Source of the DNA: Oscillospiraceae bacterium | Lineage (GTDB): Bacteria; Bacillota; Clostridia; UBA1212 | Direction: 5' to 3' | Assembly (NCBI GenBank): GCA_015069195.1 | Contig: SVJA01000002.1 | Location: forward strand, 124,001-188,000 | Length of the DNA stretch: 64,000 nucleotides | Shown: positions 1 to 64,000 of the stretch, one piece after another | Numbering within the stretch: the stretch's first letter is position 1 | How the letters are laid out: each line of letters starts with the position of its first letter | The notes under the pieces: generated by a model | What the model was told of the DNA's origin: nothing | The model's input: only the letters and a program-made list of their open reading frames with translations | Databases searched by the model: none | Translations under genes and position numbers: made by a program

Positions 1-774
1 GGCAAGTGCGTGAAGCTCTTCTTCGTATGTTTTTGTATCGGAAGAACCGCCCGCTATAACAAGTTTTTTGCCGGTATTTAAATTTTTATATGCATCTATA
101 AGATATGTAATACCCTTCTCAGGAACAAGTCTTCCCAGATAAAGAATATATTCGTCCTTTGAAAGACCGAACTTTTCTTTTATCTGAGCAACCTCTGTTT
201 TTTTAGCGGGTATAACTCCGTTCGGAATAAAAACAGTATTACGACCGTATGTATCGTTAAAATATAGCTGAACATTTCTGCTGAGAACGATTATCTCGTC
301 AGCAAACTTTGCAGCACATTTTTCACCGCTTCTTATGTACCATGACGCAAACTTTCCCCACTTAGCACGCATATGATCAAGTCCGTGAATAGTAGCGATG
401 CAACGCTTTCCGAAAAGTTTCGGAAGCCACAACATAAAACAAGGTCCTTCCGCGTGAAAATGAACAATGTCGTATCTTCCGAAAGCCGCACAAATTGCAG
501 CAAAAAAAGATGACGACATCGCAGAGAGACCTTTTTTATCCAAGGTCCATACATTTTTAAGTTTTATATTTTTATATTCTTTGAGTTTTTTACTATCGTA
601 ATCTGCACCGCTCACATGGTGACCGCGACGGTTGTAACAGGTAACATCATTTCCCTGCGATGCCATACGGCTCGCAAGTTCTTCTACAACTATCTCAACT
701 CCGCCTTCGCGAGAAGGAATTCTCTTATGCCCAAGCATCGCTATTCGTAATTTTCTCTCGCGAGTCTGAGACAT
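1..774 (-). CDS. Glycosyltransferase family 4, partial (3' end outside window)
   Basis: The minus-strand frame is open from an ATG at 774 to the window edge, giving 258 visible residues. The N-terminus reads RIAMLGHKRIPSREGGVE, the Rossmann start of GT-B (GT4) glycosyltransferases of the DUF1972-containing type. Further on are VHFHAEGP, a TIHGLDH donor-domain entry and YLGRLVPEKGI, the hallmark opening of the C-terminal GT4 domain. It should transfer a sugar from a nucleotide donor onto a lipid-linked surface-polysaccharide intermediate at the inner membrane face. Its ATG overlaps the TAA of the sugar transferase by one base (TAATG), which implies translational coupling. It is the sixth gene of the polysaccharide operon. 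The acceptor sugar cannot be told. Confidence 0.9.
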   Translation of the reverse strand, partial: MSQTRERKLRIAMLGHKRIPSREGGVEIVVEELASRMASQGNDVTCYNRRGHHVSGADYDSKKLKEYKNIKLKNVWTLDKKGLSAMSSSFFAAICAAFGRYDIVHFHAEGPCFMLWLPKLFGKRCIATIHGLDHMRAKWGKFASWYIRSGEKCAAKFADEIIVLSRNVQLYFNDTYGRNTVFIPNGVIPAKKTEVAQIKEKFGLSKDEYILYLGRLVPEKGITYLIDAYKNLNTGKKLVIAGGSSDTKTYEEELHALA

Positions 775-1430
775 TATTCACCCTCCATACCACATACTGC
801 ACCAATAGTTTTAAATAAAATCGTTATATCTGTCTTTATACTTCTTTCACGGATATATTTCAAATCCAATTCTACCCATTCATCAAACGACAAACTGTTT
901 CTTTGAGGCTGAATCTGCCAATAGCAAGTGATACCGGGAATAACAGCAAGTCTTTTATGCTGATGCTCGGTATACTGCTCTACTTCTCGCAAAAGTGGCG
1001 GTCTAGGACCGACCAAACTCATATCACCGCGCAAAACATTCCAAAACTGCGGAATTTCATCAAGTCCGGTTTTTCTCAGAAAACGACCGACACGGGTTAT
1101 CCGCGGATCATCCTTTATCTTAAACACAGGACCTTCCATCTCATTTTTGTGAAGAAGCTCTTCAAGTTTGTGGTCGGCATTCGGAATCATTGTTCTGAAC
1201 TTGTAAAACCTAAACTTTTTACCTTTGAAACCTATACGTTCCTGAACAAAGATCGGAGACGCTCCCGGACTGTCTATAATTATAATCAACGATATCACCA
1301 ATATAGGAACAGAAAGCATCACAATTGCTATTACCGAAAGAACAACATCGAAAAATCTCTTCCAAAAGCTATATCCGGACTTCTTTTCTGTATTCACTTC
1401 TATAAACGGTTCTTTTACATTCTTTGCCAC
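774..1430 (-). CDS. Undecaprenyl-phosphate sugar-1-phosphate transferase (bacterial sugar transferase)
   Basis: 218 residues. One N-terminal membrane helix (about 25-50) is followed by the catalytic core of the WbaP/EpsL-type polyprenyl-phosphate hexose-1-phosphate transferase family: FVQERIGFKGKKFRFYKFRT, the LRKTGLDEIPQFWNVL block, and MSLVGPRPPL. This enzyme loads the first sugar-phosphate onto undecaprenyl phosphate and so starts repeat-unit synthesis. It has the length of the short, core-only class rather than the long five-helix WbaP form. The stop overlaps the start of the next glycosyltransferase gene by one base. Which sugar is transferred is not determined by these motifs. Confidence 0.93.
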   Translation of the reverse strand: MAKNVKEPFIEVNTEKKSGYSFWKRFFDVVLSVIAIVMLSVPILVISLIIIIDSPGASPIFVQERIGFKGKKFRFYKFRTMIPNADHKLEELLHKNEMEGPVFKIKDDPRITRVGRFLRKTGLDEIPQFWNVLRGDMSLVGPRPPLLREVEQYTEHQHKRLAVIPGITCYWQIQPQRNSLSFDEWVELDLKYIRERSIKTDITILFKTIGAVCGMEGE

Positions 1431-1475
1431 GTCCGTATATAACCTCCAAAATCCAAAATAACCGACAATACTCTA

Positions 1476-2471
1476 TCAATTATTTTTAGGTTCGTAAAAT
1501 AAATCTACTACTAATTCTTTTACCGAATCCTCATCCGGATAAAACTCTACCCACTCGGTGCCTACTTTGTTTTCACCGTCGATGTATCTGATGCCTTTAA
1601 ACTCATATGTTGAAAGTTTTTCCGTAATCTCTTGTAACTGAGTCACAGAGCGATCGGAAACTATATGGTCAGAAATCGCCAATGAAGCCTCAGCAATAAA
1701 CTTATCATCCTCATTGATTTTTTCAAGCGTTTTTTCGTAAAGCGCAGTCAGATACTGTTTTTGACGTGCCATTCGCGAAGTGTTACTACTGTCAGCTACC
1801 CCCCAACGTGTGCGCACATAACGAAGAGCATGCTCGCCCATCAAATTAACAGTTTCACCCTTTACCAAAGTGTCATCTATGCCGGCAAAATCATCAAGCA
1901 CAGTAACCTCAACACCGCCGACCATATCATTAAAAACAGGAACAGCTTCCATTGTTACGGACATATAGTGGTTTACTTTTCTGCCCATAAGAAGTCCTGA
2001 TACGGCATCTGCAACATTCCGGCAACTTACTTCTTTACCGTTACCTTCTGTATGTGCGAGTGCTATCTGTTGGATTTTGTCACCGATATCATTTCCGGCA
2101 ACACCCAATACATCCGTTTTAGTCATAGTATCACGGTTTATATGTATCGCGCTGCAGGTTTTATCCGCATTGTCAAAAACATACAACATCAAAAAGTCAG
2201 ACTGCATATCATTGCCGAAATCCTCATCATCCGATGTGCCTTCGTACTTGTCCAAACCGAGAACCAGAAATGTTTCAACATCCTTGTCTAAAATATATTC
2301 TTTTCCTTTGTACTCAAAAGAATCCTCAAGCTCGACAGTACCCGAATTATACTTTCTGTGATTTTTTTCCCACAGTCCGAGACACAACAACACCGCTGAC
2401 ACGATGAACACGCACAGCAAAACGACAAACGCATATCTTAAATATTTTTTCTTAAATCCCTTTGCAGACAT
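1476..2471 (-). CDS. LytR-CpsA-Psr (LCP) family glycopolymer ligase
   Basis: 331 residues with a short cytoplasmic tail, one signal-anchor helix (about 11-33), then an extracellular LCP domain. LCP landmarks are visible: FLVLGLDKYEG near the domain start, QSDFLMLYVFDNADKTCSAI, HINRDTM, and the arginine-rich ALRYVRTR segment that binds the polyprenyl pyrophosphate. LCP enzymes move lipid-linked glycopolymers (teichoic acid, capsule) onto peptidoglycan. Its place between the wall-anchored protein gene and the priming transferase suggests that it attaches the polymer made by this operon to the wall. Downstream spacing to the sugar transferase gene is about 45 bases. Confidence 0.9.
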   Translation of the reverse strand: MSAKGFKKKYLRYAFVVLLCVFIVSAVLLCLGLWEKNHRKYNSGTVELEDSFEYKGKEYILDKDVETFLVLGLDKYEGTSDDEDFGNDMQSDFLMLYVFDNADKTCSAIHINRDTMTKTDVLGVAGNDIGDKIQQIALAHTEGNGKEVSCRNVADAVSGLLMGRKVNHYMSVTMEAVPVFNDMVGGVEVTVLDDFAGIDDTLVKGETVNLMGEHALRYVRTRWGVADSSNTSRMARQKQYLTALYEKTLEKINEDDKFIAEASLAISDHIVSDRSVTQLQEITEKLSTYEFKGIRYIDGENKVGTEWVEFYPDEDSVKELVVDLFYEPKNN

Positions 2472-2487
2472 CTTAAACTCCGCAAAA

Positions 2488-3174
2488 TCAATCAGACTCT
2501 TTTTTCAGTCTCATGCCGACAAGAATCAATGCAACTGCAGAAACTGCCATAAGAACAATGTACGGAACAAGATTTATATCTCCTGTAGGCGGCTGTGGTA
2601 CATCGATGTGAGTACCGTTGCTATTTACAACAATCGCGAAAGGAGAAATTTCATCGGAAATAAAAGTAAGTGTATCCTTATCTTCACCGGTAACCTTGGC
2701 ACCACTGACAACTTTCCACTCACCGTCATGCTTATACATAAGACCAACGAAATTTTCAAGAGTTTCCGCACTCATCTTTATAGAGAAATTACTGTGACCG
2801 TTTTCGGTATGAGTACAATCATCAAGACTGATATCAAACAAATCGCTTACGGCAAGATTCTTTCCGGGTATACCTAAATCATCTGCAATATTTTTGAGAT
2901 CCGGCTCCAAAACAGTTATGTCAGGAGCACCGACAATATCATCATATGCATCCTCCAAAGCTTCCCCGTCAACCTCGGGAAGTGTCTCTCTCTGTGAAAA
3001 CGGAGTAATCTTTAACTGTGCAGAACAATCCTCTCCGTCCATAGTAAACTCCAATATCACAGGTGCCTTGTTTCCCGACGGGCTGGAAATAAATCCACCG
3101 GGTGCTGCGGTTGCGGAAAAACTTATTCCCATAACCATAACAAGAACAACACAGAACAAAAATGCCTTTCTCAT
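2488..3174 (-). CDS. Secreted protein with variant LPXTG-type wall anchor
   Basis: 228 residues with no recognised enzyme domain. There is a clear signal peptide (MRKAFLFCVVLVMVMGISFS, cleavage probably near ATAAPGG). An exported region of about 170 residues ends in a sorting-like tail: QPPTGD, then a hydrophobic helix (NLVPYIVLMAVSAVALILVG) and a basic end (MRLKKESD). PPTGD differs from LPXTG in its first residue but keeps the P-x-T-G-D pattern common in Clostridia, so sortase anchoring is likely but inferred. No sortase gene is visible in the window. It lies 16 bases upstream of the LCP gene in the operon. A structural or assembly role in polysaccharide display is possible, but nothing in the sequence proves it. 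Confidence 0.7.
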   Translation of the reverse strand: MRKAFLFCVVLVMVMGISFSATAAPGGFISSPSGNKAPVILEFTMDGEDCSAQLKITPFSQRETLPEVDGEALEDAYDDIVGAPDITVLEPDLKNIADDLGIPGKNLAVSDLFDISLDDCTHTENGHSNFSIKMSAETLENFVGLMYKHDGEWKVVSGAKVTGEDKDTLTFISDEISPFAIVVNSNGTHIDVPQPPTGDINLVPYIVLMAVSAVALILVGMRLKKESD

Positions 3175-3244
3175 AATAATAGCCTTCTTTCTTTTATATC
3201 ACATATCAAGTGTTTTTAACTTTATCTAAATATCATATGCAATT

Positions 3245-4003
3245 CTATTTCTCTTTGGAACTGCTCTGATAGTATCTGTAGTATTTGTAATATTTGTACT
3301 TCCTGTACCTTCCGTACGAGCCCTTTTCGCCTTTGGACTCATTCATAACGCAACCGAGAACTTTTACATTTGAAAGTTCAAGCTGTCTGAAGCATCTTTC
3401 AAGCTCTTTCTTCTCTGTATACTCTTCTCGTATAACAACCACCATACCGGTAATCAATCCGGATATCGACAGCGCATCAGAAACAATATTCACAGGAGGC
3501 AGGTCAATTACAATATAATCAAACTTTTCTCTAAGCTCTTTTAAAATAGCTTCCATTCTTGTAGAACCGAGAAGCTCTGACGGATTGGGAGGAATATCGC
3601 CGGAAGGAAGTATATACCAATTCGAAAAAATCTCCGATCTGTATTCCGAAAGTTGCGCACCATGTCCCATCAAAAGATCTGTAAGACCACTGTTGTTTTC
3701 GATACCCATCTTTTTGGCAATAGACGGAATTCTTAAGTCACCGTCCATCAAAAGAACTTTTTTACCGTTTTCAGCAAGAACATATGATAAGTTTACAGCA
3801 GTAGTACTCTTTCCCTCACCTCTCATAGAACTTGTCACGCCTATAACAGGACACTTCTCATTCTCCGGCAAAGTAAAATTAAGATTTGTACGTAAAAGTT
3901 TGTATTGTTCCTTTGCGGTAAACTCTAAGTTCTTGTGCAAAGTCTTCTGGCTTGCCCTACCTGAAAAGAACATTTTCTTATTTTTCCTATTTGAAATTCC
4001 CAT
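3245..4003 (-). CDS. CpsD/CapB-type bacterial tyrosine kinase
   Basis: 252 residues. Walker A is SMRGEGKSTTAVNLSYV (about residues 56-72), Walker A' is VLLMDGDLRIPS, and Walker B is YIVIDLPPVN. These three motifs define BY-kinases that regulate capsule or exopolysaccharide chain length. The C-terminus is a tyrosine cluster (YGRYRKYKYYKYYRYYQ) that serves as the autophosphorylation site in this family. It is the cytoplasmic-only Firmicutes form, which needs the separate membrane modulator encoded directly upstream (10 bases away). No CpsB-type phosphatase gene is visible in the seen part of the operon. Confidence 0.94.
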   Translation of the reverse strand: MGISNRKNKKMFFSGRASQKTLHKNLEFTAKEQYKLLRTNLNFTLPENEKCPVIGVTSSMRGEGKSTTAVNLSYVLAENGKKVLLMDGDLRIPSIAKKMGIENNSGLTDLLMGHGAQLSEYRSEIFSNWYILPSGDIPPNPSELLGSTRMEAILKELREKFDYIVIDLPPVNIVSDALSISGLITGMVVVIREEYTEKKELERCFRQLELSNVKVLGCVMNESKGEKGSYGRYRKYKYYKYYRYYQSSSKEK

Positions 4004-4013
4004 AACAGCTCAC

Positions 4014-4784
4014 CTACTTTCCGTCAATCTTTTTACTCTGCGGCTGAGAATAGTACTCATAACGCTTTGAGCCGGAACCTAAAAGATCCGGAATCTTTGC
4101 CAATATAGGATACTCATATGTTTCAAGAACATACTCTTCACCATGTATAGTATCATCACCTATGGCAACAATTACCAAAACAATAACAGTTAAAAGAACG
4201 CCTACGGCGAGGCCTATGGCAGTGTATTTCGTAATACTCGGTGAAACCTTATCGGTAACAGGAACCGCATAATCGACGACCTCCATCGAAGCACCGTCGA
4301 TAATTTCAGAAATTCTGACAGGCAAAACCTCCGCTATGCTGTTGGCAATTTTAGCAGACTTATTCGGATCATCCGTAGTAACCTTCACTTTCATAATTTC
4401 GGTATCATTTGAAGGATACGCATCAATCATATCGGATAATTCTCTGTATGAATAAGAAACTCCTGCCTTCTCCGCAACACGCTCAAGAGTTGTTCTGTTG
4501 TCCAGAAGCTCACTGTATGTCTTTACAAGACTCTGCGCCGCAGTAATCTCAGAAGAACTTATGCTGAAGCTGGTATTTCCCAAAGAAAAAGAACTGTTAT
4601 TTACATAAAGCATAACCGACGAAGAATATTTCGGTGTAATCAGATATGCAGCAGTACAAAACCCGATAGCCGCCGCTATCAACCCGGTCAAAACAATAAT
4701 CCATGCCCTATGCCATAAAGTTCTCAATATATGAAGTAAATCGACAACATAATAATCATTTGAATTTTTTTCAGGATTAGTCAT
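4014..4784 (-). CDS. Polysaccharide chain-length modulator (Wzz/CpsC/YveK family)
   Basis: 256 residues with two membrane helices (about 30-50 and 189-210) flanking an extracellular loop, the topology of Wzz-domain proteins. The N-terminal block VDLLHILRTLWHRAWIIVLTG and the second-helix entry VSPSITKYTAIGLAVGVLL, with its conserved proline, are typical. In Firmicutes this protein forms the activator half of a split BY-kinase with the CpsD-type protein encoded next. It is the first gene of the operon. A sigma-A-like promoter lies about 80-105 bases upstream of the start. Confidence 0.92.
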   Translation of the reverse strand: MTNPEKNSNDYYVVDLLHILRTLWHRAWIIVLTGLIAAAIGFCTAAYLITPKYSSSVMLYVNNSSFSLGNTSFSISSSEITAAQSLVKTYSELLDNRTTLERVAEKAGVSYSYRELSDMIDAYPSNDTEIMKVKVTTDDPNKSAKIANSIAEVLPVRISEIIDGASMEVVDYAVPVTDKVSPSITKYTAIGLAVGVLLTVIVLVIVAIGDDTIHGEEYVLETYEYPILAKIPDLLGSGSKRYEYYSQPQSKKIDGK

Positions 4785-4862
4785 ATGTCTTATTCTGTCC
4801 CCTTGTATAAAATAAACATCATTAGTTGAAAATCGGGCACAACAGCCCTATTTTTCATTCTC

Positions 4863-4890
4863 ATTATAGCACTTAAAAAATATTAAGCAA
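4863..4890 (-). promoter_or_regulatory. Promoter of the polysaccharide operon
   Basis: On the minus strand, TTGCTT (4890-4885) and TATAAT (4868-4863) are 16 bases apart, upstream of the chain-length modulator gene. A small hairpin (GGGC-TGTTGT-GCCC) lies in the leader around 4836-4849. Confidence 0.6.
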
Positions 4891-4920
4891 GGAAACATTT
4901 CGCGAATTATTAAATAAAGT

Positions 4921-4949
4921 TTGCATTATTCATTAAAAAACTATAAAAT
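4921..4949 (+). promoter_or_regulatory. Promoter of the HD-hydrolase gene
   Basis: TTGCAT (4921-4926) and TAAAAT (4944-4949) with a 17-base spacer, 33 bases before the start codon at 4983. It is divergent from the polysaccharide promoter. Confidence 0.5.
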
Positions 4950-4982
4950 TTTCTTGTAAAAACACTTTTCAGAGAGAGAGAA

Positions 4983-5465
4983 ATGAATAATTCATTTGTA
5001 TACAAAGAAGCACTTCAATACGCAACAAAGAAGCACTTGGGACAATTCCGAAAAGAAGGCGTGCCGTATATTACGCACCCCATCGCAGTCGCAGAAATTT
5101 TAAAAAAGCAGGGATTTAATGAAGAATACCAAATAGCAGGACTATTTCACGATCTTTTAGAAGATACCGATGCAACCGAACAAGAAATATTAACTTTCGG
5201 GGGAGAAAAAGTTTATGAAGCAGTAAAGTTGCTTACAAAAACAGAAGGTTACATAATGTCGGAATATATCAGAAACATAAAAGCCAATCCGATTGCATTT
5301 AAAGTAAAGGCAGCAGACAGACTCCACAATTTACAATGTGCAGTTATTGCAGATGAAAAATTCAGGAGGAAATATATAAAGGAAAGCCTTGAATGGTACA
5401 CGGATTTTGACGACGAAATACCTCCGGCGATAGAAGCTCTCAAAAAAACACTCACAAGTAATTAA
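4983..5465 (+). CDS. HD-domain phosphohydrolase, RelA/SpoT hydrolase-like
   Basis: 160 residues that form only the HD hydrolase half of the (p)ppGpp synthetase/hydrolase family. Metal-ligand motifs are visible: HLGQFRKEGVPYITHPIAVA, the FHDLLEDTD HD pair, and KAADRLHNLQ. There is no synthetase, TGS or ACT domain, so it resembles small alarmone hydrolases (MESH1-like) or general HD nucleotide phosphohydrolases. It would act in the cytoplasm on ppGpp or a related nucleotide; the substrate is inferred from the family. The FTR-like gene follows after 19 bases and is probably cotranscribed. Confidence 0.82.
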   Translation: MNNSFVYKEALQYATKKHLGQFRKEGVPYITHPIAVAEILKKQGFNEEYQIAGLFHDLLEDTDATEQEILTFGGEKVYEAVKLLTKTEGYIMSEYIRNIKANPIAFKVKAADRLHNLQCAVIADEKFRRKYIKESLEWYTDFDDEIPPAIEALKKTLTSN

Positions 5466-5484
5466 TGTAAAAAGGAGTTACAGT

Positions 5485-5685
5485 ATGGCAATAAGACTTA
5501 ACGAAGACCAAGAAATCGTTGCAACAATAAAAGAAGGGCTTAGGGCAAAAGGCGGTTACTGCCCCTGCCGATTACAAAAAACAGAAGAAAATAAATGTAT
5601 GTGCAAAGAATTCCGCGACCAGATAGCAGATCCGGAATTCGAAGGATATTGTCACTGCATGTTGTATTATAAAACCAAAGACTAA
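5485..5685 (+). CDS. Small ferredoxin-thioredoxin reductase catalytic-chain-like Fe-S protein
   Basis: 66 residues with three CxC pairs (CPCR, CMCK, CHCM) spaced as in the catalytic beta chain of ferredoxin:thioredoxin reductase. The EFRDQI segment and the GYCHCMLYY end match that family. In the family the cysteines hold a [4Fe-4S] cluster next to a redox disulfide. This free-standing version is shorter than plant or cyanobacterial FTR and has no variable chain nearby, so its partner is unknown. A good ribosome site (AAAGGAG) precedes the ATG. It is probably in an operon with the HD hydrolase. Confidence 0.82.
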   Translation: MAIRLNEDQEIVATIKEGLRAKGGYCPCRLQKTEENKCMCKEFRDQIADPEFEGYCHCMLYYKTKD

Positions 5686-5693
5686 ACGAAGCC

Positions 5694-5722
5694 GCCCCGC
5701 TCAAAAATATTTTGAGCGAGGC
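5694..5722. terminator. Bidirectional terminator between convergent genes
   Basis: A 9-bp perfect stem (5698-5706 with 5710-5718, CGCTCAAAA / TTTTGAGCG) around a 3-base loop sits between the FTR-like gene and the convergent acyltransferase remnant. Confidence 0.55.
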
Positions 5723-5729
5723 ACGTTGG

Positions 5730-6763
5730 TTATACGATATATTTGTTTAATATAGGAATTCTATTCAAAATCCACGATGCAGTAAATGCAACAACGCAAA
5801 CTATAACCGCTATACAAGGAACTGCCAATATAGGATTGAATGACAGAGTATTCAATCCAAATTGCTTGTCAAGAAACTCTATCACCAACGCATGGATTAA
5901 ATAAACACCAAAACTATATGTTGACAGTTTTCCGACAATTTTTCCGATTTTCGCAGACTTCAGTGAATTATATTTAAAGAAAACAAATACCGCAACACTT
6001 TCCGCAAGCACGTTTAAAGTCAAATTCCCATAGAAAAATTCATCAAGCGTCGGATTTTTAACCGAAGATACATAGCAGAACACCATTGTACTAATAGCTC
6101 CGACTATGCCCATCACATATATAAAAATCCTTGCCTTTTTATTAAACTCACTTTTACTGAGCATATGTCCGAGAATAAAATATGCCGGATATCCCGCAAT
6201 GAGTTCTAAATGCATCTTCCCATAAAGATTTTTATAAATATTGTTTATTACTGTAAATGGACTGCCTCCGAACACGACAGCGACTTGCATAAACCAAGGC
6301 AAGGCAAAAACAAATACAAAAGAAAGGGTCAAAAAATATTTTGCAATCTGTTCAGATTCAACAATCTTTTTTAAAATCGGGACACAAATATAAATACCTA
6401 TTATCATAGGGATAAACCACATATGATAATGCCCACGGAAAGTTTTTGCAAAAATATCACTTATACCTCCGCCGTCGATAAAGGCATATATGGCACCCCA
6501 AATGACATATGACACTACAAGGCGCAGAATATTCTTCGAAAAAATTTTACGAATCGGAAAATCTCTCTCCAAAAAAAGCGCACCACTTATCATTACAAAA
6601 ACAGGCACGCCCCATCTAACCACGCTATCAAAAAAATTAAAAACATACCATTCAAAAGAAGAAACTTGCGAAGAAACAAAATTCTGAGCAGCTATGTGCA
6701 AAACACAACTGCCACTGTCGCAACAACTCTAAGATAATCGAAATACACAACTCTGCCTTTCAT
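5730..6763 (-). pseudogene. Acyltransferase family 3 membrane protein, frameshifted near the N-terminus
   Basis: From an ATG at 6763 the first 21 codons read MKGRVVYFDYLRVVATVAVV, the usual start of acyltransferase-3 proteins, and this frame stops four codons later. The rest of the protein (HIAAQNF..., about 323 residues to 5730) continues in another frame from 6701. The break is in a run of four A (plus strand 6700-6703), and one extra base there would restore V-F-L-H-I-A-A-Q. The downstream part is normal for the family, with about ten membrane helices, WGVPVFVMISGALFLE and YSFGVYLIHALV. Intact members O-acylate surface sugars. This could be a true mutation, phase variation or a read error; a TTG at 6701 could in principle start a shortened protein. 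Confidence 0.75.
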
Positions 6764-6778
6764 ACGGTATAACCTATC

Positions 6779-7192
6779 TTAATGGCAACTTCCGCCGCAG
6801 CTATGACTTCCGCAACCATGTGAGCCGCACGAATGACCTTCATCATGATGATGTTCACCGTGATGATTACACTTCACATCCGGATTGTACAAAAGCGAGT
6901 TTGAAAGGAATGCTTCTACTGCGGCATCACAATTACCGGAAACTCCGCCGAACAATTTTATACCGGCCTGAGCAAGAGCCATCTGTGCTCCGCCGCCGAT
7001 ACCTCCGCAAATCAAAACATCAACATCTATATCCCCGAGCAATCCCGCAAGCGCGCCATGACCGCTTCCGTTTGTATCAACAACAGCACTGCGGACAATC
7101 TTTCCGTCCGCTATATCATAAATTTTAAACTTTTCGGCATGACCGAAATGCTGGAAAATCTCTCCGTTTTCGTAAGTTACAGCTATTCTCAT
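6779..7192 (-). CDS. NifX/NifB-like dinitrogenase-cofactor-binding family protein with His/Cys-rich tail
   Basis: 137 residues when started at the ATG at 7192, which gives the family N-terminus MRIAVTYENGEIFQHFGHAE; a GAGGAG ribosome site lies 11 bases upstream. The core matches small NifX/VnfX/MTH1175-type proteins (FKIYDIADGKI, LICGGIGGGAQMALAQAGI, LFGGVSGNCD). These are common in anaerobes outside nitrogen fixation and are thought to carry Fe-S or Fe-Mo clusters. The last 30 residues hold repeated His and Cys (HHGEHHHDEGH, SCGSHGCGSHSCGG), a probable metal-binding tail. No nif gene is nearby. Confidence 0.83.
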   Translation of the reverse strand: MRIAVTYENGEIFQHFGHAEKFKIYDIADGKIVRSAVVDTNGSGHGALAGLLGDIDVDVLICGGIGGGAQMALAQAGIKLFGGVSGNCDAAVEAFLSNSLLYNPDVKCNHHGEHHHDEGHSCGSHGCGSHSCGGSCH

Positions 7193-7338
7193 AAGCTCCA
7201 CAACTCCTCTTAACTTATTTATATATTTTATTTTACCCCGCACCCAAAATAAGTCAACAACAAAACTGTTACATTTTTCAGAAACTGTGTTACAATTAAA
7301 CCGATAGTTAAATACAATTGTTTTCTAAGGAGAAATGT

Positions 7339-8307
7339 ATGAAAATTGTAACAAAAATCCTCGCGGCATTTATGTCGATATTATTGGTGGTATTGCTTGT
7401 CGTGACACCCGTAATTTCATTTGCGGCAAATGTTATCAGCAGAAACACGATAAAAGAAATAATTACAAACCCGGAAATAAAAAGCAAGTTGATATCTTCG
7501 ACATTGCCCGACAATGCAAAAGACAGTGCATTTTTCGAAGAATTTCTGAGCAGCAACTGTTTTGATGAAATGTTTGTTGAAATCACAGATTATATGCTCG
7601 CGCCTATCTACGGAGAAAACAAAACTTTGACAGCACAGGATATTTCACGAATAGCGGAGAAAAACATTGATGAGCTGGTTGCCATATTTAAGAAAACAGC
7701 TCCCGAATCAGAACAGCTGAGCGATACAGAATTAAGAGAATCGTTGCTCCAATCAATCACCGGATCTTCACCCGATATGATAAAGTCACTTGACGAAGCA
7801 CGCAAAGAATTGCCGTTGTCCGAATTTGCACTCATCATCAAATACATAAAAATTGCTTTCTATATTGTCATCGGACTTGTCGTTGTTTTGACAGGACTTA
7901 TTTGCCTCTGCACATACAGAAGATTCAATGCATTCATATGGGTCTGTGCAGACTACGGCGTCGCGGCACTGTTGGTATTTACAATTTCATGTTGTATGAC
8001 ATTTATAACAGACTTCATATCTGTCGCAGTGACCAATAGTGTTGCAGAAATATTTGTAAATTTTGTTATAGATAAGTTTGATTCTTACTTGATTACCGCC
8101 GCTATAATATACGCAGTTATAGCACTTTTGTGCCTTGCGGCAGCAATCACATTCAAAAATGTTTTCAAAAAGAAAAAGGCGGCTCAGAAACCGATTGTTC
8201 AAAATGAATCACCGGCACTCGCTGCGGAAACAGAAACAAAGTCGTCACAAGAAAGATTTTCCGAAGCAGAAGAATTTATTTTTGTAAACTATAACAATAA
8301 TAATTAA
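7339..8307 (+). CDS. Four-helix membrane protein of unknown function
   Basis: 322 residues, not recognised. The start at 7339 is chosen because AAGGAG (7327-7332) sits 6 bases upstream. A first hydrophobic helix (about 6-30) is followed by an extracellular, acidic stretch of about 130 residues. Three more helices follow at about 178-200, 210-235 and 255-275, then a Lys-rich cytoplasmic tail. No catalytic motif is evident. It is transcribed alone, with a possible promoter (TTACAT, 16 bases, TACAAT) just upstream and strong hairpins downstream. Confidence 0.6.
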   Translation: MKIVTKILAAFMSILLVVLLVVTPVISFAANVISRNTIKEIITNPEIKSKLISSTLPDNAKDSAFFEEFLSSNCFDEMFVEITDYMLAPIYGENKTLTAQDISRIAEKNIDELVAIFKKTAPESEQLSDTELRESLLQSITGSSPDMIKSLDEARKELPLSEFALIIKYIKIAFYIVIGLVVVLTGLICLCTYRRFNAFIWVCADYGVAALLVFTISCCMTFITDFISVAVTNSVAEIFVNFVIDKFDSYLITAAIIYAVIALLCLAAAITFKNVFKKKKAAQKPIVQNESPALAAETETKSSQERFSEAEEFIFVNYNNNN

Positions 8308-8321
8308 AAGAATTTTGCAAT

Positions 8322-8397
8322 GCGGCGACCGCAGGTCGCCGCGCTTATATTATAAACCGGTCGGCGCTACGTTCTGTAAACGCAGCGCCGACCGGTT
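8322..8397. terminator. Tandem hairpins between convergent genes
   Basis: Hairpin one is GCGGCGACC / GGTCGCCGC (8322-8342). Hairpin two is a perfect 14-bp stem, 8355-8368 with 8384-8397, followed by CCTTTT. They lie between the membrane protein gene and the convergent GH4 gene. Confidence 0.7.
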
Positions 8398-8429
8398 CCT
8401 TTTATCCAATAAATTTTACGAGAATTGCA

Positions 8430-9749
8430 TTAATGATATTTCGGCAAATAATCACCGTGAGCAACAATCAAATCGTCAACCATTGCCTTGATAGTATCAA
8501 TGTCAAGTTCGCTTGACGTGTGAGGATCAAGCATTGCGGCCTGATAAATATGCTCTTTCTTGAGAGTATGTGCAGCCTCGATTGTGAGAAGCTGTACATT
8601 TATATTTGTCATATTCATTGCAGCACACTGAACAGGCAAGTTGCCGACATAGCAAGGTGTCACGCCACGACCGTCAACAAGGCACGGAACCTCTACGCAA
8701 GCCTCACGTGGAAGATTTGATATCAAACCGCCTTTGTTAAGAACGTTACCACCAATTTTGTACGGAGTGTCTGTAACGATGGATTCCATTATGTATGAAG
8801 CATATTCGTGGCTTCTTTCGTGATCTTTTACGCCCTCTTTTAGCAACTGCTGATACTCTTCTTTCCAAGCTGCAATCTGGTTTTCACAGCGGCGCGGATA
8901 TTCGTCAAGAGGAATATTATAACGCTCAATAAGTTCAGGGTATTGGCTCTTTATATAGAAATTGTTGTACTCAGCATTGTGCTCACTTGACTCTGTGCAG
9001 TAGTAACCGAAGTTTCTGATGTAGTCAAGTCTTACATTATCCCAATAGTCCGGATCAACGGCTTTTGCAAGCGCTCTTTTTCTTATTTCAGGATAGAGAT
9101 CTACACCGTTTTTGTCCTTTATTTCAAGGAGCCAAGCCATGTGATTTATGCCTGCAATAAGCTCTTTTCTGCCGTCAAGCTTGTCACTCATATCAAGTGA
9201 ATCAAGCAAGACTCTCGAGCAAACCTGCACGCTATGGCAAAGTCCGACAGTTTCGATAGCGGTGTATCGCTGCATATAACCGGAAAGCATCGCCATCGGA
9301 TTTGTATAATTTAAGAAAATCGCGTCCGGACAAACTTCTTCCATATCGTTTGCGAAATCTTTCATTACCGGAATAGTACGAAGTGCACGCATTATACCGC
9401 CGATTCCGAGTGTATCACCGATAGTCTGTCTGAGACCGTATTTCTTCGGTACTTCAAAGTCAATAATGGTACACGGGTCATACAAGCCTACCTGTATAGC
9501 ATTTATTACAAATGTTGCACCGCGAAGAGCTTCTTTTCTTTGCTCAGCACCAAGATAACATTCAATTTTTCCGTAACCGCCTTTTGCCTTACGCATAGCC
9601 TCAAGAATTACACGACTCTCTTCAAGGCGATCTCCGTCAATATCATAAAGTGCAAACACGCTGTCTCTGAGCGCCTCACTGCACATACAGTCACCGATAA
9701 CATTACGTGCAAACACGGTGCTGCCGGCACCCATAAATGTGATTTTCAT
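8430..9749 (-). CDS. Glycoside hydrolase family 4 (alpha-galactosidase/6-phospho-glycosidase-like)
   Basis: 439 residues from the ATG at 9749, which has GGAGGAAA just upstream; an ATG six codons earlier is less well placed. GH4 enzymes use NAD+ and a divalent metal in an elimination/addition mechanism. Visible landmarks are the nucleotide-binding start KITFMGAGSTVFARNVIGD, the FLNYTNPMAML block, the metal-site cysteine and histidine in GLCHSVQ, and GINHMAWLLE. The MelA-type alpha-galactosidase branch looks closest, but GH4 specificities are mixed and no phosphotransferase gene is nearby. The AraC-type gene reads divergently, which suggests sugar-induced control of this one-gene unit. Confidence 0.85.
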   Translation of the reverse strand: MKITFMGAGSTVFARNVIGDCMCSEALRDSVFALYDIDGDRLEESRVILEAMRKAKGGYGKIECYLGAEQRKEALRGATFVINAIQVGLYDPCTIIDFEVPKKYGLRQTIGDTLGIGGIMRALRTIPVMKDFANDMEEVCPDAIFLNYTNPMAMLSGYMQRYTAIETVGLCHSVQVCSRVLLDSLDMSDKLDGRKELIAGINHMAWLLEIKDKNGVDLYPEIRKRALAKAVDPDYWDNVRLDYIRNFGYYCTESSEHNAEYNNFYIKSQYPELIERYNIPLDEYPRRCENQIAAWKEEYQQLLKEGVKDHERSHEYASYIMESIVTDTPYKIGGNVLNKGGLISNLPREACVEVPCLVDGRGVTPCYVGNLPVQCAAMNMTNINVQLLTIEAAHTLKKEHIYQAAMLDPHTSSELDIDTIKAMVDDLIVAHGDYLPKYH

Positions 9750-9782
9750 ACAAGATTTCCTCCACATTGTATTTTCTTGTCA

Positions 9783-9810
9783 TTTATTGTGTTTATTGTG
9801 TCACAAAACG
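9783..9810. promoter_or_regulatory. Candidate AraC operator: tandem 9-mers plus palindrome
   Basis: TTTATTGTG occurs twice head to tail (9783-9791 and 9792-9800), followed by the overlapping palindrome TTGTG-T-CACAA. It sits in the divergent region between the GH4 and AraC genes. Direct repeats fit AraC-family binding, but the assignment is inference. Confidence 0.4.
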
Positions 9811-9823
9811 AGCGTATTTTACA

Positions 9824-9853
9824 TTGATTTTTGTGTGTAAAACTTGTTATAAT
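9824..9853 (+). promoter_or_regulatory. Promoter of the AraC-family gene
   Basis: TTGATT (9824-9829), an 18-base spacer, then TATAAT (9848-9853), 28 bases before the chosen ATG at 9882. Confidence 0.55.
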
Positions 9854-9881
9854 GTTGTACATTTACATTGCGGGGGCAAAA

Positions 9882-10649
9882 ATGAAATTCATAGATATTA
9901 TCATCAACAAAGATTATTCCGGCTACAACCCAATTGTTTTCGGGCACCAAGAATGTCCACCGTCTTGGGCATACGGCCCTGCAGTCAGAACTTATTGGCT
10001 TTTACACTATGTACACGAAGGCAAGGGAAAATTCATTCGCGAAGGGAAAACATATAACATAAAAAAGGGCGAAATCTTTGTAATTCCGCCCTTTATCGAA
10101 ACGTACTATCAAGCCGACAGCCAATATCCCTGGAAATATACATGGATCGGTTTTGAAGCCGACGAAAAATCCGAAAAAACATTTAATGAACCTGTATTAC
10201 GCCGCCCCGATTCCGAAAAAATATTTGAAGATATGAAACGTTGTTTTGATATGGAAAACAGCAAAGGCGCATTTCTGAGCAGCAAAATCTGGGAGCTCGT
10301 CGCACTTTTAATGGAATCTGACAAATCGACCGCATCGCATATCGACAAAGCAATCAGCATGATGCAATCGGAATATTCCTCAGGCATAACCGTCGCCGAA
10401 ATTGCCAAACAAGTAAACCTCGACAGGTGTTATTTCTCCGCACTGTTCAAAAAAGAAATCGGAATCTCCCCTATAGACTATCTGACCGAACTTAAACTCC
10501 GCAAAGCAGCGGAACTTATCTCGGTCTACAGAAAATCACCCACAACTGTGGCAATCTCGGTAGGCTACTCAGACTACTGCCACTTTTCAAAAGCATTCAA
10601 AAAATTCTTCGGCTGTTCACCGAGAAAATATTCGGAAACAGACAAATAA
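9882..10649 (+). CDS. AraC-family transcriptional regulator
   Basis: 255 residues. The ATG at 9882 (after GGGGGC) is preferred to one 17 codons upstream because the latter overlaps the promoter -10. The N-terminal half is a cupin-type sugar-sensing domain (LLHYVHEGKGKFIREGKTY, GEIFVIPPF). The C-terminal half holds two helix-turn-helix motifs: ITVAEIAKQVNLDRCYFSAL with FKKEIGISPIDYL, and VAISVGYSDYCHFSKAFKKF with FGCSPRKY. The divergent GH4 gene is the likely target, activated by its sugar substrate; this is inferred from gene order. Confidence 0.9.
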   Translation: MKFIDIIINKDYSGYNPIVFGHQECPPSWAYGPAVRTYWLLHYVHEGKGKFIREGKTYNIKKGEIFVIPPFIETYYQADSQYPWKYTWIGFEADEKSEKTFNEPVLRRPDSEKIFEDMKRCFDMENSKGAFLSSKIWELVALLMESDKSTASHIDKAISMMQSEYSSGITVAEIAKQVNLDRCYFSALFKKEIGISPIDYLTELKLRKAAELISVYRKSPTTVAISVGYSDYCHFSKAFKKFFGCSPRKYSETDK

Positions 10650-10658
10650 CAAAACAAC

Positions 10659-11189
10659 CTAACTGACGATACCGTAAATGCCCGTAACAGGATCCCGAAA
10701 AAGCGGTATCGCAGGTGTAGCAAAAGTAAACACCACGAAAGGCACACCAATCAGGCATATCAACAAAAATGCAATTTTAGGATATTTGCAACCGAAAATT
10801 TCATTTTTAAAAAGTAAATATTCTATAAAGAATTCTATTGCCGCCGCGATAAAGAATATTACAATATTTATCCAATCGGGAGACTTACCGATTGCTCCGT
10901 TATAGGTATAAAAAAGCGCCGGAATTATTAAAAGACCGATCACGATTCCGGCAAGTTTCACACACCAAAAATTTTTATATTCGCTAAAGTACCTGCTCTG
11001 TATGAGTGCAAAAACAAAACTCGGAAAAAACAAAAGTTTCATATGTTCCCACGTTGATTCGTTCACCGCAGAGAACGGCGCCACTAATATACTTTGATTC
11101 GTCCAATCATAAACAAAATGAAACAGCGATCCGAAAACCGTCGTAAAAACAAACCCGGCAAACTGATAAACAGATAATTCTCTTTTCAT
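10659..11189 (-). CDS. Small multi-helix membrane protein (DUF6512-like)
   Basis: 176 residues with about five predicted membrane helices. Polar or aromatic motifs near the start (SLFHFVYDWTNQS, PFSAVNESTWEHMKLLFFPS) are the kind of conserved patch seen in the DUF6512 family. I recognise that family only tentatively and no function is known. It reads convergently with the AraC gene (9 bases between stops) and divergently from the methyltransferase-like gene. Confidence 0.6.
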   Translation of the reverse strand: MKRELSVYQFAGFVFTTVFGSLFHFVYDWTNQSILVAPFSAVNESTWEHMKLLFFPSFVFALIQSRYFSEYKNFWCVKLAGIVIGLLIIPALFYTYNGAIGKSPDWINIVIFFIAAAIEFFIEYLLFKNEIFGCKYPKIAFLLICLIGVPFVVFTFATPAIPLFRDPVTGIYGIVS

Positions 11190-11337
11190 ACCAAAACCGC
11201 CTGCAAAAAATCATTAAAAATTTATGTACCCTCAAACAGAATTATTCGTAAAATAAATATTTATCAAGACAGATCAAAGCACTTTGTTGCAAGCGACGTT
11301 TTATTGTGCTATAAAGAAATTGTTAGGAGAAATTGCT

Positions 11338-12003
11338 ATGAAATTATTGATAAATGCACTGACAAAATTCATATGCGGTATTTTGCTTGTCGGACTTTTA
11401 ATATTCCTTCCGGCAGGAACTTTTTCCTACACCGGCGGCTGGCTCTTTGCAGGACTACTTTTTATTCCGATCCTGATAATGGGCATCGTACTTTTCATCA
11501 AAGCGCCTGAACTTCTCAAAAAGAGACTCGACAACAAAGAAACCGAAACAACCCAAAAGGGTGTTGTACTTTTCTCCGGAATTATTTTTCTTGGCGGATT
11601 TATCACAGCCGGTCTCGACTTCCGATTCGGTTGGTCATCCGTCCCGAAGCCGGTTATCATAATCGCATCAATACTTTTCCTCGCATCGTACGGTCTGTAC
11701 GCCGAAGTAATGCGCGAAAATGCTTACCTTTCCCGCACCGTCAAAGTTTCCGAGAATCAAAAGGTAATCAGCACCGGACTCTACGGCATAGTCCGCCACC
11801 CCATGTACGCAGCAACAATCCTTATGTTTTCAATGATTCCGATAATCCTCGGCTCATGGTGGTCGCTCTTAATATTCCTAGGATACCCAATCGTTATCGC
11901 AGTTCGCATAATCAATGAAGAAAAAATCCTCACCGAACAACTCGACGGATATGATGAATATAAACAAAAGGTGAAATACAGGGTGATACCGTGGGTGTGG
12001 TAA
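11338..12003 (+). CDS. Isoprenylcysteine carboxyl methyltransferase (ICMT)-like membrane protein
   Basis: 221 residues from the ATG at 11338, preceded by TAGGAGAAA. Five or six membrane helices. The C-terminal part carries the ICMT/PEMT signature: GLYGIVRHPMYAATILMF (the R-H-P-x-Y motif), then RIINEEKILTEQL and the YDEYKQKVKYRVIPWVW ending. The family binds S-adenosylmethionine at the membrane. Bacterial members methylate lipids or unknown substrates, since bacteria lack prenylated CaaX proteins. It is a single gene, the last before the defence islet. Confidence 0.83.
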   Translation: MKLLINALTKFICGILLVGLLIFLPAGTFSYTGGWLFAGLLFIPILIMGIVLFIKAPELLKKRLDNKETETTQKGVVLFSGIIFLGGFITAGLDFRFGWSSVPKPVIIIASILFLASYGLYAEVMRENAYLSRTVKVSENQKVISTGLYGIVRHPMYAATILMFSMIPIILGSWWSLLIFLGYPIVIAVRIINEEKILTEQLDGYDEYKQKVKYRVIPWVW

Positions 12004-12181
12004 TGGATATTACATAAATTTTGCCAAAAGCAAAGTCCATTTTATGGCGCAGTTGCTTTGCTAAAATAAATTTATCAATGGAATAAGTTGAATTTATTAC
12101 TGTGTAAACTGTTGAGATTTAACTTGTTGTATGAGATAATAGAATTCGGTATTCATGATATTTTCAGCAAGGAGATTTTTT

Positions 12182-13183
12182 ATGAAAGTTATTAGTTTGT
12201 TCAGCGGATGCGGCGGACTTGATTTAGGCTTCGAGAAAGCAGGATTTACAATACCTGTCGCAAACGAATTTGATAAAAACATATGGGATACCTTTATTGT
12301 CAATCACCCGAAAACTAAACTTATAAAGGGAGATATACGAAATATTAAAGAAGAAGATTTTCCTGACAAAATCGATGGCATAATTGGTGGACCACCCTGC
12401 CAAAGTTGGTCAGAAGCAGGCTCATTGAGAGGAATTAATGACGAACGCGGTCAACTTTTTTATGAATACATCCGAATACTAAAAGATAAACAACCCAAAT
12501 TTTTTTTGGCAGAAAACGTAAGCGGAATGCTTGCAAATAGACACGCTGGCGCAGTCAAAAATATTTTTGATATGTTTGACAACTGTTATTATGACGTCTC
12601 TATTACGCTTGTAAACGCAAAAAACTATGGTGTTGCCCAAGAAAGAAAAAGAGTGTTTTATATTGGATTCAGGAAAGATCTCAATATAACATTTACATTT
12701 CCCAAAGGATCTACTGAAGATGATAGCAAAAAAATAACCCTTAAGGACATAATTTGGGATTTACAAGACACTGCAGTTCCAGCTGCAGAAAAAAACAAAC
12801 ACAACGTAAATGCTATCAATAATAATGAATATTTTACCGGTTCGTACTCTCCAATTTTTATGAGCAGAAATCGTGTAAAAAGATGGGATGAGCAAGCATT
12901 TACAGTCCAGGCATCAGGACGCCAATGTCAACTACATCCGCAAGCGCCTAAAATGATCAAGCACGACCACAACGATTATCGATTCGTCGAAGGAAAAGAA
13001 CATTTGTACAGAAGAATGACAATCCGCGAAGTAGCAAGGATACAAGGGTTTCCGGATGATTTTAAATTTATTTATACAAATACCAACGATGCGTATAAGA
13101 TGATTGGTAATGCTGTTCCAGTCAATTTGGCATACGAGATAGCAGTTGCTATAAAAAAAGCGCTAAGGAGTGTTGAAAAATGA
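12182..13183 (+). CDS. DNA (cytosine-5) methyltransferase, M.HaeIII-like
   Basis: 333 residues. The ATG at 12182 has AAGGAG nine bases upstream. C5-methyltransferase motifs are all present: I ([13 protein letters not shown]), IV with the catalytic cysteine ([12 protein letters not shown]), VI (FFLAENVSG), VIII ([16 protein letters not shown]), the target domain ([17 protein letters not shown]), IX ([18 protein letters not shown]) and X ([15 protein letters not shown]). The target-domain block closely resembles M.HaeIII as I know it, which methylates the inner C of GGCC. It should protect host DNA against the overlapping endonuclease gene. Confidence 0.93.
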
Positions 13184-14133
13184 GCAACCAAAGCAATAAC
13201 AAAGGCAGAGCATATGAATATATTTGCCTGCAAACACTATATAGAGAAATTAGTGCCATGCGCCCGGCACAGATCCTTGAAAACAGTAGTTTTCAGGCTG
13301 CACAGCGCGCATGGGAAACTATTGATGTATGCACCCGCGACACGTTAAAAATCAGTGCAAAAGCCGCAGTTGCAACTCTTTTTGATATGGAACCACTGAT
13401 TTTAGAAGATGACGGTAATTATCTTGAGCTTTTCATACAGCCTGACACAAAAGGGGAATTGGGTGATGTAAGAGATATTATTATCTTAAGAAGAGATATC
13501 CGCTGGGAAATTGGATTGAGCATTAAGCACAACCACTTCGCAGTCAAACACAGTCGTTTAGGCGGACAATTAGATTTCGGAGAACGCTGGTTTGGCATCC
13601 CCTGTTCTAAACAATATTGGGAAGATATTGCGCCAGTTTTTAAATATCTCGGAGAAGAAAAGAAAAACAACAAAAAGTGGAGTGGGCTTCCTGCCAAAGA
13701 AGCAGACGTATATGTTCCTCTTTTAAAAGCATTTGTCGCCGAAATTACTAGAGCAAATACTGTACATAACGATGTTCCACAAAAAATGGTTGAATACTTA
13801 CTTGGAGAATTCGATTTTTACAAAGTAATCAGTATTGACAATGAAAAAGTTACACAAATACAAGCCTACAATATGCGAGGCACCTTGAATAAAGCAAGCA
13901 AATTAAACACACCGAAGATTACAGTTCCGATAGCAGCTTTACCAACTCGAATTGTAAGTTTAGATTTTAAGCCAGGAAGTCAAAATACAATCGAACTTTA
14001 TATGGACGGAGGATGGCAATTCAGTTTTCGAATTCACAATGCCTCAACATATGTTGAAACAAGCTTGAAATTTGATATACAAATAATCGGTATGCCCACA
14101 ACAATTATTTCACTTAATTGCACATGGAATTAA
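13180..14133 (+). CDS. Type II restriction endonuclease, HaeIII family
   Basis: 317 residues. The start overlaps the methyltransferase stop in ATGA, a normal way to make the endonuclease after the methylase. HaeIII-family features are [20 protein letters not shown], the [21 protein letters not shown] stretch in which acidic residues then E-x-G suggest the nuclease centre, and [15 protein letters not shown]. Predicted specificity is cleavage at unmethylated GGCC, inferred from likeness of both proteins to the HaeIII system. The last roughly 90 residues (after [13 protein letters not shown]) appear to be a further beta-rich segment. Confidence 0.88.
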
Positions 14134-14304
14134 TCTCGCAATATGGTCTTTCAATATCCATAAAGCTTAGTTATTGTAGGAACTAATTTCTAATCGAAAA
14201 ATTAACTGTACGTACACAGAACTAATTGGAACATAATAAAGTGAATTAACCCAATTAATTATATACTAGGCAAATACTATCAATCGAAGAAAGGCCTTAG
14301 AAAT

Positions 14305-16313
14305 ATGAACTATACTCCCATTGTAAACAGTAAATTAAATGTTTTTAGAAAAAATTACAGTTTGGAGAACTTACCGGAAAATGATTTGTTTGAAATTTTT
14401 ATAAATAATATAAAACCTACCAACCAGAATCATTCTCTGCAGTTAATGATTTGTTTGATCAAATATGCGTAGGCGGACAAGGAGATACCGGAATAGATGG
14501 ACTAGCAATACGAGTAAACGGAATCTTTATATCGACAAAAGAAGATGTAGATAACATAATACGGACAAATAACAGAATAAATATTGATTTCATCTTTATT
14601 CAATCCAAGAATAAGCCTCACCTTGATTCTGGCGAATTCGGTAAATTTATGGATGGCATAACTGATTTTTTAAGCGAAACGCAATTTGAACCACATAATG
14701 CAAAAATAGCTAATTGGATTGAACTTAAAGACTATCTTTGTTGTGAGGAAATACTGGTACACTGGGAAAACAGTCCTAGTATTAAAATATTTTTCGCATA
14801 TACAGGAGAGTGGAAAGAAGATCCTCATATTATCGCGAAATTCGAAAGAACAAAATGCGAAATAGATAAAATAGGTCTTTATCAGGACGTAACTATTAAG
14901 TATTTGGATTGCGAAAAAATAAAAAAACTTTGCGATGAGGTTGATAATCAATTCAATAAAGCTATTACAATTATTGATGCTTTAGAGTTGAACGAGGCCC
15001 ACGATGTGACATCATCAAGAGTGCTCCTTTGTGCAGCAAAAGACTTCATTGAATTACTATTAGATGATGACTTAGAACTTAGGCGTACATTGTTTAAAGA
15101 TAATGTACGAGATTATCAAGGTTCTACCGAAATTAACGATGAAATCTTTAACACTATAAAAAACGATCCTGAAAATTTTTGCTTATTGAACAACGGAGTA
15201 ACGATAGTGTGTCGTTCAATGATGCCGGCCAATAGAAAAATCAACATAGAAAATCCCCAAATTGTAAATGGGTGCCAAACCTGTACAACATTATACAAAG
15301 CATTTAAAGAAAATATTGATTTAAGCAAAGTATCACTAATCGTTAAACTGATTTCAACAGTTAACAATAACGTGACCAATCTTATTGTAAAAGGCACGAA
15401 TCGCCAAAATGTCGTTTACGATGAAGCATTCGAAATCACCAGACAGTTTCATAAAGATTTTGAAGAATTTGTTGAAGTTTTTCAAAGCAATTTACCTTCG
15501 GTTAACAAGATTTACTACGAACGACGTTCAAATCAATTTGCAAACATAAGTAATATTAACATAAATCAAAAAGCAAACTTTAAAATATTAATTCAAAGCT
15601 TTATTAGTATTATATTACAAATGCCACATGAAGGATTTGTGCATGATTCATATTTGCTTGCAAAATACAAAAATCGTATTTTTATTGAGGGTCAATCCTT
15701 TTTGCCATATTTTTTGGCAATCTTTTTAAACATTAAAACGGATCACATTTTTAAAAAGAATTATGAAAAATACAGATTTGTAACTACATATAAACATCAA
15801 ATTCTTTGTCTTTTGGTTGAATCAGTTGGAGGCGTAGTGCCAGATATTAATAATTCAAAAAAAATAGATGAGTTTTCACAAAAAGTATATGCAGCAATCT
15901 GTGAAGATGCCGCACTAGAGCAACACCTTAATTCAGCAATAGAGCTTTTTGATAAAATTAAAGAAAACTGGATAAAAGAAAAAGGTGTAAAATACAAATA
16001 TTCTATAAAAGATAATTCCGATTTTACAAAATATATGTTGACATATGTTAGAGGCGGGAACACTGATAAAATATTACAAGAAATAGTAGAAAACGATTTA
16101 AGAGGTACCGTTGTTACCGTCAAAAAAGATAGAAACGGCTTGTCATATGGTTATATTAAGCACTCTCCTACAGATGTTTTTATTCATGAAGATGATAATC
16201 CAAAGATTAGGTTTTATGATCTTAAAGGAAAAGATGTTGTATACACAATATCCTCACCAACAAAATACAACACATCAAGAGGAAAGATTAAGTATGTTGT
16301 TAAGCAAGATTAA
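14305..16313 (+). pseudogene. AIPR-family abortive-infection protein with C-terminal cold-shock-like domain, frameshifted
   Basis: An ATG at 14305 opens a frame reading ENDLFEIFINNIKPT that stops at 14470. AIPR-like sequence then continues in another frame through PESFSAVNDLFDQICVGG and GDTGIDGLAIRVNG to 16313. The shift falls at an AAAA run (14412-14415), and one added A would fuse the frames into about 669 residues. The central part fits the AIPR (abortive infection phage resistance) family: NDPENFCLLNNGVTIVCRS, IVNGCQTCTTLY, VKGTNRQN. The last roughly 70 residues (LRGTVVTVKKDRNGLSYGYI, TDVFIHEDD) resemble an OB-fold cold-shock domain. A start at 14451 (TTG) would lose about 48 residues. 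Probably a phage-defence gene; whether active is unclear. Confidence 0.8.
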
Positions 16314-16358
16314 TCCATTTTCTTTTATAAAATAAACTTTGTTAGCATACAAAAAACA

Positions 16359-16435
16359 GAACCCTGTCACCTCGATAAAAGCAAAAGCGACGGTCACGTA
16401 CCGTCGCTTTTGCTTTTATCGAGGTGACAGGGTTC
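16359..16435. repeat. Perfect 36-bp-arm palindrome overlapping the tRNA-Pro 3' end
   Basis: The arm at 16359-16394 is the exact reverse complement of 16400-16435, with a 5-base centre (CACGT). The right arm includes the last 17 bases of the tRNA-Pro gene (T-arm, acceptor 3' strand and discriminator), so the left arm is an inverted copy of that tRNA end. The inner part (16381-16413) could serve as the tRNA terminator. The outer part cannot be needed for that. Confidence 0.9.
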
Positions 16436-16491
16436 GAACCTGCGACATCCAGTTCCCAAAACTGGCGCGCTCCCAACTGCGCTACACCTCG
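16419..16491 (-). tRNA. tRNA-Pro (anticodon UGG)
   Basis: A 73-base cloverleaf on the minus strand. The acceptor stem CGAGGTG pairs with CACCTCG. The D arm is GCGC...GCGC, the anticodon stem CCAGT/ACTGG closes the loop TTTGGGA (anticodon TGG at 16458-16456), and the T arm contains GGTTCGAAC. The discriminator is A and CCA is not encoded. The 3' end points toward the defence islet. Confidence 0.95.
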
Positions 16492-16677
16492 AAACTATCA
16501 TATTTCATTATATGCTTTCAACAAAGAAAGCTTGCGTATTCTATCATAATCGCAAGAAAAAGTCAAACCGCACACGCATCATAAACACATCCCACACCGG
16601 CAAAACAAAGAACTTTTTTCAAGTAAACAAATTTTTAGCGGGTACAAAACAGAAAAACACAATATTTTGTTAAATGG

Positions 16678-16706
16678 TTTACAGAATGCACAAAAAATGG
16701 TATCCT
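16678..16706 (+). promoter_or_regulatory. Possible promoter of the M23 peptidase gene
   Basis: TTTACA (16678-16683) and TATCCT (16701-16706) with a 17-base spacer, 57 bases before the ATG. Confidence 0.4.
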
Positions 16707-16763
16707 TGTAGTGTGTGCTATATGACTTTTACAAATGATTAGGCAATATTGCAGGAGGCATTT

Positions 16764-18014
16764 ATGAATAAATTTCACAAAACGACATTGCTGAAAAGAA
16801 TTGTTGTTTTCTTAGTTATAACAGCTACAGTGTTTTGCAGTACCTTTGCAGTAAGCGCAACGGAGCTGTCAGATAAGCGAGACGAAAAAGACGAGATACA
16901 GAGCGATCTTGACAATATCAGAGACGAAAAAGACGAGTTGGAGAACCAGCTCGGAGACAGTCAGGACTCGTTGACCGATGCGGAGAACGAGAAAAAGATT
17001 CAAGAACAGATAAAGCAGGACAGAATTGCGGAGTTGAGAGCGCTAAAGAACGACATCGCCGCATTGGATGCAGAGATTGCACAAGCCGAGATTGATTTCA
17101 AAGAAAAAGAAAGTTTGTTCCTCGAAAGAGCAAAAGTAATGTATCAGTATTCCGACTATAGTATGCTCGATATGTTGCTCCAGTCAGATGACATATTTAT
17201 GTTTTTCGAAAAAATTTCCATGTATCGAAAAATATTGGAAAATGACAAAGCGTTGATGAACGAAATCACCGTCATGAAAGGCACACTGTCGCATATGAAA
17301 AAGCTTCAGGAAGAAACCTTTGCAAACCAGGAAATTCTCATAGCGCAAATTGACAAAGCCATTGAGTCTATAGAAAACGATATTGCACTTAAGCAGGAAG
17401 AATACGACGAGTTGCTCGCTACACTGGATGAAATCGAAGCAAACGAAAACGACCTGGCAGAAGATTTGAAACAAATCGATGACGAAATCGCACAGCTTGA
17501 GTACGAAGAACAATTAAAAAAAGAAGAAGAGTCAAATAACAGCAGTAATTCCGAAAGCAGTTCGAGTGGTAACAGCGGAAGCAGCAGTTCCGGAAGCGTA
17601 TCTTCATCGGGATACATATTCCCTCTGTCTACGAGCGGATATTCATACTATTCCTCTAAATACGGTTACAGAGTACACCCGATTTCCGGCGTATACAAAT
17701 TCCACTCCGGAATAGACCTTGCGGCGAGCAAAGGCACACCCATATATGCAATCGCCGACGGAGTTGTAACCGTATCGCGTTATGACGAATCAGGATACGG
17801 ACATTGGATAGAAATACGCCACGCAGACGGAACATTATCACGTTACGCACATGCAAATGAAAGATATGTTTCAGTAGGAGCCACCGTTCGACAGGGACAA
17901 ACCATCGCAGCGGTCGGCAGAACAGGTACTGCTACAGGACACCATCTCCATTTTGAGATCTGGAAAAAAGGCTCGACGGTAAATCCGATAGAATACATAA
18001 AATTACCTTGGTAA
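16764..18014 (+). CDS. Secreted M23 peptidase with N-terminal coiled coil (EnvC/NlpD-like)
   Basis: 416 residues from the ATG at 16764, preceded by CAGGAGG. There is a signal peptide (about 1-32, ending FAVSATE), then about 220 residues of charged coiled coil (repeated DEKDEIQSDL/DEKDELENQL-type heptads), a Ser/Gly/Asn-rich linker (about 255-280) and a C-terminal M23 LytM domain. Zinc ligands are visible: HSGIDLA, and HLHFEIW within TGHHLHFEIW. The usual role is cleavage of peptide cross-links in peptidoglycan, or activation of amidases at the division site. A terminator follows 25 bases after the stop. It is monocistronic and convergent with spo0A. Confidence 0.9.
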   Translation: MNKFHKTTLLKRIVVFLVITATVFCSTFAVSATELSDKRDEKDEIQSDLDNIRDEKDELENQLGDSQDSLTDAENEKKIQEQIKQDRIAELRALKNDIAALDAEIAQAEIDFKEKESLFLERAKVMYQYSDYSMLDMLLQSDDIFMFFEKISMYRKILENDKALMNEITVMKGTLSHMKKLQEETFANQEILIAQIDKAIESIENDIALKQEEYDELLATLDEIEANENDLAEDLKQIDDEIAQLEYEEQLKKEEESNNSSNSESSSSGNSGSSSSGSVSSSGYIFPLSTSGYSYYSSKYGYRVHPISGVYKFHSGIDLAASKGTPIYAIADGVVTVSRYDESGYGHWIEIRHADGTLSRYAHANERYVSVGATVRQGQTIAAVGRTGTATGHHLHFEIWKKGSTVNPIEYIKLPW

Positions 18015-18038
18015 AATCGTTCAATTTATAACATTTTA

Positions 18039-18065
18039 GGAGCTGTGAAAACAGCTCCTTTTTTA
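18039..18065 (+). terminator. Rho-independent terminator of the M23 gene
   Basis: AGGAGCTGT-GAAA-ACAGCTCCT followed by a T run. Confidence 0.85.
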
Positions 18066-18153
18066 CAAGTAAAAAGACTGTGTGTCCCGTACAATCAGTA
18101 TAAAAACATTAAAGCAACGGTCCTGTCCGTCTGATTTCAACCTATATTCTGAA

Positions 18154-19014
18154 TTACGCCAAATTCATACAATCATAGTTCAGATAATCCGCAATCAACG
18201 ACACAAATTCTGAATTTGTCGGTCTGCCCTTTTGTATATTAACAGTAAATCTGAAAATATCATTTATAAGTTCTGTCTTTCCGCGAGTCCACGCTACATC
18301 AAGCGCGGTTCTTATAGCACGCTCCACGCTCTGAGGACTTTTCTTATACTTATTTGCAATTTCCGGATAAATCTCCTTTGTCATCCTGCCGGAAACCTCA
18401 TGGCTTTCCATAACCATCAAAATAGCCTCACGAAGGTAATCGTGACCGCACAAATGCGCAGGGATACCCATATCGTGTAAAAGCTGGGTAATTTTCACAA
18501 TAAGACGTCTCTGACCATAGCTTTTATCAACATCAAAGCCGGAAGCGGCCGACGGCATCATAACTGGCTCTTCTATCACCGAAAAGTTACTTTTCCCAAA
18601 CGACATATAATTTCGCGAAGAACCACCGCTCATAAATCTTTTCGATGCAGACTTAACAATATCTGTAACAGACTCAGGCAAAATCGGTTTTACAAAATAA
18701 CCAAAAACACCTGCTACAGAGGACTCTTTTATATACCGGTCATTATAAAACGAAGAAACAACAATTATTTCGCAATCCTTGCCGCCCGACAAAACAGAAC
18801 AATTCTTTATAAAAGACAATCCATCAACTCCCGGCAATACAACATCCATAATAATAACGTCCGGCTGCTCGCGTCGCACAGTATCAATAAAGCAAGAAAA
18901 ATCATTCACAACAAAAACATCACACGAAACAGAATCAATCAAAGACTTCCTAACCGAATCAGCGAAAAAAGCATCCCCGTCCGCAATAAAAATCTTCAAA
19001 TTTCTCTCATCCAT
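18154..19014 (-). CDS. spo0A: Stage 0 sporulation response regulator Spo0A
   Basis: 286 residues. The N-terminal receiver has phosphoacceptor Asp in VIIMDVVLPGVDG and Lys in GYFVKPILP. The C-terminal Spo0A effector is clear: GIPAHLCGHDYLREAILMV, the recognition-helix region KKSPQSVERAIRTALDVAWT, and RPTNSEFVSLIADYLNY. Phosphorylated Spo0A binds 0A boxes (TGTCGAA) and starts sporulation. One oddity is that the receiver acidic pocket reads IADGD where family members usually have ADD(N/R), so one metal-binding Asp seems replaced by Gly. The gene is usually next to spoIVB, which is absent here. Its upstream region holds a 0A box, DnaA-box-like pairs and a Noc site. Confidence 0.92.
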   Translation of the reverse strand: MDERNLKIFIADGDAFFADSVRKSLIDSVSCDVFVVNDFSCFIDTVRREQPDVIIMDVVLPGVDGLSFIKNCSVLSGGKDCEIIVVSSFYNDRYIKESSVAGVFGYFVKPILPESVTDIVKSASKRFMSGGSSRNYMSFGKSNFSVIEEPVMMPSAASGFDVDKSYGQRRLIVKITQLLHDMGIPAHLCGHDYLREAILMVMESHEVSGRMTKEIYPEIANKYKKSPQSVERAIRTALDVAWTRGKTELINDIFRFTVNIQKGRPTNSEFVSLIADYLNYDCMNLA

Positions 19015-19152
19015 AAACTACACTCCCAAACAATAAAATCAAACGTGATTTGCATGTAAAAGAGTGTAAAAAAGCTGCAAAAAAAAACGCATATATCACG
19101 CTTGCAAAAGGGATATTATCATAAAGAATCCCAACATTAAAGGATTTATGAT

Positions 19153-19166
19153 ATTTCCCGGGAAAT
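19153..19166. promoter_or_regulatory. Noc-binding site (NBS), upstream of spo0A
   Basis: ATTTCCCGGGAAAT is a perfect 14-bp palindrome identical to the consensus bound by Noc in Bacillus subtilis. A noc gene is in this window at 38607. Confidence 0.8.
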
Positions 19167-19232
19167 ACCTCTGTTTTTTTGAAAATTTGTCCGATTTGTG
19201 TTGAATAAATAAAAAACCACTTTTTCACGAAG

Positions 19233-19349
19233 TTTCCCACAGCCTGTGGGAAACCCTCCAAAAACCAAAACCTCAAAAAACACGTCAACCATAGGCTTTT
19301 CGGACTTTTTTAAAAGTTTCCCACAGTTTTGCCGCAAGCCTGTGGGAAA
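19233..19349. promoter_or_regulatory. Two inverted pairs of DnaA-box-like TTTCCCACAG sites
   Basis: TTTCCCACAG at 19233-19242 faces CTGTGGGAAA at 19244-19253. A second pair is at 19317-19326 and 19340-19349. The same 9-mer (TTTCCCACA / TGTGGGAAA) occurs three times in the dnaA-dnaN intergenic region. The sites lie 220-335 bases upstream of the spo0A start. Confidence 0.55.
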
Positions 19350-19393
19350 TTTCATTTTTGCCTTTATTTAACGATAAAACTAAACTTTTTCAG

Positions 19394-19400
19394 TGTCGAA
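19394..19400 (+). promoter_or_regulatory. 0A box upstream of spo0A
   Basis: TGTCGAA, the exact Spo0A-binding consensus, lies about 380 bases upstream of the spo0A start codon. It may serve autoregulation; distance and single copy leave this uncertain. Confidence 0.45.
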
Positions 19401-19450
19401 ATTCTTTGAATCCGCTCGAAGTATTTTTGTCAATTTTTAACGATTTTGTG

Positions 19451-19489
19451 CAAAAAAAGCACTAAAAAATTTTTTAAATTTTTAGTGCT
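19451..19489 (-). terminator. Terminator of the nad operon
   Basis: The stem AGCACTAAAAA / TTTTTAGTGCT (19458-19468, 19479-19489) is followed on the minus strand by seven T (plus-strand A run 19452-19458). Confidence 0.7.
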
Positions 19490-19543
19490 TACCCCTTGAC
19501 AAATTGTCTTTTTTCAGCATTTGAAAAAATGCTGAAAATCGGT

Positions 19544-19633
19544 GCGGGAAAACCACATTTTTCGATGTGGTTTTTCCCGCAAAGCATTTCCCGCCGGTAA
19601 ATGCTTTGCGGCGTCAGTTCTCGCTGACGCCGC
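19544..19633. repeat. Three abutting hairpins downstream of nadC
   Basis: Hairpin A spans 19544-19580 (GCGGGAAAACCACA stem with one bulge). Hairpin B has arms 19579-19589 and 19599-19609 (GCAAAGCATTT / AAATGCTTTGC). Hairpin C has arms 19608-19617 and 19624-19633 (GCGGCGTCAG / CTGACGCCGC). Neighbours share two bases at each junction, so A, B and C form a continuous chain. Only the first after nadC would be needed to end transcription. Confidence 0.7.
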
Positions 19634-19661
19634 ACCTTCAAAACGATATATATTTATCAAA

Positions 19662-20492
19662 TCAAAACTTCAAACTGATATCAAGACTCTTGACCGAATG
19701 AGTCAATTTACCGATTGAGATGATATCAACACCCGTTGCTGCAACGGAAACTATTCTTTCCTCTGTCATATCTCCGGAAGCCTCGGTGAGCGCTCTGCCG
19801 TCGATGTATTTTACTGCCTCCGTCATCATTTCATTGTTCATATTATCAAGCATTATGATATCAGCCTTTACCGCAACAGCCTCTTTTACCATATCGAGAG
19901 TTTCGGTTTCAACTTCAATCTTTACTGTATGAGGAATGTTTGCACGAACAGATGTCACCGCTGCGGTAATTCCGCCTGCAGCGGCTATATGATTGTCTTT
20001 TATAAGAACGCCGTCAGAAAGAGAAAAACGATGATTGCTTCCGCCGCCGACTCTTACTGCATATTTTTCAAGATAACGAAGTCCGGGAGTAGTTTTTCTG
20101 GTGTCTGCAATCTTTACATTGTAATCCTTCACCAAATCAACGAATCTACGCGTCATAGAGGCTGTTCCGGACATTCTCTGAACGAGATTGAGTCCGACTC
20201 TTTCACCCTTCAGAATTGCTCTGGAGGGTCCTTTGAGAGTTGCTATCAATTCACCCTTCTCGACAACATCTCCGTCAGCCTTAAGCATTGTAATTTCAAC
20301 GTCGGGATCTACAAGTTCGAAAACCCTGCTGAAAACGGGAAGACCTGCGATAACTCCTGACTCCTTTGCGATAAGTCTGCCTTCGGAAATTCTGTCAGCC
20401 GGAACGGTATACTCAGTAGTTATATCGCCAAACGGCATATCCTCGTCAAGTGCCGCGTAAAGTATTTCGTCAACCTTCATAAAATCTATCAT
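19662..20492 (-). CDS. nadC: Nicotinate-nucleotide pyrophosphorylase (carboxylating)
   Basis: 276 residues, normal for NadC. It turns quinolinate and PRPP into nicotinate mononucleotide, CO2 and pyrophosphate, the third step of de novo NAD synthesis. Visible motifs are EDMPFGDITTEYTVP, the RMSGTAS-containing helix, DTRKTTPGLRYLEKYAV with the PRPP/quinolinate-binding Arg and Lys, GGGSNHRFSLSDGVLIKDNH, and VEVETETLD with DIIMLDNM near the end. The ATG overlaps the nadB stop by four bases. It is the last gene of nadABC and is followed by a T-rich terminator. Confidence 0.96.
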   Translation of the reverse strand: MIDFMKVDEILYAALDEDMPFGDITTEYTVPADRISEGRLIAKESGVIAGLPVFSRVFELVDPDVEITMLKADGDVVEKGELIATLKGPSRAILKGERVGLNLVQRMSGTASMTRRFVDLVKDYNVKIADTRKTTPGLRYLEKYAVRVGGGSNHRFSLSDGVLIKDNHIAAAGGITAAVTSVRANIPHTVKIEVETETLDMVKEAVAVKADIIMLDNMNNEMMTEAVKYIDGRALTEASGDMTEERIVSVAATGVDIISIGKLTHSVKSLDISLKF

Positions 20493-22105
20493 TCATTAAC
20501 ACTCCTTATGATGTTTCTTCTCCAATTCTTATCATCAGTCTGAGGGAAATCAAGCCTGTAATGGGCGCCTCTGCTCTCTTTGCGTTCGAGCGCCGAAGTT
20601 ATCAACGCCTCTGCTAAAAGCACGTTATTCTGCAAAATAAAGGCCTCTATGCAAGCATTCTCCGTTCCATCAACAGTTTCTTTTATTTCACGAACCAACT
20701 TCAAAGCCTTTTTCATCTTATCTTCGGTTCTGATTATGCCGACATTGTGAGTCATAGAATGTCTTAACTGAGATATACACATTTTTAACTCATCAACGGA
20801 AAGCGCAGGTTTTCTTTCAACTTCACATACAAAACGAGGAAACGCGCCATCAAAATCGCACAAAATTTCTTCCGCCTCAACACCGATTCTGTGACCGAAA
20901 ACAAGACCTTCAAGAAGAGAATTACTTGCCAATCGATTAGCGCCGTGAATACCGTTACAAGCAGCCTCACCGCACGCATAAAAGCCCTTTATAGACGTTT
21001 TGCCGTAAACATCAGTCTTTATTCCGCCCATACAGTAATGTTCGGCAGGAGCTATCGGAATGAGGTCCTCAGCCATATCTATACCGTAGTTCTTACAAGT
21101 AGCAAAAATCATAGGGAATCTTTTTTCAAGATATTCTCTGCCTTTATATCTTATATCAAGGAAAGCATTGGTTTCGCCGTTCTTTTGCATTTCAAGAAAA
21201 ATAGAACGTGCAACAACATCACGAGGAGCAAGCTCTGCCTTTTCGTGATATCTCTCCATAAATCTTTCACCCTTGCCGTTCTTAAGGTGAGCGCCCTCAC
21301 CACGAACCGCCTCGGAAATAAGAAAACTTCTGTTTTCCTTATGATAAAGAACAGTCGGATGGAATTGAACAAATTCAAGGTCCATAAGCTCAGCACCCGC
21401 TCTGTAAGCAAAAGAAGCACCGTCACCTGTTGCAACATCCGGATTTGTGGTGTACTGGTACAAATTACCGTAACCGCCCGAAGCACAGACAACAAGACCT
21501 GCATAATAAATTTTATATTCCGTGGAATCTTCGTCAAAAACAAGAACACCGTAGCAACGATCATCTTTTACAAGCAAATCCACAACCCATATCTGCTCGT
21601 GGATATGAACGTTTTCACGCGCGGAAACACGCTGGATGAGTTTGTCGCAAACTTCCTTACCCGTCGCATCACCAGCATGAATAATTCGTCTGGTGCTGTG
21701 TGCCGCCTCTCTCGTAAGAGCCAAAGTGTTCGAATCTTTACTGCTCTTATCAAAATCAACGCCTAATTTACAAAGCCTGTCAATATTCTCTGCGGCTTCG
21801 TCAACCAACACTCTTACAGTGGATTCATTACAAAGGCCTGCACCGGCAAGCAATGTATCATTCATATGCATATCGGGAGAATCGTCTTTATCAAGAGAAA
21901 CAGCAATCCCTCCCTGCGCGAGAACAGAATTACTTATTTCCACCTTACCCTTCGTAAGAATGGAAATATTGTACTTCGGCTCCAATGTAAGCGCAGTATA
22001 AACACCCGCTATACCGCTACCTATAATAACAATATCCGAATAAACCTTCTCAAGTTTGTCTGAATCAAAATTAACTAAATACCTGTCAGAAGTCATAAGT
22101 TTCAC
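20489..22105 (-). CDS. nadB: L-aspartate oxidase
   Basis: 538 residues. A flavoprotein that oxidises L-aspartate to iminoaspartate, the substrate of NadA; in anaerobes fumarate can accept the electrons. The FAD-binding start is IVIGSGIAGVYTAL. The succinate-dehydrogenase-like signature includes NSVLAQGGIAVSL, the REAAHSTRRIIHAGDATG catalytic segment, FVQFHPTVL, PAEHYCMGGI and CNGIHGANRLASNSLLEGLVFG. The start is GTG at 22105, directly after the nadA stop, or ATG three codons later; neither has a strong ribosome site, so coupling to nadA is likely. Confidence 0.96.
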   Translation of the reverse strand: MKLMTSDRYLVNFDSDKLEKVYSDIVIIGSGIAGVYTALTLEPKYNISILTKGKVEISNSVLAQGGIAVSLDKDDSPDMHMNDTLLAGAGLCNESTVRVLVDEAAENIDRLCKLGVDFDKSSKDSNTLALTREAAHSTRRIIHAGDATGKEVCDKLIQRVSARENVHIHEQIWVVDLLVKDDRCYGVLVFDEDSTEYKIYYAGLVVCASGGYGNLYQYTTNPDVATGDGASFAYRAGAELMDLEFVQFHPTVLYHKENRSFLISEAVRGEGAHLKNGKGERFMERYHEKAELAPRDVVARSIFLEMQKNGETNAFLDIRYKGREYLEKRFPMIFATCKNYGIDMAEDLIPIAPAEHYCMGGIKTDVYGKTSIKGFYACGEAACNGIHGANRLASNSLLEGLVFGHRIGVEAEEILCDFDGAFPRFVCEVERKPALSVDELKMCISQLRHSMTHNVGIIRTEDKMKKALKLVREIKETVDGTENACIEAFILQNNVLLAEALITSALERKESRGAHYRLDFPQTDDKNWRRNIIRSVNE

Positions 22106-23035
22106 TTATTTAGAGGCAAGGTCAATCATTCGATTTAAAGCCTTTGATGCCTTTTCAATAATCTCCTCATCCAAATCCATTTCATGTTCGCCCGTAGAAA
22201 GGCATTTATATAAACTTTCCAAAGTAGTAAGCTTCATATCTTCGCAAACCAGATTTTCAGAAAGTAAATAAAACTTTTTGTCGTTATTATCGCGGCTCAT
22301 AGGATAAATTACACCCTTTTCGGTGCCGACAATAAATTCTTTGTGTTCAGAAGCCGCCGCAAACTCCATAATATCCTTTGTGCTGCCGATAAAATCTGCA
22401 TTTTCGCAAACTTCTGAAGGACACTCGGGATGAATTAAAATTTTAGCAAAAGGATATTTTTCTTTAGCAGACATAATATCCTCTTTTGTCATCTTATTAT
22501 GAACAGGGCAATAACCGTCCCACAAAATAAACTCTTTATCAGGACACTTTTCTGCAACGAAAGAACCCAAGTTTTTATCAGGGCAGAAAATAATCTGCTT
22601 TTCCTTCATATTTTTAACAACCTTAACGGCATTTGAAGAAGTAACAATAACATCGGATTCCGCCTTAACCGCGGCAGAAGAATTTATATATGTGACAACA
22701 GCCGCATCCGGATACATTTCCTTAAAAGCACGAAGTTCAGGTGCAGAAACCATATCTGCCATAGGACAACCGGCATCCTTTTCAGGAAGGAGCACAGTCT
22801 TCTCGGGAGAAAGAATCTTAGCACTTTCTGCCATAAAGTGAACTCCGCAGAATACAATTGTTTTTTCCTTTATTTTCGTGCAGTACTTACTGAGAGCATA
22901 CGAATCACCGACAACATCGGCAATATTTTGAATATTCGCAGTCTGGTAAGAATGAGCAAGGATAATAGCATCCTTCTCCTTTTTAAGCTTGAGGATTTCG
23001 TCAATCAACGCCTGTTTATCACTAATATCAGTCAT
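22106..23035 (-). CDS. nadA: Quinolinate synthase
   Basis: 309 residues. A [4Fe-4S] enzyme that condenses iminoaspartate with dihydroxyacetone phosphate to quinolinate. The three-domain repeat is visible, with cluster cysteines in IVFCGVHFMAE, HPECPSEV and NLVCEDMKL, and substrate histidine and tyrosine in ILAHSYQ. Its length is that of the short Clostridia/Archaea-type NadA. The ATG follows AAAGG. It leads the nadABC unit, directly downstream of the DUF4446 gene (17 bases), so it may read through from the chromosome-segregation operon. Confidence 0.95.
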   Translation of the reverse strand: MTDISDKQALIDEILKLKKEKDAIILAHSYQTANIQNIADVVGDSYALSKYCTKIKEKTIVFCGVHFMAESAKILSPEKTVLLPEKDAGCPMADMVSAPELRAFKEMYPDAAVVTYINSSAAVKAESDVIVTSSNAVKVVKNMKEKQIIFCPDKNLGSFVAEKCPDKEFILWDGYCPVHNKMTKEDIMSAKEKYPFAKILIHPECPSEVCENADFIGSTKDIMEFAAASEHKEFIVGTEKGVIYPMSRDNNDKKFYLLSENLVCEDMKLTTLESLYKCLSTGEHEMDLDEEIIEKASKALNRMIDLASK

Positions 23036-23052
23036 AAAATAAAACCTTTCAA

Positions 23053-23517
23053 TTATTTTCTAATAATGACCTTTTGTTCTTCTTCGGAAAGTTCCATGTC
23101 CGGAATACCTTCTTCTATATGCTTTATGTAGAGATTTACACCGTTTCTGTAATACAAACCGGTCAAAACAATTCCGTCTTCAGCTTCGTTAGTCAAACCC
23201 AAAGAAAAACTGAGTTTCGCGTCATTATCGCCGGAAGCACTGTATCTCACAAGTTTAACACTATCAAAATTCTTTCTCTGCTTCTCCTGCAAAATAAAAA
23301 CATCATTTTTGTACTTTGCAACATCTCTGCCAAGTTCTGCCTGTCTCTCGAAGTTTTTCATCAAAAGATCTTCAACAGATTCATTTGCAAACTTTTTATT
23401 TAAAACAGCCTGGTTCTGTCTTATATTCGCAATTTTTGAATACAGCAACAAAATAAGAGCCAAATTAACAACAATAAGAATAAAAAGAACCGCAACTAAA
23501 ATATAAATTATTGTCAT
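23053..23517 (-). CDS. DUF4446 membrane-anchored protein
   Basis: 154 residues with one N-terminal helix (about 2-27), a coiled coil (about 30-80) and a C-terminal domain (FDSVKLVRYSASGDNDAKLS, FSLGLTNEAEDGIVLTGLY, EEGIPDMELSEEEQKV). This matches DUF4446, a family that sits next to parAB near the origin in many Clostridia. Function is unknown. The gene order here (parS, then DUF4446, then nadA) supports a role tied to chromosome segregation or division, by location only. Confidence 0.85.
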   Translation of the reverse strand: MTIIYILVAVLFILIVVNLALILLLYSKIANIRQNQAVLNKKFANESVEDLLMKNFERQAELGRDVAKYKNDVFILQEKQRKNFDSVKLVRYSASGDNDAKLSFSLGLTNEAEDGIVLTGLYYRNGVNLYIKHIEEGIPDMELSEEEQKVIIRK

Positions 23518-23546
23518 ATGAATTACCCCAATCCGATAAACTACAT

Positions 23547-23562
23547 TGTTTCACGTGAAACA
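23547..23562. promoter_or_regulatory. parS site 1
   Basis: TGTTTCACGTGAAACA is a perfect parS, immediately after the parB stop codon. Confidence 0.97.
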
Positions 23563-23563
23563 A

Positions 23564-24445
23564 TTATCTTTTCTCTGTCAAATATTGTATCAAACGTTCT
23601 CTCTCGTCGGCAGAGAAGTAGTCAATTATTATTTTTCCCTTACCGTTATTATCAACTAATTTAACCTTGGTTCCGAGTGCGTTTTTTAAATCATTTTGAA
23701 TTTTCTTAACTTCAATAAATGACGTATCCGAAAAATTATCCTGTACTGCAACTTTTTTAGGTTTATTAAGTTTCTTAACAAGTTCCTCTGTTTGACGCAC
23801 GCTATATCCGTTTTCAACAATAAGGTTTGCCGCAACAAGTTGATTATCTTTATCATTCAGTGCTAACAAAGTTCTTCCGTGACCTTCAGAAATATCCCCT
23901 TTTATAATCATAAGCCTTACATCTTTATCTAAAACCAACAGACGCATCTTATTCGTAATAAACGGACGACTTTTTCCTACAACTTCAGAAAGCTTCTCCT
24001 GTGTCATTTTGTATTCATCTATAAGACGCTGATAAGCCTCTGCTTCTTCTATAGGATTGAGATCTTCTCTCTGGATATTTTCTATGAGAGCTAATTCTAA
24101 TACTTCTCTTCTGGAAACATTCTTCTCTATAGCAGGAATTTGTTTTAATCCTGCCACACGAGCAGCTCTCCAACGACGCTCACCGGCAATAATTCTGTAA
24201 GAATCACCCTCTTTGGAAACAACGATAGGTTGTATCAAACCGTGTTCTCTTATAGAATCAGCAAGTTGCTGTATTTTTTCTTTATCAAAATACTTTCGAG
24301 GTTGACCGTCTCCCGGCTCTATGTCGGTTATATTTATCAATACAACTGACTCCGAAACCTCTTTTTTAACCTCTTCTATAACAGTTTTATTTTGAAATAA
24401 GGCATTTACGCCGCCTCCGAGCGCTGATTTTTTAGGTTTTGCCAT
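23564..24445 (-). CDS. parB: Chromosome-partitioning protein ParB (Spo0J)
   Basis: 293 residues. The CTPase/parS-clamp domain shows QPRKYFDKEKIQQLADSI, the GERRWRAAR CTP-binding box and ENIQREDLNPIEEAEAY. The helix-turn-helix TQEKLSEVVGKSRPFITNKM follows, and a C-terminal dimerisation segment completes the protein. ParB loads on parS, slides as a CTP clamp, and with ParA and SMC organises and separates origins. It lies 18 bases after parA with a good AAGGAAAAGGA leader, and is flanked on both sides by perfect parS sites. Spo0J rather than Noc is shown by its pairing with parA. Confidence 0.96.
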   Translation of the reverse strand: MAKPKKSALGGGVNALFQNKTVIEEVKKEVSESVVLINITDIEPGDGQPRKYFDKEKIQQLADSIREHGLIQPIVVSKEGDSYRIIAGERRWRAARVAGLKQIPAIEKNVSRREVLELALIENIQREDLNPIEEAEAYQRLIDEYKMTQEKLSEVVGKSRPFITNKMRLLVLDKDVRLMIIKGDISEGHGRTLLALNDKDNQLVAANLIVENGYSVRQTEELVKKLNKPKKVAVQDNFSDTSFIEVKKIQNDLKNALGTKVKLVDNNGKGKIIIDYFSADERERLIQYLTEKR

Positions 24446-24463
24446 AATAAAAATTCCTTTTCC

Positions 24464-25225
24464 TTAAGAAAGCGAAATAAATTCATCAGCAAGATTCAAA
24501 TATGCTTCAGAACCTTTTGATTTCGGATCATATTTTATTATTGGAAGTCCGTAACTGGGACATTCACTGAGTTTTACATTTCTCGGTATAATAGTTCCGT
24601 AAACTTTATCTTCAAAATGACTTCTTACAGCATCTACAACCTCTACGGAAAGGTTTGTACGAATATCAAACATAGTCATTACAACACCTTCTACTTTAAG
24701 GTTCTTATTCAAATACTTCTGAACAGACTGGACAGTATCCATAAGCTGTGAAAGACCTTCCAACGCAAAGAACTCACACTGAATAGGAACTAAAACAGTA
24801 TCAGAACCTGTCAATGCATTTATTGTAAGAAGTCCGAGCGCCGGAGGACAATCTATAAAAATAAAATCATACTCATCTTTTATATGTTCTATAGCAACTT
24901 TAATCTTAGATTCGCGTGAAAATAAACTTACAAGTTCTACCTCTGCTCCTGCAAGAGAAATACTGGATGGGCATATGAAGAGATTTTCCTGTACAGTAGG
25001 AACTATAACCTCTTTAATATCCATATCGTTTATTATTACATCATAAATAGACTTTTCTGTGCTTTTTTTATCAATTCCGAGTCCTGTAGTAGCATTACCC
25101 TGTGGATCAAGGTCAATCAACAGAACTTTTTTTCCTCTGTACGCAACACATGCGCTCAGGTTAATAGAAGTTGTAGTTTTACCTACTCCGCCCTTTTGGT
25201 TAGCAACTGATATTACCTTAGCCAT
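24464..25225 (-). CDS. parA: Chromosome-partitioning ATPase ParA (Soj)
   Basis: 253 residues from the ATG at 25225, which gives the family start MAKVISVANQKGGVGKTTT; an upstream ATG at 25237 would add four residues. The deviant Walker A (KGGVGKTT), the VLLIDLDPQGNATTGLG block and Walker B (FIFIDCPPALG) define Soj/ParA. It binds nonspecific DNA as an ATP dimer and is stimulated by ParB. In spore formers Soj also acts on DnaA and, through Spo0J, on Spo0A-dependent control. A perfect parS lies in its promoter region. Confidence 0.96.
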   Translation of the reverse strand: MAKVISVANQKGGVGKTTTSINLSACVAYRGKKVLLIDLDPQGNATTGLGIDKKSTEKSIYDVIINDMDIKEVIVPTVQENLFICPSSISLAGAEVELVSLFSRESKIKVAIEHIKDEYDFIFIDCPPALGLLTINALTGSDTVLVPIQCEFFALEGLSQLMDTVQSVQKYLNKNLKVEGVVMTMFDIRTNLSVEVVDAVRSHFEDKVYGTIIPRNVKLSECPSYGLPIIKYDPKSKGSEAYLNLADEFISLS

Positions 25226-25248
25226 AAATTGTTTCATCTCTTTCCAAA

Positions 25249-25264
25249 TGTTTCACGTGAAACA
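25249..25264. promoter_or_regulatory. parS site 2
   Basis: TGTTTCACGTGAAACA, perfect, between the gyrB stop and the parA start. Confidence 0.97.
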
Positions 25265-25273
25265 TTTTTATAA

Positions 25274-27232
<1,959 letters not shown>

Positions 27233-27502
27233 TTAATATAACATTACTCTCTTTTTCAGCGTAGAAGCCGAAATAGGAGTCAAATAAATAAAATTAACTT
27301 CTTCTCCTGTTTCCGATAAAATCTCTTTTACAACCACAAATGATACAGGCATATCGTCTGAAACATTATATACTCTACCCTCATTTTCAGCTCTTTTAAG
27401 AACTTCTCTGGTTGTGCCGGTAGTTGTAGTAAATTCTAAATCGAAAACTCCTAACAAATTTTTTAAAGGTATTGAAATATTATTTCCGAGATGTAAAAAC
27501 AT
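27233..27502 (-). CDS. remB: RemB/YaaB-like DUF370 protein
   Basis: 89 residues from the ATG at 27502, which gives the family start MFLHLGNNISIPLKNLLGVF; a TTG eight codons upstream would overlap the AAGGAG ribosome site. The pattern (HLG, LGVFDLE, VVVKEILS, LTPISASTLKKR) matches the small DUF370 proteins that sit between recF and gyrB in Firmicutes. In B. subtilis RemB and the related DNA-binding RemA control matrix genes. Its exact target here is unknown. It lies 15 bases before gyrB. Confidence 0.85.
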   Translation of the reverse strand: MFLHLGNNISIPLKNLLGVFDLEFTTTTGTTREVLKRAENEGRVYNVSDDMPVSFVVVKEILSETGEEVNFIYLTPISASTLKKRVMLY

Positions 27503-27631
27503 AATTACAAAAAGTCTCCTTTTCAACAGCCTTTAATACTTTTGAATTGTAACACATTTTGTAATTTAAAACAAGCTTTAAGGCGTAAAATTGCCCCAAA
27601 TTTCCATTTTTATTTTAAAAGGTGTTTTATA

Positions 27632-28717
27632 TTATTTTAATTCAAGATTGATTAAATTAACATTTAAACTGTTTTCTTTGATATCAAACTCTGTGCAAGT
27701 AATAAAAGTCTGAATATTTCCTATAAAATGAAGAAGTTTTTCCTGTCTTTTTTTATCAAGTTCGGAAAGAACATCATCAAGAAACAAAACAGGCTTTCTT
27801 CCTGTTAATTTTTCCATCAATGTAAGTTCTGCTATTTTCATAGAAATAACAGCAGTTCTCTTTTGTCCCTGAGATCCGAACATCTTAAGATTTTCTTCAT
27901 TTAAAAACAAATCAATATCATCTTTATGAGGACCGTAAAGACAAAATTCTCTGTCTTTTTCTCTTTCATAGTTATTTTTAAGAACCCCTAAAAAAGATTT
28001 TTTTATTTTTTCACGGTCATATTCTCCGTTTTCTTCTATTTTAAAACTACCGGAGTATTTAAGTCTTAATAATTCTTTATTTTCTGTAATAAATTTGTGT
28101 ATTTCCCCGGAAAATTCATTTATATTTTCTATAAATTTTAATCTTTCTAAAATAATACCGGATCCTGCCTCAGCAATCTGCTCATTTAATACTTCTATCT
28201 GTAAAATATCAGTTTTTCTGCTTTTTAAACATATATTTTTTTGATTTATCAATCTATTGTATACAACAAGATCGTAATAATACGATTGACTAAGCTGACT
28301 GAGAGCTATATCCATAAACTTTCTTCTTGCCGAAGGTCCGCTCGTTATAAGAAGTAAATCCTCAGGAGCAAAAACTACAGCCATAAATGTACCCATAAGA
28401 TATCTCATTTTTCTTATGTAAAAACCGTTTATTTTTATAGAACGTTCTCTTTTTCTGTCATATGTTATATAAACAGACTCATTTATATCATTTTTAAGAG
28501 AAATACCAACTTCATATTTTTCCTTATCATTTTTTATCAATTCAATATCTTTAGATGTTCTGAAAGATTTTCCGACAGCACAAATAAACATGGCCTCTAA
28601 TAAGTTTGTCTTACCAAGGCCATTTTTTCCGCAAATAACGTTTAAACCGCTATTGAAATTTATTTCAAAATTATCATAATTTCTAAAGTTTTTTATATAA
28701 AGTGAAGATATTTCCAC
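27632..28717 (-). CDS. recF: DNA replication and repair protein RecF
   Basis: 361 residues. An SMC-like ATPase that helps load RecA at single-strand gaps. Walker A is CGKNGLGKTNLLEAM, the signature is MFGSQGQKRTAVISMK, and Walker B is PVLFLDDVLSELD. The start is GTG at 28717 with AAGGTG upstream, overlapping the end region of dnaN (6 bases between). It is in the usual dnaA-dnaN-recF order; the small S4-domain gene often found between dnaN and recF is absent. Confidence 0.95.
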   Translation of the reverse strand: MEISSLYIKNFRNYDNFEINFNSGLNVICGKNGLGKTNLLEAMFICAVGKSFRTSKDIELIKNDKEKYEVGISLKNDINESVYITYDRKRERSIKINGFYIRKMRYLMGTFMAVVFAPEDLLLITSGPSARRKFMDIALSQLSQSYYYDLVVYNRLINQKNICLKSRKTDILQIEVLNEQIAEAGSGIILERLKFIENINEFSGEIHKFITENKELLRLKYSGSFKIEENGEYDREKIKKSFLGVLKNNYEREKDREFCLYGPHKDDIDLFLNEENLKMFGSQGQKRTAVISMKIAELTLMEKLTGRKPVLFLDDVLSELDKKRQEKLLHFIGNIQTFITCTEFDIKENSLNVNLINLELK

Positions 28718-28723
28718 CTATTA

Positions 28724-29830
28724 TCACCTTGTACCGGGCTGTCTGACAGGCATTACAAGAAAAGTAAAGCTATCATCATCATCAGATTTTATAACTACAG
28801 GATGAAGAGGACTTGTCAAATCAAGATTTATAATATCCTCATCTACAGCTCTCAGACATTCAAGAATATGTCTGGAACTAAAGAAAAGCTCCATCTCTTC
28901 TCCGGATATTTCGGCACTCAATACTTCTCTCGAAACACCTCTCTCACCGGCAACATTTATAACTATCTCATCATCATAATTCTTTATAACAATAGGTTTT
29001 TTTCTGTCATCATCCAAGACTATGGCTACACGCTCTACTGCTGACAAAAATTCTCTTCTATTAAGTTTTATAACTGTCTTTTTTTCTTTAGGAATCATTC
29101 TTGTATAATCTATAAATTCTCCCTGAAGAAGTCTGGATATCAATTTAAACTTATCATTATAGAACATTATCTGAGTACTATCCGAACATATATAAATAAA
29201 ATCGTCGGAAGAATCCATTATTTTAGAAAGTTCATTTAGTACTCTTGCAGAAACAATCATACTAAAGTCTTTCTCATAAGAACTCTCTATATTTTTTATA
29301 GCAAGTCTGAAACCGTCAAGAGCAACAAAATTAAGGATACCACTTTTATTTTCTACAAGAACACCTTTCAAAATAGGTCTCGTATTATCTTGGCTTGCAG
29401 AAAATGCTGTCTGTCTTATCAAAGTTTTCAAATTATTCTGAGTAATAGACAGTGATTCTGTAGTATCAAGAGGCATAACTTTAGGATAACCTGACTTATC
29501 CATATAATTTATCTCAAAATGAGCATTACCGCTATCTATTACAAGACTTCTTCCTTCTTCAGATGTCTCTATAGTAAGATAAATATCAGGAAGCTTTCTT
29601 ATAATATCTCCGAATGTCTTGGAAGAAACTACCACTCCGCCTATTTCTTCTATAATAGAAGGAACCTCATAAGTAATACTTATTTCGTTATCAGATCCTG
29701 TAAGAATAAGTTCTTCTCCTACTTCTATCAATATACCTTCTAGAACCGGCATAGTAGATTTTCCCGGAATAGCTTTCTGAACAATATTTATACCCTCTAT
29801 AAGAGCATCTCGGTTGCAAGTAAATTTCAT
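28724..29830 (-). CDS. dnaN: DNA polymerase III beta clamp
   Basis: 368 residues with the threefold clamp architecture. It starts MKFTCNRDALIEGINIVQKA and has LPDIYLTIE, NTRPILKGVLVE in the middle domain, and ends in the typical FLVMPVRQPG clamp tail. The ring tethers the replicative polymerase and binds repair factors in a C-terminal pocket. A GGAGG site precedes the ATG. It is separated from dnaA by about 330 bases that contain the main DnaA-box cluster. Confidence 0.96.
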   Translation of the reverse strand: MKFTCNRDALIEGINIVQKAIPGKSTMPVLEGILIEVGEELILTGSDNEISITYEVPSIIEEIGGVVVSSKTFGDIIRKLPDIYLTIETSEEGRSLVIDSGNAHFEINYMDKSGYPKVMPLDTTESLSITQNNLKTLIRQTAFSASQDNTRPILKGVLVENKSGILNFVALDGFRLAIKNIESSYEKDFSMIVSARVLNELSKIMDSSDDFIYICSDSTQIMFYNDKFKLISRLLQGEFIDYTRMIPKEKKTVIKLNRREFLSAVERVAIVLDDDRKKPIVIKNYDDEIVINVAGERGVSREVLSAEISGEEMELFFSSRHILECLRAVDEDIINLDLTSPLHPVVIKSDDDDSFTFLVMPVRQPGTR

Positions 29831-29939
29831 AATTTTCTTCCTCCGTCAAAAGATATTTTGATTATAACACTTCATTAAATAAAAGTAAAAAATTTTTTGA
29901 AAAATGATAAGAAGTAATAATATTATATAAATATTTTTA

Positions 29940-30150
29940 GTAGTATCATTAGTGTCTGTGGGTTATGTGGGAAACTTATTTAAAACACTTTAAATAAAGT
30001 AAAAACGGTAAATTTTGGTTGTGGAAAAATATGTGGGAAAAGTAATAGATTTTCCACAAAAACCACAACCCTAAAATAACCCACAGAAAAACCACAGGTT
30101 TTCCCACACATCAAAACCCACAAACCCACAAAAAGCTGTGGGTTTTTTAT
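29940..30150. other. Probable replication origin (oriC), dnaA-dnaN intergenic DnaA-box cluster
   Basis: About nine DnaA-box-like 9-mers occur in 190 bases: TGTGGGTTA 29957-29965, TGTGGGAAA 29966-29974, TGTGGAAAA 30020-30028, TGTGGGAAA 30032-30040, TTTTCCACA 30050-30058, TAACCCACA 30077-30085, TTTCCCACA 30100-30108, AAACCCACA 30122-30130, TGTGGGTTT 30137-30145. None is the classic TTATCCACA. Flanking dnaA and dnaN, and an AT-rich stretch at 29880-29945, support the origin call. Confidence 0.8.
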
Positions 30151-30162
30151 ATATAAAAAAAA

Positions 30163-31512
30163 TTATATATTTGTAGAAAGTGTCTTTTTAAGTTCATCTA
30201 TAGAAGCTTTAAGTTCCGGATTTACAGATATTTTGTCATTTATACTTTCAAAAGCACCCATAACAGATGTGTGATGAATACCGTTGAAAGCTTTTCCTAT
30301 TTCAGGGAAAGAAAGATTTGTAAGACTTCTGCAAAGGAAAATAGATATATGTCTTGCGACTGTAATATCTCTTGTTCTTTTTTTAGACATGATGTCTTCT
30401 ACTGATATACCGTAATATCTTGAAACTACATCTATAATAACAGCTACAGAGATTTCATTTACGTCATTATTATGTAAGTGTTTAATGGCTTCACGAGCTA
30501 AATTCATAGTAATATCTCTACCCTGAGATAAAGAAAGAGAAAAATGATTTATAACACCTTCAATTTCTCTGATACTACTGCCCGAAGAAATGGCAATATA
30601 ATCAATTATATCATTTTCTATAGAAATATCATTTTCTGCTGCTTTTCTTTCAATGATAGCAAACTTTGTTTCATAGTCAGGTGTTTGGATATCTGCTACA
30701 AGTCCGCAACTGAAACGGGTTTTAAGTCTGTCTTCTAAAATAGAGAGATCGCTTATGGGACGGTCACTTGTTATAACAATTTGCTTTCCGTCGTTATGAA
30801 GAGTATTGAAAGTATTGAAAAACTCTTCCTGAGTAGAAAGGGCTTTTGCAATAAACTGAATATCGTCTATAAGAAGAACATCAACTTTTCTGAATTTTTC
30901 TCTGAAAGAAGCATTTGTTTTATGCTGAAGAGAAGAAATAAAGTCATTTGTAAAGTTTTCTGTAGTAATATAAAGAACTTTCATATCAGGATTGTTCTTT
31001 TTTATTTCATTACCTATAGCGTGTAAAAGGTGTGTTTTACCTAATCCTGAATTTCCATATAAAAATAAAGGATTATATTTTTCTCCGGGTGTTTCTGCAA
31101 CAGCAGAAGATGCAGCATAAGCAAACTTATTACTGCTACCTATTATAAAATTATCAAATGTAAATTTGCTGTTAAGATGCCCATCAAAAACTTCTTCAGA
31201 GTGAAATTTTTCCTTTATTTCTTTTTTAGAATCAAAAAGCTCGTCCCGTATAACGAATGTTAAAGTATACTCTTTTCCGGTAACTTCGGAAAGAGCGTAA
31301 ACAATCTCCTTATATAGTGAATTTGTAACATCGTCAGACGGTGATTCGAAACGACTTTTTACAAAGCTATCCCATACCTCTATAAATGCCGTGTTTTTTT
31401 CAAATGAAACGAGTTTAGAACTCGAAATATATGACTCGAATAAGACACGATTAGTTCTTTTATGCAAAATGTCAAGACAATTATTCCAAATGTCCTGTAA
31501 ATTAGATTTCAT
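30163..31512 (-). CDS. dnaA: Chromosomal replication initiator DnaA
   Basis: 449 residues from the ATG at 31512, with GGAGG eight bases upstream; an ATG five codons earlier lacks a site. Domain I is about 1-85, and a short linker follows. The AAA+ domain III shows Walker A GNSGLGKTHLLHA, Walker B VDVLLIDDIQF and the sensor region RFSCGLVADIQTPD. DNA-binding domain IV shows RDITVARHISIFLCRSL. An oddity is that the usual GGRDHTTV recognition signature reads NGIHHTSV (Arg to Ile, Asp to His, Thr to Ser). The local boxes also differ from consensus, which may be connected. Confidence 0.97.
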   Translation of the reverse strand: MKSNLQDIWNNCLDILHKRTNRVLFESYISSSKLVSFEKNTAFIEVWDSFVKSRFESPSDDVTNSLYKEIVYALSEVTGKEYTLTFVIRDELFDSKKEIKEKFHSEEVFDGHLNSKFTFDNFIIGSSNKFAYAASSAVAETPGEKYNPLFLYGNSGLGKTHLLHAIGNEIKKNNPDMKVLYITTENFTNDFISSLQHKTNASFREKFRKVDVLLIDDIQFIAKALSTQEEFFNTFNTLHNDGKQIVITSDRPISDLSILEDRLKTRFSCGLVADIQTPDYETKFAIIERKAAENDISIENDIIDYIAISSGSSIREIEGVINHFSLSLSQGRDITMNLAREAIKHLHNNDVNEISVAVIIDVVSRYYGISVEDIMSKKRTRDITVARHISIFLCRSLTNLSFPEIGKAFNGIHHTSVMGAFESINDKISVNPELKASIDELKKTLSTNI

Positions 31513-31527
31513 CAATAGCTCCTCCAA

Positions 31528-31833
31528 ACAAACTTCGTAATAAAGAAGTATTCTATTTTACAGAATAAAAAATCAACCCATTGTGCCTCTTTTTTTTAGC
31601 ATACAACCGGTTGTGTTTAATCTAAAAATCTTGTCATTAGTAAAATAAAGTAAGTCCACTATAACAGAAAACCCACAGGTTTTGCAATATCAAAAAATCC
31701 CTTGGTTGACGTAAAAATTGAATAAAAAAATTTTTTTATACAACTTTTTGTAGATAAAAATCTGTGCAACAACAACATCTTGTAAAAAAAGGCAAATAAA
31801 AAAATTTTTTTATTTTTTTATGATTTTTGTTTG
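31528..31833. other. AT-rich dnaA-rpmH intergenic region, possible second origin part
   Basis: It holds one clear DnaA-box-like site (AAACCCACA, 31669-31677), the palindrome ACAACCGGTTGT near 31604-31615, and long A/T tracts (31723-31740 and 31798-31820) of the kind that melt in origins. In Bacillus the origin is split on both sides of dnaA, and this region could be the equivalent. No gene is seen in it. Confidence 0.5.
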
Positions 31834-31862
31834 TTGACATAAGACAAACCTACGGATATAAT
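31834..31862 (+). promoter_or_regulatory. Promoter of rpmH-rnpA
   Basis: TTGACA (31834-31839), a 17-base spacer, then TATAAT (31857-31862). A consensus sigma-A promoter 35 bases before the rpmH start. Confidence 0.85.
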
Positions 31863-31897
31863 ACTTCGGTAGTAGAAAAAATAGGAGGTGTTTCACG

Positions 31898-32032
31898 ATG
31901 GTTAGACCGTATCAGCCTAAAAAGAGACAGAGAAGTAAGGTTCACGGATTCAGAGCAAGGATGAGCACTGCTAACGGCAGAAAGGTTCTTAAGAGAAGAA
32001 GACAGAAAGGCAGAAAAGTTCTTTCAGCTTAA
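31898..32032 (+). CDS. rpmH: Ribosomal protein L34
   Basis: 44 residues beginning [20 protein letters not shown] and ending [18 protein letters not shown], the standard highly basic L34. A strong AGGAGGTG site precedes the ATG. It lies divergently from dnaA and is followed after 4 bases by rnpA, as in nearly all bacteria. Confidence 0.98.
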
Positions 32033-32036
32033 TTTT

Positions 32037-32471
32037 ATGAAGAGCATATCGTACAGAAAAGACAGTGCCTTTTTTAAAGATTCCGACAAAGTATTTTCTA
32101 TAAAAGATAACGATGACTTCAGAAGAATGTACAGACGCGGGACGAAAAAGGGTTGCAGATATATTGTTGTATATGTACAAAGGAATAAGCTATCTGTAAA
32201 CAGATTGGGAATTACTGTCGGAAAAAAATTCGGAAACAGCGTTCAGCGAAACCGTATGAAACGATTGATACGCGAAAACTACCGTATTTTTAATAAAGAT
32301 ATGATAAAAGGATACGATATAGTGATTGCGGCGAGGCCTTCCGTGAGGTCGGCGGCTTCGCCCAATAACAGGCTCAAAGCAGAAAGTGTTCCTAAATATT
32401 CTGATATTGAAAGCGACTTAAAAAAAGCTTTGATATCATTAGATATACTTCGTTTTAATGTAAAACAGTGA
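32037..32471 (+). CDS. rnpA: Ribonuclease P protein component
   Basis: 144 residues. The RNP motif is KFGNSVQRNRMKRLIRENYR, preceded by the FxxxYRRGTKK-like start and followed by YDIVIAARPSV. It assists the RNase P RNA in 5' processing of tRNAs. It is longer than usual at the C-terminus, with an insert (RSAASPNNRLKAESVPKYSD) before the final helix. The ATG is 4 bases after the rpmH stop. Confidence 0.95.
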   Translation: MKSISYRKDSAFFKDSDKVFSIKDNDDFRRMYRRGTKKGCRYIVVYVQRNKLSVNRLGITVGKKFGNSVQRNRMKRLIRENYRIFNKDMIKGYDIVIAARPSVRSAASPNNRLKAESVPKYSDIESDLKKALISLDILRFNVKQ

Positions 32472-32528
32472 ACGTCGTGCAGTTTTCGGCGCTCCTGTTT
32501 TTTGCATATATTGATATGTATATAAATT

Positions 32529-32738
32529 ATGAAAAAATTGTTGATATCGGGGATAAAATTTTATAAAAAGTTTATATCTCCTTTAAAAAAGCCTTGTTGC
32601 CGTTTTTATCCTACCTGTTCTACCTATGCGATTCAGGCTATAGAAAAGTACGGTGCTTTTAAGGGTACGGCGATGGCTGTATACAGGATTTTGAGATGTA
32701 ATCCGTTTTGTAAGGGCGGATATGATCCCGTAAAGTAA
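32529..32738 (+). CDS. yidD: Membrane protein insertion efficiency factor YidD
   Basis: 69 residues with the YidD signature [20 protein letters not shown], then [12 protein letters not shown] and [17 protein letters not shown] small amphipathic membrane-associated protein that aids YidC-dependent insertion. It lies in the standard rnpA-yidD-yidC order. Confidence 0.95.
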
Positions 32739-32761
32739 AAAAATTTTTGTGAGGAAAATAA

Positions 32762-33649
32762 ATGGATTTTATATCAGAGCCTTTTGGCGTAATAATGAAT
32801 TTCTTTTACAGATATGTGGCGTTTGAAAATTACGGACTTTCTATCATTCTTTTTACGCTCTTAACAAGAATAATTCTTTTCCCATTGACTTTAAAACAGC
32901 AGAAGTCAATGGCTATGACACAAGATCTCCAGCCTAAACTCAAAGAGATTAGCGATAATTACGGTGACGACAGAGAAAAACTCTCTATGGAGCAACAGAA
33001 ACTTTATCAGAAGTATGGAGTCAATCCTATGGCAGGATGTCTGCCGATGCTTATACAGTTTCCATTGATTATTGCTATTTATCAGATAGTAAGAAATCCT
33101 TTGCAGTATATTTCCGGTCTTTCTTCCGATGTAATACTTAAATTGGGACAGGCTTGGCAGACTGCGCAGGGTATTGCTGCGGATAAACTTTACAAAGCGG
33201 CAGATGCTGTAGATCAGTTGGCAGTAAACAGTCACTTCCTTTCAGCAAGCTCAGAAACACTTGCGGCAAACGGTGTAAGTGCAGGAGATTTCATAAATAT
33301 GGATTTCTTAGGCATTTTTAATTTAGGAGCAACTCCGTGGCAAGCGTTGAAAAATGTTTTTGACGGAGATTTTGCTCTTGCTGCACTTATTTTGATTCCG
33401 ATTCTCGCAACCGGTACAACATACCTTTCACAGTGGATTACAACCGGTATGAAAAAAAAGAAAAAAGAAGTTCAGGACAGCACACAGCAGGCTACAAACA
33501 CGATGCTTAAACTTATGCCTCTCATGACATTGTATTTTGCTTTTGTACTTCCTGCAGCTCTTGGTTTCTATTGGTTTATTGGTAATTTATTGTCGCTGTT
33601 GCAGACAATTATAATGAATAAATTTTTTGTTAAAAAGAAAGAAGGTTGA
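32762..33649 (+). CDS. yidC: Membrane protein insertase YidC/Oxa1
   Basis: 295 residues. Five membrane segments of the Gram-positive YidC core are seen: the first around YGLSIILFTLLTRIILFPLT, a coiled hairpin (LKEISDNYGDDREKLSMEQQ), then NPMAGCLPMLIQFPLIIAIY, and the final PLMTLYFAFVLPAALGFYW. The conserved positively charged groove residue is the Arg in LLTRIILFPLT. There is no lipoprotein signal peptide, so it is the form without an N-terminal lipobox. It inserts membrane proteins with or without SecYEG. jag follows 5 bases downstream. Confidence 0.94.
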   Translation: MDFISEPFGVIMNFFYRYVAFENYGLSIILFTLLTRIILFPLTLKQQKSMAMTQDLQPKLKEISDNYGDDREKLSMEQQKLYQKYGVNPMAGCLPMLIQFPLIIAIYQIVRNPLQYISGLSSDVILKLGQAWQTAQGIAADKLYKAADAVDQLAVNSHFLSASSETLAANGVSAGDFINMDFLGIFNLGATPWQALKNVFDGDFALAALILIPILATGTTYLSQWITTGMKKKKKEVQDSTQQATNTMLKLMPLMTLYFAFVLPAALGFYWFIGNLLSLLQTIIMNKFFVKKKEG

Positions 33650-33654
33650 TTATA

Positions 33655-34293
33655 ATGTCAAGATTTGTAGAAAAAGAAGGGAAAACCGTTGAAGAAGCAA
33701 TTGACCTTGCCCTTGCAGAACTTGGTATAGATTTGGAAGATGCAGATGTTGAAATTTTGGATGAAGGTTCAAAAGGTGTTTTGGGTCTTTTCGGAACAAA
33801 GGTTTCTAAAGTAAGAGTTACTGCTAATGTTTCAGACGAGAAAGTTGTAAGAAATTTCCTCGATAAATTGATTGAAACAATGGGTATTGAGGCTGAAATC
33901 AAGATTAAAGAAACAAGAGACGAAATAAACGTTGAAATTTTCGGCGAAAATGTAGGTTCTCTTATAGGAAAACACGGTGAAACGTTGTATTCACTTTCTT
34001 ATCTTTTGAAACTTATGGTTAACAAGGGAAGAGAAGATTATAAGAGAGTAATTGTTGATGTAGAAAATTACAGAAAACAGCGCGAAGAAGTTCTTATCGG
34101 TATGGCAAATCGTGCAGCTGCAAGAGTTGCTAAGTATAAAAGACCTGTTTCTCTTGCTCCGATGCCGGCTTGTGAAAGACGAGTTATACACGCGGCTCTC
34201 CAGACAAATCCGAATGTTGAGTCTATAAGCCAGGGCGTTGATCCTGAAAGATGTGTTGTTGTTCGTGTAAAACCCTATACAAAGGTATTTTGA
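33655..34293 (+). CDS. jag: Jag/KhpB RNA-binding protein
   Basis: 212 residues from the ATG at 33655, with GAAGG upstream. Three domains: Jag-N (about 1-55, EGKTVEEAIDLALAELGI and GSKGVLGLFG), a KH domain (about 90-140, SLIGKHGETLYSLSYLLKLM) and an R3H domain (about 145-212, LAPMPACERRVIHAALQ). In pneumococcus this protein (KhpB) binds RNA and affects cell elongation and division. The genomic position after yidC is conserved. Confidence 0.93.
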   Translation: MSRFVEKEGKTVEEAIDLALAELGIDLEDADVEILDEGSKGVLGLFGTKVSKVRVTANVSDEKVVRNFLDKLIETMGIEAEIKIKETRDEINVEIFGENVGSLIGKHGETLYSLSYLLKLMVNKGREDYKRVIVDVENYRKQREEVLIGMANRAAARVAKYKRPVSLAPMPACERRVIHAALQTNPNVESISQGVDPERCVVVRVKPYTKVF

Positions 34294-34297
34294 TATT

Positions 34298-35785
34298 GTG
34301 AATAATTTAACTGATACTATTGCAGCTATTTCCACTGCTCCCGGGAGCAGTGGAATAGGTATAATAAGAATAAGCGGTGAAGACGCTTTCACCATTTCAG
34401 ATAAGCTTTTTTGTAGAAACAAAGAAGCTTTTTTGTCTATATGCGATAAATATTCTTTTAATGACAGTTGCGGTGATTTTCCGTCAACAAACGATGTTTC
34501 GGCGATGAATAATTATGAAATACGTCACGGATACATTTATGAGTTTGTTAAAAATAAGGACGAAAACGGTACTGAGTGTTTTGTTCCGGAGTTTGTCGAT
34601 GAATGTCTTCTGAGTAAAATGCCCGCGCCATTTTCGTATACCGGTGAAAATGTTGTTGAAATAAATTGTCACGGCAGTTTTGCCGTATTGCGCCGCGTGC
34701 TTGCTGCGGTGATAAAACGCGGCGCACGCCCGGCGGAGCCGGGCGAGTTTACAAAGAGAGCTTTCCTTAACGGAAAGCTCGACCTTGCTAAGGCTGAAGC
34801 TGTTATGGATATTATAAATGCTAAAACAGAGCAAAGTCGAAAAGCGGCTGTAAGCCAGCTTGAAGGCCGATTGTCAAATCAAATTGAAGAAATTCGTACG
34901 AGTTTGATCGGTTGCCTCGCTGAGATTGATGTTTCGATTGATTATCCGGAGTATGAAATGGACGGCATTACGGGAGATCATTCAATGCAGATTATGATTG
35001 ACGCTGAGAATGGTCTTAAAAGGCTGAGTGATACATATTATCGCGGAAGACTTATTAAAGAGGGTATAAATTTGGTTCTTTCCGGTTGTCCGAATGCGGG
35101 AAAATCGTCGCTCATGAATGTTCTTTCGGGTTATAACAGGGCTATTGTTACAGATATCCCCGGAACAACGAGAGATGTTATTGAGGAATTTATTCAAATT
35201 GACGGAATTTCGGTTACTGTTACCGATACTGCGGGTTTACGCGAAACGGATGATGTTGTTGAAAAAATCGGTGTTGATAAGGCGATTGACAGAATTTCAG
35301 AAGCAGAACTTGTTATATATATTGCCGATGCAGAAAATATTGCCGACGAAGGTGTTTTGTTTGAACATAAAAAATTGTTACAAGAGGACAAAACCATCGT
35401 GATAATAAATAAAATTGATGTTGCACCGGAGAAAAATATTCTGATGTTACGAGATTTATTCAAGGATTTCAACATTGCCGAAATGTCGATGAAGACGGAG
35501 CAGGGTGTTGAAAAGCTTTACTCGATAATTAAAGAAAAGTTTGCTTTCGGAGAGATTTTTGAAAACAGTGAAAATATTTTGACTAATGAAAGACACAAGG
35601 CTCTTGTGGATGCGGCGCTTGTCCATCTGGATAAGGCTAAGGAAAGTTACGAGAGTGGCATGCCGCTTGATTGTATTTCTTATGATATATGGCTTTGTGC
35701 GGAAAAATTAGGTGAGATTATGGGAAAATCTGTGTCGGAAGAAGTTGTAAATGATATATTCAGCAGATTTTGTGTGGGAAAATAA
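34298..35785 (+). CDS. mnmE: tRNA modification GTPase MnmE
   Basis: 495 residues starting from GTG at 34298. The N-terminal folate-binding domain begins DTIAAISTAPGSSGIGIIRI. The G domain carries GCPNAGKSSLMN (G1), DIPGTTRD (G2), DTAGLRE (G3) and INKID (G4). The C-terminus ends CVGK, the invariant C-[IV]-G-K. With MnmG it makes 5-carboxymethylaminomethyl-U34 in tRNA. The segment at residues 40-100 is longer than usual for the family and its added part is poorly conserved. Confidence 0.96.
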   Translation: MNNLTDTIAAISTAPGSSGIGIIRISGEDAFTISDKLFCRNKEAFLSICDKYSFNDSCGDFPSTNDVSAMNNYEIRHGYIYEFVKNKDENGTECFVPEFVDECLLSKMPAPFSYTGENVVEINCHGSFAVLRRVLAAVIKRGARPAEPGEFTKRAFLNGKLDLAKAEAVMDIINAKTEQSRKAAVSQLEGRLSNQIEEIRTSLIGCLAEIDVSIDYPEYEMDGITGDHSMQIMIDAENGLKRLSDTYYRGRLIKEGINLVLSGCPNAGKSSLMNVLSGYNRAIVTDIPGTTRDVIEEFIQIDGISVTVTDTAGLRETDDVVEKIGVDKAIDRISEAELVIYIADAENIADEGVLFEHKKLLQEDKTIVIINKIDVAPEKNILMLRDLFKDFNIAEMSMKTEQGVEKLYSIIKEKFAFGEIFENSENILTNERHKALVDAALVHLDKAKESYESGMPLDCISYDIWLCAEKLGEIMGKSVSEEVVNDIFSRFCVGK

Positions 35786-35797
35786 AGAGGTTTTTGT

Positions 35798-37702
35798 ATG
35801 GACAGAGAAAACTATTTTGATGCGGGCGAATGTGATGTTGCCGTTGTAGGCGCCGGTCATGCCGGTTGTGAGGCGGCACTTGCTTGTGCACGAATGGGTT
35901 TTAAAACTATAATATTTGCTATAAATCTTGACAGCGTCGGAAATATGCCTTGCAATCCGAGTATCGGAGGTACGTCAAAGGGTCAGCTTGTCCGTGAAAT
36001 TGATGCACTCGGCGGAAGCATGGGTAAAATTGCCGATAAGACTACTTTGCAATCAAAAATCCTTAACCGAGCAAAAGGTCCTGCCGTGTATTCTCTTCGT
36101 GCACAGATTGACAGACGTGATTATCAGGTTGAAATGAAGCACGAACTTGAACTTGAAAAAAACCTTGAGGTCAAGCAGGGTGAAATTATTGATATATTGA
36201 CCGAAGACGGTGAAAATATTCCTTTTGTTACAGGTGTTGTTACTCATACAGGTGCGACATATAAATGCAAGTCGGTTATTCTCAGCACAGGTACATATTT
36301 AAAAGGTCGAGTTATTATCGGTGATGTCAGTTACAGCAGCGGTCCTGACGGTCTTTTCCCTGCAAACAGCCTTTCGGCAAGACTCAAAGAACTTGGGTTT
36401 ACTCTTAAAAGATTCAAAACAGGTACTCCGGCAAGAATACGCCGCGAGGGTATTGATTTTTCACAGATGGAGATTCAATACGGTGATGATGTAATAGAGC
36501 CTTTTTCTGCAGAGACTGAGAAAGTTGAAATTGACCAGATGCCTTGTTATCTAACACACACCACAGCAGAAACTCATGAAATTATAAGACAGAATATTCA
36601 CCGTTCACCTATGTTCAACGGTTCTATTGAGGGTGTCGGTCCGAGATATTGTCCGTCTATAGAAGATAAAGTTATGCGTTTTGCTGACAAAGAGCGCCAT
36701 CAGGCATTTGTTGAGCCGATGGGACGAAATACCGAGGAAATGTATCTTCAGGGTATGTCATCAAGCCTCCCAGAGGATGTCCAGATTAAATTTATTCGTT
36801 CGATCAAAGGTCTTTCGGATGTAGTCATTATGAGACCGGCTTACGCGATTGAATACGATGCCATCGATGCACAGCAGTTGAAACTTTCTTTGGAAAGTAG
36901 AATTGTTGACAATCTTTTCTGTGCAGGTCAGATAAATGGTTCTTCGGGATACGAGGAGGCCGCAGCACAGGGTATTGTTGCAGGAATAAATGCGGCACTT
37001 AAATTACAAGGCAGAGAACCTCTTATTATCGATCGCTCCGAAGGTTATACAGGAGTTTTGATTGATGATCTTGTTACTATGGGAACAAATGAGCCTTACA
37101 GAATGATGACTTCGCGTGCAGAATATCGTCTTGTTTTGCGACACGACAACGCAGAAGAGCGTTTGCTTGAAAAGGGCTACAATGTGGGCCTTATTTCCGA
37201 GGAAAGATATCAGAAGTTCCTTAAAAAGCAAAATGCTATAAAAACAGAAAGAGAGCGATTGGAAAACACATATATTTCTCATCCGAAAACTATTAACAGT
37301 TTTCTCGAAGAAAAGGGAAGTACGCCTTTGAAATGTTCGGTTTCTCTTGCAGATTTGCTTCGACGTCCGGAAATTGTTTACGCTGATATAAAAGAAATTG
37401 AAAAACTTGCGGAAATAGAATCTGTGGAGCCTGTTTCAAAAGAAGTCGGAGACGAACTTGAAATTCTTGTGAAATATGAGGGATACATAAAGCGTCAGGA
37501 ACAGCAAATAAATCAGTTCAGAAAGATGGAAAAGAAACTTCTTCCTGCGGATTTTGATTATAAAACGATAAATACACTCAGCCTTGAGGCGCGTGAGAAG
37601 CTTAACAAAATAAAACCCGCATCAATCGGCCAGGCAAGTAGAATAAGCGGTGTCTCCCCTGCAGATATTACGGCACTCCTTGTGTATTTTAAAGAAGTTT
37701 AA
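35798..37702 (+). CDS. mnmG: tRNA uridine-5-carboxymethylaminomethyl modification enzyme MnmG
   Basis: 634 residues. The FAD-binding start is [20 protein letters not shown]. Family blocks [37 protein letters not shown] and [16 protein letters not shown] are intact, and the C-terminal helical part ends [20 protein letters not shown]. It acts with MnmE on the wobble uridine of several tRNAs. It is cotranscribed with mnmE (12 bases between). Confidence 0.97.
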
Positions 37703-37719
37703 CTTTTAGAGGTGTTTTT

Positions 37720-38445
37720 ATGGCAGAACAGCGACTTTTTGATATTTTGGCAAAAGAATCTGACAAATTTGGTGTCGAAATAACAAAAGAAATGTTTGAA
37801 AAGTTTGACATATACAGAAGATTGCTGCAAGAGTGGAACGAAAAAATGAATCTTACCGCGATAATTGACGATGAGTCTATAATGGTAAAGCATTTTGCGG
37901 ATTCTGTGAGTATTGTTCCTTTTGTAAGAGAAATCGGTGCAAAAAATGCGATTGATGTAGGAACGGGCGCCGGTTTCCCTGGAATTCCTCTCAAGATTTG
38001 TTGCCCCGAGCTTGAATTGTGCCTTTGCGACTCCCTTGCAAAACGATTGACTTTTTTGCAGGAAGTTTGTAGGCAGACCGGTCTTGAAAACGTTGATATA
38101 GTTCATTCACGTGCAGAAGATTTAGGCAGAAATCCGAAATACAGGGAACAGTTTGCTTTTGCGACCGCGAGGGCAGTTGCGGCGATGCCTGCTTTGCTCG
38201 AATATTGTTTACCTTTTGTTAAAGTAGGCGGCCATTTTGCTGCGATGAAAGGAAATCCCGAGAACGAACCTGATTTTTCTAATGCGCTTAAACTTTTGAA
38301 CGGCAAAATTGAGAAAGAAGATGATTTTTCGTTATCTGTAAACGGTGAAGAGCAACAAAGGCATATTTTTTATGTAAAAAAAGCTCGACAAATTTCTACA
38401 ATTTACCCCAGAAAAGCTGGAATTGTTACAAAAAAACCGTTATAA
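37720..38445 (+). CDS. rsmG: 16S rRNA (guanine-527-N7) methyltransferase RsmG
   Basis: 241 residues. Start region ITKEMFEKFDIYRRLLQEWN with MNLTAI, SAM-binding motif AIDVGTGAGFPGIPLKI, DSLAKRLTFL, and VDIVHSRAEDLG. It methylates G527 of 16S rRNA; loss gives low-level streptomycin resistance in model bacteria. It is the last gene of the yidC-mnmE-mnmG-rsmG run. A 0A-box-like TGTCGAA lies just after the stop. Confidence 0.95.
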   Translation: MAEQRLFDILAKESDKFGVEITKEMFEKFDIYRRLLQEWNEKMNLTAIIDDESIMVKHFADSVSIVPFVREIGAKNAIDVGTGAGFPGIPLKICCPELELCLCDSLAKRLTFLQEVCRQTGLENVDIVHSRAEDLGRNPKYREQFAFATARAVAAMPALLEYCLPFVKVGGHFAAMKGNPENEPDFSNALKLLNGKIEKEDDFSLSVNGEEQQRHIFYVKKARQISTIYPRKAGIVTKKPL

Positions 38446-38447
38446 AA

Positions 38448-38512
38448 TGTCGAAAAGTGGGATCATTTTGTAGAAAGATGTTACTTTTTGTAGAAAAATG
38501 TAGAAATATTTG
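38448..38512 (+). promoter_or_regulatory. 0A-box-like TGTCGAA and repeated TGTAGAAA upstream of noc
   Basis: TGTCGAA occurs at 38448-38454. TGTAGAAA then occurs three times in the next 55 bases (from about 38469 to 38507), twice preceded by TTT. The gene downstream is noc. The regular recurrence suggests a protein-binding array. Confidence 0.4.
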
Positions 38513-38606
38513 GGTGGAAAAATATGGTACAACCCCTTTACAATATATGCACGGCAGATGTGTTATATGACACATGTTGCAATGATATATTGAGGGGGTT
38601 TTATTT

Positions 38607-39527
38607 ATGAGTGCAGCGATTTCTTTTGCAGAAGCGAAGTATTATAACGAAAACAGAGATTCTTTTGAGAATATTACAGACAGAAAGGTAGTGTTGTTAC
38701 AGATCGATGAGATAAAAACAAATCCTTTCCAGCCTCGTAAGATTTTCACAAAAGAGGCATTATCTGAATTATCTGAATCTATCCGAGAGTACGGGGTGTT
38801 ACAACCGATAACGGTCAGACGCCTTACCAATGGTACATACGAGTTGATTGCCGGTGAACGTAGGTTGAGAGCGTCCAAGATGGCGGATTTGCATACTATT
38901 CCTGCTATAATCTATGAGTTTGACGATGATGATTCGGCTGTCATTGCATTGATAGAAAATTTACAAAGAGAGAGTCTTAGTTTTTTGGAGGAAGCAGAGG
39001 CGTATTATTGTCTTGTTATGGATCACGGTATTACACAAGAGCAACTTGCACAAAAGGTCGGAAAGAGTCAGTCTACGATTGCGAATAAGGTCAGACTGTT
39101 GAAGCTTCCGCCTCTTGTTCAGAAAATAATACATGACAATAATCTGACGGAGAGACACGCAAGGGCGCTTCTTCGTCTTCCTGATGAGCAGTTGCAGTTA
39201 AAGGCTCTGAAAGCAATCTGCGACCATCATTATACCGTTCAGAAAACGGAAGAGTTTATAACTGATATATTGTCGAAAAATGTTGTTCCTTACAAAAAGT
39301 CAAACGAAAATAATTCACATAAAAATGATAATGAAAATCTGACTACTCGTCAGCTCGTCATAAATGAAATAAATTTGTTTGTGCGAAATTTAAAAGGCTT
39401 GATAAACAGTATTGTGAGATCAGGCTTGATTGTACATGCAGCACAGTTTGAAAGAAAAGATTATTACGAATTTATCATACGTATTCCCAAAAAAGAAAAC
39501 GGATTGGTTATGTACGATAACTTTTAA
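38607..39527 (+). CDS. noc: Nucleoid occlusion protein Noc (ParB family)
   Basis: 306 residues. ParB-type CTP domain (NPFQPRKIFTKEALSELSES, GERRLRASK, ENLQRESLSFLEEAEAYYCL), then the helix-turn-helix TQEQLAQKVGKSQSTIANKV. The position after rsmG and the absence of a partner parA mark it as Noc, a paralogue of the Spo0J gene at 23564. Noc binds NBS palindromes spread over the chromosome, attaches to the membrane and blocks division over the nucleoid. Two perfect NBS copies occur in this window (19153 and 62298), which supports the assignment. The far N-terminus is less typical of the Bacillus membrane-binding helix. Confidence 0.9.
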   Translation: MSAAISFAEAKYYNENRDSFENITDRKVVLLQIDEIKTNPFQPRKIFTKEALSELSESIREYGVLQPITVRRLTNGTYELIAGERRLRASKMADLHTIPAIIYEFDDDDSAVIALIENLQRESLSFLEEAEAYYCLVMDHGITQEQLAQKVGKSQSTIANKVRLLKLPPLVQKIIHDNNLTERHARALLRLPDEQLQLKALKAICDHHYTVQKTEEFITDILSKNVVPYKKSNENNSHKNDNENLTTRQLVINEINLFVRNLKGLINSIVRSGLIVHAAQFERKDYYEFIIRIPKKENGLVMYDNF

Positions 39528-39652
39528 TGCTAAAAACACGGAATACTAACATATTTCACATTTTTGTTCTTGCTTTTTCACAGAGGATTTTTTACAATAA
39601 AAAATGCATATGTATATTATTTTCTGCAAAGGATAAAAGGCGGAGGAAAAAT

Positions 39653-41191
39653 ATGGGAAACAATTCTTCACAGCAAAGACGTGAAAAAGCTCAAAGAAAA
39701 AAAGAACGTGAAGCACGTGCTATGGTCAGAAGGAAAAGAGGCAATGTAATTGCGGGAATTGTCGCCGGTATTCTCGGAGCGGTTATTCTGGTGTTTGGTG
39801 GTGTTTGGATCGTAAATAAAATTGTTAAAAGTCGCAGTGATCTCAAGAAGGTTGCGGTCAGGTCGAAGTATTATGAGTTGACCCTCGGGGATATGCAGTA
39901 TTTGTACTTTGATAACTACAATGATTTTATGACCGATAATTCTGAAAACGTAAATATTGATATAGAAAAATCTCTTAAAACGCAATATTACGATGAGCAA
40001 AAAAAGATTACTTGGTATGACTATTTTCTCCAGCAGGCAAAAGATAATGCCGAAAGTTATATTTTGCTGGCATCGGCAGCAAAAGATGAGGGTTATACAC
40101 TTACAGAGAAAGAAAAGACAGAGATTGATGAGCTTATCGATGCTTTCGAAGAGTATGGTGAAAAAGAAGGTTATACTTTAGAAGGATATATTGAGTATGC
40201 GTATGGCGAGGGTATTACAGAAAAAAATATAAGACGTTGCCAGGAGATTAAGAAAATTGCAACGCGTTATTACACTGCAAAGGTTGATGAGAAGACCCTT
40301 GCATACAAGGATGAGGATTATATAAATTTTCTTGAGAAGAACTTTGATGAATACGCGGGTTCTGCTTGTAAGATAGACTATACGTATTTTAGTTTCGAGG
40401 CTCAGTTCGAAGAAGGTTTTACCGATGCACAAAAAGAAGAGTCCAGAAACAATGCGTATAAACTTGCGGAAGAGTTGCGCGATGCCGGTTCTGAAGAGAA
40501 ATTTGATGCGATTATACTCAAATATATAGAAACTGCAAAGCTTGCAGAAGAACAAGGCATGTCTGCGGAGGAGTATCTTGATACAATATACAAAAGTTCC
40601 GCTTACTATAACCAAGAAGATGATTTTGCAAAATGGGCGTTTTCTGATGAGCGTAAAGTCGGAGATACAAATATTTTTGAAGTCAAAGAAAATGTATTTG
40701 TTGCTTATTATATGAATAAAACTATTTACTTTGATGAGAAACCGACAAAGAATTTCAGACAGATACTTCTTGAAATTGAAAATTATTCAAGTGCCGAGGC
40801 TACAAGAAAAACAGCACTTAATTTGATTTCCGAATGGGAGAACGGAGAGGCAACCGAAGAGTCGTTCAAAGCTCTTGTAAAAGAATATTCTACGGATGTG
40901 ACTTCTGTTGAAAACGAAGGTCTTTATATGTATGTTCGTGAGGGAGAACTTGGTCTTGAAGATTTTGATGAATGGCTTTTTGATGAAAATCGTAAACCGG
41001 GAAGTGTCGGTCTTGTAAAGTCTGAAAAGAGCTATCATATTTTGTATATGTGTGGTGATGGTGTTCCGACATGGCAGGCGGCGTTGGTACAGCCTATGCA
41101 GGAGGATGCATATAATGAATTAAAGGCTCCGCTTGTGGACAAGTACAATGTTACATTCAATAATAAACTTATAAATAAAATATCCAGCTAA
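39653..41191 (+). CDS. Membrane-anchored parvulin-type foldase (PrsA/SurA-like)
   Basis: 512 residues from the ATG at 39653 (GGAGG upstream). A basic cytoplasmic N-terminus (about 1-30) is followed by one helix (about 33-55) and a long extracellular region. The SurA-N-like part (about 90-230) contains alpha-helical chaperone sequence. A rotamase-like C-terminal part (about 390-490: FRQILLEIENYSSAEA, YSTDVTSVENEGLYMYVREG, SYHILYMCG) resembles PpiC domains. It probably helps secreted proteins fold. PpiC catalytic residues are only weakly preserved, so chaperone activity without isomerase activity is possible. Confidence 0.75.
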   Translation: MGNNSSQQRREKAQRKKEREARAMVRRKRGNVIAGIVAGILGAVILVFGGVWIVNKIVKSRSDLKKVAVRSKYYELTLGDMQYLYFDNYNDFMTDNSENVNIDIEKSLKTQYYDEQKKITWYDYFLQQAKDNAESYILLASAAKDEGYTLTEKEKTEIDELIDAFEEYGEKEGYTLEGYIEYAYGEGITEKNIRRCQEIKKIATRYYTAKVDEKTLAYKDEDYINFLEKNFDEYAGSACKIDYTYFSFEAQFEEGFTDAQKEESRNNAYKLAEELRDAGSEEKFDAIILKYIETAKLAEEQGMSAEEYLDTIYKSSAYYNQEDDFAKWAFSDERKVGDTNIFEVKENVFVAYYMNKTIYFDEKPTKNFRQILLEIENYSSAEATRKTALNLISEWENGEATEESFKALVKEYSTDVTSVENEGLYMYVREGELGLEDFDEWLFDENRKPGSVGLVKSEKSYHILYMCGDGVPTWQAALVQPMQEDAYNELKAPLVDKYNVTFNNKLINKISS

Positions 41192-41216
41192 GATGCTGTA
41201 AAATACGGAGGTTATA

Positions 41217-42515
41217 ATGGCAGAAATAGAAAAAGATCGTTCACTTTTAAATGATGAACATATGTTGTTTCTTGAGAACGACAAAATAAAGCTCGGTGTA
41301 AATATCGGACTCGGAGGTTCAGTAACTTATCTTGCAGAACACGGAAAACCGAATCTTATAAACAGCTTTGATTGGGGACGTCAGATCCAGATGTCTTTTT
41401 ACGGTGGTCCTGTTCCGTTTGAACCGGAAGGAAAAGTTGTTCGTGAAGAGTGGAAATCGCTTGGATGGAATCCGATTCAGGTGGGAGATTGCTATAATCA
41501 TCCGTCGCAGATTCTCGAACACAAAATTTCTGAAAATGAAGTATATGTAAAGAGTATCCCTATGCAGTGGCCGATGGACAATGTGCCGGGCGAATGTACT
41601 TTTGAAACATGGTATACTCTTGATGGTATGAATGTAAATGTTCGTTGCCGATTAAACAATAACCGTGTAGATAAAAAACAGTACGGAGGCAGACATCAGG
41701 AGCTTCCTGCTGTTTATACAAACGGTGTTTGGTACAAACTTATTTCTTATATCGGAAATGATCCTTGCACAGGCGATTCTGTAACTGAGATTTGTAACAA
41801 AGAAAACAACCGCGGTTGGCCTTGGGTAGGATTCAAAGCTACTGAGGGTTGGGCTGCTCTTGTCGATGACAACAATTACGGTCTCGGTGTATACAACGGC
41901 GATACTTGTGATTGGATCGGCGGTTTCGCCGGAGACAGAAACACTATGGGTGTCGGCGGAGAAAAAGACTTCCCTACGGGATATATAAGCCCTCTTTGCT
42001 GTGACATAATTGACCACAACATCGTTTACGAATATGAGTATACTCTTATTATAGGTGATGTCGAATCCATTCGTGACTATGCTGTTAACCGTATAAATGC
42101 TGAGAGAAAGAGCAAATATACTTTTGAGAAAAACAGACAGCATTTTTCGTATGTCAGAACTACGGATGCCGGTTTCCCTCTTAACGGTTGTCTTGATTTT
42201 GATTTTAATCCCGGAATATTCGTTATAGGTCCTACGGATTTCCATGACGGACGAAAAATAGATCATATCCTGGTCGATATAGATCTTGATCAGGATTGCG
42301 AGGTGCATATGCATCTTAAATGTTATGACGGACAATTTCATGAGGAAAGACATTATCCCTGCCCGTTTAATGTAAACACTTTCAATGGAAAAGTCGGAAG
42401 ACATACTTACAATCTTCCGATTGATTGCGATTCCGGTATTATTGAGTATTTGTTTACTTTCGGTGCCAGCGGTCATGCAAAGATATATTCTGTTGAGTTT
42501 GTGATGAAAGAATGA
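41217..42515 (+). CDS. Conserved hypothetical protein, probably beta-sandwich carbohydrate-active
   Basis: 432 residues, not recognised. No signal peptide or membrane helix. Sequence is rich in aromatic and glycine residues (SFYGGPVPFEPEGKVV, NNRGWPWVGFKATEGWAALV, DTCDWIGGFAGDR), the composition of beta-sandwich or galactose-mutarotase-like carbohydrate enzymes. The opening LENDKIKLGVNIGLGGSVTY resembles the first strands of that fold. The final 110 residues look like a separate small beta domain. Good GGAGG site; 25 bases after the foldase gene and followed by a terminator. Function is unknown; a sugar-related role is only a guess from composition. Confidence 0.55.
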   Translation: MAEIEKDRSLLNDEHMLFLENDKIKLGVNIGLGGSVTYLAEHGKPNLINSFDWGRQIQMSFYGGPVPFEPEGKVVREEWKSLGWNPIQVGDCYNHPSQILEHKISENEVYVKSIPMQWPMDNVPGECTFETWYTLDGMNVNVRCRLNNNRVDKKQYGGRHQELPAVYTNGVWYKLISYIGNDPCTGDSVTEICNKENNRGWPWVGFKATEGWAALVDDNNYGLGVYNGDTCDWIGGFAGDRNTMGVGGEKDFPTGYISPLCCDIIDHNIVYEYEYTLIIGDVESIRDYAVNRINAERKSKYTFEKNRQHFSYVRTTDAGFPLNGCLDFDFNPGIFVIGPTDFHDGRKIDHILVDIDLDQDCEVHMHLKCYDGQFHEERHYPCPFNVNTFNGKVGRHTYNLPIDCDSGIIEYLFTFGASGHAKIYSVEFVMKE

Positions 42516-42555
42516 TCTTTTTATTAAGTTATTTGTAATTTTGATGATTTGTATA

Positions 42556-42600
42556 AAGCCCAGACGCTGTAAAAACATATTCCGGCGCCTGGGCTTTTCT
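42556..42600 (+). terminator. Terminator after the 432-residue hypothetical gene
   Basis: The stem AGCCCAG (42557-42563) pairs with CTGGGCT (42589-42595), extended by a GCGC-type inner stem, then TTTTCT. Confidence 0.75.
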
Positions 42601-42610
42601 GTTGTCTAGA

Positions 42611-42629
42611 TTTTAGAAATATTCTAAAA
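42611..42629. promoter_or_regulatory. PerR-box-like operator 1
   Basis: TTTTAGAA-ATA-TTCTAAAA, an inverted repeat close to the PerR/Fur-type 7-1-7 consensus, just upstream of the -35 of the perR promoter. Confidence 0.7.
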
Positions 42630-42633
42630 CTTG

Positions 42634-42662
42634 TTGACAATAAGAAATTTATAGTATATAAT
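42634..42662 (+). promoter_or_regulatory. Promoter of perR-rbr
   Basis: TTGACA (42634-42639), 17 bases, TATAAT (42657-42662): full consensus, flanked on both sides by PerR-like boxes. Confidence 0.85.
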
Positions 42663-42672
42663 CGGCTCATAA

Positions 42673-42689
42673 ATTAGAATTATTCTAAT
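42673..42689. promoter_or_regulatory. PerR-box-like operator 2
   Basis: ATTAGAAT-T-ATTCTAAT, a perfect 17-bp palindrome near the transcription start. It matches the PerR box pattern TTATAATNATTATAA at most positions. Confidence 0.75.
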
Positions 42690-42728
42690 CTATGAGCAAC
42701 TTTTAGATTTTATGTGGGAGGGTGCAAT

Positions 42729-43115
42729 ATGACAAAAAACAATAGAATGATTATGGATATTGTTAATTCTGCTTGCGATCATCCTTCTGCAGAACAGATT
42801 TTTGAGAGGGCAAAAGAGAAAAATCCGAATGTTGTTTTGGCAACGGTTTATAATAATCTTAACTCACTGGTGAAAGGCGGAAAAATCAGAAGGATTTCAA
42901 TTTCAGGGAAAGCGGATTGTTATGATAACATGATTCGTCACGACCACAAGGTTTGTATAAACTGCGGATGTATTTCTGATATTATGATTGATGATATTTC
43001 GGCTCTTATAGATGAAAGACTTGAGGGAAATTTTCTTTCATATGATTTGTGTGTGCGTTATATTTGCGACGATTGTAGGGAAGAGTTATTAGGTGAGATT
43101 ATAACAGACATATAA
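42729..43115 (+). CDS. perR: Fur-family peroxide regulator (PerR-like)
   Basis: 128 residues from the ATG at 42729 (GGGAGGG upstream). The winged-helix part carries HPSAEQIFERAKEKNPNVVL and TVYNNLNSLVKGGKI. The metal-binding part has HDHKVCINCGC and the second cysteine pair YICDDC, the structural zinc site of Fur proteins. His and Asp residues around DCYDNMIRHDHK suggest the regulatory metal site. Control of a rubrerythrin gene directly downstream, and two PerR-like operators, favour PerR over Fur. It is probably autoregulated. Confidence 0.85.
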   Translation: MTKNNRMIMDIVNSACDHPSAEQIFERAKEKNPNVVLATVYNNLNSLVKGGKIRRISISGKADCYDNMIRHDHKVCINCGCISDIMIDDISALIDERLEGNFLSYDLCVRYICDDCREELLGEIITDI

Positions 43116-43165
43116 GTCTGTTGGATATATTAAGTATTTTAATTTTTACACGGAGGTATTAAAAA

Positions 43166-43705
43166 ATGGAATTAAAAGGTTCAAGAACAGAAGCTAATCT
43201 TATGGCGGCATTTGCCGGAGAGTCACAGGCAAGAAATAAGTACACATATTATGCATCCAAAGCTAAAAAGGATGGATATGTACAGATCGCAAAGATTTTT
43301 GAAGAAACTGCTGCAAATGAAAAAGAGCATGCTAAGCTTTGGTTCAAATTGCTTCATGGCGGAGAAATTCCGGGAACTCTTGAAAATTTGAGAGATGCTG
43401 CTGCCGGCGAAAACTATGAGTGGACTGATATGTATGACCAGTTCGCAAAAGAGGCAAGAGAAGAAGGCTTTACACAGATTGCCGCGTTGTTTGAGGGTGT
43501 TGCAGCTATTGAGAAAGAGCACGAAGAGAGATACAGAAAACTTATTGAGAATATTGAAGGCGGCCTTGTATTCTCTAAAGATGGTGACTGCATCTGGGAG
43601 TGCTCAAACTGCGGTCACATTGTTGTAGGAAAGAAAGCTCCCGAAGTTTGCCCTGTCTGCGCACATCCGAAGGCATACTTCCAGATTAAAGCTTATAACT
43701 ATTGA
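43166..43705 (+). CDS. rbr: Rubrerythrin
   Basis: 179 residues. The N-terminal four-helix di-iron domain carries the E-x(2)-A-x-N-x-Y-type and E-x(2)-H motifs ([47 protein letters not shown]). The C-terminal rubredoxin domain has the two cysteine pairs in WECSNCGHI and [12 protein letters not shown]. It reduces hydrogen peroxide to water in anaerobes, with electrons from rubredoxin or NADH oxidoreductases. It is 50 bases after perR and almost certainly in the same unit. Confidence 0.96.
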
Positions 43706-43798
43706 TTACGATTTTTTGAAAATTTTTCGACAAATTTCAATAAAAAATATTGAAAGAATGCTCGGAAAAGTTTACAATAAAATATCGGAAAGCATTAT

Positions 43799-43829
43799 TG
43801 TAGGTATCACAGATAATGTGGTACCTACA
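43799..43829. repeat. Inverted repeat upstream of the CarA-like gene
   Basis: TGTAGGTATCAC / GTGGTACCTACA, a 12-bp stem with one T-G pair around a 7-base loop, 39 bases before the start codon of the CarA-like gene. It could be an operator or a leader hairpin; a weak promoter (TTTACA 43771, ATTATT 43794) overlaps it. Confidence 0.55.
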
Positions 43830-43867
43830 GTCATATTGTAAAGAATTTATTTCGCGGAGGAATATAT

Positions 43868-44932
43868 ATGTCATCACAAAAAGCGTATCTTGTTTTGGAG
43901 GACGGAACTCGTTTTGAGGGTAAGTTCTTCGGAAATATCGAAGATGTTACAGGAGAGGTTGTATTCACTACAAAAATGATCGGATATATTGAAACTCTTA
44001 CCGATCCTGCCTATAAAGGTCAGATAGTTGTTCAGACATTTCCGCTCATCGGAAACTACGGAATCATTTCAGAAGATTTCGAAAGTGAAATTGTCGGAGC
44101 GACTGCATATATTGCAAAAGAAATTTGTGATGTTCCTTCAAACTTCCGTTGCGAAGGTGATTTAGATACATTCTTAAAGGAAAAGAAAATTACTGCACTT
44201 GCCGGTATTGATACTCGTGCTCTTACTATGAAGATCAGAACAGCGGGTACTATGAACGGTATCATCACAACTGATCCTGATAGTGTTGACTTGGCTGCTG
44301 TAAAGGCGTATAAAGTGCTTGCTGCGATTTCAGATGCTTCGACAAAGACCGTTTACAAAGAAGGCAACGGCACGAAGAATATTGCAGTTCTCGACCTCGG
44401 AATTAAAGCATCTCTTAAAAAAGATTTGATTTCGCGTGATGCGACAATTACTGTTTATCCTTACAATGCTACTGCTGAGGAAATTCTTTCTGCAAAGCCT
44501 GACGGAATTGTTCTTTCGGAAGGTCCCGAAACTTTGGACGGCATAGATAGCGTTGTTGCTGAGGTAAAGAAACTTCTTGCGTCTGATATTCCGATGCTTG
44601 GTATTGGTGTTGGTCATCAGGTTATGGCTCTTGCCTCCGGATTTAAAGTTGAGAAAATGCATCACGGTCATCGCGGCGCTAATCAGCCCTGTAAAGACAG
44701 CGTGACCGGCAGAGTATTTATTACAAGCCAGAATCACGGGTATGTTATTGATGCAGACAGCGTAAATTCTGAAGTTGCAGAAGTTCTCTTCACGAATATA
44801 AATGATAATTCTTGCGAGGGATTGGCTTACAAAAATGCTAAAGCTCTTTCCGTTCAATTCAGTGCTGATTCTTGCAGAGCTCCGCTTGAAGGTCAGATTG
44901 TGTATAACAGATTTTTTGAAATGATGAACTGA
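43868..44932 (+). CDS. CarA-like protein lacking the glutaminase catalytic residues
   Basis: 354 residues that align along the whole carbamoyl-phosphate synthase small subunit. The N-terminal domain is normal (LVLEDGTRFEGKFFG, GEVVFTTKMIGYIETLTDP, GIDTRALTMKIRTAGTMNG). In the class I amidotransferase domain the nucleophile motif GICLGHQ reads GIGVGHQ, so Cys is Gly. The catalytic GHPEA block reads QFSADS, so His is Ser and Glu is Asp. The intermediate QNHGYVID block is kept. It therefore cannot hydrolyse glutamine by the known mechanism. No carB is adjacent. It may be an ammonia-dependent, regulatory or moonlighting paralogue; a functional carAB would have to lie elsewhere. Confidence 0.85.
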   Translation: MSSQKAYLVLEDGTRFEGKFFGNIEDVTGEVVFTTKMIGYIETLTDPAYKGQIVVQTFPLIGNYGIISEDFESEIVGATAYIAKEICDVPSNFRCEGDLDTFLKEKKITALAGIDTRALTMKIRTAGTMNGIITTDPDSVDLAAVKAYKVLAAISDASTKTVYKEGNGTKNIAVLDLGIKASLKKDLISRDATITVYPYNATAEEILSAKPDGIVLSEGPETLDGIDSVVAEVKKLLASDIPMLGIGVGHQVMALASGFKVEKMHHGHRGANQPCKDSVTGRVFITSQNHGYVIDADSVNSEVAEVLFTNINDNSCEGLAYKNAKALSVQFSADSCRAPLEGQIVYNRFFEMMN

Positions 44933-44952
44933 TTTCCTCAGAAATCAGTCGG

Positions 44953-44998
44953 ATAATATAGGCCGCCGTTCTACCGAAAAAACGGCGGCTTATATTAT
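44953..44998. terminator. Terminator after the CarA-like gene
   Basis: GCCGCCGTT / AACGGCGGC inner stem, extended by ATAATATA / TATATTAT outer pairing, around a loop at 44971-44980. Confidence 0.8.
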
Positions 44999-45052
44999 AC
45001 ATACCAAAGTTGTAAATTTATTTTAATTTTGTAAAACACTGACTGCTCGGCG

Positions 45053-45095
45053 TGGACATTATATACAAGGTTTATTATTATACAATATGTAAACC
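45053..45095 (+). promoter_or_regulatory. Promoter with overlapping inverted repeat, upstream of winged-helix regulator
   Basis: TGGACA (45053-45058), 17 bases, TATTAT (45076-45081). GGTTTA (45069-45074) and TAACC-containing TAAACC (45090-45095) form an inverted repeat across the -10, a plausible autoregulatory operator. Confidence 0.45.
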
Positions 45096-45157
45096 ATTCT
45101 ATGTCGACGAATAAAATTTCGCAGTTTGGGATTTAGTTCTATCATAGGAGGAAATTT

Positions 45158-46225
45158 ATGCCGGAAATAAAATTTATAAAGCGCCGCGGAATTACGGCTG
45201 ATTTGTTTAATGTTCTTTGTATGTACGCGTATTCTCCATCATTAAACGCCGTTTTTCGAGGATATAATATAAAACCAAGTGATTATCTGTGTGAAAGCTA
45301 CGCGAGAATATGTGATTTTATTGATAATAATGTAAAAGAGTTTAAACCGTTTTTTGTAAAGTCTGCTGATTCGCCCGAAGACGGAAGTATTTTTCATAAG
45401 ATTACTCAAATGCTGATGGTTCGTGATGAGGTTACAATATTTGATTTGCTCGGGTGTTTTAGAAAGATGACTCCTAAATACTTCCTGGCAGAGATTTTCA
45501 GAATAACCGAAAATCGACCGGATAGTGAAAGATGGAAGTATCTTCGTATGCTTGATAATCACGATGAAGTTGTGGAATTCATCAAAACGCAGAACTACAC
45601 ATCCAGAGAGAAAACAGCTATTAAATATTTTTATGAGGGCGGAGATGTTGCATATAAATATTTTATTTCCTTTATAGAGAAACTTTATAAAGTTGTAGAG
45701 CTGGAACATAAAATAAATGAGGAAAAGCTGTTTCTGTACACCGAGTGGTTAAAAGAACGCTTAAAGCCCGGGAAAGATGGGTATTTGTTCGAGTTAGATT
45801 CGTTTATATCACGTATGAATATACGAAATGATAGATTTATTGTGACTGTATGTTTGTTTCCGCCGTATTCTGTAAATTGTTTAGATGGTCCGGATTGTTC
45901 TGTTTTGTGTATCGGTATTGGTGCGTTTTCAGAATATGCGGAACACCATTATAATTTGCAGGATAGTAAAAGAGAGAATCCCTGCGAGATGAGGATTCAG
46001 GTTTTGAAGACATTGAATGATTCACCTAAGCGACTTATGGAAATTGCTGATGAATTGGATACGTGTTCTGCCGAGATAAGTTATCATATAGGTGCACTTG
46101 AGAAGAACGGTTTTATAAAGAGAGCGAGAAAAGACGGTCTTGAGCATTTCGAGGTATTGTCTAAGGGGAAGAATTTTATAGAAAAAAATAATTTTTCCAA
46201 AGAGGAGATTCTAAAAAACGGATAA
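45158..46225 (+). CDS. Winged-helix (ArsR-like) regulator with large unknown N-terminal domain
   Basis: 355 residues. The last roughly 75 residues form an ArsR-type winged helix: CEMRIQVLKTLNDSPKRLME, then IADELDTCSAEISYHIGALE, then KNGFIKRARKDGLEHFEVLS. The first roughly 275 residues are mostly helical, without recognised motif, and may sense a ligand or peptide. A strong AGGAGG site precedes the ATG. A 41-residue peptide gene follows after 41 bases, before any terminator, so the two look like one transcript. What it controls is unknown; its own promoter contains an inverted repeat. Confidence 0.7.
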   Translation: MPEIKFIKRRGITADLFNVLCMYAYSPSLNAVFRGYNIKPSDYLCESYARICDFIDNNVKEFKPFFVKSADSPEDGSIFHKITQMLMVRDEVTIFDLLGCFRKMTPKYFLAEIFRITENRPDSERWKYLRMLDNHDEVVEFIKTQNYTSREKTAIKYFYEGGDVAYKYFISFIEKLYKVVELEHKINEEKLFLYTEWLKERLKPGKDGYLFELDSFISRMNIRNDRFIVTVCLFPPYSVNCLDGPDCSVLCIGIGAFSEYAEHHYNLQDSKRENPCEMRIQVLKTLNDSPKRLMEIADELDTCSAEISYHIGALEKNGFIKRARKDGLEHFEVLSKGKNFIEKNNFSKEEILKNG

Positions 46226-46266
46226 TAACAGAATTCTGTAAAAATAGATTTTTCGGAGGTGTTTGT

Positions 46267-46392
46267 ATGAAAAAATGGAGTATTCCTTCGTTGGTAACTG
46301 TTTCTGCTGAAAAGCTCAGCGAGGTTATGGTAGCATCTGCTTGTACACTTTACAATGGTCAGTGCATACTTTTAAGAACCTTGGATGTATGA
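46267..46392 (+). CDS. 41-residue peptide, possible modified-peptide precursor or signal
   Basis: The ATG at 46267 has a strong GGAGGT site (46255-46260). The product starts MKKWSIPSLVTVSAEKLSEV and ends with a hydrophobic, two-cysteine part (ASACTLYNGQCILLRTLDV; the cysteines are seven residues apart). The MKKWxxP start is shared by many short clostridial open frames thought to be precursor or signal peptides; that is general recollection, not a family assignment. No modification enzyme or transporter is adjacent. The gene lies between the winged-helix regulator and a strong terminator. Translation is well supported by the ribosome site; function is unknown. Confidence 0.65.
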   Translation: MKKWSIPSLVTVSAEKLSEVMVASACTLYNGQCILLRTLDV

Positions 46393-46414
46393 TGAAACAT
46401 TACTTAGATATTTT

Positions 46415-46454
46415 GCCCAAAGCCCTGCGTGTAGCGCAGGGCTTTGGGCGTTTT
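46415..46454 (+). terminator. Strong terminator after the peptide gene
   Basis: The perfect 15-bp stem GCCCAAAGCCCTGCG / CGCAGGGCTTTGGGC (46415-46429, 46435-46449) is followed by GTTTTA. Confidence 0.85.
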
Positions 46455-46500
46455 ACGATGGTATTATCGTTTTACAGCGCAAAACACATGAAAAAAGTTG

Positions 46501-46529
46501 TTGTATGCTAACTTGTCGGATGTTATAAT
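46501..46529 (+). promoter_or_regulatory. Promoter of feoAB
   Basis: TTGTAT (46501-46506), 17 bases, TATAAT (46524-46529). No convincing Fur box was seen in the 60-base leader. Confidence 0.6.
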
Positions 46530-46591
46530 GCCGTTGGATTTACTATATGTATTGAATGATACAATAAGTGTTTCCGAAAGGACTTTTATAT

Positions 46592-46828
46592 ATGACATTA
46601 GATGAATTAGAAATCGGAAAATCAGCAGTTATTACAAAAGTAGGCGGAGAGGGTGTGCTTCGTTATAGGTTACTTGATATGGGGATTATACCGAAAACTC
46701 GTGTTACACTTATAAAGAGAGCGCCTATGGGAGATCCGATTGAATTATGGCTCAGAGGCTATACGCTTACTTTAAGAATAGAAGATGCTAAAAAAATTGA
46801 GATTGCAGAGGAGGTGTGTTGCGAATGA
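46592..46828 (+). CDS. feoA: Ferrous iron transport protein A
   Basis: 78 residues from the ATG at 46592. A small SH3-like FeoA domain: MTLDELEIGKSAVITKVGGE, RYRLLDMGIIPKTRVTLIKR, APMGDPIELWLRGYTLTLR. FeoA is a cytoplasmic partner that stimulates FeoB. The stop overlaps the feoB start in ATGA. Confidence 0.94.
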   Translation: MTLDELEIGKSAVITKVGGEGVLRYRLLDMGIIPKTRVTLIKRAPMGDPIELWLRGYTLTLRIEDAKKIEIAEEVCCE

Positions 46829-48813
46829 TTTTTGCTTTGGCAGGTAACCAGAATTGCGGCAAGACTACTTTGTTTAATCAGCTTACCGGTTCGAATCAGC
46901 ACGTGGGAAATTTTCCCGGAGTGACGGTGGATCAGAAGATCGGTAGTATCAGACGCCTTAAGGATTGTAAGGTTGTGGATCTTCCCGGAATTTATTCGCT
47001 CAGACCGTATACCGGTGAGGAAATTATTACTCGTGATTTTATTTTAAATGAGAAACCGGACGGAATAATAAATATTGTTGATGCTACGAATATTGAAAGA
47101 AATCTTTATTTGTCGTTGCAACTTCTCGAACTTCGTATACCGATGGTGATTGCACTTAACATGATGGATGAGGTGCGTAATAATCACGGTTCAATAGATG
47201 TTGCTGCTCTTTCGGCGCGATTGGGAGTTCCGGTAATTCCGATAAGTGCCGCAAAGAACGAGGGTATTGATGAGCTCATCGAAAAGGCGTATGACGTCGC
47301 AAAGAAAAAAATTTATCCGAGCGTGAAAGATTTTTGTTCGTCGGGCCACGTACATAGATGTATACATGCAGTGTCGCACCTTATAGAAGATCATGCAGAG
47401 GACAGAGGAATTTCACCGAGATTTGCTGCGGTAAAATTGATAGAAGAAGATCGTGACATCATAGAACGATTGGAGCTCAACGAAAATGAGCTTGATATGA
47501 TGGAGCATAGTATCGTTGAGATGGAAAACGGCTGTGGGCTTGACAGAAATGCTGCGATTGCGGACATGCGTTACACATTTATTGAGAGTGTCTGTAAAGA
47601 TACCGTAAAGAAACCACAGGAAAGCAAAGAACTGCGACGAAGTATGAAAATCGACAGCGTTTTCACTCATAAATACCTTGCGATTCCGTTATTCATTCTG
47701 AATATGTTTTTGATATTTGTATTGACATTTAATGTTATCGGAAACTTTTTAAGCTCGCTTATGGAGATGGGTGTTGAGAAAATAACAGGTGCTATTGATA
47801 ATTTATTGTCTTCCTACGGGCTAAATCCGGTTGTGCACAGTTTGGTTATAGACGGTATTTTCGCCGGAGTCGGAAGTGTTCTGAGCTTTTTGCCCATAAT
47901 AATAGTTCTGTTTTTCTTCCTGTCCATACTTGAAGATACCGGATATATGGCGCGAGTGGCATTTGTTATGGATAAATTGCTCCGAAAGATTGGACTTTCT
48001 GGTAGAAGCATCGTACCGATGCTGATTGGTTTTGGTTGTACGGTTCCTGCGATAATGGCGACAAGAACTCTTTCGTCAGAGCGTGACAGAAAAATGACAA
48101 TTATGTTGACTCCTTTTATGAGTTGCTCTGCAAAAATTCCGATATATGCATTCTTTGCCGCAGCATTTTTTGAAAGGTACCAGGCTCTTGTGATGATCGG
48201 TTTGTATTTGCTCGGAATCATTGTAGGAATAATAGTAGCACTTGTGCTCAAGTCCACATCTTTTAAAGGAAATCCGGTACCGTTCGTTATGGAACTTCCT
48301 AACTACCGTTTGCCTTCTGCCAAAAGTGTAACACTTCTTATGTGGGACAAAGCAAAAGACTTTCTGCAGAGAGCTTTTACCGTGATTTTCCTGGGAACAA
48401 TAATAATTTGGTTCTTGCAATCATTTGATATGCGATTGAATTTTGTTCAGGATAATTCGCAGAGCTTACTTGCGGCTGTGGCAAAAATTATATCTCCTAT
48501 TTTTGTTCCTCTTGGTTTTAATGATTGGAGAATTTCCACGGCACTTATAAGCGGAATTACTGCAAAGGAAGCTGTTGTCAGCACGCTAGAAGTTCTTCTC
48601 GGAGGCAAAGCGTTATCAAGTTTATTTACTCCGCTTACTGCAATGAGTTTCTTGATTTTCACGTTGCTTTATACACCTTGTATTGCGGCGATTGCGGCAA
48701 TCAGACGTGAACTTAATTCTACTTGGAAAACCGGTTTGATTGTATTTTTCCAATGTGCCATTGCGTGGGGAGTTGCCTGTCTGTTTTATCAGATTGTGGG
48801 ATTGGTTTTGTGA
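46825..48813 (+). CDS. feoB: Ferrous iron transporter FeoB
   Basis: 662 residues. The N-terminal GTPase domain has G1 GNQNCGKTTLFNQL, the NFPGVTVD switch, G3 DLPGIYSL and G4 NMMDEV. A helical GDI-like region (about 175-270) follows, then eleven or so membrane helices in two Gate regions with the conserved CSAKIPIYAFF and GITAKEAVVSTLEVL patches. It carries out GTP-dependent Fe(II) uptake, the main iron route in anaerobes. Translationally coupled to feoA. No FeoC is visible. Confidence 0.96.
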   Translation: MIFALAGNQNCGKTTLFNQLTGSNQHVGNFPGVTVDQKIGSIRRLKDCKVVDLPGIYSLRPYTGEEIITRDFILNEKPDGIINIVDATNIERNLYLSLQLLELRIPMVIALNMMDEVRNNHGSIDVAALSARLGVPVIPISAAKNEGIDELIEKAYDVAKKKIYPSVKDFCSSGHVHRCIHAVSHLIEDHAEDRGISPRFAAVKLIEEDRDIIERLELNENELDMMEHSIVEMENGCGLDRNAAIADMRYTFIESVCKDTVKKPQESKELRRSMKIDSVFTHKYLAIPLFILNMFLIFVLTFNVIGNFLSSLMEMGVEKITGAIDNLLSSYGLNPVVHSLVIDGIFAGVGSVLSFLPIIIVLFFFLSILEDTGYMARVAFVMDKLLRKIGLSGRSIVPMLIGFGCTVPAIMATRTLSSERDRKMTIMLTPFMSCSAKIPIYAFFAAAFFERYQALVMIGLYLLGIIVGIIVALVLKSTSFKGNPVPFVMELPNYRLPSAKSVTLLMWDKAKDFLQRAFTVIFLGTIIIWFLQSFDMRLNFVQDNSQSLLAAVAKIISPIFVPLGFNDWRISTALISGITAKEAVVSTLEVLLGGKALSSLFTPLTAMSFLIFTLLYTPCIAAIAAIRRELNSTWKTGLIVFFQCAIAWGVACLFYQIVGLVL

Positions 48814-48826
48814 TTAAAAAGATGAA

Positions 48827-48894
48827 AATGCGCCGCGAGCTTTGCTCGCGGCGCATTAATTATTACGCGGCTCGGTCACAAGACCGAGCCGCGT
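48827..48894. terminator. Two strong hairpins between feoB and the convergent DegT gene
   Basis: The 13-bp stem AATGCGCCGCGAG / CTCGCGGCGCATT (48827-48857) is followed by the 13-bp stem ACGCGGCTCGGTC / GACCGAGCCGCGT (48865-48894). One serves each direction. Confidence 0.8.
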
Positions 48895-48901
48895 TCCTTC
48901 T

Positions 48902-50026
48902 TTATATCATTCCTTTTATAATGCTGCAAATCCTTTCAGCGTCTTCTGTCTCGAGATCTGCATAAAGCGGAAGCGACAGAACTTTATTTGAAATATCTCT
49001 TGCAATCGGAGTATCATTTCGATCGCGGAATACTTTGTAGCAAGGAAAATCTGCCGTTATGGGATAAAAATACCTGCGAGCGAAAATGTTGTGTTTTTCA
49101 AGTTCTGCTTTAACAGAGTCTCTGTCAATCGGACAACCGTTATCTGTGTCAAATACTGCAGGAAAGTATGCATAGTTTGTTTGCACATTTTCTTGGACCG
49201 GTAAAAGTTTGACACCGGGAAAGTCTTTGAAAGCGCTTCTGTAGATTTCGGTGAGGCGCTTTCTTTTTGCGATTACATCGTTTATGTGACGAAGGTTGCA
49301 GATACCCATTGCGGCCTGGAATTCATTCATCTTTGCATTTGTACCGGTTTCGTTTATGTTCTCGCCATCGACAAGTCCGAAGTTTTTGAATTCTTTGAGC
49401 GGTTTTGCGTAGCGGCTATCGTTATAGGCGAGTGCTCCGCCTTCAATTGAGTTGAATGCTTTTGTCGCATGGAAGCTGAACATACTGCAATCCCCGTAAG
49501 TTCCGATGCCTTTTTCTTTGTAGTTTACACCGAATGCGTGTGCTGCGTCGTATATGATTTTTAGATTGTATTTCTTTGCAATCCGGTTGATTTTTTCTAT
49601 GTCGCAGACAACTCCGTAAACGTGAACAGGGATTATTGCACACGTTTTATTTGTTATAAGTGCTTCGATTTTGTCAGCGTCGATTGTGAATGTGTAGGGA
49701 TTTATGTCGCAGAAAACCGGTGTACAACCGGCCTGTACTATCGCGTGTGTGGTGGATGCAAATGTGTAGGGTGTGGTGATAATTTCTCCTTTTAATCCGA
49801 GCGTTACGATGGCAGAGTAAAGTGCCATGTGACCGTTTGTGAAAAGAGAAATGTTCTCCGCCCGAAGAAATACTTTTAGCTGTTCTTTGAATTTGTTGTG
49901 AATTGCACCAAAGTTTGTGAGCCATTGTGCATCCCAGATTTGCTTGATTTCTTCGATGTATTCTTCGTAGGGTGGCATACTCGGCTTTGTTACGAAAACC
50001 GGCGATGTGTTATTAGCGTTTTCCAT
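48902..50026 (-). CDS. DegT/DnrJ/EryC1/StrS-family sugar aminotransferase
   Basis: 374 residues. PLP enzyme with the catalytic Lys in FHATKAFNSIEGG and the internal DAAHAFGVNYKEKGIG block, plus TTPYTFASTTHAIVQAGCTP. It starts with the VTKPSMPPYEEYIEEIKQIW segment common to the VioA-like branch. Such enzymes transfer amino groups to keto-sugars on nucleotides for surface glycans. It is the last gene of a four-gene minus-strand operon (spacings 9, 15 and 22 bases) with a flippase, a PLP lyase-like protein and an ATP-grasp ligase. The exact amino sugar is not known. Confidence 0.88.
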   Translation of the reverse strand: MENANNTSPVFVTKPSMPPYEEYIEEIKQIWDAQWLTNFGAIHNKFKEQLKVFLRAENISLFTNGHMALYSAIVTLGLKGEIITTPYTFASTTHAIVQAGCTPVFCDINPYTFTIDADKIEALITNKTCAIIPVHVYGVVCDIEKINRIAKKYNLKIIYDAAHAFGVNYKEKGIGTYGDCSMFSFHATKAFNSIEGGALAYNDSRYAKPLKEFKNFGLVDGENINETGTNAKMNEFQAAMGICNLRHINDVIAKRKRLTEIYRSAFKDFPGVKLLPVQENVQTNYAYFPAVFDTDNGCPIDRDSVKAELEKHNIFARRYFYPITADFPCYKVFRDRNDTPIARDISNKVLSLPLYADLETEDAERICSIIKGMI

Positions 50027-50048
50027 TGAAAATCCCTTTCTTTTGTGA

Positions 50049-51056
50049 TTAAAGAACTGTGATACTTATATCTTTGTGGGCGATTGTCCCGATTTCGGGA
50101 GTAAAGAGTTCTTGAGGAGCTTCTTCGCCCTGTATCCATTTAATGATAGCAAGAGGAAGGTTTACTCCTGCTGCGTGGCTGAACGGATAGCCACCACCGA
50201 AACGCGCATTCATTTCGATTATATAAGGTGCTCCGTCACGGACGATGACATCTACGTCAAGATTTGCTATATGACCGACAAGACCGCTGATTCTTTTTCC
50301 TAAATTTGAAAGTCTTTCATATTCAACAATCTCTGCGGCGTCCGTTTCTCCTGCACGCATTGCAAATTTCTTTTTGACAATCGTTGTAATATATTTGCCG
50401 CTCAGGTCGTTTATTATATCAAGACCGTATTCTTGTCCTTCGATTTTTTCTTGAATGAGTATTTCATATCCTTTTTCGGCTTCGGCTTCGTACTTTAAGT
50501 ATGATTTTTGTATTTCACGCAATGTCTTTTTATAGAAAGCACGGAGTTCTTGCTCGCATGTCGCTTCGTACACTGCGATAGACCCCATACCCCAACGAGG
50601 TTTTACCATTACGGGATAACTCATTTTCCCTTCGCGAAGGTCGCGTATAACATTTTTGAGAGTTACATAGGTTTTCGGAACCTTCACTTCCGTTTCACAG
50701 AATGTGATGTAGGTCATAAGCTTGTCGTTGCATTTTGCGACTGCTTCGTAATCCGAAACAATAAGTTTCACTCCGGCGTCTTCAAATTTTTTCTTGTTGA
50801 GTGCAAGAACCGGAAGGTCGATGTCGAAAAGTGATATTACGGCGTCGATTTTGTTCTTCTGACAGTAATCGAGAACAAAGTCGATATACGACGGGTCGTA
50901 TATGAGAGGTGACTCTGTGAATTTGTCTGCAACTTTTATAATCGGAGTGAGCGAGGAACTGTTCATTGCATGTATTTCTCCGCTGCCTGCAAGTGCTTCT
51001 TTGAAATAATTTAAAAGATATGTTCTTCTGCCTGCTGATGTGAATAAAATGTTCAT
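50049..51056 (-). CDS. ATP-grasp carboxylate-amine ligase-like protein
   Basis: 335 residues. A Rossmann-like N-terminal domain (MNILFTSAGRRTYLLNYFKE) is followed by an ATP-grasp core: YPVMVKPRWGMGSIAVYEA, YEILIQEKIEGQEYGLDIIN, and the metal-binding end YIIEMNARFGGGYPFSHAAG. The layout is that of carbamoyl-phosphate-synthase-large-chain-like or PylC-like ligases, which join a carboxylate to an amine with ATP. In this operon it might ligate an amino acid to the amino sugar made by the DegT enzyme; this is inference from context only. Confidence 0.83.
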   Translation of the reverse strand: MNILFTSAGRRTYLLNYFKEALAGSGEIHAMNSSSLTPIIKVADKFTESPLIYDPSYIDFVLDYCQKNKIDAVISLFDIDLPVLALNKKKFEDAGVKLIVSDYEAVAKCNDKLMTYITFCETEVKVPKTYVTLKNVIRDLREGKMSYPVMVKPRWGMGSIAVYEATCEQELRAFYKKTLREIQKSYLKYEAEAEKGYEILIQEKIEGQEYGLDIINDLSGKYITTIVKKKFAMRAGETDAAEIVEYERLSNLGKRISGLVGHIANLDVDVIVRDGAPYIIEMNARFGGGYPFSHAAGVNLPLAIIKWIQGEEAPQELFTPEIGTIAHKDISITVL

Positions 51057-51071
51057 TGATTTCTCCTGAAT

Positions 51072-52046
51072 TTATATTGAGTTTATTTCCGGTAATTTGT
51101 CGAAGAACAGCGGGGCACTGCCTGTGTTTATAAAGAGTATTTTCTTGCCGGAAATATTGTTGTCTTTTAAGTAGTCAATCATTCCGAAAAATGCTTTGCC
51201 GCTGTATATGGGATCGAGTCCGATGCCTTCGGAGTACATAAGCGCTGCGAGCTTTGCGAGTAGCGCGCTATCATATTTGCCGTAGCCGCCGAGCGTGTAA
51301 CGGTCGGTGAAGTGTATGGACGAGGCGGCGCTTGCGACTTTGTCGCCCTGACCGCAAGCGGTCAGAAAATCCGTTATATAATCGTTTAAAATTGTTTTTT
51401 CTTTTTCTTCGTTACGCGAAACTGATATTCCGATGATGTCGGCGCTTTTACACAGAGCATCATTTGGTGCAAGCGCTTTGCCGCAAATAAGACCTGCCTG
51501 TGTAATTCCGGTGCCTGATGCGTGGAATATATAATCAAAATCAATGTTTTCCGCGGCGATTTCATCAAATACTTTGCAATATACCGAAACCCCGGTGGGG
51601 ATGTTTTTCTTGTCGTAGATATAGTATACGTTGTATCCTTGCGAGGAAAACGCTGTGACTATCTTTTCGAGCGTTTCCGGTACTTCACTTTTCTGACATG
51701 TGTAGAAGGGATAGCCGGTGGATTTTGTGATACGGCTGTTTATGGTGTCTTCGTATTCCTCTCCGTCTTCTACTGATGAAAGAACGGCGCAATGAATGTT
51801 TTTCTCTTTGCATATCATTGTGATGACACGGCACATATTTGACGAAGCAGAGCCGTATGCGAGAACGCAGTTGCAACCTTTTGCGAGAGCATCAGATACA
51901 AATGCTTCTGCGATTCGTGCTTTGTTTCCCCCGAAGTATTTCGGAAGAAGATCTTCGCGTTTTATATAAATTTCATTGCCGCAGTTATCAATGTTTTCGA
52001 GTTTGAAAATCGGCGAACCGTATTCGATTTTTTTATCGGTTTTCAT
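51072..52046 (-). CDS. PLP-dependent enzyme of the ACC deaminase/D-cysteine desulfhydrase family
   Basis: 324 residues. Fold-type II PLP enzyme with the substrate Lys in IYIKREDLLPKYFGGNKARI. SGTGITQAGLICG is the phosphate-binding loop region, and the end is GLDPIYSGKAFFGM. The family covers 1-aminocyclopropane-1-carboxylate deaminase and D-cysteine desulfhydrase, with poorly known substrates in many bacteria. In a surface-polysaccharide operon it more likely makes or racemises an amino-acid building block. Nine bases downstream of the flippase gene. Confidence 0.83.
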   Translation of the reverse strand: MKTDKKIEYGSPIFKLENIDNCGNEIYIKREDLLPKYFGGNKARIAEAFVSDALAKGCNCVLAYGSASSNMCRVITMICKEKNIHCAVLSSVEDGEEYEDTINSRITKSTGYPFYTCQKSEVPETLEKIVTAFSSQGYNVYYIYDKKNIPTGVSVYCKVFDEIAAENIDFDYIFHASGTGITQAGLICGKALAPNDALCKSADIIGISVSRNEEKEKTILNDYITDFLTACGQGDKVASAASSIHFTDRYTLGGYGKYDSALLAKLAALMYSEGIGLDPIYSGKAFFGMIDYLKDNNISGKKILFINTGSAPLFFDKLPEINSI

Positions 52047-52055
52047 AAAATCACC

Positions 52056-53561
52056 TTATTTTTTCTTTCGCTTGTTTATAATTTCTTTTACTGTTGATAT
52101 GAGATACGACAAACATTCAAACTTGAGCAGGTATGCGATTCCGAAGTAATACACTACGCCGAACACTACCTGAATTATGAGCGTGAGCCAGTTGGGCAGA
52201 TTCAAGAGTGTGAAGCACCAAGTGAAAACACCCATTGTTACGGCGAGTATGAGTGACGGCAATATGTCTTTTAATTGTTCTCCCAGACTGTAATCAAGCA
52301 ATTTCTTGTTAGGGACTGCATTTGCTACTACCGATATGAGCGATATGAATGCCTGTGTTGCAAGTACTAAAATAATTCCTTTTCCGCCGAGCTTGAGAAA
52401 ATGACTTGCTGCGAATGCGCTTCCCAATAAAACGATACCTATTGTATCTTTTATGATTTCAAGTTTCATATAAATGTCACTGCGCCCCATTGCACTGATT
52501 GCCTGAAGGTTTGCGCTGTTTATCGGAATAAATGCGTAAGTGATACAAACCAATTGGAGCATCGGGATACTGAAAGCCCATTTTTCGGTGAGCCACAATA
52601 GCACCAACGGTTTTGCTGTCGCAATAAGACCTGCCATCATCGCAAACATTACAAAACTGCTTGTTACGATAAACCTTCTGGTGAGTTCTTTTACTCGCTG
52701 CTTGTCATTTTGTATTGACGAGAGCGAAGGGAATATTACCGTGGAAATCGTTCCGTTTATATTGTCGGTGAGTTTTTCCGGAATCGTTCTGGCTTTGTTA
52801 TAGTAGCCCAAAGTGCCGCTGCCCTGATAAAACTTTTCCATAAATATCGGCACAATATTTGCATACAATGTGTTTATGAGATTTGAACCGAGGATTTTTC
52901 CGCCGAAGCCAAACAACGATTTGATCTTTTCTTTCGAGAAGACAAGCTTAGGTCGCCATTTTACGGAAAACCAGATGAATATCGCTCCGACTATATTTAC
53001 TGCAAGGTTTTGCCCTACGATTGTCCAGAGCCCGAAGCCTGCAAATGCCATTGCAAGTCCTACTACTGCCGAGCAGATTGTTGCTCCGACTGTTCTGTAA
53101 AATATTTTTTTGAAATCCATTGCTTTTGTAAGAATGGCTGTCGGAACTGTGCTGAACGCTCCTGTTATGAGTGTGAGGGCCTGAACTCTGAGTATAAATA
53201 CCAGCTGGGCATTTCCGTAGAATGATGCAATGAGCGGCGCACAGAAGAACAATGCAATATAGAAAATTACTGAAAGCCCGAGAGAAAGGAAGAACACCGA
53301 CGAGCAATCATCGTCATCTGCGTCTTTCTTCTGAATCAAAGCGGTGTTGAAACCTGCTTGGATACATATGTTTGAAATATTTATAAATATAGATATCAGT
53401 CCGACGGTGGAAAAATCTTGCGGGGACAAGAAACATCGTGCCAGAATCGTCTGTACGATGAACTCCACTACTGCAGTGCCGCCTTTTTCCATAAAACGCC
53501 AGAAAAATCCTGCAAGTACGGTTCCTTTCATATTCGGTTTTTCGGAAATTTTGTTTCCCAT
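52056..53561 (-). CDS. Polysaccharide flippase (Wzx/lipopolysaccharide-export family)
   Basis: 501 residues with about fourteen membrane helices, the MOP-superfamily layout. N-terminal block KGTVLAGFFWRFMEKGGTAV and VQTILARCFLSPQDFSTVGL, then SVIFPSLSSIQNDKQRVKEL in the centre, are typical of the WzxC/TuaB branch. It flips lipid-linked repeat units across the membrane. It is the first gene of the operon and is divergent from prmA. Confidence 0.9.
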   Translation of the reverse strand: MGNKISEKPNMKGTVLAGFFWRFMEKGGTAVVEFIVQTILARCFLSPQDFSTVGLISIFINISNICIQAGFNTALIQKKDADDDDCSSVFFLSLGLSVIFYIALFFCAPLIASFYGNAQLVFILRVQALTLITGAFSTVPTAILTKAMDFKKIFYRTVGATICSAVVGLAMAFAGFGLWTIVGQNLAVNIVGAIFIWFSVKWRPKLVFSKEKIKSLFGFGGKILGSNLINTLYANIVPIFMEKFYQGSGTLGYYNKARTIPEKLTDNINGTISTVIFPSLSSIQNDKQRVKELTRRFIVTSSFVMFAMMAGLIATAKPLVLLWLTEKWAFSIPMLQLVCITYAFIPINSANLQAISAMGRSDIYMKLEIIKDTIGIVLLGSAFAASHFLKLGGKGIILVLATQAFISLISVVANAVPNKKLLDYSLGEQLKDILPSLILAVTMGVFTWCFTLLNLPNWLTLIIQVVFGVVYYFGIAYLLKFECLSYLISTVKEIINKRKKK

Positions 53562-53639
53562 ATTGATATCCTTCCGAAATATTCTTTTACACCTTAATAT
53601 ATCACTTTTTTGAGTTTTATTAAATACTTTTTTGTTTTC

Positions 53640-53668
53640 TTGAATAAAACCTTTGTTATATGTATAAT
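53640..53668 (+). promoter_or_regulatory. Promoter of prmA
   Basis: TTGAAT (53640-53645), 17 bases, TATAAT (53663-53668). Confidence 0.7.
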
Positions 53669-53711
53669 TGAATCATAATTAGTAAGAAGCACTTACCTGA
53701 AAGGATTTTTT

Positions 53712-54647
53712 ATGGATTGGACAGACATTATTATAAAGATTTCATCAGAGGATGTTGACGCAGTTTCTGCGATTGCACAGATGGTGGTTTCACGAGGCAT
53801 TTATATCGAAGATTATTCTACTTTTGACAGCGATATAGAACAGTTTGGGTATACGGAAGTTATTGACGAGGTCCTTCTTGCAAAGGACAGGACAACAGCG
53901 CTTGTACATATTTATACGAGTCCGGAGGAAAATCCGAAAGAGGCTGTAAGTTTTCTTGCAGCACGCCTTGACGCAGAGAAAATCGAATATTCCTTAGAAA
54001 TGGGAAATGTAAAAGAGGAAGACTGGGCAAACAATTGGAAGCAATATTTTAAACCGATGAAAGTCGGCGAGAAACTTTTGCTTTGCCCTACATGGGAAGC
54101 CGAAAATATCGGTGATGAAATGTCGGACAGAATCAAACTTCTTATTGATCCGGGTATGGCTTTCGGCTCAGGTCAGCACGAAACTACAAAGCTTTGTATG
54201 GAACTTATAGAAAAATATATTACACCTGATACCAATATGCTTGATGTCGGTACGGGCAGCGGTATTTTGGGTATCGCAGGTCTTTTGCTTGGTGCCGGTG
54301 ATGTAACAGGCGTTGATATTGATGCACTTTCGGTAAAAGTTGCTAAAGAAAATGCCGAGATAAACGGTGTGGGTGATAAATTCAATGTAAAGTGCGGAAA
54401 CTTAGCGGATGATATTTCAGGAAAGTTCAATATGATTACTGCGAATATTGTTGCAGATATTATTGTTATGCTTATGCCTGACGCTAAAAAACTTCTGTCC
54501 GATGACGGTATATTTATAATGTCTGGTATCATTGATATGAGATTTGAAGATGTCGAAAAAGGTCTTGCGGAAAATAATTTTGAGATAATAGAAGTTAAGA
54601 GAGAACGCGGTTGGTGTGCGATTACCGCAAAACATAAGGAGATATAG
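53712..54647 (+). CDS. prmA: Ribosomal protein L11 methyltransferase
   Basis: 311 residues. N-terminal substrate-recognition domain with EEDWANNWKQYFKPMKVGEK, then the SAM-binding domain: IDPGMAFGSGQHETTKLCME, MLDVGTGSGILGIAGLLLGA, VDIDALSVKVAKENAEINGV, and NMITANIVADIIVMLMPDAK. It trimethylates L11 in model bacteria. Followed after one base by a glycosyltransferase gene, which shares the transcript. Confidence 0.95.
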   Translation: MDWTDIIIKISSEDVDAVSAIAQMVVSRGIYIEDYSTFDSDIEQFGYTEVIDEVLLAKDRTTALVHIYTSPEENPKEAVSFLAARLDAEKIEYSLEMGNVKEEDWANNWKQYFKPMKVGEKLLLCPTWEAENIGDEMSDRIKLLIDPGMAFGSGQHETTKLCMELIEKYITPDTNMLDVGTGSGILGIAGLLLGAGDVTGVDIDALSVKVAKENAEINGVGDKFNVKCGNLADDISGKFNMITANIVADIIVMLMPDAKKLLSDDGIFIMSGIIDMRFEDVEKGLAENNFEIIEVKRERGWCAITAKHKEI

Positions 54648-54648
54648 G

Positions 54649-55674
54649 ATGAGATTCAGTATTATTGTACCGGTTTATAATCGTGCTATAAGTTTACCTA
54701 AAACGATTCAAAGTGTTATCGACCAAAGCTACGGTGATTGGGAGTTAATTTTGATAGATGACGGTTCGTCTGATAATTCAGGCGATGTTTGCATAATGTA
54801 TACAGAAAAAGATGATCGGATACATTATTTTTATCAGGATAATAAAGGTGTCAGTGCGGCTAGAAATTACGGAATAAAGAACGCAGTTGGCGATTATATC
54901 TTATTTCTTGATTCTGATGATGGATTAGAAATGAATGCATTAGAAGTTTTAAATGAACGAATCACCGAGTATCATGATGTGGATATGTTTGTGTTTGGCA
55001 TTGTTGGTTCAGAAATTTTGAGGAGTCAACCGGCTAAATATGTTTCAAAGGATGAAATACGAGAAAAATATTTGCCTGCACAATTATATATTGGAGCGGA
55101 ATATGAGAAATATTTTACGGAACCTTATGTTTGGAATAAATGTTACAGTGGTATCTTTATGAAAGATAATGATATCTCTTTTGACGAAAACCATTTTACA
55201 TGGGAAGACGGATTGTTCACGATTAATTGTTTGGATGCCGCAAATGGAATCGTGGTTATGCAGCATAAGTTGATTGCCAGAAATATTGTAACTACTTCGC
55301 ATAATCTTTCTTATAAGTTCTTTGATAACCAAATAGAAAATTATATAAATGATGCGATTTCATACAAAGAACGATTCGGCAAAGAATATAATTTTGAGGC
55401 AGCATATCATTGTGCTTTTAATATGCGCGTGATTATGACTCTGATTAGCAAAGCTGTTGCTCAGAAGGGACAAGCATCTATGCAGATTATTGATGGTATA
55501 GTAAATAATCCTGTAGTTCGTTTTTGGAATGACAAATTTGTTCCGGATTTTGGATATGAGAAAAAATTAAAAAAGTATATTAATGAACGCAATAGCAAAA
55601 AGATTTACAAAATGTACTATATAGGGATTATAAAGAAAACGTACTATAAATTAAAGGAATGGTCGAATTTATAA
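54649..55674 (+). CDS. Glycosyltransferase family 2
   Basis: 341 residues from the ATG at 54649 (AAGGAGATATAGG upstream, overlapping the prmA end). GT-A fold start FSIIVPVYNRAISLPKTIQS, VIDQSYGDWELILIDDGSSD, the GVSAARNYGIKNAVGDYILF block with the donor-binding FLDSDD, and EDGLF further on. It should use a nucleotide sugar for a surface glycan; the C-terminal third is not diagnostic. Codon use appears more AT-rich than in prmA, hinting at separate origin. Confidence 0.88.
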   Translation: MRFSIIVPVYNRAISLPKTIQSVIDQSYGDWELILIDDGSSDNSGDVCIMYTEKDDRIHYFYQDNKGVSAARNYGIKNAVGDYILFLDSDDGLEMNALEVLNERITEYHDVDMFVFGIVGSEILRSQPAKYVSKDEIREKYLPAQLYIGAEYEKYFTEPYVWNKCYSGIFMKDNDISFDENHFTWEDGLFTINCLDAANGIVVMQHKLIARNIVTTSHNLSYKFFDNQIENYINDAISYKERFGKEYNFEAAYHCAFNMRVIMTLISKAVAQKGQASMQIIDGIVNNPVVRFWNDKFVPDFGYEKKLKKYINERNSKKIYKMYYIGIIKKTYYKLKEWSNL

Positions 55675-55705
55675 TTCGACGCTGTCGGAAGGATAATTTG
55701 CACAG

Positions 55706-55734
55706 TTGCACAAATTGTTTATGCTATGTTATAC
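55706..55734 (+). promoter_or_regulatory. Promoter of murA
   Basis: TTGCAC (55706-55711), 17 bases, TTATAC (55729-55734). Confidence 0.55.
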
Positions 55735-55798
55735 TGACATAGTTGAATGAGAAATTGTTTTTAGCTTTTTTGCTACTAAATATAAAGCAGGTGTTTTT

Positions 55799-57073
55799 TT
55801 GAAGAAACTTACTATTACAGGTGGTATTCCACTTAAAGGAGAAGTCACAATCAGCGGAAGTAAAAACGCGGCTGTCGGTATTTTGCCGGCTGTATTGCTT
55901 GTAGACTCTCCTGTTACAATAGAAAATGTTCCGAACGTTACAGACATCAGAATAATATTGGATATATTGAGATCTCTCGGCGCGACTTGCGAACAGAACG
56001 GTGATGTCGTAAAGATTGATCCTACCGGTGTAAAAACTTTTATCGCAGACAACGAGAGAATAAATCGCCTCAGAGGCTCATATTACTTTATCGGCGCCTT
56101 GCTCGGCAGATTCGGACACGCGGAAGTTGTTTTGCCGGGCGGTTGTAATTTCTGTCTCAGACCGATTGATCAGCACCTCAAAGGTTTTAGCGCACTTGGA
56201 GCAAATATTGTCGAAGAGTACGGTATGGTAAAGGCGCATTCGCTTCACGGACTTGTCGGTACCCACATCTACATGGACGTTGTATCAGTCGGTGCGACTA
56301 TAAATATAATGCTTGCTGCTTGTAAAGCAGAAGGTCAGACCGTTATAGAGAACTGTGCAAAAGAGCCTCACGTTGTTGATGTTGCGAATTTCTTAAACTC
56401 AATGGGTGCAAACATCAAGGGTGCAGGTACAAATGTTATCAGAATTAAAGGTGTTAAATCACTTGACGGTGGCGGTGTGTACTCAGTCATTCCGGACCAG
56501 ATAGAGGCAGGTACCTATATGATCGCTGCGGCAGCGACCGGCGGCGATGTCATCGTAAGAAATATCATTCCTACACATATGGAAGCATTGTCTGCCAAGT
56601 TAAAAGAGATGAATGTCGGAATTGATGAATACGATGATGCAATCAGAGTTTATAATAAAGGTATGATACGTGCGGCAAATGTAAAGACTCTTCCGTACCC
56701 GGGCTTCCCGACTGATTTGCAACCACAGATAGTTACGTTACTGTCGCTCGCAGACGGAGAAAGTTCTGTTCGTGAGGATGTATGGGAGTCGCGTTTCCAG
56801 TACATACCTGACCTCTGCAGAATGGGTGCAGAAGTAAGACTTGCAGGTCGTTCTGCGATTGTAGTAGGCGGTAAAAGATTCAAAGGTACTACGGTAAAAT
56901 GTCCTGATCTGAGAGCCGGTGCGGCGTTTGTAATAGCGGCACTTGCTGCAGAGGGTAAAACCGATATAACTGAGATTAAATATATAGACCGCGGATACTG
57001 TAATCTTGAAGAAAAGCTCAGAACCCTCGGAGCTTTCATCGAAAGAGTTGAAGTGGACGAGGAGCATATATAA
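55799..57073 (+). CDS. murA: UDP-N-acetylglucosamine 1-carboxyvinyltransferase
   Basis: 424 residues, TTG start at 55799. First committed enzyme of peptidoglycan synthesis, adding enolpyruvate to UDP-GlcNAc. Visible are PLKGEVTISGSKNAAVGILP with the catalytic Lys, the active-site loop VVLPGGCNFCLRPIDQHLKG with the PEP-binding Cys, TVIENCAKEPHVVDVANFLN, and DQIEAGTYMIAAA. The loop Cys is present, so it should be fosfomycin-sensitive by known mechanism. Last genes of the run (metallo-hydrolase, rlmH) follow closely. Confidence 0.95.
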   Translation: MKKLTITGGIPLKGEVTISGSKNAAVGILPAVLLVDSPVTIENVPNVTDIRIILDILRSLGATCEQNGDVVKIDPTGVKTFIADNERINRLRGSYYFIGALLGRFGHAEVVLPGGCNFCLRPIDQHLKGFSALGANIVEEYGMVKAHSLHGLVGTHIYMDVVSVGATINIMLAACKAEGQTVIENCAKEPHVVDVANFLNSMGANIKGAGTNVIRIKGVKSLDGGGVYSVIPDQIEAGTYMIAAAATGGDVIVRNIIPTHMEALSAKLKEMNVGIDEYDDAIRVYNKGMIRAANVKTLPYPGFPTDLQPQIVTLLSLADGESSVREDVWESRFQYIPDLCRMGAEVRLAGRSAIVVGGKRFKGTTVKCPDLRAGAAFVIAALAAEGKTDITEIKYIDRGYCNLEEKLRTLGAFIERVEVDEEHI

Positions 57074-57076
57074 AGA

Positions 57077-57871
57077 ATGAAATTTTGCAGTCTTTACAGC
57101 GGAAGCAGTGGGAATTGCATTTTTGTGGGAGATAAAGATACAAAGCTTTTGATAGATGCCGGTGTAAGTTGCACCAGAATAGAAAAAGCACTTCGCGAGA
57201 TTGGTGAAGCGGCCTGCGATATACAAGCTATCTTAATAACTCACGAACATCAGGATCACATAGCCGGCGCAGGTACTCTGAGCCGGCGTTTTAATATCCC
57301 GATATACGCTGCAAGCGGCACTTGGGACAAGATAAATTCCGACAAACTGCTGACGAAAATTCAAACAGAAAACAAGGTATCTATTTCAGCCGGAAGCGCA
57401 TTTAATGTCGGTTCACTTTCTGTATCACCATTTAATATTCCTCATGATGCGGCGATGCCCGTTGCATATTCCATCAGAAATGATTGCAGGAAAATATCTG
57501 TGGTAACCGATATGGGTTTTGTTACCGATGAGATTCGTGAGAATGTTTTTGGAAGTGATCTTGCGATGATAGAGTCTAACCACGATATCGAAATGTTAAA
57601 ACGCGGTCCTCACCCATGGCATCTGAAAAATCGTATTCTGAGCAGAACCGGGCACCTTTCAAATGATTATGCCGCGGATTTTGTCACATATCTTGCGTCT
57701 TGCGGAACCAAGCATTTTGTACTGGGACATCTGAGTGACAAGAATAATGTTCCATCGCTTGCTTATGATACAGTAAGGATAAGTCTTGAAAAGAACGGAT
57801 TTTTTCCGAGCAAAAACATTCATTTGTCGGTTGCGCCCCGTGAATGTATCGGAGAAGTAATTGAAATATAG
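57077..57871 (+). CDS. Metallo-beta-lactamase-fold hydrolase (WalJ/YycJ-like)
   Basis: 264 residues. The zinc-binding H-x-H-x-D-H motif is THEHQDHIAG, with further ligands in NIPHDAAMPV, VTDMGFVTDE and FVLGHLSDKNN. The start KFCSLYSGSSGNCIFVGD is typical of YycJ/WalJ. The family links to cell-wall regulation and DNA ends in Gram-positives; the substrate is not firmly known. Position just before rlmH is the normal order in Firmicutes (walJ-htrA-rlmH), here with no htrA. Confidence 0.9.
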   Translation: MKFCSLYSGSSGNCIFVGDKDTKLLIDAGVSCTRIEKALREIGEAACDIQAILITHEHQDHIAGAGTLSRRFNIPIYAASGTWDKINSDKLLTKIQTENKVSISAGSAFNVGSLSVSPFNIPHDAAMPVAYSIRNDCRKISVVTDMGFVTDEIRENVFGSDLAMIESNHDIEMLKRGPHPWHLKNRILSRTGHLSNDYAADFVTYLASCGTKHFVLGHLSDKNNVPSLAYDTVRISLEKNGFFPSKNIHLSVAPRECIGEVIEI

Positions 57872-57880
57872 GGTGATTTT

Positions 57881-58327
57881 ATGATGAAGATAACCATTCT
57901 TGCTGTCGGCAAGATTAAAGAAAAATATATGCGTGAGGCGATTGCGGATTACAGCCTGCGCCTTTCAAAGTACTGCAAGTTGAACATTATCGAAGCGCCT
58001 GAAGGATTGTCGGTCGAGAAGGAAGGCGACGACCTTCTGCGTCTTATTCCGCAGGGCTCGTATGTTATTGCACTTGACCTTAGAGGTACAATGGTCAGCT
58101 CTACCGATCTTGCCGATATGTTCCGCGAAACTACAGTTGCCGGCGAGTCTCATTTTACTTTTATCATTGGTGGTTCCGACGGCATAGATCGCAGAGTTAT
58201 CTTAAAAGCAAACAAATCCATTTGTATGTCGAAAATGACTTTTACTCACCAGATGGCAAGACTCATAATTTGCGAGCAGATTTACAGGGCAATGAAAATA
58301 AACGGGGGAGAGAAGTATCATAAATAG
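57881..58327 (+). CDS. rlmH: 23S rRNA pseudouridine-1915 N3-methyltransferase RlmH
   Basis: 148 residues. SPOUT-class enzyme with ITILAVGKIKEKYMREAIAD at the start, YVIALDLRGTMVSS, FIIGGSDGIDRRVILKANKS knot motif, and TFTHQMARLIICEQIYRAMK with INGGEKYHK at the end. It modifies helix 69 of 23S rRNA. The stop codon overlaps the first base of a 19-bp inverted repeat. Confidence 0.96.
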   Translation: MMKITILAVGKIKEKYMREAIADYSLRLSKYCKLNIIEAPEGLSVEKEGDDLLRLIPQGSYVIALDLRGTMVSSTDLADMFRETTVAGESHFTFIIGGSDGIDRRVILKANKSICMSKMTFTHQMARLIICEQIYRAMKINGGEKYHK

Positions 58328-58406
58328 AGCTAATCTGTGAGGCGTGAAAAAACAGCCGAAAACTTACAGTTTTCTAATGATTTTTTTACGCCTCACAGAT
58401 TAGCTC
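58327..58406 (+). repeat. Structured TAATGAT-core repeat, copy 1
   Basis: Outer arms 58327-58345 and 58388-58406 are perfect 19-bp inverted repeats. Between them lie a CAGCC strand, a small hairpin (GAAAACTTACAGTTTTC) and CTAATGATTTTTT. The same core recurs at 58431, 58510 and 58991. Confidence 0.8.
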
Positions 58407-58588
58407 TTTCGCGGGGGAGAAGGTAAAGACAGCCGAAATTCTGCCGAATTTCTAATGATCTTTTTGCACTGTGGTATTGACGACTTTCGATGGGGAGGAC
58501 GGTAAAAATAGCCCAAAACCTATGGTTTTCTAATGATTTTTTCTCGCATCACAGATATGCTCTTTCGAAGGGAAGAAGGCTTGGGAAT
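58354..58588 (+). repeat. Three imperfect tandem repeats of about 78 bp
   Basis: Units start at 58354, 58431 and 58510 (AGCC each time; periods 77 and 79). Each unit runs AGCC, hairpin, TTTCTAATGAT(T/C)TTTT, a variable arm, CTTTCG, then a G-rich GGGGAG-A-GGT-like end. The last unit runs into the ribosome site of the TfoX-N gene. Confidence 0.8.
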
Positions 58589-58906
58589 ATGGCAACAAGT
58601 AAAGAATATTTAGAATTTATAACAGAACAGTTGTCCGAAGTGGACGGAATCACGTATCGGCAAATGATGGGGGAGTATGTTATTTATATGAACAGTAAAA
58701 TTGCCGCGTATGTTTGTGATGACAGATTGCTGGTAAAACCTGTGCCGAGTGCGGTGCACATGATGCCGGAAGCTTCTTATGAGTCTCCGTATGCCGGAGC
58801 AAAAGAAATGATTCTTGTAGAAAATGTAGACAACAAAGAGTTCCTTAAAGAACTGTTTGAAGCAATGTTTGATGAGCTTCCGGAATCGAAGAAGAGGAAA
58901 AAGTAA
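58589..58906 (+). CDS. TfoX N-terminal domain protein
   Basis: 105 residues from the ATG at 58589. The single domain is TfoX-N: MATSKEYLEFITEQLSEV, then YRQMMGEYVIYMNSKIAAYV and DDRLLVKPVPSAVHMMPEAS. TfoX/Sxy proteins control competence in Gammaproteobacteria, but isolated TfoX-N proteins in Firmicutes have no known role. The tail KKRKK is basic. The ribosome site (GAAGG) and 5' leader come from the last of three tandem repeats upstream, so the repeats may influence expression. Confidence 0.82.
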   Translation: MATSKEYLEFITEQLSEVDGITYRQMMGEYVIYMNSKIAAYVCDDRLLVKPVPSAVHMMPEASYESPYAGAKEMILVENVDNKEFLKELFEAMFDELPESKKRKK

Positions 58907-58916
58907 TATGTAAAAC

Positions 58917-58955
58917 AGTCCCCGCCGTTTGGCAATAAACCAAACGGCGGGGACT
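58917..58955. terminator. Strong hairpin after the TfoX-N gene
   Basis: A perfect 16-bp stem (58917-58932 with 58940-58955) around a 7-base loop, in the convergent gap with ispE. Confidence 0.8.
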
Positions 58956-58961
58956 ATCATA

Positions 58962-59044
58962 AGCAAATTACAGAGCACAGTAAAAAGACATCCGAAGACC
59001 TAAAGGCTTTCTAATGATCTTTTCACTGTGCTCCGTAACTTGCT
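58962..59044 (+). repeat. Structured TAATGAT-core repeat, copy 4
   Basis: Outer arms AGCAAATTACAGAGCACAGT (58962-58981) and ACTGTGCTCCGTAACTTGCT (59025-59044) pair in 18 of 20 positions, with the other two G-T type. The core has CATCC, a hairpin GAAGACC-TAAA-GGCTTTC and TAATGATCTTTT. The outer arms share no sequence with those of copy 1. Confidence 0.8.
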
Positions 59045-59047
59045 TTA

Positions 59048-60025
59048 TTAACACAAATCAAGAGCTATTGCAAAATATCCTTCGCTACGGAATTTTCGCA
59101 TTGCTTTCCATGCTAAATCACGTGCTGCATAAAGACCGAAAACTGTTGAACCGCTACCGGACATAAGGGTTCCGATTGCGCCGGAGGTTGCGATTTCTGC
59201 TTTGAGCTTCTTTAGTTCGGGTTGGAGATCGAACGCAGGTATTTCAAGCACATTTTTCATATTCTGTGCGAAAAAATACAGATCGCCTCTTTCGAGCGCT
59301 TTTATGAGTGCCGTCGTATCGGGGTGTTCGTCGCTCGGGATATCCATTGAGTCGAGTCTGGTGTAGACGCGCTCTGTTGACAGGAAAATGTTCGGGTTTA
59401 CTATGAGAATGTATCCTTTGTTGAGCGGTGAAATTGTTTTGAGAGTTGTACCGGTGTCTGTTGCAAGTGCTGTACCGCCTTTTACGAGGAACGGAACATC
59501 AGAGCCGAGACTCTTTGCAAGCTCGCACAGCTTGTCTACGGAGTAGTTTAGTCCGAGTAATTCATTCATTCCCTTCAAAACTGCCGCTGCATCTGCGCTA
59601 CCGCCGCCGAGACCACCGCCTACGGGGATTTTTTTTCTGATGTGAATGGCTATTTTATCCTGTGAACCACTCTCGTTAAGCATTAAGCGGGCTGCTCTGT
59701 ATGCAAGATTCTTTCTGTCTGTAGGGAGTTTCGGATTTGTACAAGTGAGTGTAATCTGCTCATCAACATCCGGCTCAGGAAGAGGCTTTCCGATGCGCTC
59801 GAAATAGTTGCGACGCTCTTCTTGTTTCTCTTTTGCTTCGAGTATTTCATCGACAACATCCGCTTTGAGACCGCTGAAATTATCTTGACTGAAAATTACA
59901 ATTTTGTCATAAAGAGGAATTTCCTGCATTATCATATTTACAAGATGGTAGCCGTCGTCTCTCTGCCCGAGAATATCTATTGAAAGATTGACCTTGGCGT
60001 TTGCGTTAATATTTACGATATTCAT
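59048..60025 (-). CDS. ispE: 4-diphosphocytidyl-2-C-methyl-D-erythritol kinase
   Basis: 325 residues from the ATG at 60025, which gives the GHMP start NINANAKVNLSIDILGQRDD; the open frame extends 62 codons further but that part is not kinase-like. ATP-binding loop KIPVGGGLGGGSADAAAVLK and the C-terminal GTLMSGSGSTVFGLY. It phosphorylates CDP-methylerythritol in the non-mevalonate isoprenoid pathway. An insert around residues 70-95 (EAKEKQEERRNYFERIGKPL) is longer than in most homologues. Convergent with TfoX-N, divergent from glnS. Confidence 0.95.
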   Translation of the reverse strand: MNIVNINANAKVNLSIDILGQRDDGYHLVNMIMQEIPLYDKIVIFSQDNFSGLKADVVDEILEAKEKQEERRNYFERIGKPLPEPDVDEQITLTCTNPKLPTDRKNLAYRAARLMLNESGSQDKIAIHIRKKIPVGGGLGGGSADAAAVLKGMNELLGLNYSVDKLCELAKSLGSDVPFLVKGGTALATDTGTTLKTISPLNKGYILIVNPNIFLSTERVYTRLDSMDIPSDEHPDTTALIKALERGDLYFFAQNMKNVLEIPAFDLQPELKKLKAEIATSGAIGTLMSGSGSTVFGLYAARDLAWKAMRKFRSEGYFAIALDLC

Positions 60026-60106
60026 AGTCTTTTTCCGCCTTTTAGCAATAAAGTACTTAAAGAATAGCATATTTTTAAAAAAATGTAAAATGTAAAAGTA
60101 ATTTTG

Positions 60107-60135
60107 TTGAATAATTTTGCGAATGAATATATAAT
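60107..60135 (+). promoter_or_regulatory. Promoter of glnS
   Basis: TTGAAT (60107-60112), 17 bases, TATAAT (60130-60135), 33 bases before the start. No T-box leader is present. Confidence 0.75.
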
Positions 60136-60168
60136 ACATAGTATCTATTTTTAGGAGAGGTGACTCTG

Positions 60169-61851
60169 ATGAGTACAATCGACGAAACATTAAATGAAGA
60201 AGTTTCTTCAAATTTTATTCACGAAATTATTGACCAGGATATCGCTGACGGATTTTCGCGTCAGATTCATACAAGATTTCCGCCTGAACCGAACGGTTAT
60301 CTTCACATCGGCAGTGCGAAAGCTATATATATAAATGTTTCTACGGCAAAGAAGTACGGCGGTCTTTTTAACCTCCGTTACGATGATACAAACCCGAACA
60401 AAGAGGACACTGAGTATGTTGATTCGATTCTCCGTGATCTCAAGTGGCTGGGTGCAGAGCCTACCGGCGGCATATACTATGGCTCGGACTATTTTGACAA
60501 GTGCTACGAGTACGCTATAAAGCTTATAAAAGAAGGCAAGGCTTATGTCTGCGACCTCACAGGTGACGAGGTTCGTGAGTACAGAGGTACTTTGACACAG
60601 CCCGGTAAGGAAAGCCCCTACAGAAACAGAAGCGTAGAGGAAAACCTCGAACTCTTTGAAAGAATGAAGAACGGTGAATTTGCAGACGGCACACATACAC
60701 TTCGTGCAAAGATTGATATGGCGTCCCCTAACATAAATATGCGTGACCCTGTCATTTACAGAATTTCACACACTCACCACCACCGTCAGGGTGACAAATG
60801 GTGCATCTATCCGCTCTATGATTACGCACATCCGATTCAGGACGCTTTAGAGGGCATCACACACTCACTTTGCTCTATCGAATTTGAAAACCACCGTCCT
60901 TTGTATGATTGGGTTGTAGACAACATCGGTTTTGAAGCAAAGCCGAAGCAGAGAGAGTTTGCAAGACTTAATGTTACTTATACTGTTATGAGTAAGCGTT
61001 ATCTCCGCCAGCTTGTTGAGACCGGTGCCGTAGACGGATGGGATGACCCGCGTATGCCTACACTTTGCGGTCTCAGAAGAAGAGGTTACACACCGTCATC
61101 GATATTCAATTTTGTTAAGATGGCAGGCGTTGCAAAATCATATTCACTCGTTGATATTGAAATGCTTGAATACTGCATCCGCGACGAACTCAACCAGACT
61201 GCAGAGAGAAGAATTGCAGTCACAGAGCCGCTCAAAGTTACAATCACAAACTATCCCGAGGGACAGTGCGAATATTTTGAAGTTGCGAACAACCCGAACA
61301 ACCCTGATGCCGGTATGAGAAAGATTCCTTTCACAAAGAACATCTATGTAGAGCGCTCCGATTTTATGGAAGAGCCGATTCCGAAGTTCTTCAGACTCAA
61401 GCCCGGCGGCGAAGTTCGACTCATGGGCGCATACATCGTTCGCTGTGATGAAGTTGTAAAAGACGCTGACGGAAATGTTATCGAGCTCAGATGTTCTGCT
61501 GACCTTGAAACTAAAAACGGTATGCCTGTTGACGGCAGAAAAGTTAAAGGTACTATCCACTGGGTAAGCGCAGAGCACGCTATCGACGCTGACATTATGA
61601 TGTACAACAGACTTTTCACAATCCCCGATCTTTCCGATCTCGGTGAGGACAAGACCTACAACGATTATCTTAACCCCGATTCAGTAAAGAAACTTACAGG
61701 TTGCAAACTCGAACCGTCAATCGCTGACGCACAGCCCGGTGAAAGATTCCAGTTTGTCAGAATGGGTTACTTCTGCAAAGACACGAAGTACGACAATACT
61801 TTCAATAGCATCGTCGGTCTTAAAGACACTTGGGCAAAGGTGAATAAGTGA
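60169..61851 (+). CDS. glnS: Glutaminyl-tRNA synthetase
   Basis: 560 residues from the ATG at 60169 (AGGAGAGG upstream). Class I synthetase with the HIGH-type motif [29 protein letters not shown], and the KMSKS-type [12 protein letters not shown]. The eukaryotic-like anticodon-binding beta-barrels follow ([37 protein letters not shown]). Most Firmicutes make Gln-tRNA by the GatCAB amidotransferase route, and GlnRS in Clostridia is usually read as an old transfer. It has no YqeY-like appended domain. Confidence 0.96.
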
Positions 61852-61879
61852 TTTTTATAAAACTTAAATAATTTTTTAG

Positions 61880-61918
61880 GCAATATGCAGGTTGTTGAAA
61901 CTTGCGTATTGCTTTTTT
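61880..61918 (+). terminator. Terminator of glnS
   Basis: GCAATATGCAGGTT (61880-61893) pairs with AACTTGCGTATTGC (61899-61912), with two G-T pairs, then six T. Confidence 0.85.
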
Positions 61919-61951
61919 GTTTGGGTAGAGTGGAATGTAAATGAATAATTA

Positions 61952-61980
61952 TTGACAACAATAAATAGGTGTTCTAATAT
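61952..61980 (+). promoter_or_regulatory. Promoter of the antitoxin RNA
   Basis: TTGACA (61952-61957), 17 bases, TAATAT (61975-61980). No protein-coding frame follows on this strand; transcription would run antisense to the 3' part of the toxin message. Confidence 0.7.
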
Positions 61981-61986
61981 ATTAAT

Positions 61987-62079
61987 AAGGGCATTACCTA
62001 TAAGGCGGTTATGCTCCTTGTCGTGTGTGTATATGTTTAAGCTACGTTAGTGTGGGAACTAGAGCGCAGCTATTTTTTT
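61987..62079 (+). ncRNA. Predicted antisense antitoxin RNA of a type I system
   Basis: An RNA of about 90 bases starting near 61987 and ending at a hairpin (AGCTACG...CGCAGCT, inner TAGT/ACTA) followed by seven T at 62072-62078. It would be complementary to the 3' end of the toxin mRNA, including the toxin stop codon at 62070-62072. This is the geometry of txpA/RatA- and bsrG/SR4-type pairs in Bacillus. The start site is inferred from the promoter. Confidence 0.6.
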
Positions 62080-62156
62080 GAAATAGAGTACAAGATAATT
62101 CTGACAACTATTTCGATTATGTATAACATAATTGCGATAATTTCATAATCACTCAT
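62070..62156 (-). CDS. Type I toxin, TxpA/holin-like small hydrophobic peptide
   Basis: 28 residues: MSDYEIIAIMLYIIEIVV then RIILYSISKK. A short acidic start, one membrane helix and a basic tail, close in pattern to TxpA/BsrG-type toxins that begin MSTYE. A strong GGGAGGT ribosome site lies 7 bases upstream (62164-62170). A TATAAT (62235-62230) lies upstream with a poor -35. An RNA from near 62223 would begin GTTATTCTCCTTGT, which can pair with ACAAGGAGCATAAC (62021-62008) in the 3' region, 13 of 14 bases. End pairing of this kind keeps type I toxin messages inactive. Confidence 0.75.
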   Translation of the reverse strand: MSDYEIIAIMLYIIEIVVRIILYSISKK

Positions 62157-62297
62157 ATCTATCACCTCCCTTCCTTTCCCGCAACTCCGGGTAAGAGCTT
62201 TGGGTTAGTACAAGGAGAATAACTGCTGCATTATAAATAATGCCCCGGTGCCGTAGCACCGTAGTAGAATCTTAACAGAGATGGTTAGGATTTACAA

Positions 62298-62311
62298 ATT
62301 TCCCGGGAAAT
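62298..62311. promoter_or_regulatory. Noc-binding site (NBS) near the toxin locus
   Basis: ATTTCCCGGGAAAT, a perfect 14-bp palindrome identical to that upstream of spo0A. Confidence 0.8.
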
Positions 62312-62328
62312 AATGGGACAAAAAAATA

Positions 62329-62359
62329 AACGGCTGACTTGGTTTGCAAGTCAGCCGTT
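62329..62359 (-). terminator. Terminator of ttcA
   Basis: The 13-bp stem AACGGCTGACTTG / CAAGTCAGCCGTT is followed on the minus strand by a run of T (plus-strand A run 62320-62326). Confidence 0.85.
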
Positions 62360-62364
62360 GCTCT

Positions 62365-63096
62365 TTATTTTTCGCTGATTTCAGGCCAGAGGCCTCTTTT
62401 TACCGCACCGAAAATATTTGTTTTAATCATATTGTTGTCTTTTTCGAGCAATTTAATTATTGCCTTGATCTCTGCTCGCTTGCTTGTCTTGTCCATCGGG
62501 CAGGTGTTCTCTACCGTGGGGAACACGCCAAGCGATGCGTAGTGTTTGATCTCGTATTCGTTCACATAGATGAACGGTCTGATAACTGTTACACCACTTC
62601 TGTCAAGATGTGTTTCAGGTGGGAAACAGTAAAATCTCCCTTCGTAGTGTAGGCTCAGGAGTGCCGTCTCAATAACATCGTCTTTGTGATGTGCAAGTGC
62701 TACAACATTGCAACCGTTTTTTCTTGCATAGTCATTTAATGCACCGCGTCTGAGATTTGCACACAACGCACATGGATTCTGCTCTTGGCGTATATCAAAA
62801 ACAATTTCTTTTATATGTGATTCAACAATTACGTGTTTAACACCGAGCGACTCGCAGTACTTGGTAATCGGCGTAAAATCCATTCCCTCAAAACCGAGTG
62901 AAATGCTTATGGCAGTAAGTTCAAACTTTTTCGGGTAGAACCTCTTGAGCGATGCCAGTACCGTCAAAAGTGCCATGCTGTCCTTACCGCCTGACACACC
63001 GACACAAACATGGTCGCCGTCTTTTATCAGGTCGTAATCCTGTACCGCTTTTCTTGTCAAACTGAGTAAATGTTTTAATGCTTCTTTGCTATCCAT
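62365..63096 (-). CDS. ttcA: tRNA 2-thiocytidine biosynthesis protein TtcA-like
   Basis: 243 residues from the ATG at 63096. PP-loop ATPase motif CVGVSGGKDSMALLTVLASL, the central C-x-x-C in NPCALCANLRRG, and HHKDDVIETALLSLHYEG. The family thiolates C32 of certain tRNAs and binds an Fe-S cluster. Clostridial members of this subfamily are often annotated only as ATPases of the PP-loop type, so the substrate is less sure. A terminator lies just downstream. Confidence 0.85.
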   Translation of the reverse strand: MDSKEALKHLLSLTRKAVQDYDLIKDGDHVCVGVSGGKDSMALLTVLASLKRFYPKKFELTAISISLGFEGMDFTPITKYCESLGVKHVIVESHIKEIVFDIRQEQNPCALCANLRRGALNDYARKNGCNVVALAHHKDDVIETALLSLHYEGRFYCFPPETHLDRSGVTVIRPFIYVNEYEIKHYASLGVFPTVENTCPMDKTSKRAEIKAIIKLLEKDNNMIKTNIFGAVKRGLWPEISEK

Positions 63097-63208
63097 AAAC
63101 AAATCAATTTCCTAATTAAAAAAATCATATATATTATGACAGTTTAGGGGTGATTTGACAAGAGAAACCTGTGGTAGAAAAGATCTTGGTACGTAAAGTT
63201 GGTTACTG

Positions 63209-63239
63209 GCATTGCCGTGTGTGATAAGACGGCAATGCC
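63209..63239. repeat. Hairpin between ttcA and the ATPase gene
   Basis: GGCATTGCCGT / ACGGCAATGCC, an 11-bp perfect stem around a 9-base loop. It is upstream of both divergent genes, so it is not an ordinary terminator. Confidence 0.6.
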
Positions 63240-63278
63240 GTAAAAGCACGACTTCTATTTACCATTTTTAAAAAATTG

Positions 63279-63307
63279 TTGAAAGTGGTAAAAATGTGTG
63301 GCATAAT
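63279..63307 (+). promoter_or_regulatory. Promoter of the DUF4143-type ATPase gene
   Basis: TTGAAA (63279-63284), 17 bases, CATAAT (63302-63307), 22 bases before the ATG. Confidence 0.55.
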
Positions 63308-63329
63308 GCTGCATGAGAGGTGATTTGCC

Positions 63330-64000
63330 ATGAAACTTATTACTCGAAATCAATACTTAGAAAAACTTATCAATGTAATCGGAACTCCGGATATTAAGGT
63401 AATCACGGGTGTTCGTCGTAGCGGGAAATCTAAGTTGCTTGAGGCTTTTAAGCACCATATAGAACAGAGCATATCCGAACACAACATCATTCAAATCAAT
63501 TTCAACTTACCGGAGTTTGAACATTTGCTTGAATACAGACCTTTGTACGATTATATCAATTCACAGTATGTGATAGGTAAAGAGAACTTTGTTTTAATTG
63601 ATGAAGTTCAGATGTGCACTGGCTTTGAGAAAGCAATCAACGGTCTGCACGCATCCGAAAAGTTTGATATTTATATCACCGGCTCAAATGCTTTCCTTTT
63701 GAGTTCTGACCTTGCTACGCTGTTTACCGGAAGAACCTTTGAAATCAAGGTGTTCCCGTTCTCGTTCAGCGAATATATGCTGTATTTTGGTTACAGCGAC
63801 AAGTATGCTGCCGTTGATAAGTATATGATTGAGGGCGGCATGGCAGGCTCTTATCTCTATAAAGATCAAGAAGCCAAATATGATTATATTGCCGATGTTT
63901 TCAATACGTTGATTGTCCGTGATATTCGCAAGAAATATAAAATTCGCAATATGCAGTTGATGGACAGACTTGTGGACTTCCTTATGGACAATATCTCAAA
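63330..64000 (+). CDS. AAA-type ATPase of the AAA_14/DUF4143 family, partial (3' end outside window)
   Basis: The frame is open from the ATG at 63330 (GAGAGGTG upstream) to the window edge, giving 223 residues. Walker A is VITGVRRSGKSKLLEAF, Walker B is FVLIDEVQ, and sensor ITGSNAFLLSSDLATLFTGR with FPFSFSEYM follows. This is the standard order in AAA_14 proteins that end in a DUF4143 domain. Such ATPases are very common in anaerobes and are sometimes proposed to act in defence or mobile-element contexts, without a proven role. It is a single gene as far as seen. Confidence 0.85.
   Translation, partial: MKLITRNQYLEKLINVIGTPDIKVITGVRRSGKSKLLEAFKHHIEQSISEHNIIQINFNLPEFEHLLEYRPLYDYINSQYVIGKENFVLIDEVQMCTGFEKAINGLHASEKFDIYITGSNAFLLSSDLATLFTGRTFEIKVFPFSFSEYMLYFGYSDKYAAVDKYMIEGGMAGSYLYKDQEAKYDYIADVFNTLIVRDIRKKYKIRNMQLMDRLVDFLMDNIS

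What the first reader, a model, noticed from the sequence alone, without database searches (positions are those of the whole stretch)
45053..46454. Regulator-peptide pair: ArsR-like protein with large unknown domain plus a 41-residue two-cysteine peptide
The peptide gene has one of the best ribosome sites in the region, follows the regulator after 41 bases with no terminator between, and is closed by a perfect 15-bp terminator stem. The regulator joins about 275 unassigned residues to a C-terminal winged helix, and its promoter has an inverted repeat over the -10. This could be a peptide-sensing switch, an orphan modified-peptide precursor with enzymes elsewhere, or a leader peptide. I know no described system of this layout.
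Basis: partly seen in the sequence, partly recalled or inferred. Interest (0 to 1): 0.6.

Follow-up and report, generated by a model that had tools for sequence, protein, structure and literature searches.

The report
Radical-SAM peptide with its own regulator
A gut Clostridia bacterium carries a small peptide gene, very likely the raw material of an enzyme-modified peptide whose making enzymes sit elsewhere in its genome, next to the gene of a gene-control protein that may be the peptide's own receptor.

Summary
Peptide and ArsR-type regulator stay neighbours in a sister species (peptide 76% identical; dN 0.13 against 0.31 for the regulator). Profile searches found 24 such peptides in Clostridia: 23 lie directly 3' of a member of this regulator family, one directly 5'. 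In one distant genome the pair opens an overlapping operon with a PqqD-type RRE, a radical SAM/SPASM enzyme, an HprK-like protein and an S26-type peptidase, so the peptide is very likely a RiPP precursor. The window's genome has that machinery on another contig, with no precursor or regulator beside it. A third genome has one machinery locus and four pairs on four other contigs. The regulator's helical N-terminal domain (about 260 residues) has no recognised fold. Best reading: a dispersed receptor-plus-RiPP module served by one central maturation set; peptide sensing is inferred, not shown. The promoter inverted repeat is not conserved; a 12-bp palindrome between the genes is. Chemistry, export and target are unknown. 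No described system of this layout was found in the library searched.

The parts
45053..45081 (+). promoter-like site TGGACA-17-TATTAT before the regulator
   Evidence: consensus match only, not above shuffles
45069..45095 (.). inverted repeat GGTTTA-15-TAAACC over the -10; not conserved in the sister species
45158..46225 (+). regulator, 355 aa, ArsR-type one-component protein (called REG family here)
45158..45937 (+). N-terminal helical domain (residues 1-260), predicted sensor; no recognised fold
   Evidence: function inferred
45986..46135 (+). winged helix (residues 277-326)
46228..46239 (.). perfect palindrome ACAGAATTCTGT between the genes, conserved in G001 (16 bp there); candidate operator, inferred
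46255..46259 (+). ribosome binding site GGAGG of the peptide gene, conserved in G001
46267..46392 (+). RiPP precursor gene, 41 aa
46267..46335 (+). predicted leader, residues 1-23, with the conserved W4-x-x-P7
   Evidence: the leader/core border is inferred
46336..46389 (+). predicted core, residues 24-41, with Cys26, Tyr29, Cys33
   Evidence: border and modification inferred
46415..46449 (+). stem-loop, 15-bp perfect stem, likely terminator

Best explanation
The pair is a receptor-plus-ligand module of a radical-SAM RiPP system. Shown: the peptide belongs to a precursor family (W-x-x-P in the leader, A-C-[ST]-x-aromatic in the core of most members) that is linked to a maturation set: PqqD-type RRE, radical SAM/SPASM enzyme, S26-type peptidase, HprK-like protein. 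In this genome the set lies on contig C2, and the pair alone at the carA-feoAB locus. Inferred: the RRE holds the leader, the SPASM enzyme crosslinks the core, probably at Cys, the S26 peptidase removes the leader, and the product (or its precursor) binds the helical domain of the neighbouring regulator, whose winged helix then changes transcription of the pair, possibly through the palindrome between the genes. Several pairs can share one maturation set.
For: Sister G001 keeps regulator (59%), peptide (76%) and FeoA in the same order. G041/L052: overlapping operon regulator-peptide-PqqD-rSAM-HprK-S26. Own genome: two PqqD, two S26, rSAM and HprK-like on C2, no peptide or regulator there. 23 of 24 peptides lie directly 3' of a REG gene, the other directly 5'. 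Of 18 ORF hits of the first peptide model that were not among its members, 16 are adjacent to a REG gene (with for one partner); 0 such pairs in 64 other radical-SAM loci. G010: one rSAM on C18, four pairs on C35, C56, C83, C95. REG and peptide distances correlate over 22 pairs, Mantel r 0.58, 0 of 5000 permutations as high. rSAM cysteines CX3CX2C and a SPASM-like set are invariant in 6 of 6.
Against: No biochemistry; no product known. Sensing rests on pairing alone. The REG family is wider than the RiPP system: 8 long members had no peptide hit beside them, and peptide-linked REGs are not one clade. Some cluster REGs stand before rSAM or alone with no recognised peptide. G057 and G123 have peptides but no rSAM hit at E 1e-20 (72% and 86% complete). 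G019 has rSAM (cut by the contig end) and no peptide hit. The palindrome is known from two genomes only, has a second copy in G000 and is absent at the machinery.
Confidence: 0.6

Rival explanations
1. The peptide is a RiPP precursor (for example of a narrow bacteriocin) and the regulator is an ordinary local repressor that responds to another signal; it does not bind the peptide.
For: Long REG proteins also stand before an MFS-type transporter gene (L050) and in other places without a peptide hit; ArsR-type proteins commonly sense small ligands (established knowledge). L062 carries ABC transporter genes in the cluster.
Against: Four separate pairs in G010, each with its own diverged REG, are not needed for a common repressor. 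REG homologues of 271-285 aa without a recognised winged helix also stand directly before the peptide, which an ordinary repressor does not explain.
Confidence: 0.27
2. The N-terminal domain is a precursor chaperone or carrier that hands the peptide to the enzymes or sequesters the product (self-protection); DNA binding is a secondary, sometimes lost, function.
For: Domain-only proteins in L053, L054, L055 and L060 lie directly before peptide 1.
Against: Most partners keep a winged helix. A PqqD-type RRE already exists for leader binding.
Confidence: 0.1
3. The small ORF is a translated regulatory leader or a chance ORF, unrelated to the C2 enzymes.
For: Small size; followed by a strong stem-loop and feoAB.
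Against: Codon-position pattern; homologues inside an enzyme operon (L052) and beside many REG genes.
Confidence: 0.03

Closest known systems
Radical SAM/SPASM RiPP systems (sactipeptides, ranthipeptides/SCIFF, mycofactocin, PQQ)
   Same: Small precursor, RRE of PqqD type, radical SAM/SPASM enzyme. SCIFF ranthipeptides are listed as acting in quorum sensing in clostridia (passages of PMC8326336).
   Different: The rSAM reaches no NCBIfam family cut-off (best 91.5-108 bits for the four tested, cut-offs of those families 265-625); two Cys, not six; S26-type peptidase; a receptor-like gene beside each precursor; precursors dispersed.
Lasso peptide clusters with HprK-like kinase and nucleotidyltransferase (paeninodin, pseudomycoidin)
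   Same: PqqD-type protein, HprK-like protein, nucleotidyltransferase (passages of PMC7533575).
   Different: No B2-type Transglut_core3 protein in 6 of 6 genomes; a radical SAM enzyme instead.
SynChlorMet cassette (ScmC, ScmE, ScmF models)
   Same: HprK-like and radical SAM/SPASM proteins score against ScmC, ScmE and ScmF.
   Different: All scores far below cut-off; no paper with the name in the library.
Receptor-peptide gene pairs: RRNPP regulators with Phr/SHP peptides
   Same: Regulator gene followed by a small peptide gene, several pairs per genome (recalled; the Rgg/SHP and RaS-RiPP review PMC13361665 was seen only as a listing).
   Different: Here the DNA-binding part is C-terminal and ArsR-like, and the peptide is a RiPP precursor.
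TipA, a MerR-type regulator with an antibiotic-binding effector domain
   Same: A DNA-binding domain joined to an effector domain that binds antibiotics and thereby changes DNA binding (abstract and start of introduction of PMC7762955).
   Different: MerR-type HTH at the N-terminus; no cognate precursor gene beside it (recalled); no MerR or TipAS match here.

Membership tests
RiPP precursor | short conserved precursor linked to modification enzymes | tested here: met
   L052 operon and 9 further rSAM loci in which one search finds a peptide; own genome has the set on C2
RiPP precursor | post-translationally modified product | not testable with these tools
   needs mass spectrometry
RiPP precursor | RiPP recognition element among the enzymes | tested here: met
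   PqqD PF05402 over cut-off in G000, G001 and G041
Radical SAM/SPASM peptide maturase | Radical_SAM domain with CX3CX2C and C-terminal Cys-rich SPASM | tested here: met
   PF04055 1e-19; SPASM PF13186 20.4 bits, just under its cut-off of 21.5; cysteines invariant in 6 of 6
Sactipeptide, SCIFF/ranthipeptide and mycofactocin maturase families of NCBIfam | score over the family's curated cut-off | tested here: not met
   4 rSAM proteins
Lasso peptide | B2 transglutaminase-like protease (PF13471) | tested here: not met
   0 of 6 genomes
Lasso peptide | asparagine-synthetase-like cyclase in the cluster | not tested
   no such search was run; none recognised by eye in the ORF lists
SynChlorMet cassette | ScmC/ScmE/ScmF over cut-off | tested here: not met
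ArsR/SmtB superfamily (winged helix) | HTH_5 domain | tested here: met
   22.6 bits, cut-off 22; solved ArsR-type chains E 2e-16
ArsR/SmtB metalloregulator subfamily NF033788 | curated cut-off | tested here: not met
   23.6 of 55 bits
RRNPP | N-terminal HTH with C-terminal TPR-type peptide-binding domain | tested here: not met
   HTH is C-terminal and no TPR family is among the Pfam hits
TipA | MerR HTH plus TipAS domain | tested here: not met
   neither among the Pfam hits
any family of the N-terminal domain by fold | match in the PDB | tested here: inconclusive
   Foldseek best E 0.28; VIA best Z 4.0 with rmsd 17.9 over 129 residues

The most novel reading that the evidence does not exclude
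A new kind of peptide signalling: several receptor-ligand gene pairs scattered over a genome, each an ArsR-type one-component receptor with a new helical domain plus its own precursor, all matured by one shared radical SAM/RRE/S26-peptidase set, so that the signal is a RiPP and the pairs diversify together.
Probability: 0.35. Interest if true: 0.85.

Novelty: new variant of a known kind. Interest (0 to 1): 0.64.

Why it matters
RiPP mining usually looks for precursors beside the enzymes; here precursors can lie away from them and are marked by a regulator family instead, which gives a new handle for finding them. If the regulator reads the peptide, it is a genetically encoded receptor for a radical-SAM product, a class whose functions are mostly unknown, and ligand-receptor specificity becomes testable within one genome (four pairs in G010). 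An S26-type leader peptidase would also be unusual: the review of RiPP leader proteases PMC10885120 has no occurrence of 'S26', 'S24' or 'signal peptidase' in its main text (term search).

Tried and rejected
Leader peptide or chance ORF: rejected. Promoter inverted repeat as a conserved operator: not conserved. Palindrome as a link to the enzyme loci: only 2-mismatch matches in L043, as many as chance allows, and none in L044. Precursor beside the C2 enzymes: none, best peptide-model E 1.2. Lasso system: no PF13471. Known fold of the N-terminal domain: none recognised; nuclear-receptor rows at Z about 3 are not taken as meaningful. Peptide-linked REGs as one clade: not so, 6 label changes, and the deep tree is uncertain. 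Internal promoter before the peptide: none listed on the + strand in the gap. Papers: searches showed no description of this layout in their listings; the library holds open-licence PMC papers only, so this is weak evidence of absence. Papers were read as passages (PMC7533575, PMC8326336), as a term search (PMC10885120) or as abstract and start of introduction (PMC7762955); others only as listings.

Circularity and dropped rows: the peptide and rSAM models were built partly from genomes in which they were then counted; therefore the hits outside the first peptide model (16 of 18 adjacent) and the control loci (0 of 64 with a pair) are given apart. One further whole-genome hit of the first peptide model (L138, E 0.0018) gave no ORF hit. 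REG membership of the four G010 partners: first REG model E 1.4e-8, 0.0018 and 0.038 for three and no hit for the fourth; profile comparison supports the two weakest; the REG model contains all four. The Mantel test used 22 of 24 pairs: the pairs with a cut REG (L170) and a broken REG (L136) were left out.

Full report
What is there. The window holds, between a carA-like gene and feoAB, a 355-aa regulator (45158-46225) and, 41 nt later, a 41-aa ORF (46267-46392) with GGAGG seven bases before its ATG. The regulator is an ArsR-type winged helix (residues 277-326) behind about 275 residues without a Pfam match. A perfect 15-bp stem follows the peptide gene; its T tract is weak and the terminator scan did not list it.

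Is it conserved. In the only other genome of the genus that is held, G001 (one contig is JAFTXP010000017.1, a roe deer colon MAG), the order carA-regulator-peptide-feoA is kept, with 59% and 76% identity. The peptide differs at 7/4/22 first/second/third codon positions. The inverted repeat over the regulator's -10 is lost, whereas the 12-bp palindrome 46228-46239 between the genes is kept and extends to 16 bp. It occurs twice in G000 (once elsewhere) and once in G001, and not at the enzyme loci.

What the peptide is. A genome of another family, G041 (L052), has a full-length regulator homologue (19% identity), a 49-aa peptide with the same pattern, then a PqqD-like RRE, a radical SAM/SPASM enzyme, an HprK-like protein and an S26-like peptidase in overlapping frames. 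That puts the peptide in a RiPP operon. PqqD then led to the machinery of the window's own genome: on contig C2, rSAM 25066-26115, S26 26137-26466, PqqD 26474-26743, and about 5 kb off S26 31679-32194, PqqD 32154-32447, HprK-like 32441-33175 (all minus; converted from L043). G001 has the same order. Neither site holds a precursor or REG gene. So the system is split in this genus.

How general. A radical-SAM scan of one genome for each of 84,980 species returned 80 loci. In the nearest ones (L051-L066) and in loci from the peptide searches, 24 distinct peptides were found; 23 lie directly 3' of a REG gene on the same strand (gap -86 to +64 nt by the first possible start), and one (G057) 17 nt before a REG gene that is broken into two frames. 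Of 18 ORF hits of the first peptide model that were not among its eight members, 16 are adjacent to a REG gene (15 on its 3' side); the two others (L127, L139) are weak. Of 64 further radical-SAM loci (L067-L130) none has such a pair. In 391 genomes of the class, strong rSAM hits (bits 250 or more) are in 6 and peptide hits at E 1e-6 or better in 7, with 5 shared; these models were built from some of the same genomes. G057 and G123 have the peptide and no rSAM hit at E 1e-20; G019 has a cut rSAM and no peptide hit.

The most telling genome is G010 (same order): one machinery locus on C18 without peptide or REG, and four pairs on C35, C56, C83, C95. The partners there are far diverged but belong to the REG family over most of their length (profile comparison probability 97% and 96%, E 3.7e-11 and 2.5e-9 for the two weakest). 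In four genomes (L053, L054, L055, L060) the cluster holds a REG before rSAM, a REG reduced to the N-terminal domain before peptide 1, and, where the contig goes on or on another contig, a longer REG before peptide 2. REG and peptide distances correlate over 22 pairs (r 0.58, 0 of 5000 permutations reach it), which shows joint inheritance, not binding.

The proteins. rSAM: Radical_SAM domain, CX3CX2C and SPASM-like cysteines invariant in 6 of 6, no NCBIfam family cut-off reached. The S26 proteins match Peptidase_S24/S26 and archaeal-type signal peptidase models; the motifs SM.P, HR and KGDN can be read in the sequences (recalled as marks of the Ser-His type); in some genomes they are fused to a NTP_transf_5 nucleotidyltransferase, in others to PqqD. 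The regulator model has pLDDT 81; its N-terminal domain alone pLDDT 84.8, pTM 0.84, mostly helical with a small sheet, and no recognised PDB fold.

Mechanism. Precursor status is well supported (about 0.9). That the C2 set matures it is likely (about 0.85): it is the only such set found, and its rSAM is of the family that sits beside such precursors. The chemistry is open: the first core Cys and an aromatic residue three further on are nearly constant in the main group, while a second group (L058, L059, L062, L066) lacks the first core Cys (core A..S.EGIC or similar), and one G010 peptide lacks the second. Sensing by the neighbour is the simplest explanation of one regulator per precursor, four times over in G010, but it is inference (about 0.5). 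Long REG proteins without a peptide exist, one before an MFS-type gene, so the pairing may be a recruitment of an older regulator family. In most clusters no exporter was recognised by eye beside the genes; L062 has ABC transporter genes.

Known or new. The parts are known kinds; the arrangement, dispersed regulator-precursor pairs served by one radical-SAM set with an S26-type peptidase, was not found in the searches in an open-licence library. I call it a new variant of a known kind.

Noticed in passing
window 43868-44932; L002 126-1223: CarA-like protein in which the glutaminase motif reads GIGVGHQ (GIGLGHQ in G001): the catalytic Cys expected from the recalled motif GxCxGHQ is a Gly in both species, suggesting an ammonia-dependent or altered CarA.
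   Followed up: partly
L055 1403-3532, L053 6664-8799: S26-like peptidase fused to a NTP_transf_5 nucleotidyltransferase (about 710 aa) in RiPP clusters; in L058 the S26 part is fused to PqqD instead.
   Followed up: partly
L058, L059, L061, L062, L066: A second precursor group without the first core Cys (L058, L059, L062, L066), also directly beside REG genes; accessory genes differ: ABC transporter and HAD-type proteins in L062, a carrier-protein domain in L058, an FkbH-like protein in L061.
   Followed up: partly
L116, L117, L125, L127, L128: Omnitrophota, Aminicenantes and other contigs with PqqD-like, S26-like, HprK-like and several radical SAM proteins: a wider kin system without REG-peptide pairs.
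   Followed up: no
G009 contig C13 (L144, L153): A second, diverged set (rSAM, S26, HprK-like) with its own REG-peptide pair in a genome that already has a full cluster.
   Followed up: no
G000:C17:17601-17753: A third, below-cut-off PqqD-like match inside a 466-aa frame of the window's genome.
   Followed up: no

Follow-up and report, generated by a model that had tools for sequence, protein, structure and literature searches.

Long hairpins with conserved caps at gene ends in one clostridial genus, and a possible template-switch origin of their matched arms

Repeats around rlmH, the TfoX_N gene and ispE

The window, by which we mean the whole 64,000-nt stretch of Oscillospiraceae DNA analysed here, contains four copies of a repeat in the neighbourhood of rlmH (SPOUT methyltransferase; 57881..58327, + strand), a TfoX_N-domain gene (58589..58906, + strand, with a likely start at 58589) and ispE (GHMP kinase; 59048..60022, − strand). 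Copy 1 (58326..58407, + strand), at the 3′ end of rlmH, is a complete element in which a left arm (58326-58352), starting inside the rlmH stop codon (58325-58327), is separated by a core loop (58353-58380) from a right arm (58381-58407); the arms are 96% complementary over 27 nt. Its U-tract is weak, and it is followed on the + strand by a tail (58408..58424), TTCGCGGGGGAGAAGGT, comparable to the purine-rich tails that lie 3′ of right arms in the sister species. Copies 2 (58425..58485) and 3 (58503..58563), also on the + strand, are tandem units; the former consists of a core (58425-58468) and a diverged right-arm region without a matching left arm, the latter of a core (58503-58546) and a right-arm region. 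Copy 3 with its flanks is 80% identical to copy 1 across 85 nt. The TfoX_N reading frame is open upstream through copy 3 (58490-58588), and automatic annotation may therefore place the gene start inside the repeat. Copy 4 (58961..59045, + strand), between TfoX_N and ispE, is again complete, with arms (58961-58988 and 59018-59045) that are 89% complementary over 28 nt. It ends 2 nt from the end of the stop codon of ispE, which converges on it, so that its core is oriented antisense to ispE and sense to TfoX_N. An ordinary hairpin of 16 bp with a 7-nt loop (58917..58955) lies between the TfoX_N stop codon and copy 4.

A sequence-only reading of this locus had described four repeats sharing a core, with copies 1 and 4 enclosed by pairing outer arms and copies 2 and 3 arranged as 77-79 bp tandem units that lack the left arm. 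This description stands. The cores start at 58347, 58425, 58503 and 58984, which gives a tandem step of 78 nt for copies 1-3, and the two complete hairpins (82 nt for copy 1, 85 nt for copy 4) are far more stable as RNA than shuffled sequences: copy 1 folds at −50.7 kcal/mol (z −14.6, with 0 of 200 shuffles equally stable) and copy 4 at −36.2 kcal/mol (z −8.3). Copies 2 and 3 show no gain in stability over shuffled sequences (z −0.1 and +0.2), as expected because the left arm is missing. The reading had further claimed that the inner hairpins change on both sides together; four pairs do, but copy 3 has C opposite C at its first inner pair, and the inner stem of copy 4 contains one G-U pair and one A-C mismatch. 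Across the four cores 96% of alignment cells are paired, and 2 to 8 of 500 shuffles match this covariation, a signal that is weak because there are only four sequences. A search for the exact core pattern in the same genome and in the family returned just the four copies. The reading had recognised no known family, and likewise Rfam gave no credible match at gathering or relaxed thresholds, with no hit reaching a gathering score.

Core families and their distribution

A covariance model of the window core, which we call family I, found 17 matches in the sister species (G002), the sole other member of the genus compared with the window's genome (G000). Another 29 genomes from the order gave no match, and in a 391-genome sample of the class, searched with stricter filters, nothing was matched apart from G000. 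The suggestion that relatives would hold further copies with paired arms thus holds in the sister species but not outside the genus. (One family I alignment, in which the structure was not lined up, was left out of the analysis.) Many of the 17 matches lie in 70-79 bp arrays at gene ends. In several of these arrays the first copy sits at the stop codon of the gene and has an exact arm pair of its own (ATAACGCGTGAGTGGGCTGCGG in the case of eno); a purine-rich tail comes next, and then 70-79 bp tandem units in which core, right arm and tail recur but the left arm does not. This is the layout of window copies 1-3. The eno array (L032 and L033, on contigs C16 and C19) is split between the two, breaking off where the first ends and continuing where the second begins, and therefore the assembly probably broke in the repeat. 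One intergenic region shared by both species (L156:11363-11443 and L054:5312-5392), upstream of what we take by eye to be a spoIID-like gene, holds an array with a family II core in one species and a family I core in the other.

To place these elements among other long hairpins we draw on a palindrome scan of 1.0 Mb of G000 (about half) and about 0.92 Mb of G002 (about two thirds), plus short loci around model matches. From the roughly 1.9 Mb scanned, 65 long hairpins were kept. Some are plain long palindromes without a core, and most come from several core families that share one architecture, in place of the single core family first supposed. The common plan comprises arms of 16-31 bp around a cap made up of an A/T-rich stem, an internal loop (G-rich/A-rich) and a small hairpin. 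The commonest arm lengths are 28-29 bp (27 of the 65), and there is a ceiling of 31 bp apart from three hairpins of 36 bp. Besides family I we distinguish family II, with the core TCCT-GGTTTAGC-loop-GCTAAAA-AGGA; a short core family with a loop of 6-7 nt; and family IV, with the core GGTTTAC...GTAAAA. The family II model returned 50 rows in G000, which correspond to about 40 places since several sites were matched on both strands, and six rows in G002; it had no match elsewhere in the order or in the 391-genome class sample. In the family II alignment 94% of cells are paired and 47 cells are changed on both sides, a result equalled by 0 of 500 shuffles, and one-sided changes are almost absent. 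When G000 was searched with the core sequence only, 10 of 15 family II cores were flanked by at least 15 contiguous pairs; the others were imperfect or belonged to tandem units. In other Clostridia and in four relatives within the order, sampled less extensively, long palindromes were fewer and did not gather at stop codons in this way. A pair of family II hairpins lies 1.6 kb apart in G000 (L262, G000:C2:78500-83500; also L249, L250); their arms are nearly the same, one carrying a single one-sided change (U.G in the sense RNA), and the pair looks like a local duplication. We found no description of this layout in the literature, our search of which was incomplete.

The dispersal of the core families, with the many family II places in G000, raises the possibility of a small mobile palindromic element (REP/MITE-like), which the sequence-only reading had also named as an option; its core would insert in terminator loops or just past genes and take its arms from the host site. 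Differences between orthologous gene ends would agree with this: the element is present at one eno end and absent from the other, and at L206 and L149 a simple terminator stem, TACAGGGG/CCCCTGTA, is common to both species while the cap lies inside it in G000 only, as if the core had been added within a shared stem. A mobile element is nevertheless unlikely. No target duplication was seen, the families are restricted to the genus, and orthologous sites carry hairpins with different arms. Viral contigs gave two chance matches without the structure and nothing convincing, and a search for the Y1 class of transposases was negative in G002, which is 69% complete, and gave only two matches in G000, of which one is a fragment with a stop. 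With neither a transposase of this class nor a phage link, the core may have spread by another route.

Position, polarity and matched change of the arms

The hairpins are strongly associated with gene ends. Measured from the first base of a stop codon, 35 of 51 arms start between −7 and +9, as opposed to 18 of 174 ordinary hairpins in the same genomes (p = 7e-16); the genes are mechanically called ORFs, and these position counts are therefore approximate. In the sister species the starts cluster 1-7 nt before the stop codon, and those of family II fall mostly 0-6 nt after it. The former had prompted the idea of a mechanism measured from the ribosome or the stop codon, which we rejected: family II starts after the stop, and closeness to the stop fits the outward growth of an ordinary terminator equally well. 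The next gene is convergent for 22 of 30 elements, compared with 362 of 1521 (24%) other genes (p = 2e-8). For elements that can be assigned to a family, the core is in sense orientation to the adjacent gene in 25 cases and against it in two (p = 6e-6 against an even split), copy 4 being one of the two by virtue of ispE, yet sense to TfoX_N. Such a bias speaks for an element that works as RNA, but it is not significant (p = 0.15) if 80% of genes are assumed to be co-oriented to begin with.

Palindromes that start at stop codons and form tandem arrays call to mind a site-specific recombination array, such as integron attC sites. We regard this as very improbable, for here the centre is conserved and the outer ends differ between loci, the reverse of attC. 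A closer contender is a protein- or RNA-binding 3′ UTR element, such as an mRNA stabiliser or an RNase III site, that is not itself a terminator. The long duplex (up to 31 bp), the conserved internal loop with its small end loop, and the ordinary hairpins that adjoin some elements (58917-58955 in the window; L156:17233) would all suit such a role. However, an ordinary terminator-like hairpin follows within 160 nt in just 2 of 38 elements; moreover, the outer right arm is U-rich in 43 of the 65 hairpins where 24 are expected from shuffles, although not all have a U-tract. We therefore hold the 3′ UTR role to be doubtful and favour transcript-end structures.

The arms are perfect in 47 of the 65 hairpins, and mismatches occupy 22 of 1682 positions (11 of the G.T type and six of the A.C type); the scan prefers near-perfect arms, so that this low rate comes partly from the selection of hairpins and perfection is overstated. 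Comparison of orthologous gene ends reveals how the arms change. At the end of a LysM gene the arms of the two species share little sequence, yet each pair is complementary. At L254/L239 and L166/L145, where the proteins are 91% and 94% identical, the arms can be aligned, and changes in one are matched by changes in the other. Right arms further along an array, and those in remnants, have in many cases drifted, whereas the first pair is still exact. A further locus (L203:6232-7107) was considered as proof that a right arm had copied coding sequence and was dropped, the C-terminus being poorly conserved in the alignment.

Elsewhere in the window (16359-16435) a perfect palindrome of 36 bp with a 5-nt loop overlaps tRNA-Pro(tgg) by 17 nt at its 3′ end. 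Since these 17 nt are the tRNA end, the outer arm there can only have been copied from it; a reverse-complement copy of functionally fixed sequence is thus shown for this palindrome, a demonstration that does not extend to the four copies. A T-run follows it on the tRNA strand. Together, the nearly always exact Watson-Crick arms, the palindrome entering a tRNA gene and the diverging later units of arrays point to template-switch copying as a source of the matched changes, and perfect hairpins are known to arise and persist through template switching in replication (PMC8794818). With such a source, compensatory change is by itself no proof of selection here. The sequence-only reading, which took it as the trace of a selected structure, is nonetheless partly upheld on other grounds, because a selected RNA structure is favoured by how the core is oriented and by the position of the hairpins where transcription units end.

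Might template switching alone suffice, with palindromes simply growing at inverted repeats in this genus and the cap without function? Long perfect palindromes do exist without a core (that at tRNA-Pro, and L165:8647), and the sharp ceiling on arm length is what a cleavage threshold for long palindromes would yield. The SbcCD nuclease cleaves longer palindromes. sbcD scores above its cut-off in G000 and G002 but not in two relatives, G004 and G013, and the ceiling of about 30 bp could reflect SbcCD cleavage, this correlation spanning four genomes only. The conserved core sequence, its biased orientation and the sites at convergent gene ends make a neutral by-product distinctly unlikely.

Proposed origin and known systems

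We consider it reasonably probable that the hairpins are transcript-end structures retained by selection: most likely they are intrinsic terminators that carry a conserved cap and owe the making and continued matching of their arms to template switching. A stem of 16-31 bp, locus-specific in sequence and often with an A-tract/U-tract, would start at or just past the stop codon, and the small cap hairpin would probably fold first, drawing the long arms together. During replication the new strand could fold back on the inverted repeat, one arm being copied from the other; such template switching would create, extend and correct the stem and would be the main source of matched arm changes. Selection would then retain those hairpins that function at the RNA level. 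The tandem units that lack the left arm, both here (copies 2 and 3) and in the sister-species arrays, would be decaying products of slippage. Several observations speak against this reading: the sister-species starts that precede the stop codon, which template switching alone leaves unexplained, the U-tracts missing from some hairpins, the ordinary hairpins beside some elements, and copy 4, which is near the ispE stop codon but antisense to ispE. A bolder version, which we think unlikely, would make the cap a new genus-specific RNA motif that works in one orientation and is recognised either by RNA polymerase itself or by a dedicated factor; DNA copying of limited length, pivoting on the cap, would turn gene ends into exact hairpins some 28-31 bp long and multiply them in arrays.

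As terminators maintained by template switching, the hairpins would share with known intrinsic terminators a position just past the stop codon, an A-tract/U-tract in many cases, and a location mostly at transcription-unit ends. They differ in the stem (16-31 bp as opposed to about 10, with near-exact pairing), in a large structured loop belonging to conserved families, in possible overlap with the stop codon and in tandem arrays. REP/BIME repeats (PMC3733652) are likewise families of short extragenic palindromic repeats, but here the arms are locus-specific, inspection revealed no GTAG or CGTC foot at the element ends, and no RAYT association was found. The stem-loop families of Cozzuto et al. 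(PMC2267715), as far as their description allows comparison, resemble ours in being repeated stem-loops in bacterial intergenic regions.

Compensatory change in a stem is usually read as proof of a selected RNA structure. Here, in dozens of natural hairpins, the arms diverge between orthologues yet stay near-exactly complementary with few G-U intermediates. The set makes the origin and upkeep of RNA hairpins by template switching directly testable in a bacterium, and it urges caution in covariation-based RNA discovery, where such stems should not be taken as the work of selection alone. Template-switch (quasipalindrome) hairpins (PMC8794818) have the same perfect stems, matched multi-base changes and scarcity of G-U intermediates; ours are set apart from them by their occurrence at dozens of loci in one genus, by a preferred arm length and by a conserved cap.
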